Positions 1-64,000 of a stretch of 64,000 nt of DNA are shown here, piece after piece. The stretch comes from Stentor roeselii (lineage: Eukaryota > Ciliophora > Heterotrichea > Heterotrichida > Stentoridae). Made by a program: the position numbers and the translations under genes. The stretch covers positions 39,984 through 103,983 of the forward strand of contig RSEH01000174.1 of the NCBI GenBank assembly GCA_006503475.1, read 5' to 3'. The notes beneath the pieces were generated by a model. The model worked only from the letters and a program-made list of their open reading frames with translations, did no database searches and was not told the DNA's origin. The stretch's first letter is position 1. Each line of letters begins with the position of its first letter.

Positions 1-19
1 ATTCAAACTTTTATTTAAT

Positions 20-1339
20 ATGGACTTCGACTCAGACACTAAAATCCTGACAGTCTTTCAAAACGGGAACATCTCCAAGAAAGCAGAGATCCAATATTTC
101 AAATCACTGACAATCACTGACATAATCTCCAATTGTCGAGACTCCTTCAGTTTAGACTGTCACAAGAAATGTAAAATTTTAGACCTTCGCGGGGAGGAAT
201 TGTCTGATGATGACTTAGAGTACGTCAATAGTGCTGAACCTTTGTTTATTTCTCAAGGAGAGAAATTCATGAAGAACTCTACCATGGCTATCTTTAAGGA
301 AATTAAAAAACTTGGACAGGGAGGATTTGGATCGGTTTATCTTTATAAAAACAAGATTACCAAACAGGAAGTTGCTATCAAGTTTATTGATTTGAATAGA
401 ATTATGAGTCCTGAAGATGTCAATCGGTTGTTTTCGGAAATTAGCATACTTAGAGGTCTGCATCACAAAAATATTGTCGACCTTCTAGATGTATTTGACA
501 TCGAAAGCAAGTCATGCTTCGTGATGGAATACTGCAGCGGCGGGGAGCTAAAAAACTACATCCAAGAAAAAGCTCCCCTGCCAGAAGAAGAAGTCTACAG
601 AATCTCCTTACAAATCGTAGAAGCAATCCGTTACTGTCACAACTCAGGAATAGTTCATCGCGACTTAAAGCTAGAAAACATTTTATTTGCAAAGCCCTCC
701 AAAAAAGTAGTAAAAATCGTAGACTTTGGCATAAGCGGTAACTTTTCATTGAGCAACAGCATGAACGCAGACAGAAGCGATGCAGGTTCTTTACATTACA
801 TCGCCCCTGAGATCCTAAACAGAAGTAACAACAGAGCGAATCCCGCTTTAGACGTTTGGAGTCTTGGATGCATTTTTTACGCGATGTTGACCAAAAGTCT
901 TCCATTCACAGGGACTCGAAGAGAAATAATCAACAAAATCATTGAATGCGATTACCCCCCTTTGCCTGAAAGTATCTCAAAGCCCTGGCATAAGGTCATT
1001 AAAGGAATGCTTAGAAGGACTCCTGAGGCACGATGGAATATTTTAAAGATTTCAGATCATTTGATTAAGTTTAAAGACTTGGGAAGGGTCGAGGTCAGTG
1101 ATGACTCTTTTGAAATTAAGATGAAAATCACGGCTGCTAGAAGTAATGGATTTATTAAGATCAGAAATGAAAGACGGAGAACTCCTGATACTAGGAACTC
1201 GTAATTTAGAGATAGGAATAAACCTGTCAGGAGAGCTACTCCTGTCGCTTATAAAAGAAGTAGCTCGAATACTCCACCTGAATTGGGGATTGTTGTGAGA
1301 AAACAAGGAAGGATATTGCCTAGAATTCCTCCGAAGTAG
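20..1339 (+). CDS. CAMK-like Ser/Thr protein kinase with N-terminal DCX/ubiquitin-like domain
   Basis: Predicted cytosolic serine/threonine kinase of 434 residues, interrupted by one 15-nt intron (1201-1215). Visible kinase motifs are the glycine loop GQGGFGSV (residue 99 on), VAIK with Lys121, HRDLKLEN (213-220) and DFG (235-237). GSLHYIAPE follows, so the domain looks catalytically complete. Residues 8-84 resemble a doublecortin/ubiquitin-like fold (DLRGEELSDDDLEYV, LFISQGEKF), a domain found beside CAMK-type kinases. Without the intron the frame stops after TRNS. Removing it adds a 40-residue Arg/Pro-rich tail ending IPPK, so the full gene ends at 1339. Start ATG at 20 follows a stop-rich leader. 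The next gene begins 49 nt downstream. CAMK-like is assigned from general motif pattern; the substrate is unknown. Confidence 0.85.
1201..1215 (+). other. 15-nt intron
   Basis: GTAATTTAGAGATAG has GT..AG ends and contains the in-frame TAA that otherwise truncates the kinase. It is a multiple of three, and removal joins TC to G as TCG (Ser) and keeps the frame open to 1339. A sits at intron position 10, as in every 15-nt intron found here. Confidence 0.85.
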
Positions 1340-1388
1340 TTCTGACTTCGAGGTAGATAGGGCCTTGTTAGTATTTAATAGTAATCAA

Positions 1389-2606
1389 ATGCTAAGATGG
1401 TTAGTTTTACTATACGTATCATCATCTCTCAAATTGCATCTTCAACAAAGTAATCTCAACAATTTAATCTCCTTGACCAAATCCTCCCAACGTTTCCCTC
1501 TAGCAAATGTCCACTTCTCACAATACTACCTAAAAGCCAAAATAGGATTACAAAATCGAGAATTCTTATTATCTCTCGACACAGAAAATTCATTGACCTG
1601 GTTGCCATCATCAAATTGTGACTGCCACGAATCAATCCGTTTATCAACAAAAGATCTAAAAAATTCATCTTCTCTGAATTCTTCACAATCACTGTCCTAC
1701 ACAATAGGCCAAGTATCAGGAAACCTTCACAGGGCGTCATTTTCTTTGAAATCCTTTGATTTCGAGCTTCCTTTTCTTTTGGTAGACTCAGAAAAAGACC
1801 TGTTCTGGATGATGACAGATGGTTTTTTAGGACTAGGTCTAGACCTAAACATGTCGAACTCAGTGATAACCAAGCTTCACGAGTCAAAATCAATAAAAAA
1901 AACAAGATTCAGTATTTTTCTCAGTAAAGATGAAGACTACAAAGCATCTGAACTGACTTTTGGAAGCTATGAAGAAGATGACTACTCAGACAGTGAAGGA
2001 ATAGTAATCAACATAACAGCTCCTCAATGGCGAGCGACTTTTGATTCTTTCAGCTTCTCATCATTAAAAAGATCAGAAAAATTTCAAGTCCTTTTCAGTC
2101 CAGGTTTTTTTGGAATTCTAGGGCCAAGTAAAACTATAAAGCAAATGCACTCAATTATAAACAATTCCCTATCCTGCCAATCTTTCCTACTTTTCCTAAA
2201 ATGCGAAAATTCCGAGTCATCCCATGAAGCTTTACAATCTCTTCCATCTTTAAACTTCACTTACAGCAAATTCAACATTTCAATCCCCCCCTCAAGTTAC
2301 ACCTTCCATTCCAACAACTCAATCCTAGTTCTTCTCGGCGAACATAACTCTAAAAGTTGGGTGTTAGGTCAAGGTTTATTTAAAGAGTACTTTTCAGTCT
2401 TCGACGTGAATTCTACAACTATTTCTCTATTCAAAGTCTCTTCAAATTCAGGAATTTCTCATCTTCTTTACTTTATCGTGGGGATCTTTTTAGCAGTGGT
2501 CATATTCGTGCCAGTCCTTGTATACTGGACAGTAGACAAGCCAAAAGATCAAATTTCTTCCGACATTGACAACCGAAGAGAGCTATTATTAACTAATAAA
2601 CCCTAA
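1389..2606 (+). CDS. Pepsin-fold (A1) aspartic protease-like membrane protein, probably inactive
   Basis: 405 residues from ATG 1389, which begins a hydrophobic signal peptide (MLRWLVLLYVSS). The upstream TTG in the same frame is unlikely as a start. YYLKAKIG followed by FLLSLDTENSLTWLPSSNC matches the first active-site region of pepsin-family proteases, where DTGS has become DTEN. The second active-site region, normally D-S/T-G-T, reads LFSPGFFG and lacks the aspartate. FLGLGLDL matches the conserved GxLGLG stretch. A single transmembrane helix near residues 360-382 precedes a short cytosolic tail, giving a type I topology. With the catalytic pair broken, this is probably a pseudoprotease acting as a binding or structural surface protein. 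Many Asn-x-Ser/Thr sites fit a secretory-pathway protein. Fold assignment is moderately sure; inactivity is inferred. Confidence 0.65.
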   Translation: MLRWLVLLYVSSSLKLHLQQSNLNNLISLTKSSQRFPLANVHFSQYYLKAKIGLQNREFLLSLDTENSLTWLPSSNCDCHESIRLSTKDLKNSSSLNSSQSLSYTIGQVSGNLHRASFSLKSFDFELPFLLVDSEKDLFWMMTDGFLGLGLDLNMSNSVITKLHESKSIKKTRFSIFLSKDEDYKASELTFGSYEEDDYSDSEGIVINITAPQWRATFDSFSFSSLKRSEKFQVLFSPGFFGILGPSKTIKQMHSIINNSLSCQSFLLFLKCENSESSHEALQSLPSLNFTYSKFNISIPPSSYTFHSNNSILVLLGEHNSKSWVLGQGLFKEYFSVFDVNSTTISLFKVSSNSGISHLLYFIVGIFLAVVIFVPVLVYWTVDKPKDQISSDIDNRRELLLTNKP

Positions 2607-2637
2607 ACTTAGTCAAAAGACAGTCATTAAACAATAA

Positions 2638-4056
2638 ATGTCCTTCACCATTTACCCTAACGGAGTTCCTCACTTAACTCGCTCTACTTCAGCACCTCCC
2701 GTCTTGGACTCGAACATGCTGTTTGCCTTTCCAGCGGCGAAGGACTACACAGAAGCTTTCTCTGACATAAGAAACGACCAGATGTATGAAGAGTTTTATG
2801 AAAAGTTCAAAGCCAAACTTAACATTCCTCCTCCTTTGACTGACCCTCTCAGTCTTGCTATTCCTGAAGAAAGCTCGAGAAAATGCTCAGATGTTGAAGA
2901 AACTCAGAATCGATCAAGGTCGACTAGTTTTTTAGTCTCAAACATCGTCAATAATTGCATTAAAGATGAAGAGTCGCCGAAAGCTTCTGCGAATAAAAAT
3001 GTTCAGGAGTTTAGCCCTGGCTTTGATGATGCGTTTTTACCGGTTTATGGATTTACGAATCAACATATTTATACTAATGCTTTGGATATGTCGAAGGATC
3101 AGATTGGATGCAGGATGCTTCAGAAAAAATTAGAGGAAAAAAATCCTTTTACTATCCAAGCAATATACGAGCAAATCGTTTCGCATGTTCCCGAGATCAT
3201 GATGGATCCATTTGGTAACTACTTCATCCAAAAGCTAATGGAAGAATGCGAGGAAGGAATAATCGCCGAAATAATCGACCTAGTAAAGCCTCAATTCGTG
3301 TTAATTTCTTTAGACGCTCACGGTACTCGAGCAATCCAAAAGTTAGTCGAAGTAGTCTTCATCTACCCAAAGCTAATCCTAAAAGTGACATCCTGTCTAA
3401 TAGGTCACGAAGTACTTCTAATAAAAGACACAAACGGGAACCACGTGATTCAAAAGTGTCTAAACATCCTCAAATCGCCCTTCAACGACTTCATCTACGA
3501 AAAAGTTTGCGAAAACGTATTCGACCTTGCGACTCACCGTCACGGTTGCTGCGTCCTTCAAAGGTGCATCGATGCCGCCACAGCAGTGCAAAGGTCAAAA
3601 CTCGTCGACAAGATAATCGAATGCGCAGTGGACCTGGTGCAAGACGCTTTCGGAAACTACGTAGTTCAATACGTAATCGACTTGAACACCTTTGAAGCCA
3701 ACGGACGTCTTGGGATGATTTTCATTCAAAGCATGAAACTCTTGGCGACTCAGAAGTTTTCATCGAACGTGATTGAAAAGTGTCTTCAGCAGAATTCGCA
3801 TGAAGTTCAACAACTCATGATACAAGAAATCTCGCAACCGGCGAATATTATTAAAATGATCAGTGATCAGTATGCGAATTATGTCGTTCAAAGAGCCTTG
3901 GCACTTGCAGAACCTCATTTACTTGCTAAGATGATCAAAGAAATTAGAGCTCGTGCTGAAGAGTTGAAGAAAAATCAGTTTGGAAAGAGAATTTTTGCAA
4001 AGTTGACGAAGAAGTACCCGGATATCTGTGAAAAAGTCAATGGCAAGAAGCACTAA
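2638..4056 (+). CDS. Pumilio/PUF-family RNA-binding protein
   Basis: 472 residues. After a low-complexity N-terminal third, residues about 145-460 form a PUF domain of about eight helical repeats. The repeat cores are readable: GCRMLQ, GNYFIQK, GTRAIQK, GNHVIQK, GCCVLQR, GNYVVQY, SSNVIEK and ANYVVQR. Each repeat normally recognises one RNA base through residues at two positions, so it should bind a roughly 8-base 3'UTR element and repress or localise mRNAs in the cytoplasm. Repeat 7 (SSNVIEK) matches the classic SNxxE triplet that reads G. The gene ends 10 nt before the stop of the convergent gene at 4067. Synonymous third-position composition shifts sharply inside the ORF at about 3150 and 3720. 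Family assignment is firm; targets are unknown. Confidence 0.93.
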   Translation: MSFTIYPNGVPHLTRSTSAPPVLDSNMLFAFPAAKDYTEAFSDIRNDQMYEEFYEKFKAKLNIPPPLTDPLSLAIPEESSRKCSDVEETQNRSRSTSFLVSNIVNNCIKDEESPKASANKNVQEFSPGFDDAFLPVYGFTNQHIYTNALDMSKDQIGCRMLQKKLEEKNPFTIQAIYEQIVSHVPEIMMDPFGNYFIQKLMEECEEGIIAEIIDLVKPQFVLISLDAHGTRAIQKLVEVVFIYPKLILKVTSCLIGHEVLLIKDTNGNHVIQKCLNILKSPFNDFIYEKVCENVFDLATHRHGCCVLQRCIDAATAVQRSKLVDKIIECAVDLVQDAFGNYVVQYVIDLNTFEANGRLGMIFIQSMKLLATQKFSSNVIEKCLQQNSHEVQQLMIQEISQPANIIKMISDQYANYVVQRALALAEPHLLAKMIKEIRARAEELKKNQFGKRIFAKLTKKYPDICEKVNGKKH

Positions 4057-4066
4057 TTATTTAATT

Positions 4067-5785
4067 TTACCATAGTTGTGAGTCTTCTTTAGATAAATGG
4101 AAGGAAAGTCGAGGGATTGAGTAAAAACTTGTAGGTTTTTTTGGTTTTAAAGTAGAACCTATTGATGATCTTAGGATTTTTACGGTTTTTTCTGGAGTTT
4201 TTGAGGATTTAGTGGTTGACTTGCTTAGATGTCCTTCACTCCAGGAGGGACTTAAGATTTTTTTTTCGTTGGTCATTTTCTGCAGGTCTTCATTGACAGT
4301 TTCCATGAAAGTCTCGATTTCGTCTTTGGTGTGTTGAAAAATGCTTAGTCTTCTCATCGTGTTTAGTCTTTTCAGCTCATCTTGACTGGGGTTCTTACTA
4401 GGTCCTAAAGGCTTAAAAAGCAGTCCTATTTTTTTCTTACTTTTTTCTGGAAAAACTCTCCGAGTCCCCCTTCCACAGATTTTTTGTAGTAAAAACTTGG
4501 ACTGAGAAGAGTTTAAAACATTTTTAAGCCGACGATGCTGCTGTTTAAAGAGTTCTTCTTGACTTTCAATCATCGACTTTAACTTATCAAAAAGGTCAGG
4601 AACAGGTGAAAGATTCGATCCAAGTCTAAATTTTTTTTTCAGTCTCAAATCGCTTATTTTTCTTTTTTCTTTATTTTCAAGAGCTGCGGTTGTTTTTCGG
4701 TCATTCATGCCAGGTGACTGAAGATGTTTGACATCTGAGCCGATCTGAATATTTTTCGTGATTCCATGAAAAAAAAAGTCATCTGCACTGACGAAGTTCA
4801 ACTTGTCCTGACCGTCAATGACCTTCGCCCTGACTTTTAACTGTGACTTTGTGTAATACCTGCCAGGCAGGCGAGTTTCACTGGAAGTCGCTCTTAAAAC
4901 CTTTCCTTCTGATTGGAACCTTACCCAAGATACCGGCTGGTCTAGTTCTAAATGAAAAGTTTTAAGTCCAGGTTTTTTTTCACTTTCCATGTCAAAAGTT
5001 CCTGCTTTCCAAAGGACTGAATTTTCAACACCCTGAAGACTTTCAAGTACTTCAAGAATTTTTAAGTCTTTTTTAGTGGAAGTTGAAACGATTTTTGAAG
5101 CTTTTTCGAAAGCTTCTTGCATTGGTAATGTATTTCCTAGCATTTGATGAGATATGATTATGCAAATGAATGATAAAATTGAACTGCTGGTTAACTCAGA
5201 CTGGTCTTGTGATGGGTCTTGTTTTGAAGCCTTTTTCGCTGCGAGTTGAATGATTTTTAAAGATTCTTTTGAGTATTTTAAAGATTCTTTGAAGTTTCCG
5301 ATTTCATTCATGAAGGAAGAGATGTTTAAATGAAGTTTTAAAAGGTAAAGAGTGAGTGATTGACTTGATTTTTCTAAGTTGATTTTGAAATTTAAACAGA
5401 GAGAAAAGTTGTTTAGGGCAAGGGTCACTTGTTTTGATTTGCGGTGAACCCCTGCGAGACTGTTTAATGTTGAAAGGATTGCTTTTAGCACCTTTTCGGG
5501 AAGTTTCGAATCGGACTTCGGGAATAATGAAAGGTATACCTTTGATGCGCATTCCCCACGATGCAGGAAATCTACTTTTTTGTGTAATTTGTAAAGCTTT
5601 AATGAGAGGGATATTATCTTGTAGGATATCTTTAACGAAATTTCAGAAGTTTTTTTACGTGTTTTTCTTGAAAGGTCTTCTAGAAGTGAAAGTGCTGGTA
5701 AAAGTTTTTCGGATTTTTCAAACTTCTTCACTTGAGAGAGAGTGGCTTCAATTTTGGATAAAATTGGAATTGATTGAGTTGACAT
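4067..5785 (-). CDS. Alpha-helical repeat (TPR-like) protein, function unknown
   Basis: 572 residues, start ATG at 5785 (MSTQSIPILSK). The N-terminal half reads as paired amphipathic helices with TPR-like character (KLLPALSLLEDL, VTLALNNFSLCL, NFKESLKYSKESL, GNTLPMQEAFEKA). The C-terminal half is basic, Ser/Lys-rich and probably disordered, with proline-directed Ser/Thr sites (LSPVPD, TPEKTV). TPR-type solenoids usually act as protein-docking scaffolds; I cannot name a partner. It is transcribed toward the Pumilio gene, with only 10 nt between the two stop codons. No catalytic motif, signal peptide or membrane segment is visible. Confidence 0.7.
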   Translation of the reverse strand: MSTQSIPILSKIEATLSQVKKFEKSEKLLPALSLLEDLSRKTRKKTSEISLKISYKIISLSLKLYKLHKKVDFLHRGECASKVYLSLFPKSDSKLPEKVLKAILSTLNSLAGVHRKSKQVTLALNNFSLCLNFKINLEKSSQSLTLYLLKLHLNISSFMNEIGNFKESLKYSKESLKIIQLAAKKASKQDPSQDQSELTSSSILSFICIIISHQMLGNTLPMQEAFEKASKIVSTSTKKDLKILEVLESLQGVENSVLWKAGTFDMESEKKPGLKTFHLELDQPVSWVRFQSEGKVLRATSSETRLPGRYYTKSQLKVRAKVIDGQDKLNFVSADDFFFHGITKNIQIGSDVKHLQSPGMNDRKTTAALENKEKRKISDLRLKKKFRLGSNLSPVPDLFDKLKSMIESQEELFKQQHRRLKNVLNSSQSKFLLQKICGRGTRRVFPEKSKKKIGLLFKPLGPSKNPSQDELKRLNTMRRLSIFQHTKDEIETFMETVNEDLQKMTNEKKILSPSWSEGHLSKSTTKSSKTPEKTVKILRSSIGSTLKPKKPTSFYSIPRLSFHLSKEDSQLW

Positions 5786-6203
5786 TTTTAATAGAGACGA
5801 TTTTTATCGAAGAAAGGTTTGGATAGAGAAGAAAGAGAATTGAGTTTGAGTCATGATATATTTTAGAGATATACTTGAGTTTCAGTAAAATGATTTATGA
5901 ATGTGAATGTTGATATTAATCTTGATCATGAGGTATTAAATTTAATGATGAGAATTAATCTTAATGATGAGGGATAAATATTTCAAAGGTAATAAATTAT
6001 ATTTAAATCTTAGAATCACTCTTAATAAGTGTATCTCTAAAGCCCTCTGATTATAACCGACACCCTAATCAATTCTTTTCCTAATTCATGAAATTACTAA
6101 TCCTTACATAAATCCAAGTTTATATTCTCAGTACTTTAATAAAATCATTCACTATTCCTCTCCTAATTCTATTAATCAATTCAACACATAAGAAATAATT
6201 CAA
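5786..6203. other. Divergent intergenic region
   Basis: 418 bases between the start of the helical-repeat gene (minus strand) and the DYRK-like kinase (plus strand), so it should hold both promoters. It is AT-rich with short direct repetitions of a TTAATGATGAGAATTAATCT type around 5930-5975. The last 150 bases are markedly poor in G on the plus strand. I see no RNA gene or ORF of note. Confidence 0.5.
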
Positions 6204-7820
6204 ATGTCAAAACATTTCGCTTTCGACAACAGTCTTGCCTCAATCGAAGAATGCCTAGAAGCCTTAGAGCACCGAGATCGTTACCTAAAATCCCTCGACG
6301 AACAAGCAGGCTTTTCATCTCACACAACTCTTTACTCTCCAAAATACAGCCAAAACACAACAGGAAGCGAAAAATTCTTCCGCTGTCGTCACGATCGAGA
6401 GCTCTCTTCTCTAAAGCACGAAGTTGACAATTTAAAATCATCATTCATTGAGAAAACTGAGCACATACTTCACTTAGAAGCTTTATTTCACAGAGCTTTA
6501 AACCAAGTCTGCCTGGAAATCGAAGGAATTCATGAAAAACGTAAGAAAATCTCACAAATAGAAGCGAAAATCACTGAAAAAATATCAAACCAACTGAATC
6601 ACATCCCGGCAGGAGTTTTTCCAGCTCACAAGTCGCGATCCCCAGGCGATTTTTCCTTTTCCAACAACGAAGGAGAAGAAACCTCAAACTTCAGCTTTGG
6701 CCAAATCGACGAAAACATCGAAGTGAACCTTCCACATGAAAATGACTGTAAAGAATTCGAAGAATTTCTAAAAAAACAACAGTCAAGTTTTTACTCTGAC
6801 CGGCAACTGGAAGAACATGAAGTGATGCAGATTCCTTATCTTTTTGACTTAAACTTGAAAATTTCTACTGTTTCCAGAGTCTTCGCTCCAGGTTCCAGCT
6901 TGACGGAAAAGTATAAAGTTGAAAAAGTCATCGCTTCTACTCATTTTTCTACTGTTTTGTCTTGTTTCGACCTGTTTGAAAGGAAAAAAGTTTGCATTAA
7001 GGTCATTCATAACCAGAAAGAAACTTTTGATCAGGGTCTTGACGAGGTGAAAATCATGAACTTGCTTCAAAAACATGCAAAAGGTGGCCTTGCTGCGAAG
7101 AACATTGTGAAATTACTGGAGTTTTTTTATTATCGGGAAAGTTTGCATATTGTTTATGAATTACTTGGAGAGAATCTATTTGTTCTTGCCTCGAACCCAC
7201 ATATTTTGCATATGTTTCAAGGGGAATGCCTTGGAAAAATTATTAAACAAGTGTTGACTGCTTTGGATTTTATTCATTCTCAAGGAATTATTCATGCTGA
7301 TATAAAACCTGAGAATATTTTACTGTCATCTCCCTTGACACCTAGAAGGTCTTTTAATACTTTTGATGTAAGACTTGTTGACTTTGGAAGCAGTTGTTAT
7401 CAGACTGATTCTCTTACAACTTATATTCAGTCAAAGGCTTATAGAGCTCCAGAAGTCATTGTTGGAGGAAAGTACGACTTTAAAATTGATATCTGGAGCT
7501 TAGGGTGCGTCATTGCTGAACTGCTCACTGGTGAAGTGCTGTTTGAAGCTTGTAGTTTGAAGGAAATGATTACCAAGGTAAAGGATATTTAGATTTTTAA
7601 GTGTCTTGGACAACTGCCTGGAGAGGGGAAATTACTTGAGTTGTATGTTAAGGATAATCAAATTATTGATGAAGAAGAAGTAGAAATTAAAACTTTACAG
7701 CAGATCACTAATAATGATCAGGAACTTGAATCTTTTCTTAGATGTCTTCTGACAGTTGACCCGAATTTCAGACCTTCTGCTGAAGAGGCCTTGTCGCATA
7801 GTTATATGAGTTCACTGTAA
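6204..7820 (+). CDS. DYRK-like protein kinase
   Basis: 533 residues once the 15-nt intron at 7578-7592 is removed. Without it the frame ends inside the kinase domain after KVKDI. Residues 1-225 are acidic/helical, with coiled-coil potential. The kinase domain follows, with VCIKVI, ELLGENLF, HADIKPEN, DFGSSC, TYIQSKAYRAPEVI and DIWSLGCVIAEL. SSC, YIQS and the YRAPEVI context are typical of DYRK/HIPK kinases, which autophosphorylate the second Tyr of YxY. Here that loop is TTYIQ, a single Tyr as in DYRKs. The catalytic-loop HRD/HCD reads HAD, keeping the catalytic Asp. The glycine-rich loop looks degenerate (VIASTHFSTV), so activity is uncertain. The last exon encodes the C-lobe end (LLTVDPNFRPSAEEAL). 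Stop TAA at 7818-7820. Confidence 0.85.
7578..7592 (+). other. 15-nt intron
   Basis: GTAAAGGATATTTAG interrupts the DYRK-like kinase between AAG (Lys) and ATT (Ile). It contributes the in-frame TAG. Excision restores the conserved C-terminal kinase lobe. A sits at intron position 10. Confidence 0.88.
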
Positions 7821-10800
7821 TAATTAACTCATTGGTAGTATTAATTTATATTTTATAAGTATTAGGCTACTGTAATCTAAATTATACTTTGAGAGGATTA
7901 CTATTAATTTTTATCATGAACTTTTGCGACTTTACGTCAGAGATATATGTAACAATGAAGAAAGCATAAGGAAGAGAAAATCAAATTTTTTTGGATTTTT
8001 TCGATCCTTCTTTTGTATTTAATATTTTTTAATTCTGAATAAATTAACCAAAATATTCATTTTATCTCAATTTTAAATGATAGAATATTTAAAATACAAA
8101 ACAATTTGACTTAAAATTTTAAGGTTACCTGATTTATATATCGGGTAGGAAAATTCTCGTAATAGCTCTCTCAACAATTACAAAAAAGTTTTTTTCTATA
8201 AGCAATAATTAAATGTATTATCTATAAAATTATTGTTTATTAAAAGGTTCTTTCTTCTAAATATTTTTAAAGTAAGTCAAGCTCTTAAAATAACCTGCTT
8301 TCATTAGCAGCAAGGGGTTGCAGAAACCATTTTTTATTTTAGGAATCTGAGTATTATCATGTTAGTTTAGTTAATTAGTTAGATGAAAGTATTTGGCTAA
8401 TTACTGTTTATTGCTGCAGATGACTCAACAGCATCTTGATGATGGCCCTCATTTATCATTCTTTCGTATCTAATAGTGTCTTCTCAACTCTTTCCTTATT
8501 ATTAGAATATACGATTAAGATGAATTCCTGGATTCCTTCATAATTATACCTCAACAAATGTTTGTTTTTTTCTATACTGAATAGTAAAGTTGATGTTTCT
8601 GAATACTATCCCATCATCATAAAAGTCAATTTTTGGAATAGTTATCACTAGTTATTGAACTTCATTTGTATAAAATGATCTATTCTACTGCTTGTTTTAG
8701 ACAAACTATAAGGATTTTAATGTCTCTCATTTCAAAAGTTATAATCAGTCTGTTGATTAAATTTTTCCAATTAAATCAAATAGATCGTGACAATATTTAT
8801 TTTGACAAATTTATGCTTAATTTAAACGATTATGAGAAATACCTTAGTTTTTCCCAAGGGAAATGATGTGTTACATCTTTCTTTTTCTTGTAGTAAATGT
8901 ATTTAGTAATTCTGTTTAATAATTACCTAAAAACTGTTTAAGTAGTTATAAAATTAAATAATGTCAGCAAAAAATGTTGCCACCTGACTTGAATCTCAAT
9001 CAACCTCTTTTTATTTCTTGTAATTTCGATTGATAAATTATATAGCAACATTGTAGGATAGTCTTAGTGGTTCTCTAAATGCTATCGCAATCTTTTACAT
9101 CACACCTCCAGCATTTGATATCATGCCATAAAAATCTCTCCATTAAATGAAGTAGTTTAGGTCAATGAGAAAATCTCTTAATTGATAAAATTAAATTTTT
9201 AATCTTTATCATTGTTTCTGTTATATCCTGAACAAAAATTTCTGCATATCCTATTCATGCCTTTGGCATAATCCAATCAAACTCCAAATTTCATATTGAT
9301 ACTTCTATATTACATCTCATAAATTGATTCTAAAAAAACTATCTCCTAAAAATTAGGCGATCCAGACATTCCAGATGTTCCAGAGTAATTCTTACAGATC
9401 AATTCTACTTTAATTCAAGTCATCTTTCTCACACAAAACTCCTTTTGCGATCTTTTCTTTACTCTTTTAGTCTTTCTCTCTCTAAGCTCATAAAAGGTGC
9501 ACAGTAGTTCATGATTCCAGGTTGTTTTGGGTAGCCCACAATTTTAATTTGATAATTTTTAAATAAGTGTCACAAATAGTTGATTCAAGCGGAATTATGA
9601 GTTATTCCTATAATTGAAATATCGGAAGAAACAATATAGTTCTGGTTTATTATCTCGTCGCGTTGATGTGCTTCTGTCCAATTTGAAAAGTCTTTGATCA
9701 AAAATGCTTCGTGAATCTTTTTGAATTCAAAAATTTTTGAAGAAATAAGAAAATTTTATCTTTGTTAAGTGGGATGAACGAAGAATGATTTCAGGAATAT
9801 GGTCTACTTTCAACAACTAAGTATAGACTGGTTTATCTTAACAATATGAGGAGAAGTGTCTCTCATCGCGATGACTACTCCAAACCCGCTTGAGCCACAG
9901 AGTTTAATTTCACACACAGTGCTGTTAATTTTAATGTCCAACAGACTATCTAGAGTTGGTGCGAAATCAAAACTCCATTATTTATATAATCAATCGAATA
10001 GTTATATCTTAATATATTTCTATTGTTATTAAAATTCAATATTTCAAGACTATCATCGAAAATGATGTCTATTTTGTTTTAACGACCAAAAGTTTATTTG
10101 AAATTTTTATGAATAAAAAAATGTCTAAATGTTAACAATAGACCTACATTTTTTTCTTGAAAAAGCTCATTCTCGAGCAACTAAGCAATTTCTACCAGGT
10201 CCTATTACAACATGGTATCTGGAATGAGCTTACTCAGAATATCAAAAAAAATTTGAATATATGAATTCATCATGGATAAATTGACAAAAAGAGAGCTATC
10301 TTGGATTTAAAACAAAGCAAGTAGGATATTGAATGTCTAAGACAGTTTTAAGGATAGCCTATACTAAAAAAATCCTTTTTGGGACAAAAGAATGTGTTTT
10401 TGTGTTTAAGATAATACTTGTAACACAAATTCAAAATTTAGATATAGCGAAAGGATGAATATAAGCCGTTTTAATACTTACTTGTGATTTTATTGAGAGA
10501 AGAGTTTCATACTCTTATGAGCTGCTGCAGGTGAGGAGGGTGATTGCAATATTTATAGCTTGAACCTAAACTCAAAGTTATTGAAAATTAATAGCATTAG
10601 CTGATTATGGCTTTACAAAATTTTATTCTCTCACTTTATCAATAAGATGTACTTGGAGTGTGTAGGGAAGGTTTGGGGAAGCTGACTCTAATGATGGTGT
10701 GAATTTTTTGAATTGATAAATAAACTAAATATATGCTATTGAAATATATTTTCTATAATGAGTTTCGGGGGTTTATTAGTCTAAACTTAAATGTTTGATA

Positions 10801-11696
10801 AGCACTTTAATCGGAAATACAATCAATTATTGGTTTTTATATAAACATGCTAAACACTCTAACTTTAGATATAATATAATCAGTACGATTAGTGTTTCCT
10901 TGAATATATTGTAGTAGTTGTTATATATACCCCCGCTGTATATCGAAATAATTACAAGAATATGAATAAATCATGTTCCAAGTAATAAATTTTAATTTTA
11001 TGATTGAGCTAGCACTATCAAAGAATCCAATCCTTGTCCTGAATTATTTATAATCCTAATGTTGAGACTAGGGTTTTTAAAACTCTTAAGTTTGTGAGAG
11101 CTGTCTGACTTGAAGTTGTTTTTTATTTAATTAAATATTAATAGCCAATAAACAGCCTTCAATTTTTAATAAGTAAATCTCAATGAAAAAATATTTGAAA
11201 ATTATGATCAAATATGATTTATAAGAATTATTGTAATTCTCTAGTGAAAAAAGAGATTATTCTCTCTTATCAATCTCTTTAGAGAAAGCACTATTCTGAT
11301 ATAAAACAAAAATTGTTGAAAAAAATAATATATTAGGATTTTAGGCATACTTTGTAAAACTTTTTGATTTAGTTTACATAACCCTATTTAGATTTAATTA
11401 TACTCCAAAAATCAATTCAATAAATTTAAATATTTTTAAATATATTCAGTTATTTAGACACTTAGATCATGGATGGGATAGTATAACTATGTATATTTTT
11501 ATTTTCATGATAACGCGACTATAAGATTTCCCATTTTCTATATCATAATTTTGTGAATCACTATAACCTTCTCCATATTCCCATAATTTTACAAATCAGA
11601 TACAATCTTTAGATTTAGAACTCCAATATTCTAACCCACAACTCCACAATACACCTAAAAACCTAAAAATCCCATTAACCCCGAATTTCTATATAC
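7821..11696. other. Gene-poor region of 3.9 kb with decayed coding remnants
   Basis: No intact gene is supportable here. The longest ATG frame (8666-8866, 66 codons) has no recognisable domain. Two stretches look like decayed coding sequence. At 10129-10464 a frame of 112 codons has four TGA codons and no TAA or TAG until its end. Near 10600-10700 a short reading LADYGFTKFY resembles the DFG segment of a protein kinase. Otherwise the sequence is very AT-rich with many short A/T runs. This is by far the largest gap in an otherwise tightly packed region, so it may be a graveyard of former genes. Confidence 0.45.
10129..10464 (+). pseudogene. Possible decayed ORF interrupted only by TGA
   Basis: From ATG 10129 the frame runs 111 codons with TGA at 10225, 10282, 10330 and 10456, and no TAA or TAG before TAA at 10462. 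In such AT-rich DNA, TAA should be the commonest chance stop, so its absence hints at former coding constraint or at TGA read as Trp. Local readings such as FLPGPITTWYLE and ESYLGFKTK match nothing I recognise. It could be chance. Confidence 0.25.
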
Positions 11697-13001
11697 CTAA
11701 TATCTAGCTTCTTCAATACCTTCCTTATTCCCTTCTAACCTAAACCCTTTCTGCGTGATGCTTGTTGATGCAAGTCCAGTCCTCTGAATTTCATTTTCCA
11801 AAACCAAAAGTCCAGAAATCCTAAGAATTCCAAAAACGATCAAAGCCCAATAGCAAGCCCAAGCACAAACCGCGACAGTGCCAACGACTTGAACAGCGAG
11901 TAGATGTCCAGTCCAGCCTCCCCAAAACACGCCTTTTGCATTGTCGATGAATCCAGGAAGTACCCCGCCTACGAGTCCAGGCAATAAAAAAGTACTCACC
12001 ACGTTTAAAGGGTCGTCATATCGAAGCCATATCAGAAATTTCACTCCTAAAGAAAAGACCAGTCCTGCCAACATTCCGAAAAAAGCAGCTTCCCAGGCTT
12101 GACAGTTTGATGATGAAGATATTATAACCATTCCTGCGATAAAACCTTGGTATATTGCTGTGAAATGGGTTGAAAGGTCGACGTTGAAAACTGTTAGGAG
12201 CTTTAAGGAGATTAGACTTGAGGATGAACCAGATATCCAAGTGTTTCCGAAACCTCCACCTGCTAAATGACGTTTTCCTATTTGGAGATCATTGTTTAGG
12301 GTGAAGACTCCGATGATTGTAAGAAGGGCACCAATATAATAAAAAGCTTGATTTTCATTAGTGAACCCGGGAGAAGCCTGGATTCTCGAAAACCTTCCAA
12401 TACGTCTACCCGTCATAGCTCCTCCAATAAGAGCCCAAGTTCCAGCGAACACATAAACAGTGATAGTGAATCCAAAATCCCTGATTTCAGTTTCCAGTTC
12501 AGTGACAAGCCATCCATCCTTAGTCCAAATCCAAGCAACAATAACAGGCCAGATGAAAAGCATCAAAGCACAGCTGATGACAGGATAAACAACATACTGA
12601 GCCTTTTCACTGATAGCGCCGTTGATGATAAACTGCATAAAAATTCCAATCAATCCGAAATAAGAAGGCGGGAAAGTCCTTACATTGTAAAGCCAGTCTT
12701 CTCCTCCGAATTTGTCCTCGCCGATGAACTTTGAGTCGACTTGTCCTAAGGCGAAGGCGTAACCGATCAGCCACCAGCAGATGAAACTTGTGGAAAACAT
12801 TAAAAGGTTCTTGAGGAGTAAATGAGAACTGTTTATTGAACGGATTGTACCGAATTCTAATAGGGTCAGGCCTAGCTAAGTATCGCTTACCAGCCCGAGG
12901 TAAACTCCTAAGTTCCATTCTAGACCTCCGAAAAGAAGGGGATTGTTGTCGAGACCTTTTAAGGTTGGGGTAAGTGTTGTGGTCAAGTTGGATGATGACA
13001 T
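11697..13001 (-). CDS. Ammonium transporter (Amt/Mep/Rh superfamily)
   Basis: 429 residues encoded by two exons separated by the 15-nt intron at 12876-12890. Joining exon 1 (from ATG 13001, MSSSNLTTTLTP) to exon 2 gives a continuous first membrane region, LGVYLGL/LGLTLLEFGT. The protein is a polytopic membrane transporter. Segments such as FICWWLIGYAFAFG-type WWLIGYAFALG, WALIGGAMTGRR and GMVIISSSSNCQAWEAAFFGMLAG match the Amt core, which normally has 11 helices and conducts ammonia/ammonium as a trimer. WVTG/CW-like aromatic positions and GALVGG-like GLVGGVLPGF are visible near the C-terminus. Reading only from the internal ATG (12800) would lose the first membrane segment. The upstream minus-strand gene ends 24 nt away. 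Family assignment is firm; Amt versus Rh subtype is less sure. Confidence 0.87.
12876..12890 (-). other. 15-nt intron
   Basis: On the minus strand this reads GTAAGCGATACTTAG. It sits between codons CTG and CTA of the ammonium transporter, and its removal joins the first membrane segment to the rest. A sits at intron position 10. Confidence 0.88.
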
Positions 13002-13025
13002 TTATAACCATTTATCTGTTAAAAA

Positions 13026-13670
13026 TTATTTGAATTGGCTTGGTGGTATCAGGGTACTTCTGGATGTTGGAATGAAAACTTGACTCACAGAATCGATTTG
13101 AAGACAAGCTGTTGAAATATTTTTCTTCTGCAAGTAAAACGATTCCATATATTTGAGTTTAAGTAAAGAATGACTATGAAAATTCATTTCTTCACATCCA
13201 GCACACAAATTATAACAAGCGCAAACACAACACTTATACCTAACTCCATAAATAACTTGAGACTGGCAAATATTACAAGAAACCAAATGAATAGATTTCG
13301 AATGCTTTTGAAGTTCTTCCCTAATCAACTTTCTTATGTCTTCAACAATAGAGTCATCTTTAATATCCCCAGAGAATTTCACTTCTGAAGACTTGCTTTC
13401 AGTTCCGAGAACCGCATCAACAGCTTTATCGGAATACTCGTTTCCTGATATTTTATTGAATTTTTCGTTCTTTGGAATCTGGCAGAATTTTGATGAAGGA
13501 GGTGAAAAGTCGCTGGCGTCAAGACCAATGTCGATGAGATTTACTTTGATTTGACTTGACTTTTCTTCTAAAGCGATTTGAGTGGTTTGGCTTGGGCGTT
13601 CTATTGATGAAACTCCGCATGACTTGTCATTTGAATCGAAGGCAGATGTGCCTTTGTTACATAAAATCAT
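13026..13670 (-). CDS. ZZ-type zinc-finger protein
   Basis: 214 residues from ATG 13670 (MILCNKGTSAF). An earlier in-frame ATG at 13754 would add a poorly conserved AT-rich leader. Near residues 140-190 lies a ZZ finger: CNICQSQVIYGVRYKCCVC, then CYNLCAGCE, then FHSHSLLKLKY. The ordered CxxC...CxxC...CxxC...HxH ligands match the ZZ family, which binds two zinc ions and recognises N-terminal or histone-tail peptides. The finger in NBR1/p62 autophagy receptors is of this type, but no PB1 or UBA domain is visible, so I do not name it. The gene ends 24 nt before the transporter start and faces the DYRK at 13942 across 271 nt. Confidence 0.75.
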   Translation of the reverse strand: MILCNKGTSAFDSNDKSCGVSSIERPSQTTQIALEEKSSQIKVNLIDIGLDASDFSPPSSKFCQIPKNEKFNKISGNEYSDKAVDAVLGTESKSSEVKFSGDIKDDSIVEDIRKLIREELQKHSKSIHLVSCNICQSQVIYGVRYKCCVCACYNLCAGCEEMNFHSHSLLKLKYMESFYLQKKNISTACLQIDSVSQVFIPTSRSTLIPPSQFK

Positions 13671-13941
13671 TTTTATAAGTGTTCTAATATATTGGAAGAG
13701 TTTTAGGCTTATAATTTTAAATTCATAAAAATTTTGATGATGATTCAGAGTCAAATCATGATAATCCTCAGTATTTTTGTTGAATTATCAGGAAACTTTG
13801 ATTGTAAATAATGATAAAAAATTCTAAGATTAACGAAAAACTATAAGAAAATCATCCTTTTTATAATAATAAAAAGAACTAATTCAATCATTTTTTCATC
13901 AAGTTATTAACCCTCTCATTTTATTCTAACCTACTTGATAA

Positions 13942-15489
13942 ATGGGAGACAATGTAAATACTATCCGAAGCCCGAACCTACCAGAAACAGCCTCATCACT
14001 AAGAGCGAAACGTTTTCTCAAATGTAAATCAGGAACATTTCCAAAACTCTTAGAACTAAATACCATATTTCCTTCTCGAATCCTAAAAAGAAATCCAATC
14101 GAACTCAAATTATCACTAAAAAATTTTCGAGCTCCTTCAAGAAAGTCCATAGATTTTTCCTCAACTCAAAGAGCTCAATCAAGAAAATCAATGGATTTTT
14201 CATTTCTGCTAAAAAGTCCTAAAAAATCATCAAGAAATTCAATCGATTTTTCATCAACGTTTAAAAGTCCAAAAACTCAATCAAGAAACTCGATATGTCA
14301 AATAAATGGAGGTAATTTATCAACGAATTTAGAAAAACCATTTAATATTTGTGAGTATTTCTCGATATTGAATCAAGAATTCGAGGATCAAGATTTGAGT
14401 TCAACAGAAATGCCGAGTATCATGACTGCTGAAGAAGCTTTAAAGAAATTTGGTCGATTTTTGAGTGTTTTTGAGCAAAAAGAAATAAAAAGATTCAAAA
14501 ATATTTATTATATTAAAAAAAATAGGGAAGAACTGAATAGTCCTTTGAGGAATAAGGAAGGGGATTACTTGTATGAAATTGGAGATAGTATTTGTTATCG
14601 ATATGAAATTCTTCAGCTTATTGCTTATGGATGTTTCGGGCAGGTGTTAAAGTGTCTTGACCATAAAACCAAAGAAGAAGTTGCAATCAAAGTACTGAAA
14701 AAAACTCATACTTCTAAGAAACAGGGACTAACTGAATACAAAATCATTCAATTACTCCAGTCAAATGCTCCAAATAACAACTGCATTGTTGAAGTCAGGA
14801 GAAAGTTCGAGTTTCGCTTTCATTTTTTCATTGTCTTTGAACTTTTAGGAGTCGATCTTCATCACTTCCTTCATGTCCATGAGTACCGTCCTATTTCAGT
14901 TAATCTCGTTAAAAGAATAGCAGCTCAACTACTGACAGGTCTAGCACAAATGCACTCTTTGAACATCATTCACTGTGACTTAAAGCCAGAAAACATTGCT
15001 TTTAAAAATTCCAACAAGTCAAGTATCAGAATTCTTGATTTTGGCTCTTCCTGCTTTGCTGATATGATGATTTTCACATATATTCAAACTAGACTTTACA
15101 GGTCTCCTGAAGTGATTTTACAATGTGGGGATTATGACTCAGCAATTGATATCTGGTCACTTGGGTGCATTGTTGCTGAACTTTTGCTTGGAGAACCTGT
15201 TTTTAAAGGAAAAAATGAAGCTAGAATGATTAAGTCTATTGTCAGGGTTCTTGGATTTCCTCCTGAAAATGTAGTCAATAGGGCTAAGGCTAAGTCACTT
15301 TTGAAGAACTGCTATGAAAGGGGAGTTGTTAGCTTGAGAAGTGTTTTTACTAAGTATAGTCAGGATGTTGTTGATTTTATTGAAGGGTGCTTGAAATGGG
15401 AACCTGATAAAAGAATCACTGCTCAGGAAGGGTTGAATGCGAAATGGTTTAGACCGATGCATTCGAGAGTCAAATCCATGATTTATTAA
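13942..15489 (+). CDS. DYRK-family dual-specificity kinase
   Basis: 515 residues, no intron needed. Residues 1-120 are Ser/Arg-rich and contain at least three copies of a short repeat of the form SRxSxDFSxxxKSPK, which may be phosphorylated linker. The DH-box-like and kinase regions follow. ELLGVDLHHFL, HCDLKPENIAFK, DFGSSCF, FTYIQTRLYRSPEVIL and DIWSLGCIVAELLLGEPVF are textbook DYRK motifs, including the Cys in HCDLKPEN. The activation loop is TYIQT, where DYRKs autophosphorylate Tyr; VAIKVLKK supplies the ATP-binding Lys. It should act in the cytosol or nucleus in growth and differentiation signalling. Another DYRK-like gene lies at 6204, but the N-termini differ, so this is not a recent tandem copy. 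Confidence 0.93.
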   Translation: MGDNVNTIRSPNLPETASSLRAKRFLKCKSGTFPKLLELNTIFPSRILKRNPIELKLSLKNFRAPSRKSIDFSSTQRAQSRKSMDFSFLLKSPKKSSRNSIDFSSTFKSPKTQSRNSICQINGGNLSTNLEKPFNICEYFSILNQEFEDQDLSSTEMPSIMTAEEALKKFGRFLSVFEQKEIKRFKNIYYIKKNREELNSPLRNKEGDYLYEIGDSICYRYEILQLIAYGCFGQVLKCLDHKTKEEVAIKVLKKTHTSKKQGLTEYKIIQLLQSNAPNNNCIVEVRRKFEFRFHFFIVFELLGVDLHHFLHVHEYRPISVNLVKRIAAQLLTGLAQMHSLNIIHCDLKPENIAFKNSNKSSIRILDFGSSCFADMMIFTYIQTRLYRSPEVILQCGDYDSAIDIWSLGCIVAELLLGEPVFKGKNEARMIKSIVRVLGFPPENVVNRAKAKSLLKNCYERGVVSLRSVFTKYSQDVVDFIEGCLKWEPDKRITAQEGLNAKWFRPMHSRVKSMIY

Positions 15490-16110
15490 GACAATTTTTA
15501 AGTTAAGTATTTCATGGGTTTAGGAAGATTTTTGATTAATCATATCAATAATATGAAATCTCTAATTCAACCCAAGACTTATCCTCCTGATTTATTGAAG
15601 TTCATATGAATATGACTGGTAAACACGATTTACGTAATTAATAATGGTTTGGATCTATTTGAAATACTATCAAGTAAAATTTTACTTCTAAGATTTACAA
15701 AAATTTGATAGGTTTATAAAATACTGATCATGAGCTGTTCCATCAAGCACGTACTTGGTTTTCTGGCTTCAAATTTGAAGACTTGATGATTTCTGCAAAG
15801 TTTTCAGATATCTTTACCCTTTAAATTTAAAAGTTAGCTCATTTTTCAAGAAACCTCAAGAATTAGAAATAAGATTGTAACTTGCACTAAAAAAGTATGA
15901 AAAAACATATAATTATTAGAGCAAAATAAATAAATCCTTCATCCAACACCTAATTATCAATAGATATCTATTCCTCCATCTAAACATCAATCATTAAAAA
16001 AATTTCGCATCCCTCACCAAAAGACAACCTCCACAATCCAATTCAATACCCAGATGCCTCTCACCCGATCCACTCCATGATCTCAAATCCCATAAAACCA
16101 ACATCTCAAA
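15490..16110. other. Intergenic region
   Basis: 621 bases between two plus-strand genes. I find no ORF with recognisable coding character. The final 150 bases before ATG 16111 are rich in A and C and nearly free of G, the composition seen before several plus-strand starts in this window, so they probably contain the promoter. Confidence 0.45.
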
Positions 16111-16497
16111 ATGGAGTCTTCCATAGACAGCCGAGTAGTGCGTACAATCCGAAGTCTTCGTAAGTTGCAAAGCACAGCAGATTCATTTTCGACAAGAACC
16201 AGTACTCCATCACACGAAAACCAAGTGATTGAAATCATTTCAAACCGAGAAGAACTTAACAGTTTCCGTGAAACTCTGACATCAAGCGAAATTTACGAAG
16301 TAATAAAAAATGACTCATCAATAATCAGCGACCTGATGACCGAGCCTTCATTAAGCGCAGGTCAAATTCGTAAAATCCACGAAAAATTACAGGAATTTAT
16401 TGAAACCAAAAAGATTCAAATAGCGAAACAGTCGATAAGTGCAAAGATTCAAGAAAGAATGGAAAGTTTAAAGAAACAATTGGCTGATTCTATATAA
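16111..16497 (+). CDS. Small helical hypothetical protein
   Basis: 128 residues, MESSIDSRVVRTIRSLRK at the start. It is hydrophilic and mostly helical, with a Ser/Thr-rich linker near residues 18-35 and a predicted coiled-coil C-terminus (KIQIAKQSISAKIQERMESLKKQL). There is no signal peptide, membrane segment or catalytic motif. I do not recognise it. The stop codon lies 13 nt from the stop of the convergent Fe-S assembly gene, so the transcripts must overlap at their 3' ends. Confidence 0.6.
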   Translation: MESSIDSRVVRTIRSLRKLQSTADSFSTRTSTPSHENQVIEIISNREELNSFRETLTSSEIYEVIKNDSSIISDLMTEPSLSAGQIRKIHEKLQEFIETKKIQIAKQSISAKIQERMESLKKQLADSI

Positions 16498-16510
16498 TAT
16501 AAGTTGAATT

Positions 16511-16861
16511 CTAGACATTAAAACTCTCTCCACATCCGCAAGTCCCTTTCGCGTTCGGGTTGTTAAAAACGAACTCTTGTTGAAGAGGGGTGTTTATGTA
16601 GTCCATTGTAGTACCGATCACGAACATCTGAGCCTTCGCATCGACTGCCACTTTCACGCCTTCGACTTCGACGATTTCGTCAGTTCTGGATTTTTCTTTC
16701 ATGTATTCCATTGTGTAGGAAAGGCCATTGCAGCCTCTTTTCCTTACACCGATTTTCACCCCGATGTCATTTTCGCCTTTTTCTTTTATCAACTCTTTCA
16801 GTCGGGACGCGGCGGCTTCTGTCACTTTGAAGAAAGTTGAAGTTGCGAAGTACCGAATCAT
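16511..16861 (-). CDS. ISCA1: Iron-sulfur cluster assembly A-type protein (ISCA/HesB family)
   Basis: 116 residues, the usual size. The three metal/cluster-binding cysteines of the A-type family are all present: Cys44 in KRGCNGLSY, and Cys108 and Cys110 in GTCGCGESF near the end. VTEAAASRLKEL and the C-terminal NPNAKGTCGCGESF are family hallmarks. These proteins help assemble and transfer 4Fe-4S clusters in mitochondria. The leader MIRYFATSTFF is short, basic and aromatic, compatible with a mitochondrial presequence. The start codon is only 14 nt from the divergent ATG at 16876, leaving almost no room for two promoters. ISCA1 rather than ISCA2 is my reading of the C-terminal pattern. Confidence 0.9.
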   Translation of the reverse strand: MIRYFATSTFFKVTEAAASRLKELIKEKGENDIGVKIGVRKRGCNGLSYTMEYMKEKSRTDEIVEVEGVKVAVDAKAQMFVIGTTMDYINTPLQQEFVFNNPNAKGTCGCGESFNV

Positions 16862-16875
16862 TTATTATTTTTGTA

Positions 16876-17397
16876 ATGGATTATGTGGATCACCGCACTT
16901 TTATCAAAAAGAACTGGGATAAAGATCGACAGTCTCATAGGGAAAGAATTGATGTTATTGTTACGTCTCCGAGTAATAGGATTGATAATAAATTGAGTCC
17001 GCTTCATCATAAAGCACCGTGCTGGAAAAAACCTAAGTCGATTATCAAGAATCCTCAGTATTTGACACAGGCTCACTTGAAATCTTTAGACAAAATCAAG
17101 AAAAGATCAGTTAGCAAAGATTTAGTCGATAGAATAGAGTCCATCAACGGTTATTCGACCCTATCAAAGAAGTTCAGGACTTCATCATCTTTAAAAAAGT
17201 CTAAAAACCCGCGAGATGACCTAAGATTGACTCAGGTCAAGTCGAACCTTTCGATCCATACATGGCAGAAGGACTTCAAAAGAGCCATGAGTTATAAAAA
17301 AAGGATTTCTAAGCCTCACGTGGAACAAAAACACAAAAAAAGACAGTCACAAAAGAAAAGGCCATTGATTGAGGTGCAGTTTTTAAGTTTAAACTGA
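16876..17397 (+). CDS. Basic, Lys/Arg-rich hypothetical protein
   Basis: 173 residues from ATG 16876 (MDYVDHRTFIKKNW). The ATG at 16837 in the same frame would lie inside the divergent Fe-S gene, so I reject it. The protein is strongly basic, rich in Lys, Arg and Ser and ends in a run of KKRQSQKKRP type. It suggests a nucleic-acid- or microtubule-binding disordered protein, but no family is recognisable. It ends in TGA at 17395-17397, just 6 nt before the ATG of the acyl-CoA oxidase gene on the same strand. Confidence 0.55.
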   Translation: MDYVDHRTFIKKNWDKDRQSHRERIDVIVTSPSNRIDNKLSPLHHKAPCWKKPKSIIKNPQYLTQAHLKSLDKIKKRSVSKDLVDRIESINGYSTLSKKFRTSSSLKKSKNPRDDLRLTQVKSNLSIHTWQKDFKRAMSYKKRISKPHVEQKHKKRQSQKKRPLIEVQFLSLN

Positions 17398-17403
17398 TAT
17401 TAA

Positions 17404-19323
17404 ATGGATGTTGAAAGAAAAGAATCGAATTTAGACAAGGATGCCTTGGCAGGTCTTATTCACTCTTATACCCACATTGGAGTTCCGATAGCTCGAATAA
17501 GAGAACTCAGAAAAAAATGTATGGAAACCCCTGACCTGGTAATAAGCCATTCATATTACTACGAGTCTCGTGAAGAATCAATCATTCGAAGTTTAAAATA
17601 TTCCAAAGCCATTCAAAATTTCATCAAAGTTAACTCTTTACTACCTTCTGAGGAGCCCATAGTTTACCAGTCCTCATACGGTCTTCATTCTCTAAACCTA
17701 AACTACGTCCTGGCCTTGCCAGCTCTAGCCCTTCAAAGTGACGAAGATCAGATAAAAGAATGGCTTCCCAAGTTAAAATCTTTAGAAATAATCGCCTGTT
17801 ACGCCCAGACTGAACTAAGCCACGGTTCAAACGTGCGAGGAATCGAAACAGAAGCAGTCTACGACCATTCAAGACAAGAGTTCGTAATAACAAGTCCATC
17901 AATAAGTTCTTGCAAATGGTGGATTGGAACTGCGGGTCTTTGTGCGAATCACGCTTTGCTTATTGCCCAGTTGAAGATTCAGGGGAGGGCCTTCGGCCCT
18001 CACGCGTTTTTTATTCAAGTCAGGTCTTTCGAGACTCATGACTTGCTGCCTGGAGTCGAGATGGGAGACATCGGGCCGAAGATGGGACTGGACCATATGG
18101 ACAACGGGTATTTAAAGTTTTCTCAGTTTCGGGTACCTAAACGAGCCATGCTCAATCGTTTCGCTCGGATCAGTGAAAAAGGAAAATATCAGTTGATTGA
18201 TAAAAATGGTATCAAAATATTGTATCTTTCACTTGTTGCTTCTAGATTTGGGATTATTGTTTCGAGCTGGTTTAACCTTGCTTGTGCATTGACCATAACC
18301 ATAAGGTACTCCATCCTCAGAAAGCAATTTAACGACCCAGAAAAAAAAGGAGTAGAAAAAAAAATCCTCGATTATCAAATCCAACAATTCAAATTATTCA
18401 TCCCTCTGGCATTTTTATTCGGAATAATTTTTTCCAGAAAAACTTTCTTTGCCCTAATGGAATGTGCAAAAAAAGAAGTAGACGAAAAAAAAGGTCGAAG
18501 TTTGCAATTCACTCATGCAATAATGTCTTTATTCAAATCCTTTTTCACCGAAACCTGTGTAAAATTCATCGCTCAGCTAAGATCCTCCTGCGGCGGACAC
18601 GGTTTTTTAAAGATTTCCGGCTTGCCAACTCTTTATTTCGCATCAATTCCAACAATAACCTACGAAGGCGACAACCATATCTTAACACTTCAAGCTGTAA
18701 AGTTCATAATTTCCTTAGCCGGGAAAGAACCTCCTGATATTTTCAAGTTCTTGTTTCAACCACTGACAGAACTTCAAGGCCCTGTAGACGACCCTGTTTT
18801 TATCGAGAAATCTTTGGAAAATATCGCAAAAAGTAAATTAAAAAGAATTTTAAACAGGTTTAACTTACTCATGGCCAAGTTCGGAAATAAAGAAAAAGTT
18901 TGGAATGATTTTTTACAAGTTGAAGGAATCGCTTTTGGGTTTTGGGTCGCCCAAGCGATTTTTTACAAGAGTTTTTTGAAAGAAAGTTTAGAGATCGCTG
19001 ATGAAGGTGTGAAAAAAGCGATTGGATCACTTAGAACTCTTTATTTTTTAGATGTTTTAGATCAAGGAAGGGTAGAACTGAAGTTTTTTGATGGTTTAGA
19101 TGACCTTCAAGGAATTAAAATGAGTTATTTAGCTGAGGTACGAAAACATGCACTTGTTCTTATTGAAGCTTTTGAGATACCAGATGGCGTTTTGAATACA
19201 GCGATTGGAAGAAAAGAAGGAGATCCTTACCATCAACTATTTGAAGAAAATTCGAAACTAAATCAACTGAACCTAAAAAATTTCTCAAAAGTAGCAAAAA
19301 AAGTAATAAACCCTAAACTTTAA
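17404..19323 (+). CDS. Peroxisomal acyl-CoA oxidase
   Basis: 639 residues, typical of acyl-CoA oxidases (about 640-700). The enzyme catalyses the first step of peroxisomal beta-oxidation, turning acyl-CoA into trans-2-enoyl-CoA with FAD and producing hydrogen peroxide. The FAD/substrate region is clear: CYAQTELSHGSNVRGIET, KWWIGTAGLCANHALLIAQL, and MGLDHMDNGYLKFSQFRVPK. The later RSSCGGHGFL and YEGDNHIL motifs carry the family's C-terminal flavin/catalytic region, including the Glu of YEGDN. The C-terminal tripeptide PKL is a plausible peroxisomal targeting signal. The gene starts 6 nt after the previous stop. Its last 39 coding bases overlap the coding end of the convergent PSMG3-like gene. 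Confidence 0.93.
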   Translation: MDVERKESNLDKDALAGLIHSYTHIGVPIARIRELRKKCMETPDLVISHSYYYESREESIIRSLKYSKAIQNFIKVNSLLPSEEPIVYQSSYGLHSLNLNYVLALPALALQSDEDQIKEWLPKLKSLEIIACYAQTELSHGSNVRGIETEAVYDHSRQEFVITSPSISSCKWWIGTAGLCANHALLIAQLKIQGRAFGPHAFFIQVRSFETHDLLPGVEMGDIGPKMGLDHMDNGYLKFSQFRVPKRAMLNRFARISEKGKYQLIDKNGIKILYLSLVASRFGIIVSSWFNLACALTITIRYSILRKQFNDPEKKGVEKKILDYQIQQFKLFIPLAFLFGIIFSRKTFFALMECAKKEVDEKKGRSLQFTHAIMSLFKSFFTETCVKFIAQLRSSCGGHGFLKISGLPTLYFASIPTITYEGDNHILTLQAVKFIISLAGKEPPDIFKFLFQPLTELQGPVDDPVFIEKSLENIAKSKLKRILNRFNLLMAKFGNKEKVWNDFLQVEGIAFGFWVAQAIFYKSFLKESLEIADEGVKKAIGSLRTLYFLDVLDQGRVELKFFDGLDDLQGIKMSYLAEVRKHALVLIEAFEIPDGVLNTAIGRKEGDPYHQLFEENSKLNQLNLKNFSKVAKKVINPKL

Positions 19324-19656
19324 AAGATAGGCTAAATTTTTTAATATTAAGTTGAAAGTTTCAATGTCTTGAGTGACTAAAGAACAGATGATCATCAGTT
19401 TTGGAATTCCTAGTTTTTCAATGATTCCTCGAGCTAAGGCTATAGACCATTCATCACATCGATCTCCGAACTTAACCTCGATATTATAAACTTTTTCCTC
19501 ATTCTGAGACTCAGGGTTCTCGATTTCAGCCAAAATGAAATTTCCAAGCTTGTTAACCTGCGTGATCAGCAGAAAGGCTCCGTTAGAGTACTGAGAAAAA
19601 TGAACTCTTATTGGATTAACTGCGTTGATCACGTAGTCTAAGTTTTGGATCGACAT
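19285..19656 (-). CDS. PSMG3: Proteasome assembly chaperone 3-like protein
   Basis: 123 residues, almost exactly the length of human PSMG3 (122, from memory). The order of elements fits: an N-terminal strand (VHFSQYSNGAFLLITQ), a KLGNFILAEIE strand, an IEVKFGDRCDEWSIALARGI block, then KLMIICSLVTQDIETFNLIL. PAC3 proteins pair with PAC4 to guide assembly of the 20S proteasome alpha ring. The similarity is in pattern rather than exact motifs, so confidence is moderate. Its 3' end runs 39 nt into the coding region of the acyl-CoA oxidase gene on the other strand. A co-directional gene ends 11 nt upstream of its start. Confidence 0.6.
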   Translation of the reverse strand: MSIQNLDYVINAVNPIRVHFSQYSNGAFLLITQVNKLGNFILAEIENPESQNEEKVYNIEVKFGDRCDEWSIALARGIIEKLGIPKLMIICSLVTQDIETFNLILKNLAYLLKFRVYYFFCYF

Positions 19657-19667
19657 TTATTATTACC

Positions 19668-20567
19668 TCAAACATAAGAATAAGTCACTTGGTATAAAAA
19701 ATTCTTCAAATAAACTTCGCAGCCACTTTGAATAAAGAAAGATTTTTCATGTTCTTCTCCTTGCTGATTTTTTAACATCAAGAAAGTTTTTTGTGAACTG
19801 AGTAAAACAGGATTTTTTAACACCCACTTGTTGCTTCTTTTTTTTAGTGTTAGGAAAGGAACTCTAGTTATATTAAACTGCTTGCTCAGGTCTTTGATAC
19901 TTGAAAAAAATTTCCTTGTTTCACTGGAAATTTTTTTTGATTCGTGGTTGAATACTTCTAAGGTGCAAGAACTTGTATCAAGGTCTTTTATTTTCATTTT
20001 AAAACTGTTTGTCATGTCTATCTCATAACCCTTTTCTAGCTCTAATGAAAAAAATTGCACCCTGAGGTCTGAATTTGAATTCACGAAAACGAGTCCGTTA
20101 TAATTGATAAATCCGGTTTTTCTGCAGTCATGAGAACAGTTCCCTGATTCGTCTAGTCTCAAACTTTCATAATTTTTTATCCTTTGAACGATTTTATAAG
20201 ACTTTTTTCCAAAAGTGATATTTTTAAGTTTTATCAAAATCTCATGAAATTCTCCTCCCAAGTTCTTTAAATTTCCTAAAATTTGCATATTCTCCTCATT
20301 TTTCATAGATTTTCCAATATTTCTCACCTGTTCAAAGCTCAAAAAGTTAAAAAGTTCCATCAAAGACTCAAGTAAACTTTCACTATCCTGACAAAAAGCA
20401 AGTTTTTTATAAACCCTTGAAATTTCAACTAATTCCAGTTCATTTGACTGAACATTACTTAAAATTCCTCTAAAAAACTCGTTAATTTTTTCAGTATTTC
20501 TATTAAAAATCGAGTTCTGAACGAATTCACGAATTAATTGAATCTTATCCGCTCTTTCACAGTCCAT
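19668..20567 (-). CDS. Hypothetical protein, function unknown
   Basis: 299 residues from ATG 20567 (MDCERADKIQLIREF). Longer in-frame starts would overlap the HslV gene and read as its antisense, so I reject them. The N-terminal 130 residues are helical (FNRNTEKINEFFRGIL, SLLESLMELFNFL). The C-terminal half is beta-rich with alternating hydrophobics (LRVQFFSLELEKGYEI, SSCTLEVFNHESKK). Two Cys near NCSHDCRKTG might bind metal. I recognise no family. It shares a 15-nt head-to-head spacer with HslV and ends 11 nt before the PSMG3-like start. Confidence 0.6.
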   Translation of the reverse strand: MDCERADKIQLIREFVQNSIFNRNTEKINEFFRGILSNVQSNELELVEISRVYKKLAFCQDSESLLESLMELFNFLSFEQVRNIGKSMKNEENMQILGNLKNLGGEFHEILIKLKNITFGKKSYKIVQRIKNYESLRLDESGNCSHDCRKTGFINYNGLVFVNSNSDLRVQFFSLELEKGYEIDMTNSFKMKIKDLDTSSCTLEVFNHESKKISSETRKFFSSIKDLSKQFNITRVPFLTLKKRSNKWVLKNPVLLSSQKTFLMLKNQQGEEHEKSFFIQSGCEVYLKNFLYQVTYSYV

Positions 20568-20582
20568 TATATAATATTCGAC

Positions 20583-21131
20583 ATGTCCAAGCTTCAATGG
20601 GTAAGCACGACGATTTTGGCAGTCAGAAGACAGAACCAAGCAGTCATTATTGGAGATGGACAAGTCAGTCTCGGTCCGACTATCTTCAAAAATAATGCAA
20701 AAAAGATCAGAAAATTAGCTGATGGGGTCCTTTGCGGGTTCGCTGGAAGTGCTGCTGATGCACTCACTTTGGTCGAAAGACTGGAAAATCAAATCGAAAA
20801 GTTACCAAATCAAACTTTAAGAGCTTGTGTTAATGTTGCTAAGGCCTGGAGGACTGAAAAATATTTGAAACATTTGGAAGCTAGTATTATTGTTGTTGAT
20901 AAGGATCATCTTATTGAACTTGATGGAAGTGGAAATGTTATTGAGATTACTGATGGAATTGTTGGAATCGGAAGTGGAGGACTTTATGCTGTCTCGGCGG
21001 CTAGAGCGCTTTTACAGCATACTGAACTAAGTGCTGAACAGATTGCTGAAAATGCGATGAAGATTGCGGCGGATATTTGCATTTACACAAATCATAATTG
21101 GGTTAAGGAGAAGGTTGAATGGAAGGATTAA
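20583..21131 (+). CDS. hslV: HslV-type ATP-dependent protease subunit
   Basis: 182 residues, close to bacterial HslV. It is the threonine-protease subunit that forms a double hexamer opened by HslU ATPase. The N-terminal nucleophile is in STTILAVRR (mature Thr at residue 9 from this ATG). GDGQVSLGPTIFKNNAKKIRKL, GFAGSAADALTL, IGSGGLYAVSAARALL and AADICIYTNHN are family signatures. Eukaryotic HslV is mitochondrial in protists that keep it. The leader from 20583 is only eight residues. An in-frame ATG at 20538 would add 15 residues (MNLIRSFTVHYIIFD), possibly a presequence, but would overlap the divergent gene by 30 nt. I prefer 20583. No HslU is visible in the window. Confidence 0.93.
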   Translation: MSKLQWVSTTILAVRRQNQAVIIGDGQVSLGPTIFKNNAKKIRKLADGVLCGFAGSAADALTLVERLENQIEKLPNQTLRACVNVAKAWRTEKYLKHLEASIIVVDKDHLIELDGSGNVIEITDGIVGIGSGGLYAVSAARALLQHTELSAEQIAENAMKIAADICIYTNHNWVKEKVEWKD

Positions 21132-21164
21132 TTAGATCTATTAATTCCTTAACGATTTAATATA

Positions 21165-22160
21165 ATGAGCTACGAAGCCATCTGGAAAAGTATCATTCGT
21201 CCTCCTCGTGAAAACTACCCCCTTTCATCCCTAGGTCCATCAAGATTTTCAATCCGAGGCCGAAACTTCCGAAGAAAAGACCTAATTCTCGAAAATCCCC
21301 GTGGTCAAAAACTCCAATGTTCCCATTTCCTTCCAAGAAAGCACGAAAGAGTATCAAAAGTCCTTCCATGCGTAGTTTACCTCCACTGCAACGCAGGTTC
21401 CCGTTTAGAGTCACTAAGTCTAGTAAAAAAGCTACTTCCCTCAAACATCACAGTCTTTTCATTTGACTTTTCAGGTTGTGGACTATCAGAAGGCGAGTAT
21501 ATCACTTTAGGCTGGCATGAAAAAGACGACTTAAAAGCAGTAATCGAATATTTAAGACTTACTCGAAAAGTGAGTTTTATCGGCCTTTGTGGAAGAAGCA
21601 TGGGGGCCGTGACAGCACTTTTATATGGAGAAACTGACCCGAGTATCGCTGCTATTGTTGCTGATAGTCCTTTTTATTCACTTAGAAAAGTGATTAAGGA
21701 CCAAGTGAATAAATACGCAAAAATTCCTGGATTTATTATCTCTGCTGCGAGAAAACTTGTAAAGAAGACAATTTTGAAGAAAACTGGATTTGATATCGAT
21801 TTACTTGATATAAAAAAACATGTTTCGGAATGTTTTATTCCTATTCTTTTTTGTCATGGGGTCAATGATAATTTTATCAAACCTTATCATACGGAAAAGC
21901 TTTTTTTGAAGTATGGAGGGGAAAAGGATAGATTATTGGTTGATGGAGATCATAATTCAGTTAGGCCTAAGTATTTTTTTGATTCAGTTGCGATTTATTT
22001 TTATAATGCTCTTCAATGTGACCTGCTCCCGGATCCAAGGATAAGCCATAGTCGTAAAATCTCTCAAAAGTTGCCTAAATCGATTAACCTAGAAGCAAGT
22101 TTCAAATTTCAAAAACAATTAGATGAGGAAGATGAGCTTATATTGCAAGTTTCAGGGTAA
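21165..22160 (+). CDS. Alpha/beta-hydrolase fold serine hydrolase
   Basis: 331 residues. The fold core is clear: CVVYLHCNAGSRLES (oxyanion region), FDFSGCGLSEGEY, then the nucleophile elbow GLCGRSMGAVTAL, with Ser in GRSMG. The acid is the Asp of CHGVNDNFI, and the histidine is in VDGDHNSVRP. The order Ser-Asp-His and the GxSxG elbow fit bem46/ABHD-type acyl-protein or lipid hydrolases. There is no signal peptide or membrane anchor. The C-terminal 45 residues are charged. The gene starts 33 nt after HslV, on the same strand. The substrate cannot be told. Confidence 0.88.
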   Translation: MSYEAIWKSIIRPPRENYPLSSLGPSRFSIRGRNFRRKDLILENPRGQKLQCSHFLPRKHERVSKVLPCVVYLHCNAGSRLESLSLVKKLLPSNITVFSFDFSGCGLSEGEYITLGWHEKDDLKAVIEYLRLTRKVSFIGLCGRSMGAVTALLYGETDPSIAAIVADSPFYSLRKVIKDQVNKYAKIPGFIISAARKLVKKTILKKTGFDIDLLDIKKHVSECFIPILFCHGVNDNFIKPYHTEKLFLKYGGEKDRLLVDGDHNSVRPKYFFDSVAIYFYNALQCDLLPDPRISHSRKISQKLPKSINLEASFKFQKQLDEEDELILQVSG

Positions 22161-22277
22161 TAAATGTAATAAATTAGAAATTTTAGTAAAATTAGGTAGT
22201 TTGAAGCTTAAACTCAAATTCTATTCACATTTATCAATTCATATGATTAAAGGAAACCACAGATAACAGATTATAAT

Positions 22278-25055
22278 ATGAAATGTTCGTATCCTGTATG
22301 TTCAGAAGTAATCAAAACGCCTCAAACATGTAAAACGTGCCAACAAGTGACCTATTGCAGTACGAACTGTCGCGTGCAAGACTTCTACAAGAATCATAAA
22401 AATATTTGTAAACCGTCATCAGTACCATCTTCAATTAACTCTTCTAAAGCAACTCAATCCAAAAAGTCCCCTCTCGATGATTATGAAATAACTTCTCAAG
22501 TCCTGGGGTCAGGTTCATACGGTGAGGTTAAGCTAATAAAACACAAGTCTTCATCCGAGCTATTCGCCCTAAAGCAAATCAACAAAAAAGTCCTAGAAGA
22601 AGAAAAAACATCCCCTGACTTAATTTTACGAGAAATTTCAGTCCATAAGTCCCTTTCCCACCCAAACATAATAAAACTGATCGACAGTTTCGAAGACTCC
22701 ACCCACATCTTCATAATTCTCGAATACGCTTCACAAGGTAACTTATTCGAACTAATAAAATCCCAAGTCAAGCTAAAAGAATCAATCGCCCGAAAAATTC
22801 ATAGACAAGCCGTCGAAGCAGTAAAATATTTAAATGAAAACTCAATCGTCCATCGCGACATAAAGCCCGAAAATGTTCTGATTTCCGAAGAAATGACTGT
22901 AAAACTCTGTGATTTCGGATGGTGCGTGAAAGGAGAAGAACTCAGATCAACCTTCTGCGGGACTCTCGATTACATGGCTCCTGAAATGGTCAGAAGCCAG
23001 AAACATTCTCACGAAGTAGACGTCTGGGCTTTAGGAGTGCTTTTATTCGAAATGACTCACGGATACCCGCCTTTCCAAGGCTCAAGAGACTCAGAAAAGC
23101 TTTTTAATATCGTCAATTGCAACTTTCAATTCGCTGAATGGGTCTCGAACAATGCACAGGACTTAATTCAGAAAATGATTCAAAAGGACCCGAAGAAAAG
23201 AATAAAGGTGAAAGAAATTGATTTGCATCCTTTTTATCAGGAAGTTCAGTTTGAGATGCCTATGAAAGTAGGAGATTCTTTTAGGTATTATGTACCGGGA
23301 TATGGAATGGATGATGGAATTTTAATTACTGTTGGACCTGAATGTCAGGTCTTTTTTCAGAAGTCGAAAAAAAAAATTGAGTTGAATTCTGAGGAAATTT
23401 TAAGAAGACTGCAGAAAAAAGGAAAAAATGAAATTGGTGATAGTGGGTCGAGTGAAAAAATTAAAAAAGGACTTGTTGCTGAAAGAATAGAAAAATATCA
23501 AGTGAAAGTAGAAAAACGAGATGTTTTAGAAAAACCTTTGAAGTTCTTTAATATTAAAGGTGTTGAAAACAGTTACCTTTCTGATAATCGTTCTTTTCAG
23601 AACTCTCCAAATAACAGTTTCAGTAAGTTCCTCAGTGCAAATGAATCACTTGCCAGTTCCCTATCAGAGAGAAAAAACACTTCATCAAGTAAAAACTTAT
23701 CAAAACCGATTCCAACCCACCCAAAAGTCCCAGTTCTTTTAAATCTAAAAAAAGAAAGACCTTTAAACGACTCAATGCTAAGCTTAAACGAGCGTCTTGA
23801 GCTTCTGGCGCAATCAAGAAGTGAAATCGATTCAAAAGACCTGAAAGACTCAAGCAGTGAAAATTCAAAAAATCTAAAAAAACAAGAAATTCCAGAAACT
23901 GTAAATTACGAGAAACTTCCAATAGAAGAAAGTATTTACAGCAACTTAAATGAATGGATCCGAACACCTGTCAGAAGGAAAAAAAAGAGGCAAAGGCCTC
24001 AGAACAACTTAAATTTGATTAACAAAGACCGTTCTCTTGATAAGCAAATCGAAAAATTCAAAGGAAAATTCGTTGAAACCGCCTCAGTCTCTCTTGCTGA
24101 AACTCCTGTTGTATCACCAAGAGTGCCCTTGACTAGTCGAAAACTTGAAAGCTTAATTGAAGACCCTGAATCTGAAGACCGGACTGAAAAATCTATCAAA
24201 GAACCTTCAGAGGGACTTTATAAAAAAATTACTTCTAATGCTCCGGATTCTTTGGAATTTTCGAAGGATTTGAAAAGTTCTGATGATTCTGAAAATTTTG
24301 AAATTGAATCGCAGAAAAATGGAAAAGAACAGGAAAGTCGATTTGTTTCTCTTTTAAGAGAGAGAATGGAACAGAAAAATTTTTTTCCTTTTCCTGTTGA
24401 AAAAATGAGGAATTCGGTTGATTTGAATGAGTCGCCTTTGTTTCCTGAACTTTCTGTTAGTCCGAAGCCAGTTATTAAAGTTAGTCGGATGAGTTCATCG
24501 TCGAATTCTTTTAGTGACCCTGGAACCCATGTCTTCGATAAAAAAGAAAAAAATTCAGTAATGTCCTTCATGCCCTCTCAAGAAGATATGAATCATTCAG
24601 AAGCCCCAATGACTCCTCGTACATTGATGAGGTCAAACGCTCGAAAACAATGCAAAAAAATAGAAAATTTCGAGGAAAGAAGGGAAAAAATCGAAGAGAT
24701 GCATGATAAGTTCTACTTTGAAGCAGATGACCACTGGGAACAAAAAAAAACTATTGTTAAAGCTCAGGATGTTTCTGATGAGGAACTCGAGGAAGAACAA
24801 CCCAAAAGAACTTTCAGTGAATTTGATCATGTTTTGATAAATTCCCCGTCTTTTGTACCTCTTGATGAGGAGAAACCCTTGGAAGTCGAGAAAAATAACC
24901 AGAAACTCAAACATCAGAAAAGGAATTTGGAAGAAATGATCTTAAATATGGATAAAGTTGAGCCCAGGTATTTGAGGAGAATCGCTAGACCGAAGAAAAA
25001 AGGAGGGTTTTTTAATTGGCTTGGGACTTTTATGGGATGTTCGGAAAGATATTGA
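22278..25055 (+). CDS. MYND zinc finger fused to Aurora-like protein kinase
   Basis: 925 residues. Residues 3-44 are a MYND finger: Cys3, Cys8, Cys18, Cys21, Cys27, Cys31, His40 and Cys44 follow the CxxxxC..CxxC..CxxxC..HxxxC order. Residues about 68-335 are a kinase domain with GSGSYGEV, FALKQI (Lys99), HRDIKPENVL, DFGWCV and FCGTLDYMAPEM. DFGW and CGTLDY are typical of Aurora kinases. The activation-loop Thr/Ser before CGT is present (RSTFCGT). The remaining 590 residues are Ser/Lys/Glu-rich, probably disordered, and end in a basic stretch and MGCSERY. MYND fingers bind proline-rich peptides, so this architecture may target a kinase to a scaffold. It is unlike standard Auroras. The gene ends in TGA. 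Confidence 0.9.
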   Translation: MKCSYPVCSEVIKTPQTCKTCQQVTYCSTNCRVQDFYKNHKNICKPSSVPSSINSSKATQSKKSPLDDYEITSQVLGSGSYGEVKLIKHKSSSELFALKQINKKVLEEEKTSPDLILREISVHKSLSHPNIIKLIDSFEDSTHIFIILEYASQGNLFELIKSQVKLKESIARKIHRQAVEAVKYLNENSIVHRDIKPENVLISEEMTVKLCDFGWCVKGEELRSTFCGTLDYMAPEMVRSQKHSHEVDVWALGVLLFEMTHGYPPFQGSRDSEKLFNIVNCNFQFAEWVSNNAQDLIQKMIQKDPKKRIKVKEIDLHPFYQEVQFEMPMKVGDSFRYYVPGYGMDDGILITVGPECQVFFQKSKKKIELNSEEILRRLQKKGKNEIGDSGSSEKIKKGLVAERIEKYQVKVEKRDVLEKPLKFFNIKGVENSYLSDNRSFQNSPNNSFSKFLSANESLASSLSERKNTSSSKNLSKPIPTHPKVPVLLNLKKERPLNDSMLSLNERLELLAQSRSEIDSKDLKDSSSENSKNLKKQEIPETVNYEKLPIEESIYSNLNEWIRTPVRRKKKRQRPQNNLNLINKDRSLDKQIEKFKGKFVETASVSLAETPVVSPRVPLTSRKLESLIEDPESEDRTEKSIKEPSEGLYKKITSNAPDSLEFSKDLKSSDDSENFEIESQKNGKEQESRFVSLLRERMEQKNFFPFPVEKMRNSVDLNESPLFPELSVSPKPVIKVSRMSSSSNSFSDPGTHVFDKKEKNSVMSFMPSQEDMNHSEAPMTPRTLMRSNARKQCKKIENFEERREKIEEMHDKFYFEADDHWEQKKTIVKAQDVSDEELEEEQPKRTFSEFDHVLINSPSFVPLDEEKPLEVEKNNQKLKHQKRNLEEMILNMDKVEPRYLRRIARPKKKGGFFNWLGTFMGCSERY

Positions 25056-26013
25056 AATTTTAGATAATTTAGATATGGTTAGAGTTTGGTTGATTGATTT
25101 CAGGGATTTAGGAATGGAATAATTAAATTATTGTAAAAGGGTTTTAATATTTTATCGATTAAAATTGAAATAAAGTCTTTTAAGAAACTATTACTTTCAA
25201 GCAAGTGATTCATTATTCATTCTTGATTATCTAACTTCAGTTATTTACAAAAAAGTAAACAATAAATATATAAATGAATTTATCAATAATGATTTTATTC
25301 TTTATCATCCATAAATAAGTTAATTTCATAAAAATTACTCAAGCGAGCAAAGTCTATGATTTTCCTTTATAAAATGAGGGGCAGGCTAGAATTAAATGGA
25401 AAACTGGATATAGAAAAAGAGTATTAATCTGGAATTGTTTCATAATTAAAAATTAACTTCAATTATAAAATTGAAATTATACTGCTACTTTTTTTACTTA
25501 CTCTGCACCCTTTGCAACATTAGATACATTTCAATAAATGGAACTTGTGAAAAATATTCATATCTATTTATCTCTTGAATAGAAATCCTATATTTTTCAC
25601 TCTTTCATTGTTTCAAGCTTTTCCTCATACTGTGCTTGATATGAAACAAAATAGGAAAGTCTAAAACTTTTTCTGAATTCAAATCGTTTCTTCAGTGTCA
25701 GGCTATTTTTTACAGATAATATCAGCTAGTTGTAAAAAATCTAAACAGCTATAAAAACCATGAAGACTATAAAAGACACTAGATTTTAAAATAAGTTTAA
25801 GTTCTGATTCAAGTTCTTTTAAAGTCCATATAACCTCAACTTTCTTCATCTTGCATTCTTCTTATACCTTTCTTTTATTCTTTTGTCTTTAGCGAAGTTC
25901 AAGTCTTAAAACTCTTTCTTCCTCTAGACATTATTTCATAAACCTTTCATCTAAAAGCTCCAGATCTCCAAAACTATAAAATTTTCCACAATCCTCAAAC
26001 ACTTTATAATTAA
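25056..26013. other. Intergenic region
   Basis: 958 bases between two plus-strand genes. The first 100 bases are C-poor (the 3' flank of the kinase gene) and the last 170 are G-poor (the 5' flank of the receptor gene). I see no ORF, RNA gene or repeat that I can support. Confidence 0.45.
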
Positions 26014-27956
26014 ATGGAAATCTTTTTCTTTCTCACCGTCTTTTTTTCAGCCTTTTCAATGTTAGTCTCAATAATATCCATAATCGTTCACTTGAAGATC
26101 CGTAAGATGTTGCGACATCCTGGAGAATTTATTGTGATTCAGTGCATTTCTCAGCTTTTTCTTGATATTCACTGGTTGGAAGTGATAGATTCTTTCTGGA
26201 TGTAAGAAATAAGCAGTTTTCTAATGACTCATCCTGCCGCTTGCAAGTGGTTGGCGATTTTTGATGTATTTTCCAGTGCTTTGTCGATGAACTATATGCT
26301 ATGTCTCAGCGTTGAAGTCGTCATTCGCATATCGAAAAAAGTTTATCCTTATCATAGGCTGCGTAAATACTCTTATCATCTCTTCTCTGTTGGCCAAGCA
26401 GGGTTTTTATTAATTTTAGCTGAATTTCATCAGGACTTTGGAAACTCTGATATTGGAACTTGCTCTTTAGTACCTACTTCTTTAACTGAATCTATTCGTA
26501 TTTATACTTTCGCTGCTGAGATTGTTTTGATGTGGGTTTTAATTGTTGTGATGTTTAGGAAAGTCGGGAAAAGTTACTCGAATGTGATGTTTAATTACTT
26601 TTGTGTGATTTTTTCGATGACTTTATCTGTGACTGTTGTGAACATTTTAGGATACTCTCAAAATTTCCATGCGAAAAACCCTGAAATCTACTCAAATATA
26701 GCCTTAGTTATCGGAAGCACAACAGGGATTTCAATCGGTCTCTCCAGATTAATAAATAAAAGACTGATAAAACAAATATTATGGAAATTCGGAATAAAGT
26801 GGAGGTTCAATCAAGGAACTCTCGGAAGTGTATATTCAAAAAACGAGTCCTTCTTAAGCGGAAACATTTACAACCTAGGCGATTTATTCGATAACATCAC
26901 AAAAAAGTATTTCGTCGAGCTTCTCTCAATAATCTGTTTAAGATTCCTCGAGAAAGGCAACAAAAATTTTATCATCGAAAACGAAGCCGGTTTCGACCAC
27001 TACGAATTCGACGAGTCTCTATTCGACGACCTTTCCATAAATTTCGACATGCCAAGAATAAAAGAAAGTAATTCTCAAACAGTTTACAATCCAGACATGT
27101 ACCTAATCGACTACGCTCCTGAACTTTTCTCAAATATCCGAAGAGAAAACTTCATATCCGACAATGAGATCTACGAGTAAAGCCAATCAGGTCCTTCTTC
27201 ATCCCTCACAACTTGGAAAACTTAAAAAACATTCAAAAAGGGAAAGGAGGTCGAAGTGGTTCATCAGTTTTTTTTACTTATGACCAAAGATTTGTAGTGA
27301 AAACAGTAAGTAATTCAGAAAAACTTCAACTTTTAAGGATTCTTCCTGATTACCGTAAAAGAATCAGTTATTCTAACAGTCGACTTGTAAGGATTATCGG
27401 CTTGTTTAAGATAAAACCTGAGAATCAAGATTTCATCATCATGGAAAATATTGTCTCTTCTCAGCAAGATGCGATTGTTTTCGATATAAAAGGGTCTAAT
27501 ATTGATCGCTTTGTTCATGAAGAACTTGCTTCTGATGAGGCTTATGGAAAAGTCTTGAAAGACTTGAACCTTGCTTCCAGTGGGTTGAGTTTAAATCTTT
27601 CTGATGAGGATAAAAAGATGATTATTGATGATTTAAAGAGGGACTTTCAAGTACTTGCTTTTCATAATATTATGGATTACTCGGTACTTTTCGCTTTTTA
27701 TAGAAAGGAGTGCAGAGCGATTACAAGATATGATGTTCAGGGAATTGATAGGGTTTATTCTATTGGGATTATTGACTTCTTGCAGAATTTTAATATTAAG
27801 AAAAAAACGGAGAAGTATCTTAAGAAAATTATTCATCGAGAAGGACAGATTAGTACTGAAGTCCCGGAATTGTATAAAAATAGAATTTCTAGCTCGATTT
27901 GTTCTATTATTGATAGGGACATGAAGATATCGCTTGCTAACTTTAACCCAGAGTGA
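26014..27956 (+). CDS. Seven-TM receptor fused to phosphatidylinositol phosphate kinase (GPCR-PIPK)
   Basis: 637 residues from three exons with introns at 26202-26216 (15 nt) and 27177-27190 (14 nt). Residues 1-275 contain about seven hydrophobic helices, in the manner of a class E/cAMP-receptor-like GPCR. A loop then leads to a PIP kinase domain. LIDYAPELFSNIRRE before exon 3 and KGKGGRSGSSVFFTYDQRFVVKT after it are contiguous motifs of that family, so the exon join is well supported. Further motifs are DIKGSNIDR, MDYSVLFAF (about residue 543) and IGIIDFLQNFNIKKKTEKYLK. Such fusions, known from Dictyostelium RpkA and oomycetes, are thought to couple receptor sensing to PI(4,5)P2-type lipid synthesis at membranes. 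Ends in TGA. Confidence 0.9.
26202..26216 (+). other. 15-nt intron
   Basis: GTAAGAAATAAGCAG lies after the first membrane segment of the GPCR-PIPK gene. Excision joins AT to T (Ile) and opens the frame into FLMTHPAACKW. A sits at intron position 10. Confidence 0.85.
27177..27190 (+). other. 14-nt intron (unusually short)
   Basis: GTAAAGCCAATCAG is 14 nt. Its removal joins GA to G as GAG and makes the PIP kinase domain continuous (SDNEIYE into SFFIPHNLENL). It contains the in-frame TAA. No other GT..AG pair nearby restores the frame. The A six bases before the end is kept, as in the 15-nt introns. A one-base assembly error is the main alternative. Confidence 0.7.
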
Positions 27957-28080
27957 ATTAACTTGGGTAAGTGAAAGTTTAATTTTAGAATATAAAAATC
28001 ATAAAGTTAATAGATTAAAAAACATTTGAAAATAGATAAAATTCTAGGTTTGATTAAAATATTGAATCTAAACTATTCCT

Positions 28081-28515
28081 TTAGGCTATTAGTGAATATT
28101 CCAGTTGCCAGCAGGATAAATGGATTAAATTTCCTTTGCTATCAGTATTCGTTAACCATTGTTGCATCAGGTACTTGCCTGGGACTAGACCGTTTATTTT
28201 TTTCACTATAAAAGAACTGGTTTGACCTTTGGTAAAGTTTTTATTGACTGCTTGGGTCTCGTATTTCCAGTTTTTTCTATCGTAATTAGTCCCGATCATC
28301 AAGTTTTCAACATAAACTCCTTGCAAAAAGACCCCTGTCATGTTTGTCTCGATATAATTGTCAACTATTGAATCATAAATTGGAAGTAAAAAATCAGTCA
28401 CGTTGAATAATGGGCTTGGGAGACAAGAAGACCCCATTTCGAGGTTTTTTGATTGATTTTCTAGTTGAATTCCGATTGTAAGGGAGGATAATAAAAGGAA
28501 TGAAAATAATTTCAT
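28081..28515 (-). CDS. Small secreted protein, possibly ML/NPC2-like lipid-binding
   Basis: 144 residues from ATG 28515, which begins a clean signal peptide (MKLFSFLLLSSLTIGIQ). The longer frame upstream would put this leader inside the protein, so I reject it. The mature part has a beta-strand pattern, several Asn-x-Ser/Thr sites (FNVTDF, NMTGVF, KNFTKG), an early Cys (SSCLP) and a late LSCWQLEYSL. This resembles the ML (MD-2-related lipid-recognition) fold of NPC2-type proteins, but the match is weak. It would be secreted or lysosomal. The convergent GPCR-PIPK gene ends 124 nt away. Confidence 0.6.
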   Translation of the reverse strand: MKLFSFLLLSSLTIGIQLENQSKNLEMGSSCLPSPLFNVTDFLLPIYDSIVDNYIETNMTGVFLQGVYVENLMIGTNYDRKNWKYETQAVNKNFTKGQTSSFIVKKINGLVPGKYLMQQWLTNTDSKGNLIHLSCWQLEYSLIA

Positions 28516-29379
28516 TTTTATAAGGGAGGGGAAATTTGTTTTGAAGATATGTAAAAGAATGGATGATTTAAGCATTTGATAAACTTGTGAAATTTTTTGA
28601 TATCGCAAAAAGTTTAAATTTTCAATGTTTTTGAGATGGATTGAAGAATGATTAATTCATTTTTGGACCTTCATAGATATTTTCTGATTTTATTGATATT
28701 TTGAGCTTTTCTCTGCTGAAATCAGGTGAGATTCAATAAGAAAGTTTAATTTTAAACAAAGACTTTTTCTAAGGAGGTCGTTGAAATGTGGAAAACTCAT
28801 GTTTCAAAGTCATTCGATAGAATATACTTCAAAGAGTATTCTCGATATTTATTTGCTTCATAAATCAATATCTCATAAATTTTAACAATAAATAATCATT
28901 AAATCCTCCAATACAATAAGCAACACCAATAAATCAATCACATCAATAGAAATGAAAAGCATATAAATTCACATTAAATCCGTTCACATATAAAATAATA
29001 AAATCTTCATAAATCCACAGTTTCCCTTTCTCCAGGTGTTAAAACAGATGACAACTCATTCAGTTCAGTCATTTTTCACAAGATTCTAACGAAAGATAAT
29101 AATTACACTCTACATAATTAAAGAATAGTCATCAATTAACTCTTCAAATCAAAAGTCACACCTATTCCTTCTTCTCTACAAAAGCCTGCCATGGAAAATT
29201 CGCAATCAATCTCAATTTAAAACCTAATAAAAATAAATTCTCTCATAATGCCACCAAATAAATTCTTATAACCCACCCAAAACCTCTGCAAAACATGCAA
29301 AAACCAACACTAACTAAAATTCCCTTCTTTCAACAACAATTCAATCAAACCATTCATACAACTGATCTTAAATTAAATA
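28516..29379. other. Intergenic region
   Basis: 864 bases between two minus-strand genes. Composition switches near 28880: before it the plus strand is C-poor (5' flank of the secreted-protein gene), after it G-poor (3' flank of the repeat-protein gene). No ORF or RNA is supportable. Repeated CATAAATC/ATCAATAAAT-like words occur at 28850-28960. Confidence 0.45.
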
Positions 29380-30780
29380 TTATCTCCATTCCGGCTTAGC
29401 AGCCTTATTAAAGTAACTAACTCTTTCCGCTTTAATCATAGCCATATTCCTAGCAATCTGCTTAACATAATCAGGTGCATCAATAATACAAGGCTGATAA
29501 GTGCAATCTTTCAACTCATTCTTCGCCCTCTCATCCTGCATGATCTGCGAAACGATTTCTTTTTTCCTCTGTTCCGACTTAACCCTTTCAATATAACTCT
29601 GCGGGTCTTCCAAGATCTGCAACTTGGACTTGACATTCGAGTAGCTTCTACTTTGAACAGAGCAAGGAACAGTGAGTTCTCTAGCTTTTTCTTCAGCAGC
29701 TTCTTTAAGAGCTTCAACTTTTTCTAATCTTTTCTTAGAGTCTCCATAAGACATTTCGTTAAAACTTCGATTTCTTCTCATTTTCGCTAAATTCGTGATT
29801 TTTGGCTGAAAAGAACATGGATGAGGGTCTGGCTTTGGATTTGACTTTTTTTCTATCATTTCTTGATTTCTTTCAAAAAAGGCTTTTTTTACTAGTTTTT
29901 TTGACCTTTCGTTTATCGCTGGCTTTGCAAGTGGCTGGTTTTCAAGGATTTCTTTTTTTTCAAGTTTCATCAACTCGTATAAGGCCTGACGCTCGAAAAA
30001 AGGTTTTGTTGAAAAAGAACACCCTGAGTGCTCTAAACATGGAGTAGAAGGTTTTTGGGATTTTGGAGAATCGTCTTCTGGCTCTGGTTGTTTCAGTTCT
30101 TTAGGACGTGAAAGACGTTCGAAAGGGTCTTGTTTTATGTATTCTTTCGCGTTTTTCATGTCTTTTCCCGGGCCTTTGACCCGAGGTGCAAAAGAAGGTT
30201 CTTCAGGTTTAAAGCTACGTTTAGGAGTATCATTAAGATACTTCGATCCAGAAATACAAGAATTTCTATTAATCTGTGGATGAAAGGTACAAGGAAGTAA
30301 CTCATCTTCAAGTTTTTTCCTTTCCTGATCTTCTCTTTGTTTAATCACTCTTAAATTTTCACGACATTTGGCCAGTCTTTCAAAAGTCTCCTGAGTGAAA
30401 AGTGGAGAAGTCTGTGAATTAGTCTTAGGTTTAAAAGTGCATTCTTTGTCCTCTACTTTCAACTTCTGTTCTCTTAAAAGCTCCTGGTTGAGGCTTCTTT
30501 TCGTGTCCCACTGAACTTGCCTATCAAAAAACGTGTCACTATTAACAACGCTGAATGAAGGGTCGAACATTGGAGTAGGTCTCAAGTTGAAGTCCTCGAA
30601 TTCAGTCGTGTTGAACTCGACTTCAGTTTCCCGATCTGCGGTTTTCTCGATTTTTTCGAATCTCTGAGACTTTTCCACTGGTTTCGAGGGAAAAGAAGAG
30701 GAATAAAGCATTTCAAGCATCTGGTCTTTGGAGATGCTTCCGTCTTTTAACATTTCAACGAGTTCTGAAATAGAAGACAT
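29380..30780 (-). CDS. CTFxPxI-repeat, coiled-coil hypothetical protein
   Basis: 466 residues. At least five copies of a short motif of the form C-T/S-F/Y-x-P-x-I punctuate charged helical segments: ECTFKPKTN, PCTFHPQIN, GCSFSTKPF, PCSFQPKIT and DCTYQPCI. Between them lie Lys/Glu-rich helices with coiled-coil potential. The first 25 residues (ELVEMLKDGSISKDQMLEML) resemble a small helical docking module. I have an impression that CTFxPxI repeats occur in other ciliate and algal proteins of unknown, perhaps cytoskeletal, role, but I cannot name the family. It starts 7 nt after the stop of the co-directional upstream gene. Confidence 0.7.
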   Translation of the reverse strand: MSSISELVEMLKDGSISKDQMLEMLYSSSFPSKPVEKSQRFEKIEKTADRETEVEFNTTEFEDFNLRPTPMFDPSFSVVNSDTFFDRQVQWDTKRSLNQELLREQKLKVEDKECTFKPKTNSQTSPLFTQETFERLAKCRENLRVIKQREDQERKKLEDELLPCTFHPQINRNSCISGSKYLNDTPKRSFKPEEPSFAPRVKGPGKDMKNAKEYIKQDPFERLSRPKELKQPEPEDDSPKSQKPSTPCLEHSGCSFSTKPFFERQALYELMKLEKKEILENQPLAKPAINERSKKLVKKAFFERNQEMIEKKSNPKPDPHPCSFQPKITNLAKMRRNRSFNEMSYGDSKKRLEKVEALKEAAEEKARELTVPCSVQSRSYSNVKSKLQILEDPQSYIERVKSEQRKKEIVSQIMQDERAKNELKDCTYQPCIIDAPDYVKQIARNMAMIKAERVSYFNKAAKPEWR

Positions 30781-30787
30781 GATTTAA

Positions 30788-31747
30788 TTATTTTTTTCGT
30801 TTTCGGGATATTAAGATGATTGAATTGTCTCGACGGTTGATCATCGCTTCACAGATGAGACATTGGCCTAAAAAGTCAAGATCTTTTAAACATTTCAAGC
30901 AATAACAACAACCGCATGAAAAAGGGAAACTTTTAAAATCATTGCAGGAAATACATGGATTTGATAAAACTTTTTCGTAGAGGGAAAGTTCGAATTTAAA
31001 TGGCTCTGAAGTTAATAATGAAAGTTGCTGTAAATTTGATTCGAGAATTTGTTTATCGTTGTCGTCTAGGGAAAGAGAAGGAAGGGAATTTACAAGATTG
31101 TCTAATAATCGTTGAAGGGATATTGAAGAACTACTTGGTCTTGGATTTTGACGGATTTTTGATGGCTTTTCACGGGTTTTGTAGTAGTCGTTGTAGCAGG
31201 ACTTGTAAGCGATGTAAAACTTGCTGTTAAGAGAAAAAATAAGTAGTTTTAATGGAAAAGCAAATGGAAATTTCTTTACTTTTTCGTAATTCCCGTTGTA
31301 AAAACTGATACTCACGTTAAAGTTTCTAGAAAACTTTTCAAGCATTGTAAAAGTTTCTTGAAGGGTAAGACGTTTCTGAATATTTAGCAAAATCTTGCAA
31401 AACTCTGCAAATTGATTCTGAAAATTATGATCAGTTCGAATAGAAGAGGCAAAAACTTCATGATTCGCTTTTTGTTCAAGAATTTCTGAAAAAAGTCCTG
31501 AAAAAAGGTAAAGGTCTTGACGGGCTTGTAAATTTTCTAGTCTGACTTAAAGTTACAGTTCTTCTATAAAATAAATATTGTTGCTTCGTGTGCCTTGAGC
31601 GAAAATCAACTGTTCGATAAAGGCCAAAGCGACAGCTTTTATGATTCCGCCTTCATTTGGACCACATTCTCTGAGTAAGACGAATTTTTTGTCGTAATTT
31701 TCCAGACCTTTTGAAGGAAAATCGTAAACTTTAAAGATGTTTTTCAT
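30788..31747 (-). CDS. Otubain-like (probably inactive) protein with C-terminal RING-type finger
   Basis: 314 residues from two exons (intron 31542-31556). The N-terminal FVLLRECGPNEGGIIKAVALAFIEQLI aligns in pattern with the otubain active-site block (RxxxGDGNCFxRAxxxxYLE), but the catalytic Asp and Cys positions are Asn and Gly. LLIFSLNSKFYIAYKS resembles the C-terminal His strand (LLYxxxHYDLLY) with His lost. So it is probably a pseudo-deubiquitinase. Residues about 255-300 form a compact zinc module: CISCNDFKSFPFSCGCCYCLKC, then CLICEA, RING-like in spacing. A pseudo-OTU joined to a RING could bind ubiquitin and E2. The start codon is 5 nt from the divergent ATG at 31753. OTU homology is tentative. 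Confidence 0.65.
31542..31556 (-). other. 15-nt intron
   Basis: On the minus strand this reads GTAACTTTAAGTCAG. It supplies the in-frame TAA after IEEL. Excision joins CT to A (Leu) and continues as ENLQARQDLYLFSG into the longer downstream exon. A sits at intron position 10. Confidence 0.85.
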
Positions 31748-31752
31748 TATTA

Positions 31753-32616
31753 ATGGAAAAATTCAACTTTTTTGACTTGCAGACTCAAGATCCTGTCGTC
31801 CTTCCAAATGACTCCAGTCTTTTAATGGTCTTCATTTCGTTAAATGATATTTTGCAGTTGAAGGATATCTCGAAGGACCAAAAAGCGGCGGTTTTTCAGA
31901 CTTTTGCGGTTTATGTTGGAAGTGAAGCGAAAAAGGTGCAGTTATGGAAAAGTAAAGAACCCAATTCAGTGCCGATTTATTTTGGAGGGCAGGATTTAGC
32001 GAGATTTTCACAGTTTAATATCAATGAACTGCCTTCTTTTTTACTTTGGAATCAGAAAATTGTTACAAGTGGGCCTTTGACACTTTTTCCGAAACCTTTT
32101 ATTAGGTCGTTGCTGGTTAAGCACCCAGAATTCAAAGCCATAGCCTTTCCATTGAATCTGGAGATATCTCAAGAAAAAGCTTTAGAACAAGAAGTTAAAA
32201 TTTACCAGTTGGAGCAGGCAACAAGTAGTACTTCTCAAGATATTGAAGAATTGAAGGTTCAAATGCAAGAAAAAGACAGATTAATCTCAGACATCTTAGA
32301 CAAAATGTAAAAAAAACTTAGCAAAAAATTCGAACAATCACGTAAACCTCAAAAATTCTTAAACAACCTCGAAGACTCCGAAGACTACTGGACCCCAAAC
32401 GACGAGGTATCCCAAAGCGTGCGCGATCCATTAATAAATTCGCCAAAATCCTCAATCCCAGACTCCCATCCAGCAGAAGACGAATCAGAAAAGCTTCCAT
32501 CAAAAAAGCCAATTCAAAAATCTCCAGTAAAACCAAAATCTCCAAGTAAAACTCCAACAAAATCTCCATCAAAAAAACCAGAGTCACCTTCAAAACAACC
32601 TTCAAGAAAATCCTAA
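31753..32616 (+). CDS. Thioredoxin-fold-like domain with basic SPxK-rich tail
   Basis: 282 residues with one 15-nt intron (32307-32321). Residues 1-140 look like a thioredoxin-type alpha/beta domain: a central strand LLMVFISLNDIL, then VPIYFGGQDLARF, and NINELPSFLLW, where the Pro resembles the cis-Pro of thioredoxins. No CxxC is present, so it is not a redox enzyme. A coiled-coil segment follows (residues 145-195). The spliced tail is acidic and then strongly basic, with repeated SPSKKP/SPSKTP units like the minor-groove-binding tails of linker-histone-type proteins. The stop TAA (32614-32616) directly abuts the stop of the convergent USP gene. Confidence 0.7.
32307..32321 (+). other. 15-nt intron
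   Basis: GTAAAAAAAACTTAG splits an Ile codon (AT/C). Removing it extends the protein from 185 to 282 residues through an acidic and then SPxK-rich tail. A sits at intron position 10. Confidence 0.82.
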
Positions 32617-35600
32617 TTAATTATTTTCAGACTCAGTGCTATTCTCTTCTCCATCATCTTTAAACTCAGCTTCTCGATAATTATCCCTTTTAACTTCTTC
32701 TTCTTCACTAGAGTCCTGATCCCTTTGTATGAATTGTTTGAATTTTTTAACAGCTTCTTCAAACTGACTATCAAAATAATGCCCTCTGTTGAAGTAATCA
32801 GGAAAGTTGAAATAATTTCCGCGATAATAACTTTCTAGTCCAATCCACCTGAACTGATTAGAATTTTTCAAAGTGGCTTGAAAGACATGATCATGAGTCA
32901 TCAAATCAGACCACCAAAGAATGATGTTCATGGCAAAGGCGCAGTAAGAGTCTTTAGTCCTTTGAACCTGTTCAAAGAAACTCATTCTTGAAGGCATGCT
33001 GTAGACATGTCTTAAAGTCGTGTTACATAAAAACTCATCCACCCTTCTTTCCTTAATCGAGTCATCAATCAATAAGATCTTTTGCATGATAATCAAAAAT
33101 CCCGTAACTTTAAAATTTTCGTATTTATTTCCAAGTAAAAATCCTGCAAATTCCTCTAAAAAGCTAAGACTCATCTTCAAGTTTTCCCAAGATAAATGAA
33201 GCACAATTCTCTCCACATCACGATTTCTGATATTTTGGATGATATTTCGTTTTACGTGGTAATCAGTCATCTGGCTTTCAACAACTGAGTCCAGGTCTAA
33301 AGCGAGGTCTGTACTTTGAAGATAATTCGGAAAGTTCTGACTACTGCGAATGGCTGAAGTTCTACAAACGACCATCAAAGATGACAACAAAGAAAAGACC
33401 TGCTCAGTTTCTACGATTGAGCTAAAATTATCACTTTCATTTAAAGTAGAGACCAACTCGCTGATACAGTCGGACTCGACAAGCAAGGCCTTTTGAAGGG
33501 CTCCACATTCTGCGAAGCCGACAAGAATCACGAGGTAGTCTTCGATTCTTCGAGAGTTTCGCTTGAATTCATGTAAAAAGTCCTTTAAGTACAGCTCGAT
33601 GAAGCGAGATGACACTGCCAAAGAACGCTTTGTGTAAAGACTGTAGTGGTTGTACCCGCAGAACTCGGAATAAGGCAAGGCGTTCAAGTTTAGAACTCGG
33701 ATTTTGTTTAATAAAAGAGAACTTTCGCAGTCACTCACGAAATTAAGGATTTGACTGATAAAACTGGAAAATTCAGCTCTTGCTTCACTGTCCATACATT
33801 CTAAAAGAATTTCTGAGATGATTTCACGGTTTTGGATCAAGTAGTTTAAAAACCAAATAGAAGCTTTTATGTGTTTTTTGTAGAAATTTATCAGAATTTT
33901 CAACCAAAACTTGAAATTTTCAAAGTTTTTCACCCTGGTTAAGTTTTCATAAGCGAAAAGTGTTCCGAGTTTTATAAGTTTTAAACTTTCGTCTTCAGTT
34001 TCAAGGCTTTCTTCGATTTTTTGAAAAGCTTCTCGAACTTCTGGGAGGTTTAAAAGAGACTCTTTGGTGATTTGAGTTCTTTTTTCATCTTCCTCAACGA
34101 AAAACGTGAGAAAAGCGAGTTCTTGAATGTCTTTAGTTCTAGAGAGTTCATCTCGATATTCTTTATTCTCAACGAACTCAAAGTTAATAATAAAATCCGC
34201 CAGAAGTTTAAAATATCCTCGATCAAAATAAAGCAAATCCCTTAAAAAGTTCAAGTTTTCCAAGCGAATCTTTTCAGAGATCTGTTCAACGAATGAAAGG
34301 CCTTCACTTTCTCCATGATTTTCTCCAACATTAATAGGAAATTTGCGTTCATAAACAAGCATATAAGCATTTTTACTCTGAGCAAAAGAATGAAAATCTG
34401 AGCCCCAAGTGACAGTTTTTTCTCCTCCAAAGCAGTCATTTTTCAAGTTGTCAACAGAATAAACCTCAACATATCGATCATCAAATAAAAGCCACTTACC
34501 TGAATTCCTATCTTTGATGATCGAGGTGTAATGACCTGAATCAGCCCCTCCAGAATGCAAAAGGACTCCAGCAAGTTCATATTCAAAGTACTCAGAAGGA
34601 CGATCTTCATGTTTCGCCCAGTTTTTAAAGTTAATATTCATTGGAAATTCGCAGTAGTCGTTTATTTTAAACCTTTGCATGATGCTGTAGTCGAACTCGA
34701 AACGTTTTAAATGAATAAAAACTGTATTTGCTAAAGAACTGATCAAACATCTTTTTTTTGCAGTGATTTTCGTGTCGTACTTATCACAAAAATACTTATT
34801 ATCGCCTTCTAAAACATCATCTTTCACAAACAAGTCTAAAGCTTCTTGTAAATTTTTCTTATTTTTCACATCTAAAGAAATTCTGAAAAAGTGCTCTTCA
34901 CGTGAGCCGTAGTAAGGACGTTCAGCTTCTGTGGAATGAATCTCGTGAATGAAACTTCCCCCGATGTGGTCTCGAAGCAAATTGCGACTTGCGCTGTTTT
35001 TCATCAGTTCTTCCAGTTTATCAAATAAAAGACTGAGAAACTCGTCAACGTCTTGTTGGACTCTCACGTTTATCGGTTCTCCGTCGTAACATTTAAAAGC
35101 CTGGCAAAAACTGAAAGGCTCGAAAAACTCTTTCTCGGATTCTTGAAGATTTAAAAACATTGTCTGAAGTTGGAATAAAACGTTTTCGGATAGGTCGAGA
35201 TCTGAGGATAAACGGGAATTTATTATCCCTGAACGCACCTCGGTCATCATGAATAACTGCTGCATTAAGGAATTCATGTAGCAGGTACTGCCGAAGTTTC
35301 GAAGACCTACGAAACCGGAAGGCGCTCTTGCTTTTATGTCGTTGTCCACTCTTGCTGCGTAGGCTGGTGATGGGTCTTCTGATGTTAAGGATTTTTGGCT
35401 TGAGTGGTGGAAGTAAAGCTTGTCCAATAAAAACCTTGAATTTTCACAATTCCTAAAGCAAAGAACCTGAATCAACTCAAAAGCAGCATTTCTCGTAGCA
35501 TAATGTTTATACCTAGGAGGTGAAGCCTCACAAGGATCAAGTAAAAACAAGCAAGAATAAAGATGACAAAGTAACTCCTTCGACTGAAATTTCGAATTCA

Positions 35601-38600
35601 TCTGACAAAGTGGTTTAAGCACATTCAAATACCCGGTTAACACCTTATCCTGATTACACAAATTCCTAGTTTCCACAGTTTTTCTACTCAAAACAAACTC
35701 AACACATTTCTGCCCAAAAAAATGATCCTGTTCCTGCAAATCAGCAGCAAGTGCCTGAGTCAAAGCAAAAAACTCTTCACAATTCTGATTATCATCAACA
35801 GGCAAGCATTCCAACACAACTTTGGCAAAATAACAAGAACTATCCTCCACATGTTGAATATTCCCAACAGACTTGATACTTTCAACAGTCTGACAAATGC
35901 TTAATCTGATAAAGTTTTCATCACAGTTCAAAAGCGTATTTGAAATAAGAAGTTTGAAGATTTCTTTCTGGTAAATCAAAGAAAGTAGCTCAGGCTCGTG
36001 GTTTAAAATAATAACGATGCAGTCTAAAGCTCGGGAAAGGACCAACCCGCTATTTTGTTGAGGGTTGAGAGAAATTTGGATGATTTCTGTGGTGGTCAGG
36101 AGGAACTCTGAGAGGTTCATCAAAGATCTGCCTTCTGACATGCACCCTGTGCTTAAATAACTAGAAAGAATTTTCAGTAGGTAGTCAATGACCTTCGCCT
36201 CGAAAGGACCTTTGCTCGGCTCTAAGCCGAGTTCTTTGAACCTTAAAAAAACTTGATATAAGTGCTTCAGTCCTCCTGTGGAATACAACTTTTCACGCCA
36301 ATCATCAGAAAAGTCTTTTTGGATGATTTCATCAGCGATTTGAAGAGAATATAAAAGTTTAAACGTGCAACTGCTGTCGAAAAGACTGTCCCAGTTGATA
36401 ACTTTATCCAGATTCTTGATCTCTTCAAAGGTCTGCACGTTTACTGAGACCTTTGTCAGTAGTTGCCAGATTTTCAAGTTGATTTGCAAGTTTCCATAAG
36501 AAAATAAATCAAAAAGCTGGGTGAAGTACCCGTGATCGTTTGATAAAATCTCAGTTAACTTATAACGAACTGGCAATTTTAATGTTTTTTCTGGTTTTTC
36601 TTGTGTTTCTAGCTGTTCCTGTAAAATTTCAATGTTTCCTTCACCTGTGAGGAAACAAACTGCGTCATCTACTTGGTTATCTGATTTTTCCAATGCGAGT
36701 TTCAGTAGATCTTCACTCAGATTTTCAAACATTGACTTTAAGCTCTGAATTGAATTTTCAAAATCATGAGGAAGAGGCATTTCAGGGTCCTCATCAAAAT
36801 ACGTCAAAAATGAGTTATCTTCAAAATTTAGATCTTTTAAAGTTTGAAAGTCTTGAAATCGGTCTAAGTCTTTCCCATTCCATTCAAATTTACAAGATTT
36901 TTTCAGTTTCAACATTTCTGAAATTTTTTCTCTTGCTTCTGACCAACTCGCATTAAGAGGTAAAGAAATTGAATGACTTGAAGATGAGTTTTTTTTGACA
37001 ATGTTAATTTCAACCATTTCCATTGAGTTACTTGGAAGAGACTCGAATTCTTCGATGAAGTCTGAGATGAGAATGAGACATCTCGAGATTTTCATGATAC
37101 TTTCCTCGTCTAAGACCATGGGCACTGATTCGATATGCGACATGCAAGTTTTGATGAAGTCTTCTTGGATTTCTTGTGTGCAAACTTTAAGACCTTTGTA
37201 AATTCTTTTAATAAGACTGGAGCCGAGGTAAAAAACGTATTCAGAACGACTTGCAAGCGTTATTTCCCATAAGGCTTGAAAACTTATCAGTTGGATTTCA
37301 AGGATTTCTAAGCTTTCATCTGTGCATATTGAAGAAATTAACCCAAAGTGACGGTTTATACTGATAAAAAAACGCTCAAAACACTCAAATGCTGCCCGGG
37401 TGTAGGAAAAAGGCTTGATTTTCAGCAGAAGTTCGGTAAATACGAAAAGCTGCTGGTCTTCTGAGGTTAAAATTCGATTTGGCCATGAGTTTAAGCAGGA
37501 TGTTAACCAGGAAAATACGAGTTCTGACTCTTTTTCACTTACTGCGTTGAAAATAAAGGTCTCCCATAGAAGACTTAGGTGCCAGTTTGTTATTGTTTCG
37601 CAGGAATTTGAGTAGATGTAACGGATGAAGTCTAGTCTTGAACTTATCTCATCTAGGAATGTGATTTGGAGGTCTTTACTTACTTTTATGTCCATGAAGA
37701 TGGAATCGTGTGAACGTTTTAATTCTAAGGTTTCGTCGTCACTGCTGGAAGTGGATTCTTCTCCATTAACCTGAATCGCTTGAACAACCGCATCTTGCTT
37801 AAACTGAATCAAACTTCTAAAAAGTTGCTTAGTAAGTTGAAAGTTCTGTTCCAAAGTATGAATCATAGAACTTTTCGATTCAGTCCTATCAAACTGTGGC
37901 CTAACAGACGGATACGATTCAAGAATAGCTTTAACCATCTCACAAGACCACAACACAAACGAAGAGCTTTTCAAGTTATCAACGCACATCGCCAAGAACC
38001 TCGGCCGTTCAAGTCGAAAATAATTAATAAGCGAGTCCTTCAAAATACTCATCGCCTGTTCTGCAGTATCACTTGTGACTCCTTGTTCAGCAGCAGATTC
38101 TTGCCAAAGTTCCCAAATAAACAATAAAACTTCTGAACTATCAAATCTTTTTTCTTCTTTTAAAGGCGTTGCCAACACTGCAGTTCCAGTTGAATTCGGA
38201 AAAACTCCTGGAAACGAAGGCGGCTTGTTGTTTAACGGAGGAGGGCAGGGGTAGTTCAGAGGGACTCTTGGAACAGGAGGAAGTGGAAAGTTTGATACTG
38301 GAAGATTATTCGATGATGTCGGCAATAAAGGCTTCGATGGTCTTGGAAGGGGCATGTCTGATGTGCTTTCAGCTTGGAATCGAAAAATTCCTACTTTTGA
38401 AGGCGCCGCTTGAGGTAGAAAGGGAGGCGGAAAGGAAGGCACTGGGATGGAAGAAGGAGGGGAATAAACAGGGTGACGACTTGGAACAGGTGGAAGAGTC
38501 GCCACTCCTGAAGGGAATATTTTTACTAAAGGAGAGAACTGCTGTCCCGGTGTTATTGGAAGTGAAGGAGGCTTCATTGGAAGACCTGGCGGAAGGCCTT

Positions 38601-40620
38601 GAAGTGAAGGATAAGATTGAAATGGAAGAGATGAGTCAGGCACTGCTGGCATCGCCTCACCTGGCATTGAAGGCAGTGAATGGCCGGGAGGTGTCGAGCA
38701 TGATGAAGGATATTCACTTGGAGGATTTGGGTTCGATTGGGTTGTAAAAGTTGACAGGTCTTCGTTTTCTTCTGGTTTTAGATGGTCTGTTACTTTTAAT
38801 TGGACTTCAGTTGTAGAAGGGTCTGAAGGCTCATCTTGATTTAGAGATGTTGAACTTTCTGATGATTTCAGAGGACTTTCAGAAGAACTTTGGACCTCTG
38901 CTTGAGAATCATTGAGAGTAGGAGGAGCTATAAACGGACATTTTAAAATCGAGTTTTCTTCATTTTCTGTCTCGTTTTTTACATTCAGGTCTTTTTCCTG
39001 TTGAGATTCTACCACCTCTTCATCCGATTCACATTTCATAATTCCAGTTTCAACGAGAAGTTCAGGAGTTTTTTCATCATCAGTTTTTTCTACAGAATTC
39101 ACATCTTTTCCAATAAAAATCATTGGAGGAAGTCCTTGTTGAGTCTCACTCTTCAGTCCTTCCTTCATATTAACTTCTGAGTCTTTGAAGTCCTCTGAAA
39201 CTTGATTCACTGTTCCAGGCCAAGTGGAAAACGGGAAATTTTTCAAATTCGCAGAAGGAAAGTTTTTTTCTTCAGGAAAAGTTTCGACTTTTCTTGGCTT
39301 CTTGTTTGATGGGCGGAAGTAAGTCCCGAGCCTTGCGTAAGACTTTAACAGTTGAAGGATCTGAGAATCGATTTGGATGAAGTTTAGAGAACGGAGCTTT
39401 GAGTAAAGGAAGTGAAGGTCTTCGCTGTCGAGAACTGTTATTAGGTCTTGGATTAGAGAAAGAAGAGCCTCTCTTTCGGCTTCGTGCTTGGAGAATGCGA
39501 TTTCCCATAGGTTTTCTAATTTTTCTTGTGGGAATAAGGAATTCGTGTAGAGGAATCTTATTAAGTCGGAACTTCTTTTTATTATCTCGTGGTGGGAAGT
39601 TGGACCGAAGATTGTGGTTACTAGGTCTTTACTTTCGAGCCAGTCGAGGAGAAGGTCAGTAGTCAACCACTTAGCAACTTCCCTAAAATCACTCTTATAA
39701 ACACAAAACCCCCTACTTCTCTTCTCATTATCCTCATCCAAATTCTTAGCCTGATTAATTTTCGTAACAATTTCCGTAATCCCATAAATTCTCTTCTCAA
39801 GAGCTCCAGTAAGAAGCATTTTATAAGCAATTTCAAGTTCAAGTTTTTCTACAATTTTTCCAACTTTCAAAGAATTATAAAGTTTATCTAAAACTTTTTC
39901 CAAATTCAAAAAGAAAAACCTTAAATCTTGTTTCTGTAAATTTTTCAAGTCTTCTGAATAGTTCTCAACAGCTTTAACACTTTCTTTATAAATTTCTTTG
40001 CTGAGTTTTTTCCATGGTTGAGTAGGCATGATGTCATCAAGGTTGACGACAGTATAAAGAATTTGCGTTATTTGCTCAAAAGAAGCTCTGGGGATGAACT
40101 CAGCTAAAGTCTTGAAGCCTTCAATATTTCCAAAGTAGTTCAAGTAAAGATTCATGAGGATATTAAGTGATTTGTTATGGTTTGTAAAGTAAAATTCTTC
40201 TTTTTTAGTGATTTTTGATTCAAATCGTTGTTTTAGCTCTTTTTCTGAGTAGTACGAGACTGGGCTGTAGTGCTTGTCGTAAAGGTTTTTGTCGTAGTCC
40301 AGAAGGCGCAGAATCGTGTCGAAGGAACTGGGAGAGTCTCTTGAAAGGGTGGAAAGGCAGAGGACTGTCACTTCGAAGAAGCAGTCGAGAATCGAGTAGT
40401 AGTCGATTTCGTGGAATAGGTAATAACGCTTGTCAAGCAGGCTTTTCACGTATGTTGGAAGGAATGTATTCAGAAATAATGGGTCTTTTGATAAGGATTC
40501 TTTTTCAGTTTGAAGAGCTTTCAGAAGATCCTTTATTGTCGTGGTCGGGTTGTCGTCTCGGTCTAAATAGTTTCGCCATCGATGGTACCGAAGGGATTTT
40601 TCGTCTTCTTTCACAGACAT
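32617..40620 (-). CDS. Giant ubiquitin-specific protease (USP9X/USP24/USP34-type)
   Basis: 2667 residues in one uninterrupted frame, from ATG 40620 (MSVKEDEKSLRYHRW). Further upstream codons in frame overlap the divergent gene and are rejected. It is a cysteine deubiquitinase. The Cys box is GFVGLRNFGSTCYMNSLMQQ with Cys1780. The His box is HSGGADSGHYTSI with His2030, and WLLFDDRYVEV supplies the third catalytic residue. FCDKYDTKITAKKRC is a partial zinc-finger insert (one Cys replaced). Upstream come helical armadillo-like repeats, a Pro-rich stretch (about 650-850), a ubiquitin-like domain near 1200-1280 and a UBA-like helix set near 1290-1325. The layout matches the USP9X/24/34 group that trims ubiquitin from signalling and trafficking proteins. 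Its first nine codons recur as a fragment at 43688-43714. Confidence 0.93.
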   Translation of the reverse strand: MSVKEDEKSLRYHRWRNYLDRDDNPTTTIKDLLKALQTEKESLSKDPLFLNTFLPTYVKSLLDKRYYLFHEIDYYSILDCFFEVTVLCLSTLSRDSPSSFDTILRLLDYDKNLYDKHYSPVSYYSEKELKQRFESKITKKEEFYFTNHNKSLNILMNLYLNYFGNIEGFKTLAEFIPRASFEQITQILYTVVNLDDIMPTQPWKKLSKEIYKESVKAVENYSEDLKNLQKQDLRFFFLNLEKVLDKLYNSLKVGKIVEKLELEIAYKMLLTGALEKRIYGITEIVTKINQAKNLDEDNEKRSRGFCVYKSDFREVAKWLTTDLLLDWLESKDLVTTIFGPTSHHEIIKRSSDLIRFLYTNSLFPQEKLENLWEIAFSKHEAEREALLSLIQDLITVLDSEDLHFLYSKLRSLNFIQIDSQILQLLKSYARLGTYFRPSNKKPRKVETFPEEKNFPSANLKNFPFSTWPGTVNQVSEDFKDSEVNMKEGLKSETQQGLPPMIFIGKDVNSVEKTDDEKTPELLVETGIMKCESDEEVVESQQEKDLNVKNETENEENSILKCPFIAPPTLNDSQAEVQSSSESPLKSSESSTSLNQDEPSDPSTTEVQLKVTDHLKPEENEDLSTFTTQSNPNPPSEYPSSCSTPPGHSLPSMPGEAMPAVPDSSLPFQSYPSLQGLPPGLPMKPPSLPITPGQQFSPLVKIFPSGVATLPPVPSRHPVYSPPSSIPVPSFPPPFLPQAAPSKVGIFRFQAESTSDMPLPRPSKPLLPTSSNNLPVSNFPLPPVPRVPLNYPCPPPLNNKPPSFPGVFPNSTGTAVLATPLKEEKRFDSSEVLLFIWELWQESAAEQGVTSDTAEQAMSILKDSLINYFRLERPRFLAMCVDNLKSSSFVLWSCEMVKAILESYPSVRPQFDRTESKSSMIHTLEQNFQLTKQLFRSLIQFKQDAVVQAIQVNGEESTSSSDDETLELKRSHDSIFMDIKVSKDLQITFLDEISSRLDFIRYIYSNSCETITNWHLSLLWETFIFNAVSEKESELVFSWLTSCLNSWPNRILTSEDQQLFVFTELLLKIKPFSYTRAAFECFERFFISINRHFGLISSICTDESLEILEIQLISFQALWEITLASRSEYVFYLGSSLIKRIYKGLKVCTQEIQEDFIKTCMSHIESVPMVLDEESIMKISRCLILISDFIEEFESLPSNSMEMVEINIVKKNSSSSHSISLPLNASWSEAREKISEMLKLKKSCKFEWNGKDLDRFQDFQTLKDLNFEDNSFLTYFDEDPEMPLPHDFENSIQSLKSMFENLSEDLLKLALEKSDNQVDDAVCFLTGEGNIEILQEQLETQEKPEKTLKLPVRYKLTEILSNDHGYFTQLFDLFSYGNLQINLKIWQLLTKVSVNVQTFEEIKNLDKVINWDSLFDSSCTFKLLYSLQIADEIIQKDFSDDWREKLYSTGGLKHLYQVFLRFKELGLEPSKGPFEAKVIDYLLKILSSYLSTGCMSEGRSLMNLSEFLLTTTEIIQISLNPQQNSGLVLSRALDCIVIILNHEPELLSLIYQKEIFKLLISNTLLNCDENFIRLSICQTVESIKSVGNIQHVEDSSCYFAKVVLECLPVDDNQNCEEFFALTQALAADLQEQDHFFGQKCVEFVLSRKTVETRNLCNQDKVLTGYLNVLKPLCQMNSKFQSKELLCHLYSCLFLLDPCEASPPRYKHYATRNAAFELIQVLCFRNCENSRFLLDKLYFHHSSQKSLTSEDPSPAYAARVDNDIKARAPSGFVGLRNFGSTCYMNSLMQQLFMMTEVRSGIINSRLSSDLDLSENVLFQLQTMFLNLQESEKEFFEPFSFCQAFKCYDGEPINVRVQQDVDEFLSLLFDKLEELMKNSASRNLLRDHIGGSFIHEIHSTEAERPYYGSREEHFFRISLDVKNKKNLQEALDLFVKDDVLEGDNKYFCDKYDTKITAKKRCLISSLANTVFIHLKRFEFDYSIMQRFKINDYCEFPMNINFKNWAKHEDRPSEYFEYELAGVLLHSGGADSGHYTSIIKDRNSGKWLLFDDRYVEVYSVDNLKNDCFGGEKTVTWGSDFHSFAQSKNAYMLVYERKFPINVGENHGESEGLSFVEQISEKIRLENLNFLRDLLYFDRGYFKLLADFIINFEFVENKEYRDELSRTKDIQELAFLTFFVEEDEKRTQITKESLLNLPEVREAFQKIEESLETEDESLKLIKLGTLFAYENLTRVKNFENFKFWLKILINFYKKHIKASIWFLNYLIQNREIISEILLECMDSEARAEFSSFISQILNFVSDCESSLLLNKIRVLNLNALPYSEFCGYNHYSLYTKRSLAVSSRFIELYLKDFLHEFKRNSRRIEDYLVILVGFAECGALQKALLVESDCISELVSTLNESDNFSSIVETEQVFSLLSSLMVVCRTSAIRSSQNFPNYLQSTDLALDLDSVVESQMTDYHVKRNIIQNIRNRDVERIVLHLSWENLKMSLSFLEEFAGFLLGNKYENFKVTGFLIIMQKILLIDDSIKERRVDEFLCNTTLRHVYSMPSRMSFFEQVQRTKDSYCAFAMNIILWWSDLMTHDHVFQATLKNSNQFRWIGLESYYRGNYFNFPDYFNRGHYFDSQFEEAVKKFKQFIQRDQDSSEEEEVKRDNYREAEFKDDGEENSTESENN

Positions 40621-40672
40621 TATTATAAAAGAAAGATTTAGAAACAAGATATTATCGGATGGGTTGATAAAT

Positions 40673-41218
40673 ATGTCAGATAACCGTGACCAGACCATTG
40701 AAAAAGAAGAGGAAATCAAATTTGAATTGGAACCTCTTATGAATGCTAGAACCCAACTAGTATTCAACCAGCAAAGAAACTTCTTCTTATCAGGTCTCGC
40801 CTACATTTTAATATTCATCCCAATCTTAGTGATTCTTCTTATCGACGACGACGAATGTGACAAGCCAATCCGTGAATGGTTAATAACCCTTGCCTGTGTT
40901 TCTGGATTTTACATATTAACCGGATTAGCAGAAGCGACAGGTGACTACTGCACAAAAGCCGGAAACCTTTTAATAGTTCCCCTAGGCCTTTTGTCCGTAT
41001 TCCAACTAGTTTGGTATATCATCGGAAGTGTCTGGCTCTTCGACGACCCAAGTGGATGCAAAGACGACTGGTCAGGCGGGTACACATTGACCCTCATCCT
41101 ATTAATTCTCTTCTACATCGAAATCGGAATCATCATGATGGTCCTCTGCTGCTGCTGTTGCTGCATAGGACTTATTGCAGGAGCTGCTGCATCAGCCGAG
41201 CCTAATCAAACTAGTTAA
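40673..41218 (+). CDS. Four-TM membrane protein, copy 1 of a duplicated pair
   Basis: 181 residues from ATG 40673 (MSDNRDQTIEKEEE). An acidic N-terminus of 40 residues precedes about four hydrophobic helices (FLSGLAYILIFIPILVILL, WLITLACVSGFYILTGL, NLLIVPLGLLSVFQLVWYIIGSVWLF as one or two, LTLILLILFYIEIGIIMMVL). CDKPIREWLI between helices 1 and 2 resembles a motif seen before the membrane part of some plant and ciliate membrane RING proteins, but no RING is present. Six consecutive Cys after the last helix could be palmitoylated. A paralogue lies at 43766. Function is unknown. Its start is 52 nt from the divergent USP start, and the Nudix ATG follows its stop by 3 nt. Confidence 0.85.
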   Translation: MSDNRDQTIEKEEEIKFELEPLMNARTQLVFNQQRNFFLSGLAYILIFIPILVILLIDDDECDKPIREWLITLACVSGFYILTGLAEATGDYCTKAGNLLIVPLGLLSVFQLVWYIIGSVWLFDDPSGCKDDWSGGYTLTLILLILFYIEIGIIMMVLCCCCCCIGLIAGAAASAEPNQTS

Positions 41219-41221
41219 TAA

Positions 41222-41788
41222 ATGTTGACTCGAACTCTTTATCGACTTGCTTCTTTCGCCAAACCCACTCAGAACTACAACCCAAAAGATGAACAAGTCC
41301 TTATCGTTGACAGAGAAAACAACCCTGTAGGTTCTGCCACTCGTTTAATTATGCGTCAGCAGAAACTAATCCATAGATCGACTTATATCTTTGTATTAAA
41401 CCAGGAAAATAAGTTGTTTGTACAGAAACGGACAGTGAATAAAGACATTTTTCCTGGATTTTACGATATCGCTCCTGGAGGAGTCATTTTGGCTAACGAT
41501 GAAAGTGATAAACTTAGTGCTTTAAGGGAGTTGGATGAAGAAATGGGAATTAAGACTGATTTTTTGGAATTTTGTTTTAATCATTTTTATGAACCTGGAA
41601 TGGTTTGGTGCGCTGTTTTTTTAACTAGGTGGGATAAAGAACTTGTTTTACAACCGGAAGAGGTTCAGTGGGTTGAACTTATGGGAGTTCAAGAGATTTT
41701 TGAGAGGAGTCAAAATGAAGAATTTTGTCCTGATAGTCTTGAAATTTTTAGGATTTTATGTGATCAGGGAAAAATTGTTAGGAGTTAG
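41222..41788 (+). CDS. Nudix hydrolase (YfcD/IPP-isomerase-like)
   Basis: 188 residues. Nudix enzymes hydrolyse nucleoside diphosphates linked to another moiety, using a metal-binding REUxEExGU box. Here the box is GGVILANDESDKLSALRELDEEMGI (residues 86-110), complete in RELDEEMGI but with one extra residue between the Gly and first Glu compared with the standard spacing. HRSTYIFVLNQENKLFVQKRT and DIFPGFYDIAPGG match the YfcD/IDI-like subgroup. The leader MLTRTLYRLASFAK is basic and amphipathic, suggesting mitochondrial import. It starts only 3 nt after the stop of the TM gene. Two decayed copies lie downstream (42754 and 44315), so this is the surviving member of three. Confidence 0.92.
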   Translation: MLTRTLYRLASFAKPTQNYNPKDEQVLIVDRENNPVGSATRLIMRQQKLIHRSTYIFVLNQENKLFVQKRTVNKDIFPGFYDIAPGGVILANDESDKLSALRELDEEMGIKTDFLEFCFNHFYEPGMVWCAVFLTRWDKELVLQPEEVQWVELMGVQEIFERSQNEEFCPDSLEIFRILCDQGKIVRS

Positions 41789-41934
41789 GATTAGTTAGAG
41801 TGTTAGGGAAATGGTTTTAATGTGTGTATGGGAATTGTGATTGAGGATTGTTTTTTATGATTTTTTGGGGTAATTAAAATTTTTTAAATTAATGGGACTT
41901 TTTCAGGTCTTGAAAAACTTAGGGACTTTAAGGT

Positions 41935-42640
41935 AGTTGATTACTTTTGAGAGATCTGAATTGATTGTTTTAGCTCTGAGATCTTATATGATAGTCAATG
42001 CTGCTTGAAGTCAATTTAAAGTAGCCCGATAGAAACTGAACTACTTTGAGACATTTTATTGAAATTTTAGGCCTCAAACAGTTTGTAGAGTACTATCAAA
42101 GATCATTTTTAAGACAATTTTATTTTTCAAGAAGTTTTAAAAATTTAGCAAATTTTATAAATAAACTCATATTATCATCTCATTAGCTTCCATATTTTAT
42201 CTATTATATTTTTATTTCCTTATAAAATTCATTTTCTATCGATTTATCAAAATTTTGATGTTTTTTGTTTAACTTTCTCTCAATTTTCTTTCAACTAAAA
42301 ATAAAATTTTGAATCATTTCCTGAGTTATTCGATCATCTTCTTAATTAGATGCCAATATCTTTATGATATGCAAAACTGACTGACTTGAGCTCTTCATTC
42401 AGTCTTTCATCTTGATTTGAACCACATCTTCTTCTTGCATTATTTTCTCGATTTATCTACTTGAGCCATACGGAAGTTGTTCAGTCAATTAGTCTTACTA
42501 ATTATCTCCTCAATACGCAGAGCTTTTGATTTTTCTTTAATTTTCCAGCGGCTCTTTCTTATTTTATCCTGTAAAAGTTATTTTTTCGAAAACTTCTAAG
42601 TATTTTCTAAATTCCTAGTTTTCCATCGTTTCCACTAATT
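41935..42640 (-). pseudogene. Heavily decayed copy of the coiled-coil gene (unit 1)
   Basis: On the plus strand this stretch aligns by eye with parts of the intact coiled-coil gene at 44846-46300. The clearest block is 42314-42475 against 45419-45590: both run through ATCAT-TCCTGAGT, AAACTGACTGA, CTTCATTCAGTC versus CTTTAAGTC, CTTCTTGCAT versus GTTCTTGCAT, and CTCGATTTATCTACTTGAGCC versus CTATTTCTCTCACCTGAGCC. A second block near 42005-42085 matches 45105-45175 (GAAACTGAACTACTTTGAGACA-type text). Many indels and stops rule out function. It is more diverged than the copy at 43160. Confidence 0.7.
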
Positions 42641-42728
42641 ACATCTTTCCGGTTTTCCCATCATTTATCCTTTCCCATCGTCTCTACTTTTTCATTGTTT
42701 CCAATTCGAAATTTTCGTTACTTATCTA

Positions 42729-43159
42729 GTCCAATCAAATTAATTAAATAATTTAGTTGAACACTGTAAATCTCGCTTCTTTTTCCAAGCCCTTGCAAAA
42801 TTGAAGCCCCAAAGATGAAAAGTGTTCATCATAGACAGAGACAATAGCCTAGTCAGCTTCGCCACTCTTTCGATAAAGTGCCAGAAGGAACTTATCCATA
42901 GATAGACTTATATGATAGTATTGACCCCGAAAAAAAATTTTTTATACAGAAACAGTAAAAAAATAATTATATTTTTCGCAGGTTATATATCGGGGCTGGT
43001 GGAGTTTTTATCAACGGATAAATGTCCAACTCAGTGCTTAAAGAAAGTTGGATGAAGAAATTGAAATTAAGTGTAATTATCTTGAATTTTTTTACTTGTT
43101 TTTATAAACCTGTAATGGTGCTCCACTTTTTAACTGGTGGGATAAAGAGACTTTTTTTT
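42729..43159 (+). pseudogene. Decayed Nudix copy with a remnant of the TM gene 3' end (unit 2)
   Basis: 42729-42753 matches the last codons and stop of the TM gene plus its 3-nt spacer. From 42754 the sequence follows the Nudix gene, but ATG is replaced by TAG. Matching blocks include GATGAAAAGTGTTCATCATAGACAGAGAC, GTCAGCTTCGCCACTC, GGAACTTATCCATAGATAGACTTATAT and GGGGCTGGTGGAGTTTTTAT. Frameshifts and stops occur throughout. After GGGATAAAGAGAC (about 43150) it jumps to coiled-coil gene sequence, so the Nudix 3' quarter is deleted. Confidence 0.82.
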
Positions 43160-43687
43160 AGCTTTTCTCTTGATTGTTTAAAACTTTTTAAAATCGATGA
43201 GGATGTCTTCAGGTCGTTCAAAGTCTCCTGAATTCTTAAGTCTTTGAATGAAAATTTAAGAGGCTGGTTTTCCTTGTTGAGTTATGAGATTCGATCAACA
43301 AGGTAATATTGTCAGAGGTCAACTTGTAAATAACTCGATCCAAGAACTCAACCTGCCTAGAGACAGTTTGATTAAAATCTTTTGCCTCAACAGGTTCATC
43401 AGAGAACCTTTTATAAATCCTTTCAGAGACAACTTTAACATTTTCCAAGCAATTTTCAAGACTTTCAGCTTTATTTTGTAGAAATTTAAATCTTTTCAAA
43501 TCTTGCAACTTCAATTTTTTTTTCGATGATATTTTTTCTTTTTCTTCCGAAAATTTTTTTTCTTTAAATTAAAGTTTTTTTCAAGTCCTTATTTTTTGTA
43601 TATGTTTATTTTCACTTTCTTTCAAATGATAAGAAAATTTTTGCATCATCTTCTGAGTGGTCCTTTCATATTCTTCATTCAAGATGC
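43160..43687 (-). pseudogene. Truncated copy of the coiled-coil gene (unit 2)
   Basis: Aligns almost base for base with 44938-45463 of the intact gene and encodes the same C-terminal coiled-coil text, including AESLENCLENVKVVSERIYK. It carries frameshifts and substitutions such as ...TSDNITLLIESHNS in place of the intact continuation. It lacks both the N-terminal two thirds and the last 30 codons. A 92-codon frame (43236-43514) inside it is a fragment, not a gene. It ends abruptly where a piece of the USP gene begins. Confidence 0.88.
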
Positions 43688-43714
43688 GGATTTTTCGTCT
43701 TCTTTCACAGACAT
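43688..43714 (-). pseudogene. Nine-codon 5' fragment of the USP gene
   Basis: The minus strand reads the first nine codons of the giant USP (MSVKEDEKS) and then runs straight into coiled-coil sequence. The upstream spacer toward TM copy 2 also matches that of the USP/TM copy 1 pair (43715-43765 against 40621-40672). It marks the left edge of the duplicated block. Confidence 0.85.
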
Positions 43715-43765
43715 TATAATAAAAGAAAATATAGTAACAATATTTTATCAGAAGGGTTGATAAAT

Positions 43766-44311
43766 ATGTCAGATACCCGTGGCCGGACCATCGAAAAAAA
43801 CGAGGACTTCAAACCTCAATTGGAACCTCTTTTGAATGCTAGTGGCCAGCTACTAATCCAAAAACAAAAAAGCTTTTATCTATCAGGTATCTTCCACATC
43901 ATAATATTCATGCCAATCTTCGTGATTCTTCAAATGGACAACAACGGATGTGACGAGCCTATCCGTGAATGGTTGATAACCCTTGCCTGTGTTTCCGGAT
44001 TTTACACAATAACCGGATTATTAGAAGAAATATATAGCTACTGCACAAAAGCCGGAAACCTCATGGCAATTACCCTAGGCCTTTTGTACGTATTCCAACT
44101 AGTCTGGTGCGTCATCGGAAGTGTCTGGCTTTTCAAAGACCCAAGCGGATGCCAAGATGACTGGCCAAGCGGGTACTTTTTGACCCTCATCCTACTGATT
44201 TTCTACTATATTGTAATTGGAATCATCATGATGGCCCTCTGCTGCTTCTGCTGCTGTGTCGGGGTTTTTGCAGGAGCTGCCGTATCAGGCAAACTTAATC
44301 AACCTAGTTAA
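43766..44311 (+). CDS. Four-TM membrane protein, copy 2 of a duplicated pair
   Basis: 181 residues from ATG 43766 (MSDTRGRTIEKNED), the same length as the protein at 40673 and alignable without gaps. The second helix block EWLITLACVSGFY and GSVWLF are identical. Differences are concentrated in the N-terminus and helix 1 (FHIIIFMPIFVILQMDNNGC). The Cys cluster is CCFCCCVGVFAGAA, keeping five Cys. An intact frame and many third-position differences suggest it is still under constraint, unlike the Nudix copy beside it. Its stop is 3 nt before the former Nudix start, the same spacing as in copy 1. Confidence 0.82.
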   Translation: MSDTRGRTIEKNEDFKPQLEPLLNASGQLLIQKQKSFYLSGIFHIIIFMPIFVILQMDNNGCDEPIREWLITLACVSGFYTITGLLEEIYSYCTKAGNLMAITLGLLYVFQLVWCVIGSVWLFKDPSGCQDDWPSGYFLTLILLIFYYIVIGIIMMALCCFCCCVGVFAGAAVSGKLNQPS

Positions 44312-44314
44312 TAT

Positions 44315-44849
44315 ATGTTGATTCAAAGTCTTTAGAGATTGCTTCTAATTCCAAACTCAGAACTATAACACGAAAGATGAAGAAGTCTTCATAATAGACA
44401 GAGACAAACCCAGTCAGCTTCATTACTCTTTGGATAAAGCGCCTGAAGAAACTTATATATAGATCGACTTACATAATAGTGTTAAACACTGAAAACAAGT
44501 ATTTACTACAGAAATTATAAAAAAAGTAAATTTCCAGGGTTTTATTATGTCGGGGCTGGTGGAGTTATTTAAGCCAAGGATTAAAATGTTCAACTTAGGG
44601 CTTTAAGGGAGTAGGATGAAAAAACGGCAATTAAGATTAATTGTCTGAATTTTATTTTACTTTTTTTTTATGACCTATTATGGTGCTCCGCTTTTTTAAT
44701 CAGGTGGGATAAAGAAATAGTTTTCAGTCTTATGAGATTCAGTGGGTTGAACTAATGCAAGTTCAATAAATTTTCTAGAGAGTCGATTATAAAAATTTCC
44801 ACCTAGTATTAAAATTTTGCATTAACAAGGAAAAATAGTTATTAGTTAG
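44315..44849 (+). pseudogene. Decayed Nudix copy (unit 3)
   Basis: It keeps the ATG (MLIQSL) at the same 3-nt distance from the TM gene, but codon 7 is TAG and several frameshifts follow. Matching blocks are AGACAGAGACAAACCC, AGATCGACTTACATAATAGTGTTAAAC, GGGGCTGGTGGAGTTATT, GGTGGGATAAAGAAATAG and the end GTTATTAGTTAGGAT. Its former stop TAG (44847-44849) overlaps the stop codon of the convergent coiled-coil gene, so the two genes were already interlocked before the decay. Confidence 0.88.
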
Positions 44850-46300
44850 GATAAATTACTATATTTGTGAACTAGTTTTGAATAAGTATCTGGAAACGGA
44901 ATAGATGACTCTGAGAACTGTTTCTTCAGCTTTTCTCTTGATTGCTCAAAACTTTTTAAAATTGATGAGGACGTCTCTAAGTCGTTCAAAGTCTCCTGAA
45001 CTCTTAAGTCCTTGACTGACTTTTTAAGAGACTCGTTTTCCTTGTTGAGTTCTGAGATCCGATCAACAAGCCAGTTATTATCAGAGGTCAACTTGTCAAT
45101 AACCCTATCCAAGAACTCAACCTGCCTAGAGACAGTTTGATTAAAATCTTTTGCCTCAACAGGTTCATCAGAGAACCTTTTATAAATCCTTTCAGAGACA
45201 ACTTTAACATTTTCCAAGCAATTTTCAAGACTTTCAGCTTTATTTTTATAGAAATTTAAATCTTTTTCAAATCTTGCAACTTCAATTTTTTTTTCAATGA
45301 TATTTTTTTCTTTTTCTTCCGAAAATTCTTTTTCTTTAAAGTAAAGTTTTTTTTCAAGTCCTTCAATTTTTTGTATATGTTTATTTTCACTTTCTTTCAA
45401 CTGATAAGAAAATTTTTGCATCATCTCCTGAGTGGTCCTTTCATATTCTTCATTCAGAGTGCGTATTTCTTTATGAAGGGCGAAACTGACTGAATCAAGT
45501 TGTTCTTTAAGTCTTTCAGCTTCTTCTTGAAACATATCACGTTCTTGCATGATTTTTTCTATTTCTCTCACCTGAGCCTTGCGAACATCATTAAGAGAGT
45601 TGGTCTTGCATAGAAGGACCTCTTCTCGAAGTTCTTTTATTTTTCTTTCACTTTCCAGTCGTTCTTTGTTGATTTTTTCCTGCAAAATTTTGTTTTTTTC
45701 CAAGAGTTCTGAGTTATTTTTCGATAAAAAACCCGAATTTTCCCTTGTTTCCACTTCAAGCTTTTGTATATAAACAAAGTTACTTTGAAGTTTTTCCTCA
45801 AGTCTTGAAATACTTTGAAGCAAGTCTCGTTCATTGCAAAGAACTTTTTTTTTTAAAGATTCGAAACTTGCCTCAAAGTCAGACTCATCCAAATCAAAGC
45901 TGATGGGAATGTCTAAAAATTTTGAAGAACTTTTTTGAATTCTGCCTTCTGAAGACATTTTTTCACAGAGAGTTGAAAGAAAAGTAAAGAATTTGCTGCA
46001 TCTTTCGAGAAGGGTTAAGGACTTCAGGAATATGTTTGATGTGCTTTGAAGTTTGCTTTGAATTTCGAGATCTTTCAGGTCTAGTGAGGAGGTGTTGATT
46101 ATTTTTGAGGAGTCTTGCTTGCAGTGTGCCTCGATTTGTAAGCGGTTTATGTGAGAGTTGTTGTTTGGCTGATGGATCTTTGAAAAGGTTTTCGATCGGA
46201 TAAACTCGTATTTGCTGACTACCTCCTGTGGTAGGGGGAATGAAAAAAGAAGCTCTTCTGCTACTTTTAAAAGAGAAATGAGATTTTCGCTTTCTGCCAT
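44846..46300 (-). CDS. Long coiled-coil protein
   Basis: 484 residues from ATG 46300 (MAESENLISLLKVAEEL). The earlier in-frame ATG at 46351 is less likely. Residues about 170-470 are nearly unbroken heptads rich in Glu, Lys and Leu (LLQSISRLEEKLQSN, KINKERLESERKIKELREE, EEAERLKEQLDSVS, KIEGLEKKLYFKEKEF). The N-terminus is helical, and the C-terminus is short and Ser-rich. It is probably a cytoskeletal or centriole-associated structural protein, but no family is identifiable. Two degraded copies lie upstream (41935-42640 and 43160-43687), so this is the one surviving full-length member. Confidence 0.85.
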   Translation of the reverse strand: MAESENLISLLKVAEELLFSFPLPQEVVSKYEFIRSKTFSKIHQPNNNSHINRLQIEAHCKQDSSKIINTSSLDLKDLEIQSKLQSTSNIFLKSLTLLERCSKFFTFLSTLCEKMSSEGRIQKSSSKFLDIPISFDLDESDFEASFESLKKKVLCNERDLLQSISRLEEKLQSNFVYIQKLEVETRENSGFLSKNNSELLEKNKILQEKINKERLESERKIKELREEVLLCKTNSLNDVRKAQVREIEKIMQERDMFQEEAERLKEQLDSVSFALHKEIRTLNEEYERTTQEMMQKFSYQLKESENKHIQKIEGLEKKLYFKEKEFSEEKEKNIIEKKIEVARFEKDLNFYKNKAESLENCLENVKVVSERIYKRFSDEPVEAKDFNQTVSRQVEFLDRVIDKLTSDNNWLVDRISELNKENESLKKSVKDLRVQETLNDLETSSSILKSFEQSREKLKKQFSESSIPFPDTYSKLVHKYSNLS

Positions 46301-46562
46301 TATTAGAAGCTGGAAGAAAGGGTTAATTATAAGAGTTCTTGGGAGAGTCAAGGTACAATTTTCAGTTAACTTTAAGGACTTAAGGTCAATACAAGAAATT
46401 TTATATTTTTTGAATTTATTTAAATTTCACATCTGGTTAAAATAATTGAAAAATTCATTTCGCATCATCTTTGCTTAAAATAATGGAAAAATTAAAAGAT
46501 ATTCAAAATGATCTCTTTTCATATAAGTTAAATTATAGATCTCTTTCAATAAGATAATATAA

Positions 46563-47423
46563 ATGAATAATCCAAAACAAGCACCATTCTTATTACTATC
46601 AGCGAATATCAATGGAATCAGCTTTGAACTATGGGAAGGCAACATCTTTGATATATCCGCTGATATCATCGTGAACGCTGCAAATGAAGATCTAAGTCAC
46701 GGTTCAGGAGTGGCAGGAATGATAAGAGAAAAGGCAGGAGAAGGGTTAGTTCAAGAGTCACAACAATGGATTAATATGAATGGCAGAGTTCCTGATGGTG
46801 GAGTGGCCTGCACCAATTCTTACAAAATGACTCAATTTAAAATGGTCATCCATGCAGTAGGACCTCGTGGACCCGACAGTGACTACAAGAACAACCATAT
46901 GATGAGCACTATTCAGAACTCTTTACTAAAAGCCAACGAATTCCAAGCTGAATCAATTGTTTTCCCTACACTTTCAGTAGGAATCTTTAACTACCCAAAA
47001 GAAATCGCAGCTTTGATTCACATTAACACAATGATAAACTACTGTTCTACAATAGCTCCGAATTACCAGAGAAATCTCAAAACAATAATCATTTGTCTTT
47101 ACGATAAAGACGTCATGAATATCTTTACAAGTACTGCTATAAATCAACTTCAAACTTTCAACATTAATTTCATTTATTATGGCTTTCGAGAAGAGTACCG
47201 AGTCTGCCAAAACTGCAGATTGCCAGCTAAGGCTATTTGTTACCAGGTCTGGAAATGCTGTTCAATGGTCTGCGATTTCTGCTTTTATTATAATCCTACT
47301 CAAGCATGCCTATCTTGCAACAATCCTTTATACATGCCTGAGAATTACCCTTCACCATATGAAGCAAAGCCTTGCCGAGTATGCACAACTTTCATCAATA
47401 GAAGTATTTCCCATAGTTGCTAA
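46563..47423 (+). CDS. Macro-domain protein with C-terminal cysteine-rich zinc module
   Basis: 286 residues. Residues about 10-190 are a macro domain that binds ADP-ribose. WEGNIFDISADIIVNAANEDL, SHGSGVAGMIREKAG and FPTLSVGIFNYP match the family's ligand loops, including the Asn of VNAAN and the Gly-rich loop. It may reverse or read ADP-ribosylation. The last 75 residues hold about a dozen Cys in CxxC pairs (CQNC, CCSMVCDFC, CLSC, CRVC), likely binding two or three zinc ions. This pairing of modules is unusual. The gene is convergent with the next one, whose stop is 21 nt away. Confidence 0.88.
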   Translation: MNNPKQAPFLLLSANINGISFELWEGNIFDISADIIVNAANEDLSHGSGVAGMIREKAGEGLVQESQQWINMNGRVPDGGVACTNSYKMTQFKMVIHAVGPRGPDSDYKNNHMMSTIQNSLLKANEFQAESIVFPTLSVGIFNYPKEIAALIHINTMINYCSTIAPNYQRNLKTIIICLYDKDVMNIFTSTAINQLQTFNINFIYYGFREEYRVCQNCRLPAKAICYQVWKCCSMVCDFCFYYNPTQACLSCNNPLYMPENYPSPYEAKPCRVCTTFINRSISHSC

Positions 47424-47444
47424 TCAAATAAGCTTATAATTTAC

Positions 47445-48410
47445 CTAATTATCAGTTCTCCAAGCATTTTTTCTGGCAGGCTTGACTTGAATCGCTTCAT
47501 TCCAAACATCAGTTTTACCTTCTGGAACTTCTTTCGGCTTAGTCTGGAAGGGGTCGATGCTTTCCTTGACAGCGCCTTTGTTTTTATTGAAAAATCTTTT
47601 CGGTCCTGAATCAGAGGTCTTGCTTTCTGCATTAGTTTCAGTTTTAGCTTGTTCAGAGTTGTCAGTTCGTCTCCAAGGCGTGTTTTTATCTTGTTCGACT
47701 GGCCTGTCGATGAAGTCAGTCCTGCGAGAAAAGACTTGAGACTTTGGAGGTTCTTCTCGATGAAAAGGTGCGGATTCCAGCTTATTATCAAAGTTTCTAA
47801 ACCCAGTTCCTGAAGGTTTAATGTTAAAAGACCGGGACTCCTGAGGTCTATCGTATTTATCCACAATTTTGTCAACTTCCTTCTGAAACATGTTATTTGA
47901 GTTGATTTCTTCTACAGTACTCGCAATAGTTACTTTAGTTTCTATAACTTTCCATTCCTTTTTACTTTTTTTCCCTTTTTTCTTCGCAGTTTTCACTTGT
48001 TTTGCCTCAGTTTTAACTTCTTCCTCATCAGCGACAACAAGTTCCTGGTACCTGTTATTAGTCTGAGTCTTATCCTGTTTATTCTCAACATTATTCACTT
48101 CGGTCTTCACCGTTGTTTTGGTTTCAACAGGCCCATCAAGTGTAGGAAAGTTGAAAGCATTGACAGCTGGAGGTTTTTTATCAGAGATTTTCGGAGCTTT
48201 GAACTTTCCAGTCTTCGAAGGTTCTATTGTAGCTGCTTCTGATGTGTCAGCCGTGACCCAGGCAGGTCCGGTCTTTCGAATGACTTGCTCTGACCTGACA
48301 TTCTCATCGAGTTCCGTGAGTTCTGAGTCCTCGACTACGATTTCGTGAGTTGTTTCTTCATTGTCTGACCAGTCCTCGCCCACCCGATCAGCTCGCACAC
48401 CAGAGGCCAT
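47445..48410 (-). CDS. Low-complexity hypothetical protein
   Basis: 321 residues from ATG 48410 (MASGVRADRVGEDWSDNEE). It is rich in Lys, Glu, Thr and Pro and probably disordered, with islands PSKTGKFKAPKISDKKPP, NAFNFPTLDGP, a poly-Lys block AKKKGKKSKKEWKV and a closing PARKNAWRTDN. The FPTL island and the Lys block recall RNA-binding or translation-associated disordered proteins, but I do not recognise a family. Overlapping antisense and shifted frames in this region are shadows. Its start lies 67 nt from the divergent glucosidase gene. Confidence 0.7.
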   Translation of the reverse strand: MASGVRADRVGEDWSDNEETTHEIVVEDSELTELDENVRSEQVIRKTGPAWVTADTSEAATIEPSKTGKFKAPKISDKKPPAVNAFNFPTLDGPVETKTTVKTEVNNVENKQDKTQTNNRYQELVVADEEEVKTEAKQVKTAKKKGKKSKKEWKVIETKVTIASTVEEINSNNMFQKEVDKIVDKYDRPQESRSFNIKPSGTGFRNFDNKLESAPFHREEPPKSQVFSRRTDFIDRPVEQDKNTPWRRTDNSEQAKTETNAESKTSDSGPKRFFNKNKGAVKESIDPFQTKPKEVPEGKTDVWNEAIQVKPARKNAWRTDN

Positions 48411-48477
48411 TTATAAGAGTGCTTGTTTAAATGAGAGGTAAGTAGATTGGATGAGTCGGCATATTGATGGTGAATAA

Positions 48478-51003
48478 ATGATTGTTCTGGTAACTTTGTT
48501 TGGTCTTTTGATTCGAAGTTCTGCCCAGAGTGGATTTTACCAGGCACAAAATATTGTCTATAAGGCAAGTGTCATATCGGCTGTTTTGCAGTATCAGGGA
48601 CAAGCTCCTAGTAATACCATCACTGCTCTTAACCTTACTGTTATTTCTGAGACTTTTCAGAGGGTAAGGGTGAGAGTCACTGATCTGAACAAGGCTCGAT
48701 GGGAAGTCCCGGATATTGTCCTTCCGCCGTCACAACTGGGAACTTTTGCAACAGCGAATTATTCAGTATCGATTCATAACTCGCCTTTTGGACTGACAAT
48801 TACAAGAAACTCGAATAATTTGGTGATCTTCAACATAGACCCTTCGAGTTTATTTCAATATCAGAACCAAGACATTATCCTTACTTCCAACTTGAGTTAC
48901 CCGATCAACATCTATGGAATTGGAGAAAGAGTCACAAACTTCCCCTTGCGACCTGGGACTTACACCTTGTTTTCAAGAGATGCGGCAGGTCCTTATGATG
49001 ATGGCCAAGCCCCTGGAAAGAACATGTACAGTTCTCAGCCTATGTATGTGGGTTTAGACTCGGCTGGAAACGCTCATGGAGCGTTTTTATTGAATTCTAA
49101 TGCGATGGACGTGTCAGTCTCGAGTAATTCGATTACTTTTAGAACTATCGGAGGAATTATTGATTTGTTCGTTTTTGTTGGCCCCAGGCCGGAAGACGTG
49201 GTTCGACAGTACCAAAGCTTGGTCGGGTTTCCAGTCCTTACACCTTATTGGGGCCTGGGGTACCATCAGTGCCGGTGGGGTTATCATAATTTAAGTGACT
49301 TGCAAAATGTGGTGAATAATTTCAGCACTTATCAATTGCCGCTCGATGTCATGTGGACTGATATTGATTATATGTTTCAATATGAAGACTTTACACTTGA
49401 TGCTTCTAGATATAATTATGCGGGAATGGCGAACTTTTTGAACTCTCTTCATCAGAATGGAAGACGATTTGTACCTATCATGGATGCTGGAATCGCTAGT
49501 TCGAATAATTCAGCTTATAATCTTGGATCAGCAATGAACGTCTGGATCCAATCACCAAACCACCCAGGAGCTTTAAATGGAAGTGTATGGCCAGGTCCTG
49601 CTGTATATATCGACTGGTTCCACCCAAATGCGACAAGTTTTTGGCATTCAATGATGGATTCTCTTCACAATATCATGTCTTTCGACGGATTCTGGACTGA
49701 CATGAACGAGCCAAGCAACTTCTGTGATGGTGAATGTGGATACCCTCCATCACCCCTAGTCCAAAACCTGCCATATACCCCAGGCCAAACGATGATCAAC
49801 ACAAAAACAATAGATCTTGCAGGCAGTCACTATTCAGGTATCTTAGAATACGACGTTCACAACTTATACGGATTTAAAATGGCTCAGGCTTCAGCTTCTT
49901 ATTTCACACAAGTGAAGCAAACTCGTCCTTTCGTGATAAGTCGCAGTTCGTTTCCTAGTCATGGAAGATTTGCTTCGAAGTGGTTAGGAGACAATTTCAG
50001 CACTTTTGACTGGATGGGGTACTCTATTCCTGGAATGTTTAATTTTCAGATATTTGGAATTCCTTTGATTGGAGCTGATATTTGTGGGTTTAATTGGAAT
50101 ACTACAGAGGAACTTTGTTGTAGATGGTATCAACTTGGAACTCTTTATACGTTTTCTAGGAATCATAATAGTATTGAATCGATTTCACAGGAACCTTGGG
50201 CTTTTGGGCAGAATTTGTTGACTGTTAGTAACAGTGCTATTAGAGTTAAGTACTCGTTGATTAACTATTATTATACTCATATGTTTGCGGTTAGTCTTCA
50301 GGGAGGGACTGTTTTTAGACCTACGTTTTTTGAGTTCCCTTCTGATATTCGACTTCAGGCAGATCATTCCCAAGACCAATTCATGATCGGTAACTCTCTT
50401 CTAGTCCATCCAGTGCTCCTCCAAGGTGCCACATCAGTATCAGCATATTTCCCAGCAGAGATCTGGTACAACTGGTACTCAGGAAAGCGTATAATCACGC
50501 CATTCAACAGAACAATAATTCTAGACGCTCCATTAGTAGGTAACATAAACATCCACATGCGAGCAGGTACAATAATTCCAAGAAACGACGGTAGTTCTTC
50601 ATCCGATACAGTAGAAAAGTTACGTTTATCAAACTTAACCCTAGTAATCGCAATTAACGCGCAAGGAAAGGCCTTCGGTCAGCTTGTCTTAGATGACGGG
50701 GTCTCTCTAGGTACGATAGAAGAAGGAAAATACACATTTGTTCAGTACTTTTATGTGGAAAACGACGTCGCTGCAGAACTGCTCATAAACGTAATGACCA
50801 GCGGGTACGTCAAAGCAAATGGAGAATGGCCTTATGTGTCAAAACTGGTGCTTTACGGATGTCTCTCGCCGATCACTAGCATCACCAGCAACGGTCAGCA
50901 GGTAAACGGCAGTCTTCAGTACTACCCAAGCACTCAAGTCGCTATAGCCCAAATTAATGGAATTGCTCCAGATCAGCCAAATCGGTTGATTATAAACTTT
51001 TAG
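48478..51003 (+). CDS. Glycoside hydrolase family 31 alpha-glucosidase
   Basis: 841 residues with an N-terminal signal peptide (MIVLVTLFGLLIRSSAQ). It cleaves alpha-1,4-linked glucose from non-reducing ends in a lysosome-like or extracellular compartment. The nucleophile region FDGFWTDMNEPSNF places the catalytic Asp at residue 408. WGLGYHQCRWGY, the LPLDVMWTDIDYM block and GADICGFNW are GH31 signatures. RSSFPSHGRFASKWLGDN and RNHNSIESISQEPW follow in the expected order. The C-terminal beta-sandwich is present (INIHMRAGTIIP, LVLDDG). No trefoil domain or membrane anchor is visible, so it resembles acid alpha-glucosidase stripped to its core. Many Asn-x-Ser/Thr sites fit secretion. Confidence 0.95.
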   Translation: MIVLVTLFGLLIRSSAQSGFYQAQNIVYKASVISAVLQYQGQAPSNTITALNLTVISETFQRVRVRVTDLNKARWEVPDIVLPPSQLGTFATANYSVSIHNSPFGLTITRNSNNLVIFNIDPSSLFQYQNQDIILTSNLSYPINIYGIGERVTNFPLRPGTYTLFSRDAAGPYDDGQAPGKNMYSSQPMYVGLDSAGNAHGAFLLNSNAMDVSVSSNSITFRTIGGIIDLFVFVGPRPEDVVRQYQSLVGFPVLTPYWGLGYHQCRWGYHNLSDLQNVVNNFSTYQLPLDVMWTDIDYMFQYEDFTLDASRYNYAGMANFLNSLHQNGRRFVPIMDAGIASSNNSAYNLGSAMNVWIQSPNHPGALNGSVWPGPAVYIDWFHPNATSFWHSMMDSLHNIMSFDGFWTDMNEPSNFCDGECGYPPSPLVQNLPYTPGQTMINTKTIDLAGSHYSGILEYDVHNLYGFKMAQASASYFTQVKQTRPFVISRSSFPSHGRFASKWLGDNFSTFDWMGYSIPGMFNFQIFGIPLIGADICGFNWNTTEELCCRWYQLGTLYTFSRNHNSIESISQEPWAFGQNLLTVSNSAIRVKYSLINYYYTHMFAVSLQGGTVFRPTFFEFPSDIRLQADHSQDQFMIGNSLLVHPVLLQGATSVSAYFPAEIWYNWYSGKRIITPFNRTIILDAPLVGNINIHMRAGTIIPRNDGSSSSDTVEKLRLSNLTLVIAINAQGKAFGQLVLDDGVSLGTIEEGKYTFVQYFYVENDVAAELLINVMTSGYVKANGEWPYVSKLVLYGCLSPITSITSNGQQVNGSLQYYPSTQVAIAQINGIAPDQPNRLIINF

Positions 51004-51122
51004 CTCAATTAACTACTCTCTCAAACCTCCCTTCCCTAAAACCCTAAAATCCAAATCAACCCAACCAAATCTTTTCTTCCACGCGGGAACAATTTTGAAA
51101 CTTCCATTAAATGTGGCTATAA

Positions 51123-52316
51123 ATGTTGAGGTCAGTCTCAAGCCTGCTTCGATCATTCGCAATCACCTCAAAGCCGCAAGTAAAACTTTTCACTCCAGGT
51201 CCATTAAACACGTCATCATCAGTGAAAGAAGCGACTCTTTACGACTTCGGTTCAAGAGACCCGGACTTCGGAAAGATAGTGGAAGACATAAAGTTACGAC
51301 TTCTTAAAGTAGCAGGAGTCTCTGAAAAAGACTACGCGACAGTCCTGGTCCAAGGCAGTGGGACCTTCGCTGTTGAAGCAGCTTTAGGAACTTGCTTCCC
51401 TCGCTTGAGCCCTGAAGAGAAGAAGTCGAAAAAAATGCTGATAGTGGCAAATGGCGCATATGGGGAAAGACAGGTGAAAATTTGTGAAGTTTTAGGAATT
51501 CCTCATATAGTCCTGCGTTATTCTGATGCGGAAGTCGCCAGAGCGGAAGACGTGTGCAGAATGATTCAAGATCATCCAACAGTGTCACATGTTTCGATTA
51601 TTCATTCAGAAACAACGACAGGACTTTTGAACCCAGCGGAAGAAATTGGTCAGGCCGTGCATGAGTTGAGTCCTCGAACTATTTTTATTGTTGATGGAAT
51701 GAGCAGCTTTGGCGCTGTTCATCTTGATATGTATCGAAGCTATACTCATTATTTGATTTCTTCTTCGAATAAAATGATTCAGGGACTACCTGGATTCGCT
51801 TTTGTCATCGCGAAATTAAGTCATTTGAGGCAGTGCAAGGGAAATTCCAGAAGTTTGGCTCTTGATTTGTTTGATCAGTATGATTATCAACTGCAGAACC
51901 CTGGACAGTTTAGGTTCACTCCTCCGACTCATGTCTTGTCGGCTTTTTATCAGGCACTTTTGGAACATGAGAAGGAAGGAGGCGTCAAGGCTAGGGGTGA
52001 TAGGTATCGAGAGAATCAGAGGATTTTAAGTGATGAAATGAGGAAACTTGGGTTTAAACTTTATATTGATCCTAAAGACCAAGGCCTGATAATCACTACT
52101 TTTATGCAGCCTAATCATCCCAAGTTCAACTTCCAGACTCTTTACGACTATCTGGCTGAAAGAGGCATCGTGATTTATCCTGGAAAACTCAGTAAAGCTC
52201 CTTCTTTCAGACTTGGAAACATCGGAGAGTTGTATCCTAAAGACATGTATGAATGCATTGAGAAACTCAAACAAGGGTTCGAGTATATGGGAGTTCCTTT
52301 GCCTGCTAAGGAATAG
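51123..52316 (+). CDS. phnW: 2-aminoethylphosphonate:pyruvate transaminase
   Basis: 397 residues. This PLP enzyme moves the amino group of 2-aminoethylphosphonate to pyruvate, giving phosphonoacetaldehyde and alanine. Matching motifs are LFTPGPLNTSSSVKEA, TVLVQGSGTFAVEAAL, VANGAYGERQ, HSETTTGLLNP and IVDGMSSFGAVHLDM. SSSNKMIQGLPGF holds the PLP-binding Lys, and FRFTPPTHVLSAF and GIVIYPGKL complete the set. The leader MLRSVSSLLRSFAITSK is a clear mitochondrial presequence. Phosphonate-dependent carbon chains are common in ciliate membrane lipids, so the enzyme probably degrades or balances aminophosphonates. The nearest alternative, alanine-glyoxylate aminotransferase, fits less well at QGSGTFAVEA and YPGK. 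Confidence 0.9.
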   Translation: MLRSVSSLLRSFAITSKPQVKLFTPGPLNTSSSVKEATLYDFGSRDPDFGKIVEDIKLRLLKVAGVSEKDYATVLVQGSGTFAVEAALGTCFPRLSPEEKKSKKMLIVANGAYGERQVKICEVLGIPHIVLRYSDAEVARAEDVCRMIQDHPTVSHVSIIHSETTTGLLNPAEEIGQAVHELSPRTIFIVDGMSSFGAVHLDMYRSYTHYLISSSNKMIQGLPGFAFVIAKLSHLRQCKGNSRSLALDLFDQYDYQLQNPGQFRFTPPTHVLSAFYQALLEHEKEGGVKARGDRYRENQRILSDEMRKLGFKLYIDPKDQGLIITTFMQPNHPKFNFQTLYDYLAERGIVIYPGKLSKAPSFRLGNIGELYPKDMYECIEKLKQGFEYMGVPLPAKE

Positions 52317-52373
52317 TTAATTTAGCTAAAAGGTTTAAGAAAGCATAGATATAGATAGTAATCATTAGGCATA

Positions 52374-53438
52374 CTAATTAAAATATTTAGCGATTTTTAA
52401 ATAACTTGGTGAATGGAACTGAAGACCTAAAAAGTGTTCATAGCTTCTATCTTGTGGGTCAGTATTTTTCAAGTACTTCTCATACCCACTAGGAACTTTA
52501 GGAAGTAAGTTCAAATAGCAATCAACAACTTCAAACAACTGTGCAAGTTCAACCGAAGCATCCCCAATATAAACATTCGAAAACTCCCTTAAAAGTTCAA
52601 AAATCCAATCATTTGCAGATTTGCTTCCTCGACAATCCGCAATTCCAAAAAGTCCAGAAGTAGAAGGCACTCCATGCTGCAAATAAAACTTCATATCATC
52701 AGCGACGAACTCATGATAAACGACTTTCCAAACAACAGCAAAAGCCAGCATTCGATGATCAAAAGCATAAAACTGATTACTCAAGCACATCAAGTCACAC
52801 AAAGCATAAACTTTCTGCAGGCGAGAATACGACCGAGGATCCTGCCTTCTAAAAAAAATAAGCTGAAAAGCCGGTTCTTCCCAAACAGGTTCAAAAAAAG
52901 GTACCAAAAAAGCAGCTTTCACAAATTGGTCCCACTTTTCTGTTAAAAAATCAAGCCACCTTGCAAAAGTAGTAGAAGGCATTTTAAAGTTACAAGCATT
53001 TAAACATTTAAATTCAGTCTTCACGATGTCCTTTTGGGAAAACTGGTAATCTGAGTACTCGTTAAGAACTTTTATAAGAAGAGGCTTTTTTTCTAGGAAT
53101 TTTGAAGAAAGCATCAAAGAAGTCATTGCGAGAAGAAGAAGACTTATGCTTCTTTGGTCGCTTGAAAGACTTAAAGATTTGTCGAAGATAAAGACAGCGA
53201 CTTGCGCTGTCTCTCGGCTCATTTGAGTTTTTGAAGAAACTTTCAGGATCCAGTCTACCAGGTCTATTCGAAGGCTTGAACGAGGAAGAACTGGAGGACT
53301 TTGATTGGGAGCGAGAAGAGAGAAGTAGTAGACTAGGTCGGCGCAGAACTCGGAGGACTCTGGGTTGAAGTGATCTTCGATTGCTGGGTCTTCTAGTTCT
53401 TCAAAACAGAGAAGAGGGCTCTGCCCTGCTGCTGTCAT
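52374..53438 (-). CDS. Cyclin-like protein
   Basis: 354 residues. The cyclin box begins near residue 55: SSLRIDLVDWILKVSSKTQMS, followed by AQVAVFIFDKSL, LLLLAMTSLMLSSKFLEKKP and FECLNACNFKMPSTTFARWLDFL-like text (KTEFKCLNACNFKMP). It has the R...LVDW, ASK-like SSKFLE and two-fold helix pattern of mitotic-type cyclins, including the Lys and Glu that contact CDKs. The C-terminal half looks like a second cyclin fold. No destruction box is evident. It would regulate a CDK; which one cannot be told. The phnW gene is convergent, 57 nt away. Confidence 0.85.
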   Translation of the reverse strand: MTAAGQSPLLCFEELEDPAIEDHFNPESSEFCADLVYYFSLLAPNQSPPVLPRSSLRIDLVDWILKVSSKTQMSRETAQVAVFIFDKSLSLSSDQRSISLLLLAMTSLMLSSKFLEKKPLLIKVLNEYSDYQFSQKDIVKTEFKCLNACNFKMPSTTFARWLDFLTEKWDQFVKAAFLVPFFEPVWEEPAFQLIFFRRQDPRSYSRLQKVYALCDLMCLSNQFYAFDHRMLAFAVVWKVVYHEFVADDMKFYLQHGVPSTSGLFGIADCRGSKSANDWIFELLREFSNVYIGDASVELAQLFEVVDCYLNLLPKVPSGYEKYLKNTDPQDRSYEHFLGLQFHSPSYLKIAKYFN

Positions 53439-53607
53439 TTGTTATACACGAAAATTGTTTATGAAAAAGACCGCGACCTTTTTAGCGCCTTCTTTGATTG
53501 AGAGTGATTGGAACTTGATATGAGTGTTCAATTATAGAACTTTCCCGAATCACTAAGAAATTCTGCATATTTCATAAAGTATGGCTAAATAAAAGACGCT
53601 ATTTATA

Positions 53608-54294
53608 TTAGTAAATAAACCTCGCTACATGAGACCGGGCGTTTTTATTTCCCAGACTTGAAATACGAGATTTATCAATCGAAGCTTTGCAGCTGATGAC
53701 TTCAGATTTATTTACACTACCGTTTTTACTTCTTTTAAAGTCAATATTTTCCTTCAACTCATTAAGATAATGACTCATATTTTCACGAAATTCAGTTTTT
53801 TCATTCTTGAGTTCATTGAGCTTCTTTAAATATCTTTGTTTCCTGAACTTGACCCCTTCTTTTTCAAGTTCAATCTTATGAATCATCTGAATTTTCCAGA
53901 AAGGTTCAGTTTTTTCGTCAACGAGGTGACTGACGATAACATTTGCAAGTATTTCATTCCCGCTGCACAAAAAGTAAGACTTTGTACTCGCTGAGCTGTT
54001 TGGATTGATTTTAAAGCTGCAGGTTGCCATGACTGAAGCCAGAAAGACATAGTTTTCCTGAATCAGTGAAAGAGAAATTGAAAGATCTTCACTCATATCG
54101 AAAGTTAAAAGGTCTTTGAACTTTAGCTTTTTTTCTGAAGGTTTACTTGAAGTGGTTGTTTGGACTTGTGTACCTACTTGGAATTTTAATTTAAATGAAC
54201 GACTTGGGTGCTCGTTTTTCAGGAATTTCAAGGTTTGCACTCGGAATGATATGCATAATGATTTGGAGCTTTCAGTAACCTGCGTCGATGACAT
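53608..54294 (-). CDS. Beta-sandwich (C2-like) hypothetical protein
   Basis: 228 residues from ATG 54294 (MSSTQVTESSKS). The N-terminal 120 residues alternate hydrophobic and polar positions like a C2-type beta sandwich (LCISFRVQTLKFL, SFKLKFQVG, LSISLSLIQENYVFLASVMATCSF). They lack the Asp clusters of calcium-binding C2 domains. A charged helix or coiled-coil follows (KKLNELKNEKTEFRENM). I do not recognise it. The gene runs co-directionally with the cyclin 169 nt away. Confidence 0.6.
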   Translation of the reverse strand: MSSTQVTESSKSLCISFRVQTLKFLKNEHPSRSFKLKFQVGTQVQTTTSSKPSEKKLKFKDLLTFDMSEDLSISLSLIQENYVFLASVMATCSFKINPNSSASTKSYFLCSGNEILANVIVSHLVDEKTEPFWKIQMIHKIELEKEGVKFRKQRYLKKLNELKNEKTEFRENMSHYLNELKENIDFKRSKNGSVNKSEVISCKASIDKSRISSLGNKNARSHVARFIY

Positions 54295-54818
54295 TTATAT
54301 TCAAAATTATGCACTTTATGAATGTTACTTGAAATGGCGCTGTTTTGTTTAGGAGTGGGTTAGGTGGATGGGAAATGTGGGGAAATTAGGGTTTTGGAAT
54401 AGGGATTTTTGGATCAGGAATTAGAGACTTTGGGAAGGGGAGTGAGTTTTATGATTGTTTTTTAAGGATTTTAAGGGGTTTGAGTTAGTGATTGGGAATG
54501 TAAGCTTTTTTTAGGTTGAAGATATGTTGTGATTACTATAAAGATTGGATTAAGAAATTAGGAATAATGAGAGTTGATTTATTCTCATAAATTAGAGAAT
54601 TGGTTTCAGAAGGTTATTTGATTTCATTTATTTTATAATAGTTAGAGGAAAGAGTTTTTAAATATTATGTAGTTGTAATTATCTTTTGAGATTTTTTTTA
54701 TATTACAAGTTATATGCTTCTAATGAGCATATAATGACTAATATGTAATTTTAATTAACTTTTTCAGAAGCTAGTTATCTTTACTGTTATTATTCAGCTA
54801 TTCTGATTTATTACTTAA
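54295..54818. other. Intergenic region
   Basis: 524 bases between two minus-strand genes. The 150 bases next to 54294 are nearly free of C on the plus strand (G-poor on the coding strand), as seen upstream of other starts, and contain many GGG runs. From about 54510 composition becomes very AT-rich, marking the edge of the 54.8-64 kb island. No ORF or RNA is supportable. Confidence 0.45.
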
Positions 54819-55763
54819 TTAATCAAAGGAAACTCTTTTTATCTTATATTTGTACCTTGTCACTTCATTATATTTATGCATGGTTTTGAAGCAGATTTGA
54901 TAAGTACGGTTATTGAATGGAATAAGCACAATTGATAAAGAATTATTTTTCATATAATCAAGGTAAGAATTTTCAATCAAAGATGCAATATTAGTATCAT
55001 ATTCTTTATATTCACCTGTTTCAGTCTTGAAGAACCATTTATATTTTCTTATAAAATGTTCATTAAGATTAGTATCTGAAGCTTTTCGTATCACTAATCT
55101 AATTGTATCTTCATTATAATTCTTTCTCCTTTGTCTGTGAGGTTCTCCTAACTGTGCAAATTCAATATAATAAGTTGCTCCATAATAATTTATTTCCCTA
55201 TTTAATGAATATGAAATGTAATGGTCAAGTGTGAGTTCATAATAAATTTCCCTATAGTAAGTTTCAATTATGTAATTAGATCCATCATCATAATTTCTAA
55301 ATTCCCCATCATTTTCAAGATAACTCCATTTATAATTCTCATCAAAACTAAATTTCTCTTCTAAATCTTTAAATTCTTTTTCCATTTCTTCACAATACTT
55401 TTCTTCATCATGTGAAATCATTATTCTCCTATATCCATCATTTTTAATATGTCCTTTATATTTTTCTTCTAAATTTAGGTGTAAATTATATTTGAAAATA
55501 ATAAATGCAGAATCATAATCAACTAGATGATATCTCTCAAATTTATTTCTCTTTGATACTAAAGAATCTGAGGGTTTAGATATTAGATTCGAATCAGGAT
55601 TAAGAAGCGGAGGCGGATTCAGCTTTAAAGGAGGTTGAAGGTATTGACACGGAAATCCAGGAATAGAAACTTGGGACGGAATCAACAATGGAGGAGGAGG
55701 GTGGATAGAAATTTGAAAAGGCATAGAAAATGGTGGTAAAGTATTTACTGGGTTTGGGATCAT
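54819..55763 (-). CDS. Proline-rich protein with two WWE domains (may be the 3' part of the gene at 55977)
   Basis: 314 residues if read from the ATG at 55763 (MIPNPVNTLPPFSM). A Pro-rich segment (residues 1-65, PPPPLLIPSQV) precedes two WWE-like domains. The first reads KWSYLENDGEFRNYDDGSNYIIE and ends HRQRRKNYNEDTIRLVIRK. The second reads KWFFKTETGEYKEYD, then IENSYLDY and RYKYKIKRVSF. The W, Y and IE positions and closing RxxRR-like strands fit WWE domains, which bind iso-ADP-ribose of poly-ADP-ribose chains and occur in E3 ligases and PARPs. The frame is open without an ATG for another 70 codons upstream, up to the TAA at 55977-55979, so this may be the C-terminal half of one gene. Confidence 0.7.
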   Translation of the reverse strand: MIPNPVNTLPPFSMPFQISIHPPPPLLIPSQVSIPGFPCQYLQPPLKLNPPPLLNPDSNLISKPSDSLVSKRNKFERYHLVDYDSAFIIFKYNLHLNLEEKYKGHIKNDGYRRIMISHDEEKYCEEMEKEFKDLEEKFSFDENYKWSYLENDGEFRNYDDGSNYIIETYYREIYYELTLDHYISYSLNREINYYGATYYIEFAQLGEPHRQRRKNYNEDTIRLVIRKASDTNLNEHFIRKYKWFFKTETGEYKEYDTNIASLIENSYLDYMKNNSLSIVLIPFNNRTYQICFKTMHKYNEVTRYKYKIKRVSFD

Positions 55764-55976
55764 ATTTGGTAATATTTCTTTACAATTCTTGTCATCTTTG
55801 ATAAGCTGCTGTATATTTCGGTTGAAAAACTTGCAAGAATCAAAATTTCCAGGTAAATTATTTGATGAATTGTGTATGCTATTATCAATTTCCTTTTTCT
55901 CTTCATTATAATTTGTTTTATATAAGTTTTCATATAGTGAAGTAAATTTCGGTACCTGAAGATCACTAAAGATTAT

Positions 55977-56693
55977 TTAATCATCAACTTCTTTAATTTC
56001 TTCGATCTCATTCAGAATTCGCAGTGCTTCATCATTTTTTTTCAATGATTTTTTAATCTTTATAAGTTTTTCAAATATTGAATTTTTTTCACGTTCAAGA
56101 TTTTCAATTTTTTCCTTAAATGAATCTCTAATTTCATCCTTCAATTTTTCATTATAAGCTTCTTTTTCCTCATTAATCAATTTATTTTCATCTTCGAGTT
56201 TCTTTAATTTAATTTGTAAGTTACTTATCTCATTTTCCACTTCTTTCGGAATTCGATTAAGATCACGAAATTCTTCCCCAATTCGAATTGATTCAATTTC
56301 AAAGACAGCTTGTAATTCATTAGAGATCATTTTAGTGTGATCTGAAAGAAATGATATTCGATGAGTATCGAAATAGACAGATTTGAATTTAATAATTTTT
56401 TGGACACTCGATTTTATGCCTTTGAGATTTTTTATTGCAGTTGATGATACATCGAAGATTATTGAAATAGTCTCATTAGCAGCTTTTGTAATATTAATTA
56501 TGTGTTGTTTTATATCCAATCTCAGAGCTTTTAAATTGAATTTTAAGATATGATGATCGGAAATAGGATTTATTGAATGCTTGAATTTTTCAAAGTGATT
56601 CCATGAATGACTTTTGCAGAAATATTGGTTTGGTTCGCATATCTCGCAGATAGACTTTACTTCTCTTCTACATCCTGAGAATCCGCACAACAT
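55977..56693 (-). CDS. B-box-like finger and coiled-coil protein (TRIM-like, no RING)
   Basis: 238 residues, ending at a TAA. The N-terminus carries zinc ligands Cys3, Cys8, Cys16, Cys19, Cys26, His29, His33 and His39, a B-box-like C-x4-C-x7-C-x2-C-x6-C-x2-H-x3-H pattern. A long helical stretch follows, with coiled coil near residues 140-230 (IKLKKLEDENKLINEEKEAYNEKL). The stop is the only break before the frame continues through the proline-rich and WWE region for 386 more codons (54819-55976). Hypotheses are one disrupted or read-through gene, or two genes. The same finger pattern reappears at 63828. B-box/coiled-coil proteins usually oligomerise and act in ubiquitin-linked or innate-immune responses; that is inference here. 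Confidence 0.72.
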   Translation of the reverse strand: MLCGFSGCRREVKSICEICEPNQYFCKSHSWNHFEKFKHSINPISDHHILKFNLKALRLDIKQHIINITKAANETISIIFDVSSTAIKNLKGIKSSVQKIIKFKSVYFDTHRISFLSDHTKMISNELQAVFEIESIRIGEEFRDLNRIPKEVENEISNLQIKLKKLEDENKLINEEKEAYNEKLKDEIRDSFKEKIENLEREKNSIFEKLIKIKKSLKKNDEALRILNEIEEIKEVDD

Positions 56694-57031
56694 TTTTATA
56701 TTCCAATGTGCCTATATTATTTCAACAGCCTTATTAGGCTTTTTGATAAAATTTTAGTAGATTTTAAAATTTTGTAATGTTTTCATAACCTATATAGAAA
56801 AATTCACCTTAACTTATATAAAATATCTCAAGACCTACTAAAACTATAATTTAATCTTTGTTAATCTGTATACTAAACTAATAAAAGTAATCCTATTTAT
56901 CCATATTAACTAAATAATATAACGTCACTAAAATTTTACGATATTCAAAGGAGGTGAATGTTTATATTACTATAAAGACATAGTCAATTCGAATTTCAAC
57001 CATTTTACATTCTAGAATTTTCTAAAGAAAA
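56694..57031. promoter_or_regulatory. Bidirectional intergenic region between finger and GTPase genes
   Basis: 338 bases separate the minus-strand finger gene from the plus-strand GTPase gene, so both promoters must lie here. It is AT-rich with several TATATA/TTATATAAAA-type words near 56810-56825. No palindrome or obvious operator was found. Confidence 0.45.
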
Positions 57032-59428
57032 ATGGGAGGTACAACTTCAGATTCATCGATGACAGATGTTAAAGCTTCTTGGCTGGAAGATTTATACAGA
57101 AAGCTCCCAATTGAAGATACTCGAGAGCTGGGTATGAAATACATATCAATATTTTCACAATTGATTAAAGGACAGTACATCGTCACATCAATAGGTGAGC
57201 AAAGTCTAGGCAAATCTTTCTTTTTAAACGAAATATTTGGAACTAATTTCACAGCAAAGCGATCAACAAGCCAAGGAAAATGCACAATGAACATGAACCT
57301 AAGTACTGATAAAGGATTCAACCTTATCGACTTCGAAGGATTCGATAGTGACGAAAACACAGTAAAAAGAGACAATTCTAACATTTCATTTGCATTAGCT
57401 TTCTCTCATGTAACCCTCATTCACCTAGATCAAAGAAAGATACATTCAAGGTTTATTGATAGATTTTCCTTTGCATTTTGGCTTGCTATAAAGAAAATGA
57501 AGTTCAATCAATTGAAATTACCTAAAATTATCTTGTTAATCAGAAATCCTGAAATTGATGAAGAACTTGACGATTGTGAAAAAATGATTGAAAGATTTAC
57601 CAAGAGTGTTAATGAAAAATTGAATTCTTATAATGAAGAGTTAAGAAAAATTATAATGAAAGGAATCAAGGAGACAAATAAGCAGGAGGTTTTGAATAGA
57701 ATTATTCCTGATGATGAATGTTATCGATTTAAACATGATGGATTTCAATTGATTTTCTGGGATACCGTTCAAAAAAAATACTTAAGCAGGAAAAGTAATA
57801 CATTAGTTGATTTCGATAAAAGTAATTTTTTGGAATTGATCCATCAAAATCTATTAAATGAAATTGATGGTCTATCAGCAAACAATAAATCAATAACACA
57901 ATGCAAATTATTGAATTCAGAACAACTTAAAGAAAGTTTTAAATTACTCGAAAAAAAATTACCAAAAATAAGCAAAAAATTTCAATGTTTAAAATATTAC
58001 ATCCTAGGAATTGAACTAGATTTTCATTACGAATGTCTCGATTTCAATCAACTCAGTATTATTATTGAAACCTTACAAAACATTATTTCTATTTTTCAGC
58101 AAGAAAAAAAAACTATCCTAAAAGTCAGTTCTCCAAATTTAATTAACATTCAAGAGGAAAAGAAAAAAAATTTAAACAGCTTGGGAAAGGAGTTCTCAAA
58201 AATTATCCAAAATGATGATATTAAGTTAAAAATTATCCAGTCTTTAATAACAGGCTCAGCAAATGAATACAGCAAGTATCTTGGACTATTTTTTATAAAT
58301 GAATTAATCAAACATAAAAAAATCGAAAATTTTAAATATTTTTCATCTGATCAACTCTTAAAAATAACTAAAAAAAACTTTATTTTTTCTGTTCTTGAGA
58401 TTATCCTAAAATACAATAATGAAGATTACAATGAATTATTAGAAAATGAATTTAATAAAATCAGAATAATCAGGAATTATTTTAAATCTCTTTGCTATTT
58501 TGAAAAAACTGATGCATTTTATAAAGAATCATTAGAAAAATTTTTCATTGATAACTTTTATGTTGTTATTTTTTCTTTGGTGATGGAAAGATTTGAAAAA
58601 ATATTTGAAGCAGAAATAAACTGGAAGGATCATTACCTTGATATCTCTGAAACAATAAAAAAAATAAAGTATTTTAGGTGGAGTGTTTGGTGTGTGAAAA
58701 TAGAAGAACTCATCAAAATTCTAGAACTTCCTAATCTATCTGACTTCCAAGAATTCTTCAATAAATTGAAAATATTTTTCAATAACTACATAAAAGATTT
58801 AATCCTACACGCCAAAGAAAAGTACAAAATAGCATCAGAAAGAAAAACTATTTTAATTGAAAGGTCTCATTTTTTGAAGCAAGTAAATATTGAGATATCA
58901 AGAGTTCCAGCTAAGATCTCATATTATTCAGGCCATTCGATTCCACCAGTAGGGGGACTTTTGCTTGGGTTTTCAGAGTATTTTGGATTGACAACTTTTA
59001 TTGAAATAGATGAAGTCGGTGCAGCTGGACTAGGACTAGGAGCCTTTATTAGTAATTTGGTATTTTCACAATTTTTGATAAGATGGGGAATGAAAAAAAT
59101 TTTTGTATTAACAGACAATGAGCTTGAGTATGAAGATGTTTTTGAAGTAGGAAATAATATAGAAAAAAACGTGAAAATAATCAATGTTACTGATAAGAAT
59201 TCATTGAGGAATTTTGAATTTGGAGATAATTACCCACAGTATACTGTATCGCCTAATACTTTAAGAATTAAGAATCACGTGAAATTGTCAGATAAAAGTT
59301 TACTTTCAGGGGTGATTTATTCGCAGTATTTCATAAACTTGAAGAAGAATCGGATTTCTGAATTAAATCCAGATCAAATAGACAGCACTATACAAGAATT
59401 GTTGAGTATTAGTTTATTAAGTAATTAG
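57032..59428 (+). CDS. GBP/VLIG-like large GTPase
   Basis: 798 residues. The GTPase domain lies within about residues 35-300. The P-loop is GEQSLGKS (residues 55-62), the switch region is STSQGKCTM, and the DxEG motif is DFEG (100-103), with RNPEIDEE in the G4 area. This pattern is closest to guanylate-binding or very large inducible GTPases, which form membrane-associated assemblies. MGGTTS at the N-terminus fits the MGxxxS N-myristoylation consensus. Residues about 300-620 are Lys/Ile/Asn-rich helices. A hydrophobic stretch near 650-690 (AAGLGLGAFISNLVFSQFLI) may be a membrane anchor. Codon use is more AT-rich than in the housekeeping genes. A WWE/B-box gene lies head-to-head. The classification is moderate. 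Confidence 0.75.
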   Translation: MGGTTSDSSMTDVKASWLEDLYRKLPIEDTRELGMKYISIFSQLIKGQYIVTSIGEQSLGKSFFLNEIFGTNFTAKRSTSQGKCTMNMNLSTDKGFNLIDFEGFDSDENTVKRDNSNISFALAFSHVTLIHLDQRKIHSRFIDRFSFAFWLAIKKMKFNQLKLPKIILLIRNPEIDEELDDCEKMIERFTKSVNEKLNSYNEELRKIIMKGIKETNKQEVLNRIIPDDECYRFKHDGFQLIFWDTVQKKYLSRKSNTLVDFDKSNFLELIHQNLLNEIDGLSANNKSITQCKLLNSEQLKESFKLLEKKLPKISKKFQCLKYYILGIELDFHYECLDFNQLSIIIETLQNIISIFQQEKKTILKVSSPNLINIQEEKKKNLNSLGKEFSKIIQNDDIKLKIIQSLITGSANEYSKYLGLFFINELIKHKKIENFKYFSSDQLLKITKKNFIFSVLEIILKYNNEDYNELLENEFNKIRIIRNYFKSLCYFEKTDAFYKESLEKFFIDNFYVVIFSLVMERFEKIFEAEINWKDHYLDISETIKKIKYFRWSVWCVKIEELIKILELPNLSDFQEFFNKLKIFFNNYIKDLILHAKEKYKIASERKTILIERSHFLKQVNIEISRVPAKISYYSGHSIPPVGGLLLGFSEYFGLTTFIEIDEVGAAGLGLGAFISNLVFSQFLIRWGMKKIFVLTDNELEYEDVFEVGNNIEKNVKIINVTDKNSLRNFEFGDNYPQYTVSPNTLRIKNHVKLSDKSLLSGVIYSQYFINLKKNRISELNPDQIDSTIQELLSISLLSN

Positions 59429-60351
59429 AAATTAGTTAAAATTTAGAAGAAGATTAAATTGAAAGCTTTAGTTTATGTAATTTACTCTTTAGCTATTTGC
59501 TATTTATTTATATAGTTGAGATTTTGTGATACTTAAGTATGAGAATAATGATATCAGTATTGAATAGGTCATGCAAGTATTCTCTGAACATTTTCTTATT
59601 GATTAAATAAAATTCTCATTACAGCACCCATTTGATACAATTATAATAAAAATATACTTATCGATGTTTAAATTTGTAATCATTATTTTCAGGTAATTAT
59701 TAGTTGTTCATGGTAGCTGAACTTGATACCAAATTGCTAATTCAAGATAACTACTTAATTTTCAAGAAGATTACTTAAAAGAAATAGATCTATGAATAAA
59801 ATTATATTGAATTTGTCTCTCAATATTTAATTAGAATATAAATGCTAATGAAGGAGTCAAATTAGTGGAAGTTAAATGAATTTCTATTGCCTGTCTTTAT
59901 TTATGGTTGATGATTTAAATATTTGATAAAGTATTTAATCTAATTATTTTAATGTTTTTTGAGAATCATATAATGATTAATAACTTTTACCGCTGATATT
60001 ATGTAATTGCAATTTAGATTTCTTACAAATATATCAACTTTATCCAACTTTTTAATCGACCTTTAACATATTAAAGTCCATAATTTTTTTACCCAAAATT
60101 AACTAAAAATAAAACTTTTTACGTTCTCTTCAAATCCGTATTTTAAACATTCTATGATCAGATCCTCTAATAATAATAGTTTTAATCTAAAAAATTTATT
60201 GTTTCTAGGTCTCGAACCATTAAAGCCAGTTAAATTAATATTTTTTATCATAAATTGAATCCAAGACTCTCAAAGTTCAACATTTTCAAAATCAAGACAT
60301 TTCTAAAAGTATTTCTCTAATACAACTAAATACCTTCCATTTATAATAAGT
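59429..60351. other. Intergenic region
   Basis: 923 bases of AT-rich sequence between two plus-strand genes, with no ORF or RNA gene I can support. The last 120 bases are G-poor and probably contain the promoter of the next gene. Confidence 0.45.
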
Positions 60352-61143
60352 ATGAGCAATTTCAAAAATATAGACACTTCCCAGGTTAATCAAAGAGTCA
60401 ATAATGAAGACCCAAATGACGAAATACCTAAACTGAAGATAAATTTTTTAGGTTTAATGAATGACATGAAGTTGTTTTTCTTGGTAGTCAAAAAGAAATT
60501 TGAAATAATCGAAAAATCCCTTCTGGCATTTGTTGAGAATAATTATTCTAAGAAGAATAGCTACATACATCAAGATTTAATTCAACTTATGAATTTAGAT
60601 TCTAGACAACGAGAAAGAATCATGATCCCAGAAGAAGTCCAAACACGTGAAATGATAGAAAAGGGTAAAAGAAAAATAAATCAATTTTTTGTTTTGAATT
60701 TAAACCCGCCAGATGATATTGAAAGAGATAGAAGAAGATACTTAAAACCTTTGGTGATTAAGGTCAAAACCTTGAAAATTTACATAAAAATTATTAGATT
60801 TATACTGAAATTGGATGAAAAAACTGGGATTAAGGAACTAGACTCAAGTTATAGTCTTTTTATCGATCATACAAGTAGATATCCAGAAGAACTTAAGGAT
60901 ATCATTAAGGTAAGATGTAAAAATAAGAAAATTTTGGGGAAGTTGTTTAACAATAATCAAGTTAGAATTGGAAACTTCAAAATTTTTATTGAAATTTTGT
61001 TTAATCAAGATATTCAGACACTTATAAATAATTATTCCATTTCTTGCTGTAAAAAGTCAATACATTCGGATTTGTGTGAGTTAAAGTGGAAGCTTTTAAG
61101 AGACTGGATCTTTTATTTAATTACAAGAGTTTATTATGAATAG
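60352..61143 (+). CDS. Helical hypothetical protein in the AT-rich island
   Basis: 263 residues, rich in Ile, Lys and Asn, with amphipathic helices throughout (MNDMKLFFLVVKKKFEIIEKSLLAF, IEKGKRKINQFFVL, TLKIYIKIIRFILKL). A few Cys (SCCKKS, HSDLC) lie near the C-terminus. No catalytic motif, signal peptide or convincing membrane segment is seen. I do not recognise the family. Its composition matches the neighbouring GTPase gene rather than the housekeeping genes, so it may belong to the same lineage-specific island. Confidence 0.55.
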   Translation: MSNFKNIDTSQVNQRVNNEDPNDEIPKLKINFLGLMNDMKLFFLVVKKKFEIIEKSLLAFVENNYSKKNSYIHQDLIQLMNLDSRQRERIMIPEEVQTREMIEKGKRKINQFFVLNLNPPDDIERDRRRYLKPLVIKVKTLKIYIKIIRFILKLDEKTGIKELDSSYSLFIDHTSRYPEELKDIIKVRCKNKKILGKLFNNNQVRIGNFKIFIEILFNQDIQTLINNYSISCCKKSIHSDLCELKWKLLRDWIFYLITRVYYE

Positions 61144-62394
61144 ATTAGATTTTAATGAAGTTTGGATTATTTAGTGCTACTAAGTCGAATTTAGGTCTAT
61201 AGGTAATATTGATATTGATAAATCATTAATTCCTTCCCTTTAAACTCAAGATAAAATTCCTTATATTAAGTCATTCGATAAATTTATCAATCAGGGAATT
61301 CTTTCCCACATTTTTTGGAATTTTTTAAGTTCTTGATCATTTTACATCAGTCTTGAAGGCATAAAACACTAATTTAACAGAGGATATCCCAAGCCAAAAA
61401 TGAGTAAATCTACTATATAAATAACTCAATCAGAAAAAAGCTGTTGAGAACATCATTAGAATGCTATACAGTTTAATCGTTAATATAAGCTTTAACATAA
61501 ATAGAATCGATTTAAAGAAATTCAAAACTCTCAGACTTTTCTTTGTTCCTCACTACATTTTTGCAAAAAATGACCCAAAATGATGAGACCTAAGAAATCT
61601 ACAAGCTTTCTAAGGATCTGAAAAATTAAACTTTAGAGAATCGGGTTTCTCTGTGAAAATCTATTTATTTTCTGTAGAGAAGTATTAAAATCTTTCCAGA
61701 TTTAACAGAAAAGAGTAATTTCTAAAACTCTTTGATTAATAAAATTTAATAATAAGGATGGAGTTGATATCAAGCTGCAAGGCTGATAAAACATAAAAAT
61801 TCTGATATTATTTTAACATCCTCTTGAAACACCTTTTGAAAGCTCTAATTCGATCGAGTTCTGTATTAAACGGTCAATTTTATCAAGGTTTATCAAAAGA
61901 CATTCACAAATTATGCATTTAATCATAAATATTCATATAAATTCTAAATATTACTTTATCATTTTACTTAAGACAAAGAATCATTCTTGATAAACATTTC
62001 TTCAAACCCTTTATACATAAAATCCAAGATTTGAAGAGCATTTGCTTTGACGTGATGAATAACTAAAATAACTAATAATCTTATACTTTTTTTAAGCACA
62101 CAGAGCAAATTATGAATAAAGTTGATTTCGAACATTATTTGCTACTATATCAAGTCTTTTAACAACAGGAAAAAATTCTAAAATTGAATAATTCTGAAAT
62201 AATTCACTAAGCAATATGAATCAATCTAATCATCACAAGGCAAATTTTCTAAGCATTTCATTATTGGCTCTTCACTATCAGAAAAATCCTGCATAATATA
62301 CAGATATTTAAATGATTCTTTTATCGCCTAGTCCTTGAACATAAACAAATCAATTCTAATTTAAAAAAAATCTGAATACAATGAGCCTAGTCAG
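61144..62394. other. Gene-poor region
   Basis: 1.25 kb of AT-rich sequence without supportable genes, RNAs or repeats. It leads into the Rab pseudogene and may contain the unrecognisable 5' part of it. Confidence 0.4.
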
Positions 62395-62674
62395 CCTTCA
62401 AATTGCAAGAATTAAAAATCAGAAACTTCTGAAATTGCAAGATATCGATCAATATAAGGACTTTATATAAAGGTGCCCAGCAATACTTATTGTTTTTGAA
62501 GTCTTCTGCTGAATCATTTTAGCTATAGAAAGTTTCCTTGTTCAAGAAAGGGTAGATGCTTCTGATGGTGCTTTGTTTGTTACTGTTGCAAACAAGATTG
62601 GGCTTGAAGGTCATGTTTCATTTGAAGTTGCATATCAAGTTGTGATGAGATTCAAACTATTTGCATTAAAGTAA
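62395..62674 (+). pseudogene. Rab-type small GTPase pseudogene fragment
   Basis: Successive frames read LLKLQ, ARYRSI, then PAILIVFEVFC, ESFLVQERVD and TVANKIGLEGHVSFEVAYQVVMRFKL, the order found in Rab GTPases. There the text would include LxIWDTAGQERYRSI, a VYDV strand, ESF, the NKxDLE G4 motif and an AxxxAxxF stretch. WDTAGQE is missing between KLQ and RYRSI, TAA and TGA stops and at least two frameshifts occur, and NKID has become NKIG. The fragment ends at TAA 62672-62674. No P-loop is recognisable upstream. Confidence 0.65.
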
Positions 62675-63827
62675 GTGACTTGATTAGGGCCTAAAAATAA
62701 GTAATGATTGTGGGATGATTCAGTATTTGATATGCTCAATAGAAAACACTTAATCCATTCTAATAGACTTCATAGACATGCAATATTTAAGTTGATGTCT
62801 ACCTTTAAATGTAATATAGATCCATTCATCGTTAGATAGCATCAAGGTGAAAAAGACCTAGTAATATTAGTCTTAAACAATCAGATAAATCCTTGATTCT
62901 CGATGTGGATTAGTAGATTTCTCCTAAATTAAATAATCTAATTGTTTATAGAGGGATTACTACATATAATTAACTTTCCATCCAATTCACTTTTCCCTAA
63001 TAACACATAGCTTCTGACACCCTCATAATCTCATAATAATTATAATCCCTCTAATTTCAACTCTTTCAATTTCACTGTGTTTATTTTATAGCTCATCTAG
63101 AGGGACTTCGCACTTTCTCATCATAACAAAAAGACTTTGAATACTTTCATCATCTATAATTTTTTATATTTTAAGAAGATCAGGCTAATCTTGAAAAAGA
63201 GTTGATGATCCTTTTGAAACTTTTTGATGAATCAGTTTTTAAATCTATTTCTTTCCATTTTCACTCTTACGAAATCACCATTTAGAACTTTTCAATATCA
63301 CTGAATAATTTATCCAATTTTGCCTAACTTATATGATTAAAACGAAAACAAACACCCTGATTAACTAGAGTAATTCCAGAAATTACAAGGAATGATAAAA
63401 TTCTAAAAGTAGCCATGATATGATTCAAATTACTTAAAAAATACTCTAATTCCACCTACCTCTTCAAATTGTATACCCTAATATTCCTAGACCTATCCTT
63501 CTGATCCCAACAACTCATCTATAAAAAAATAATCTTTCTTCCTAATCAAATTTCCAATTCAGCCTCAAGCAAGAAAAACACTAAAAAACCCTCTAAAACC
63601 AAAAATCCTGATACCCAAATACCCAAATCCATAACAAACCCAAAAAATCCCCAATTCCAATCCCCCTAAATTTTCCAAGTCCATTAACACCCATCCATTT
63701 TTTTTAAAAAAACATAGACATTCAAAACATAGATCCAAAAAAAAAATTTAAATTTAAAATTCAATAATAGCCACAAAAAAAAAAATCACGACCCAAGCTT
63801 CACCTTCTTCATATTCCAATATAAATA
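62675..63827. other. Gene-poor region and likely 5' flank of the edge gene
   Basis: 1.15 kb without supportable ORFs. From about 63450 to 63800 the plus strand is almost free of G and rich in A and C, an extreme form of the composition seen upstream of other starts; the promoter of the gene at 63828 should lie there. Confidence 0.45.
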
Positions 63828-64000
63828 ATGGCTGATAGATGCTTTATCTCAAGCTGTACCCATCCAGCGAAGTTCAGCTGTACGTGCGACTCACTCATCA
63901 AGACCTGCCAGTTCCACATCTCGCATCACTTGGCATGCCCCGGGGCTCACGAGGTCTTCTCATCTGAAGGAATCCTGAACCCATCTCTCGAATCAGCGAA
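63828..64000 (+). CDS. Finger-containing protein, 5' end only (cut by window edge)
   Basis: 57 complete codons of an open frame. Zinc ligands Cys5, Cys10, Cys18, Cys20, Cys27, His30, His34 and His41 follow C-x4-C-x7-C-x-C-x6-C-x2-H-x3-H-x6-H. This is nearly the same pattern as the N-terminus of the protein at 55977-56693, so both probably belong to one finger family. Codon use here is richer in G and C than in the island. The rest of the gene lies outside the window, and its further domains are unknown. Confidence 0.6.
   Translation, partial: MADRCFISSCTHPAKFSCTCDSLIKTCQFHISHHLACPGAHEVFSSEGILNPSLESA

Follow-up and report, generated by a model that had tools for sequence, protein, structure and literature searches.

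A probable 14-nucleotide intron in a PIP-kinase gene of a heterotrich-like ciliate, with further candidates in its paralogues

Results

Structure of the PIP-kinase gene

The window (the whole stretch of DNA analysed, 64,000 nucleotides; G000:C87:39984-103983) belongs to an assembly of 44.4 Mb in 522 contigs. Its 40 open frames of at least 150 codons end in TAA (25), TAG (9) or TGA (6); the host probably uses the standard code, with TGA read as stop. One window gene encodes an alpha-glucosidase showing 100% identity with a JGI metagenome protein, its closest named ciliates among the matches listed being Blepharisma stoltei, at 46%, and Stentor coeruleus, at 44%. The host is on this basis probably an uncultured heterotrich-like ciliate. 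The gene at 26014-27956, assigned 7TM and PIP-kinase parts, is organized as follows:

26014..26201, forward strand: exon 1, with the ATG start (conceptual translation; leave-one-out family alignment)
26202..26216, forward strand: predicted intron 1, 15 nt, GTAAGAAATAAGCAG, phase 2, at column 179, shared with 15-nt introns of paralogues
26217..27067, forward strand: exon 2 (conceptual translation; leave-one-out family alignment)
27068..27082, forward strand: intron 2 (probable), 15 nt, GTAATTCTCAAACAG, phase 1, no in-frame stop (column 529, homology alignment)
27083..27176, forward strand: exon 3 (homology alignment)
27177..27190, forward strand: predicted intron 3, 14 nt, GTAAAGCCAATCAG, phase 2 (frame, homology, position)
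27191..27956, forward strand: exon 4, PIP-kinase catalytic domain through the TGA stop (Pfam PF01504; PDB relatives; open frame)

The product matches PF01504 (PIP5K) with an E value of 2e-48 (165.5 bits against a cut-off of 27), and its relatives among structure sequences are PI5P4K and PIP5K. The best PF01504 stretch (residues 398-556) begins 15 residues past the junction at residue 383 that removal of intron 3 creates, and the alignment with the PI5P4K structure sequence spans this junction, with a five-residue gap directly after it. The N-terminal part appears to be 7TM, judged by eye from its long hydrophobic stretches. Protein searches yielded no transcript of this species; besides P0001 (60% identity) they returned P0128, encoded on a 1,933-base contig, which matches 247 exon 4 residues at full identity and begins downstream of the 14-nt intron.

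A genome search with the window protein yielded 61 matches, a family of dozens of members, with clusters at G000:C273:155500-172000 and C170:137279-144867. Loci were taken for 30 of the matches (two being the window gene), plus four and two further stretches, and the family alignment combined 34 gene models with the proteins P0001 and P0003. Protein-to-DNA alignments were run against a profile of 26 of these 36 rows, after ten truncated or run-together models had been dropped and with the gene's own row left out; they were length-neutral, every intron length from 8 to 30 nt carrying an equal penalty.

Intron 1 also admits a nested 12-nt form, GTAAGAAATAAG, which was preferred under lax gap costs and in one other alignment run. 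Intron 2 is probably a stop-free 15-nt intron that the initial annotation had overlooked. Its site (column 529, phase 1) also bears introns in L004, L016, L024 and L025, and its removal brought the alignment to 655.2 with 15-nt introns allowed versus 651.5 without them, a gain of 3.7 net of the intron penalty; under lax gap costs the alignment left it unspliced.

The 14 bases and the reading frame

The segment GTAAAGCCAATCAG is indeed 14 nt long, as first annotated, and occurs once in the 44.4-Mb assembly. Excising 27177-27190 joins ...SDNEIYE to SFFIPHN... in phase and, left unspliced, the segment shifts the frame, which hits TAA at once; both consequences had been proposed beforehand and both were borne out. 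Among GT..AG segments 8 to 60 nt long whose donor lies up to 60 bases away, no other opens the frame, whether intron 2 is kept or removed, and a separate frame scan that included GC donors gave the same result. P0001 (60% identity) is uninterrupted at the junction and aligns without gaps to the spliced product (NQVFEVDLQRSFSIPSN versus NFISDNEIYESFFIPHN).

Compared with U2-type heterotrich tiny introns, GTAAAGCCAATCAG has their GT donor, AG acceptor and A in sixth place from the 3' end (A9 of 14), restores a conserved protein and lies at a position common to relatives; at 14 nt instead of 15 or 16 nt, it is a length variant of the class. Internal eliminated sequences of Blepharisma have TA boundaries. 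This identity was rejected for the 14-mer, whose terminal direct repeat is GT, not TA.

The frame also opens if two bases are dropped at any one of 13 places close by, so a ribosomal frameshift (-1 or +2) past the unspliced segment needed weighing. When 14 nt was forbidden and a frameshift admitted at penalty 12, the window alignment lost only 12 of 645 score units, so that homology alone leaves frameshifting possible at this single site; +1 shifts at stops are described for Euplotes (PMC10235951). The shift required here, however, is not +1, and reading past the segment should leave about four surplus residues, of which P0001 and the paralogues have none. Moreover, intron ends and an A at -6 are found in all six 14-mers described below, the five from this family lying at phase-matched intron positions. 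We consider frameshifting extremely improbable.

A different reading holds that a one-time 15-nt intron suffered an inactivating deletion and now stays unspliced, making the gene a young pseudogene. Degenerate PIP-kinase copies do exist in the family, but these dead copies need three (L004:630-1162) and eight (L049) frameshifts, whereas the genes with 14-nt introns are otherwise intact. In the window gene, 254 codons downstream remain open, with a coding score of 2.6 in frame versus -4.9 at best in the other frames, which makes recent inactivation very unlikely.

Position among paralogues

The 14-nt intron falls at alignment column 560 in phase 2, and ten paralogues (L004, L005, L006, L007, L018, L028, L031, L032, L033 and L035) have 15-nt introns at this same column and phase. 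The alignment chose 14 nt at the window site under both settings, and also when P0001 and L004 were removed from the profile. Judged from these paralogues, the 14-nt intron probably arose when a 15-nt intron at this site lost a single base.

Further candidate 14-nt introns in the family

Four more introns of 14 nt were predicted in paralogues of the window gene:

C170 gene: GTAAATTTAAATAG, column 529, phase 1; 15 nt in L004, L016, L024 and L025
L032: GTGATTTTATTTAG, column 421, phase 0; 15 nt in L028 and L033
L035: GTAAAGGTAAATAG, column 421, phase 0; 15 nt in L028 and L033
L034: GTATTTTTAATTAG, column 560, phase as in the window gene; 15-nt paralogue introns at this column

For L034 the coding model picked a 23-nt form and the homology alignment 14 nt. 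For L035 the coding model picked 14 nt, and the homology alignment gave frameshifts at penalty 12 or a nested 8-nt form at penalty 40. The C170 gene set includes one gene represented in the alignments by its kinase half only; its full-length rerun, at lenient gap costs, gave one 15-nt intron and no frameshift.

With the frameshift penalty at 40, 37 alignments, several of them covering partial genes, contained 46 introns: 38 of 15 nt, four of 14 nt and single introns of 8, 9, 12 and 21 nt, with none of 16 nt. The degenerate copies were kept out of this count, L004:630-1162 having been dropped beforehand. Among the odd forms, the 8-nt one is nested in a full-motif 14-nt form and the 12-nt one in a full-motif 15-nt form, the 21-nt one contains a 15-nt form and the 9-nt one overlaps a 15-nt form. 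If L035 is scored as 14 nt and the 9-, 12- and 21-nt forms are omitted, 14-nt introns make up 5 of 43 in the family (95% interval 4-25%). One gene model, at the end of L008, has a 16-nt junction, which was left uncounted, the 37-nt last exon lying at the locus edge. We also set aside the 14-nt rows L015:1168, L019:4000 and L032:3417, which lacked a GTA/GTG donor plus motif, gene context or homology. The last of these (GTTAAATAATCAAG, minus strand, 14 nt) connects a pair of open frames in a leucine-rich-repeat-like gene; it has a GTT donor and its upstream frame may be chance, and it was not counted.

Recurrence also bears on an assembly or sequencing error, by which an ordinary 15-nt intron would have lost one base in the assembly, a reading in keeping with the 15-nt introns of paralogues at the same site. 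At penalty 12, frameshifts appeared in weakly conserved stretches of L028, L031 and L035, which were read as introns at penalty 40. At the latter setting, the five introns are the only frame changes in the 37 family alignments (64,729 nt), which makes error a poor explanation; if errors are capped at three per 64,729 nt and assumed to fall evenly, 0.03 would be expected in 43 introns against five observed (P ~2e-10). The longest run in the 14-mers is T5, and an unrelated SERINC gene has a 14-nt intron too (see below). An error is accordingly improbable, and this poor fit, together with the recurrence in the family, makes 14 nt look like a genuine minor intron length class there (5 of 43). The initial annotation had presented the window intron as a lone exception to 15 nt; that part does not stand, as it is one of a minor length class, while a real spliced 14-nt intron is retained as the best reading.

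Length scans of the window and the genome

The initial annotation had put six other window introns at exactly 15 nt, which is about right: the frame requires introns at 7578, 12890 (minus strand), 26202, 31556 (minus strand), 32307 and 1201. To this set the overlooked intron at 27068 has to be added, and the junction at 1201 is also open to a 9-nt reading, GTAATTTAG (9 nt) and GTAATTTAGAGATAG (15 nt) both fitting the frame. A weak 15-nt candidate lies at 43109 (minus strand).

Apart from GTAAAGCCAATCAG, a motif scan of 184 kb (the window plus 120 kb) detected no intron of 14 nt, compared with 11 of 15 nt. When the motif was not demanded, the same 184 kb held four 14-nt GT..AG junctions versus 5, 2 and 3 for control ends, thus no excess. 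Genome-wide, the motif was matched 2140 times at 13 nt, 1493 at 14 nt, 5773 at 15 nt, 1337 at 16 nt and 1390 at 17 nt. The 13-nt count exceeds the 14-nt count although no acceptable 13-nt intron was seen in open reading frame scans, so a 14-nt class does not stand out from background in these motif counts. One candidate of 13 nt, at window position 16160, was rejected, as the unspliced frame stays open there. The 13-nt version of the motif, GTAANNHANNYAG, outnumbers those of 16 and 17 nt by some 50-60%. A search of the protein-kinase family, in which 135 of 1346 candidates were scored, returned nearly all full-length matches and was uninformative for frame breaks.

A candidate in a SERINC gene

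From the 1493 genome-wide matches to the 14-nt pattern GTAANNNHANNYAG, the first 20 on the list were taken for a check of their flanks, and one of the 20 had coding sequence on both sides. This site, GTAAGTTTAAACAG at C1:123279-123292 (L070:880-893), lies in a SERINC gene, which contains a 15-nt intron as well. The encoded protein matches PF03348 with an E value of 2e-63, and a SERINC3 structure sequence aligns gap-free across the 14-nt junction. The SERINC frame would also be opened by four different GT..AG segments of 14-56 nt. For each of the five 14-nt introns other than that of the window gene (family and SERINC together), one or more GT..AG alternatives exist that are longer, shifted or nested.

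Predicted branch point and spacing

All six 14-mers start with GT(A/G), end in AG and have an A at -6 (position 9), the SERINC intron having been found with a pattern that demands this A and the family gene models having rewarded it. In the window 14-mer the GTAAA donor and the CAG acceptor are retained, as is the A at -6. The corresponding A, at position 10, is present in 64 of 65 compiled 15-nt introns, a list that drew partly on scans favouring this A. Five of the six 14-mers also have an A at position 10, compared with 27 of the 65 15-nt introns at the matching place (Fisher P 0.08); GTGATTTTATTTAG has A9 and lacks A10.

Two geometries follow from this arrangement. Branching at A9 would give a 9-nt loop with the usual 5-nt tail, and branching at A10 would give the usual 10-nt loop with a 4-nt tail. 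On the simplest view the donor-branch spacing is shorter by one base in the 14-mers, while a 10-nt loop kept with a 4-nt tail is possible. The initial annotation was right that the A at -6 is retained; its placement of the missing base between donor and branch is one of two possibilities, because five of the six 14-mers have an A at both positions 9 and 10.

Discussion

We conclude that 27177-27190 is very probably a true GU-AG intron of 14 nt, which the ordinary (U2-type) spliceosome would excise in a heterotrich-like ciliate with a standard code and mostly 15-nt introns. The case is built on genomic sequence: the 14 bases, the frame that they interrupt, their conserved position and phase and their recurrence are observed, and the splicing of the RNA, the branch point, the direction of the length change and the kind of organism are inferred.

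Among the 8806 annotated introns of Stentor coeruleus, 8173 are of 15 nt and 633 of 16 nt (PMC9505925). The suggestion that the 15-nt rule is not absolute is therefore correct and already known from these 16-nt introns. According to the same source, S. coeruleus resembles the organism studied here in its GU-AG, A/T-rich introns, few per gene, its standard genetic code and the A six bases from the 3' end, which is the 10th base of 15 and the 11th of 16. It differs in that none of 14 nt are annotated and the minor class is of 16 nt, whereas the minor class in the family studied here is of 14 nt; by analogy, the 14-nt class looks like the counterpart of the 16-nt class of S. coeruleus (PMC9505925).

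Other lineages offer partial parallels. Blepharisma stoltei likewise combines tiny introns, described as predominantly of 15 and 16 bp, with a compact genome near 41 Mb, but its UGA encodes Trp, whereas TGA is a stop in the window (PMC9942806). Mikrocytids also have very narrow intron lengths with one major and one minor class; unlike the present organism they are parasites, and 217 of their 224 introns are 16 bp and seven are 17 bp (PMC10245619). For heterotrich introns in general, about 95% are put at 15 bp and the remainder at 16 bp in the text of one source (PMC11441545), and passages of two others name the 15 nt of Stentor as the extreme at the short end (PMC12316389, PMC12862383). Our literature search, which covered titles, abstract openings and passages, found no report of a 14-nt ciliate intron, and its single match to a 14-nt intron was a melanoma paper. 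The shortest spliceosomal intron that it found was of 15 nt, and the claim that the present one is among the shortest accords with this, 14 nt being one base below.

It seems likely that 14 nt is an established second length class in this heterotrich-like lineage, comprising perhaps several percent of introns, with either a 9-nt loop or a 4-nt tail being workable. The minimum intron that the spliceosome tolerates is an open steric question. If the 14-nt reading is true, the known lower limit of spliceosomal introns would move from 15 to 14 nt, and heterotrich genes of this kind would be split by annotation pipelines that accept only 15-16 nt. Natural pairs of 14- and 15-nt introns at the same site would then be available for dissection, and such matched pairs could test which spacing can shrink, that between donor and branch or that between branch and acceptor.
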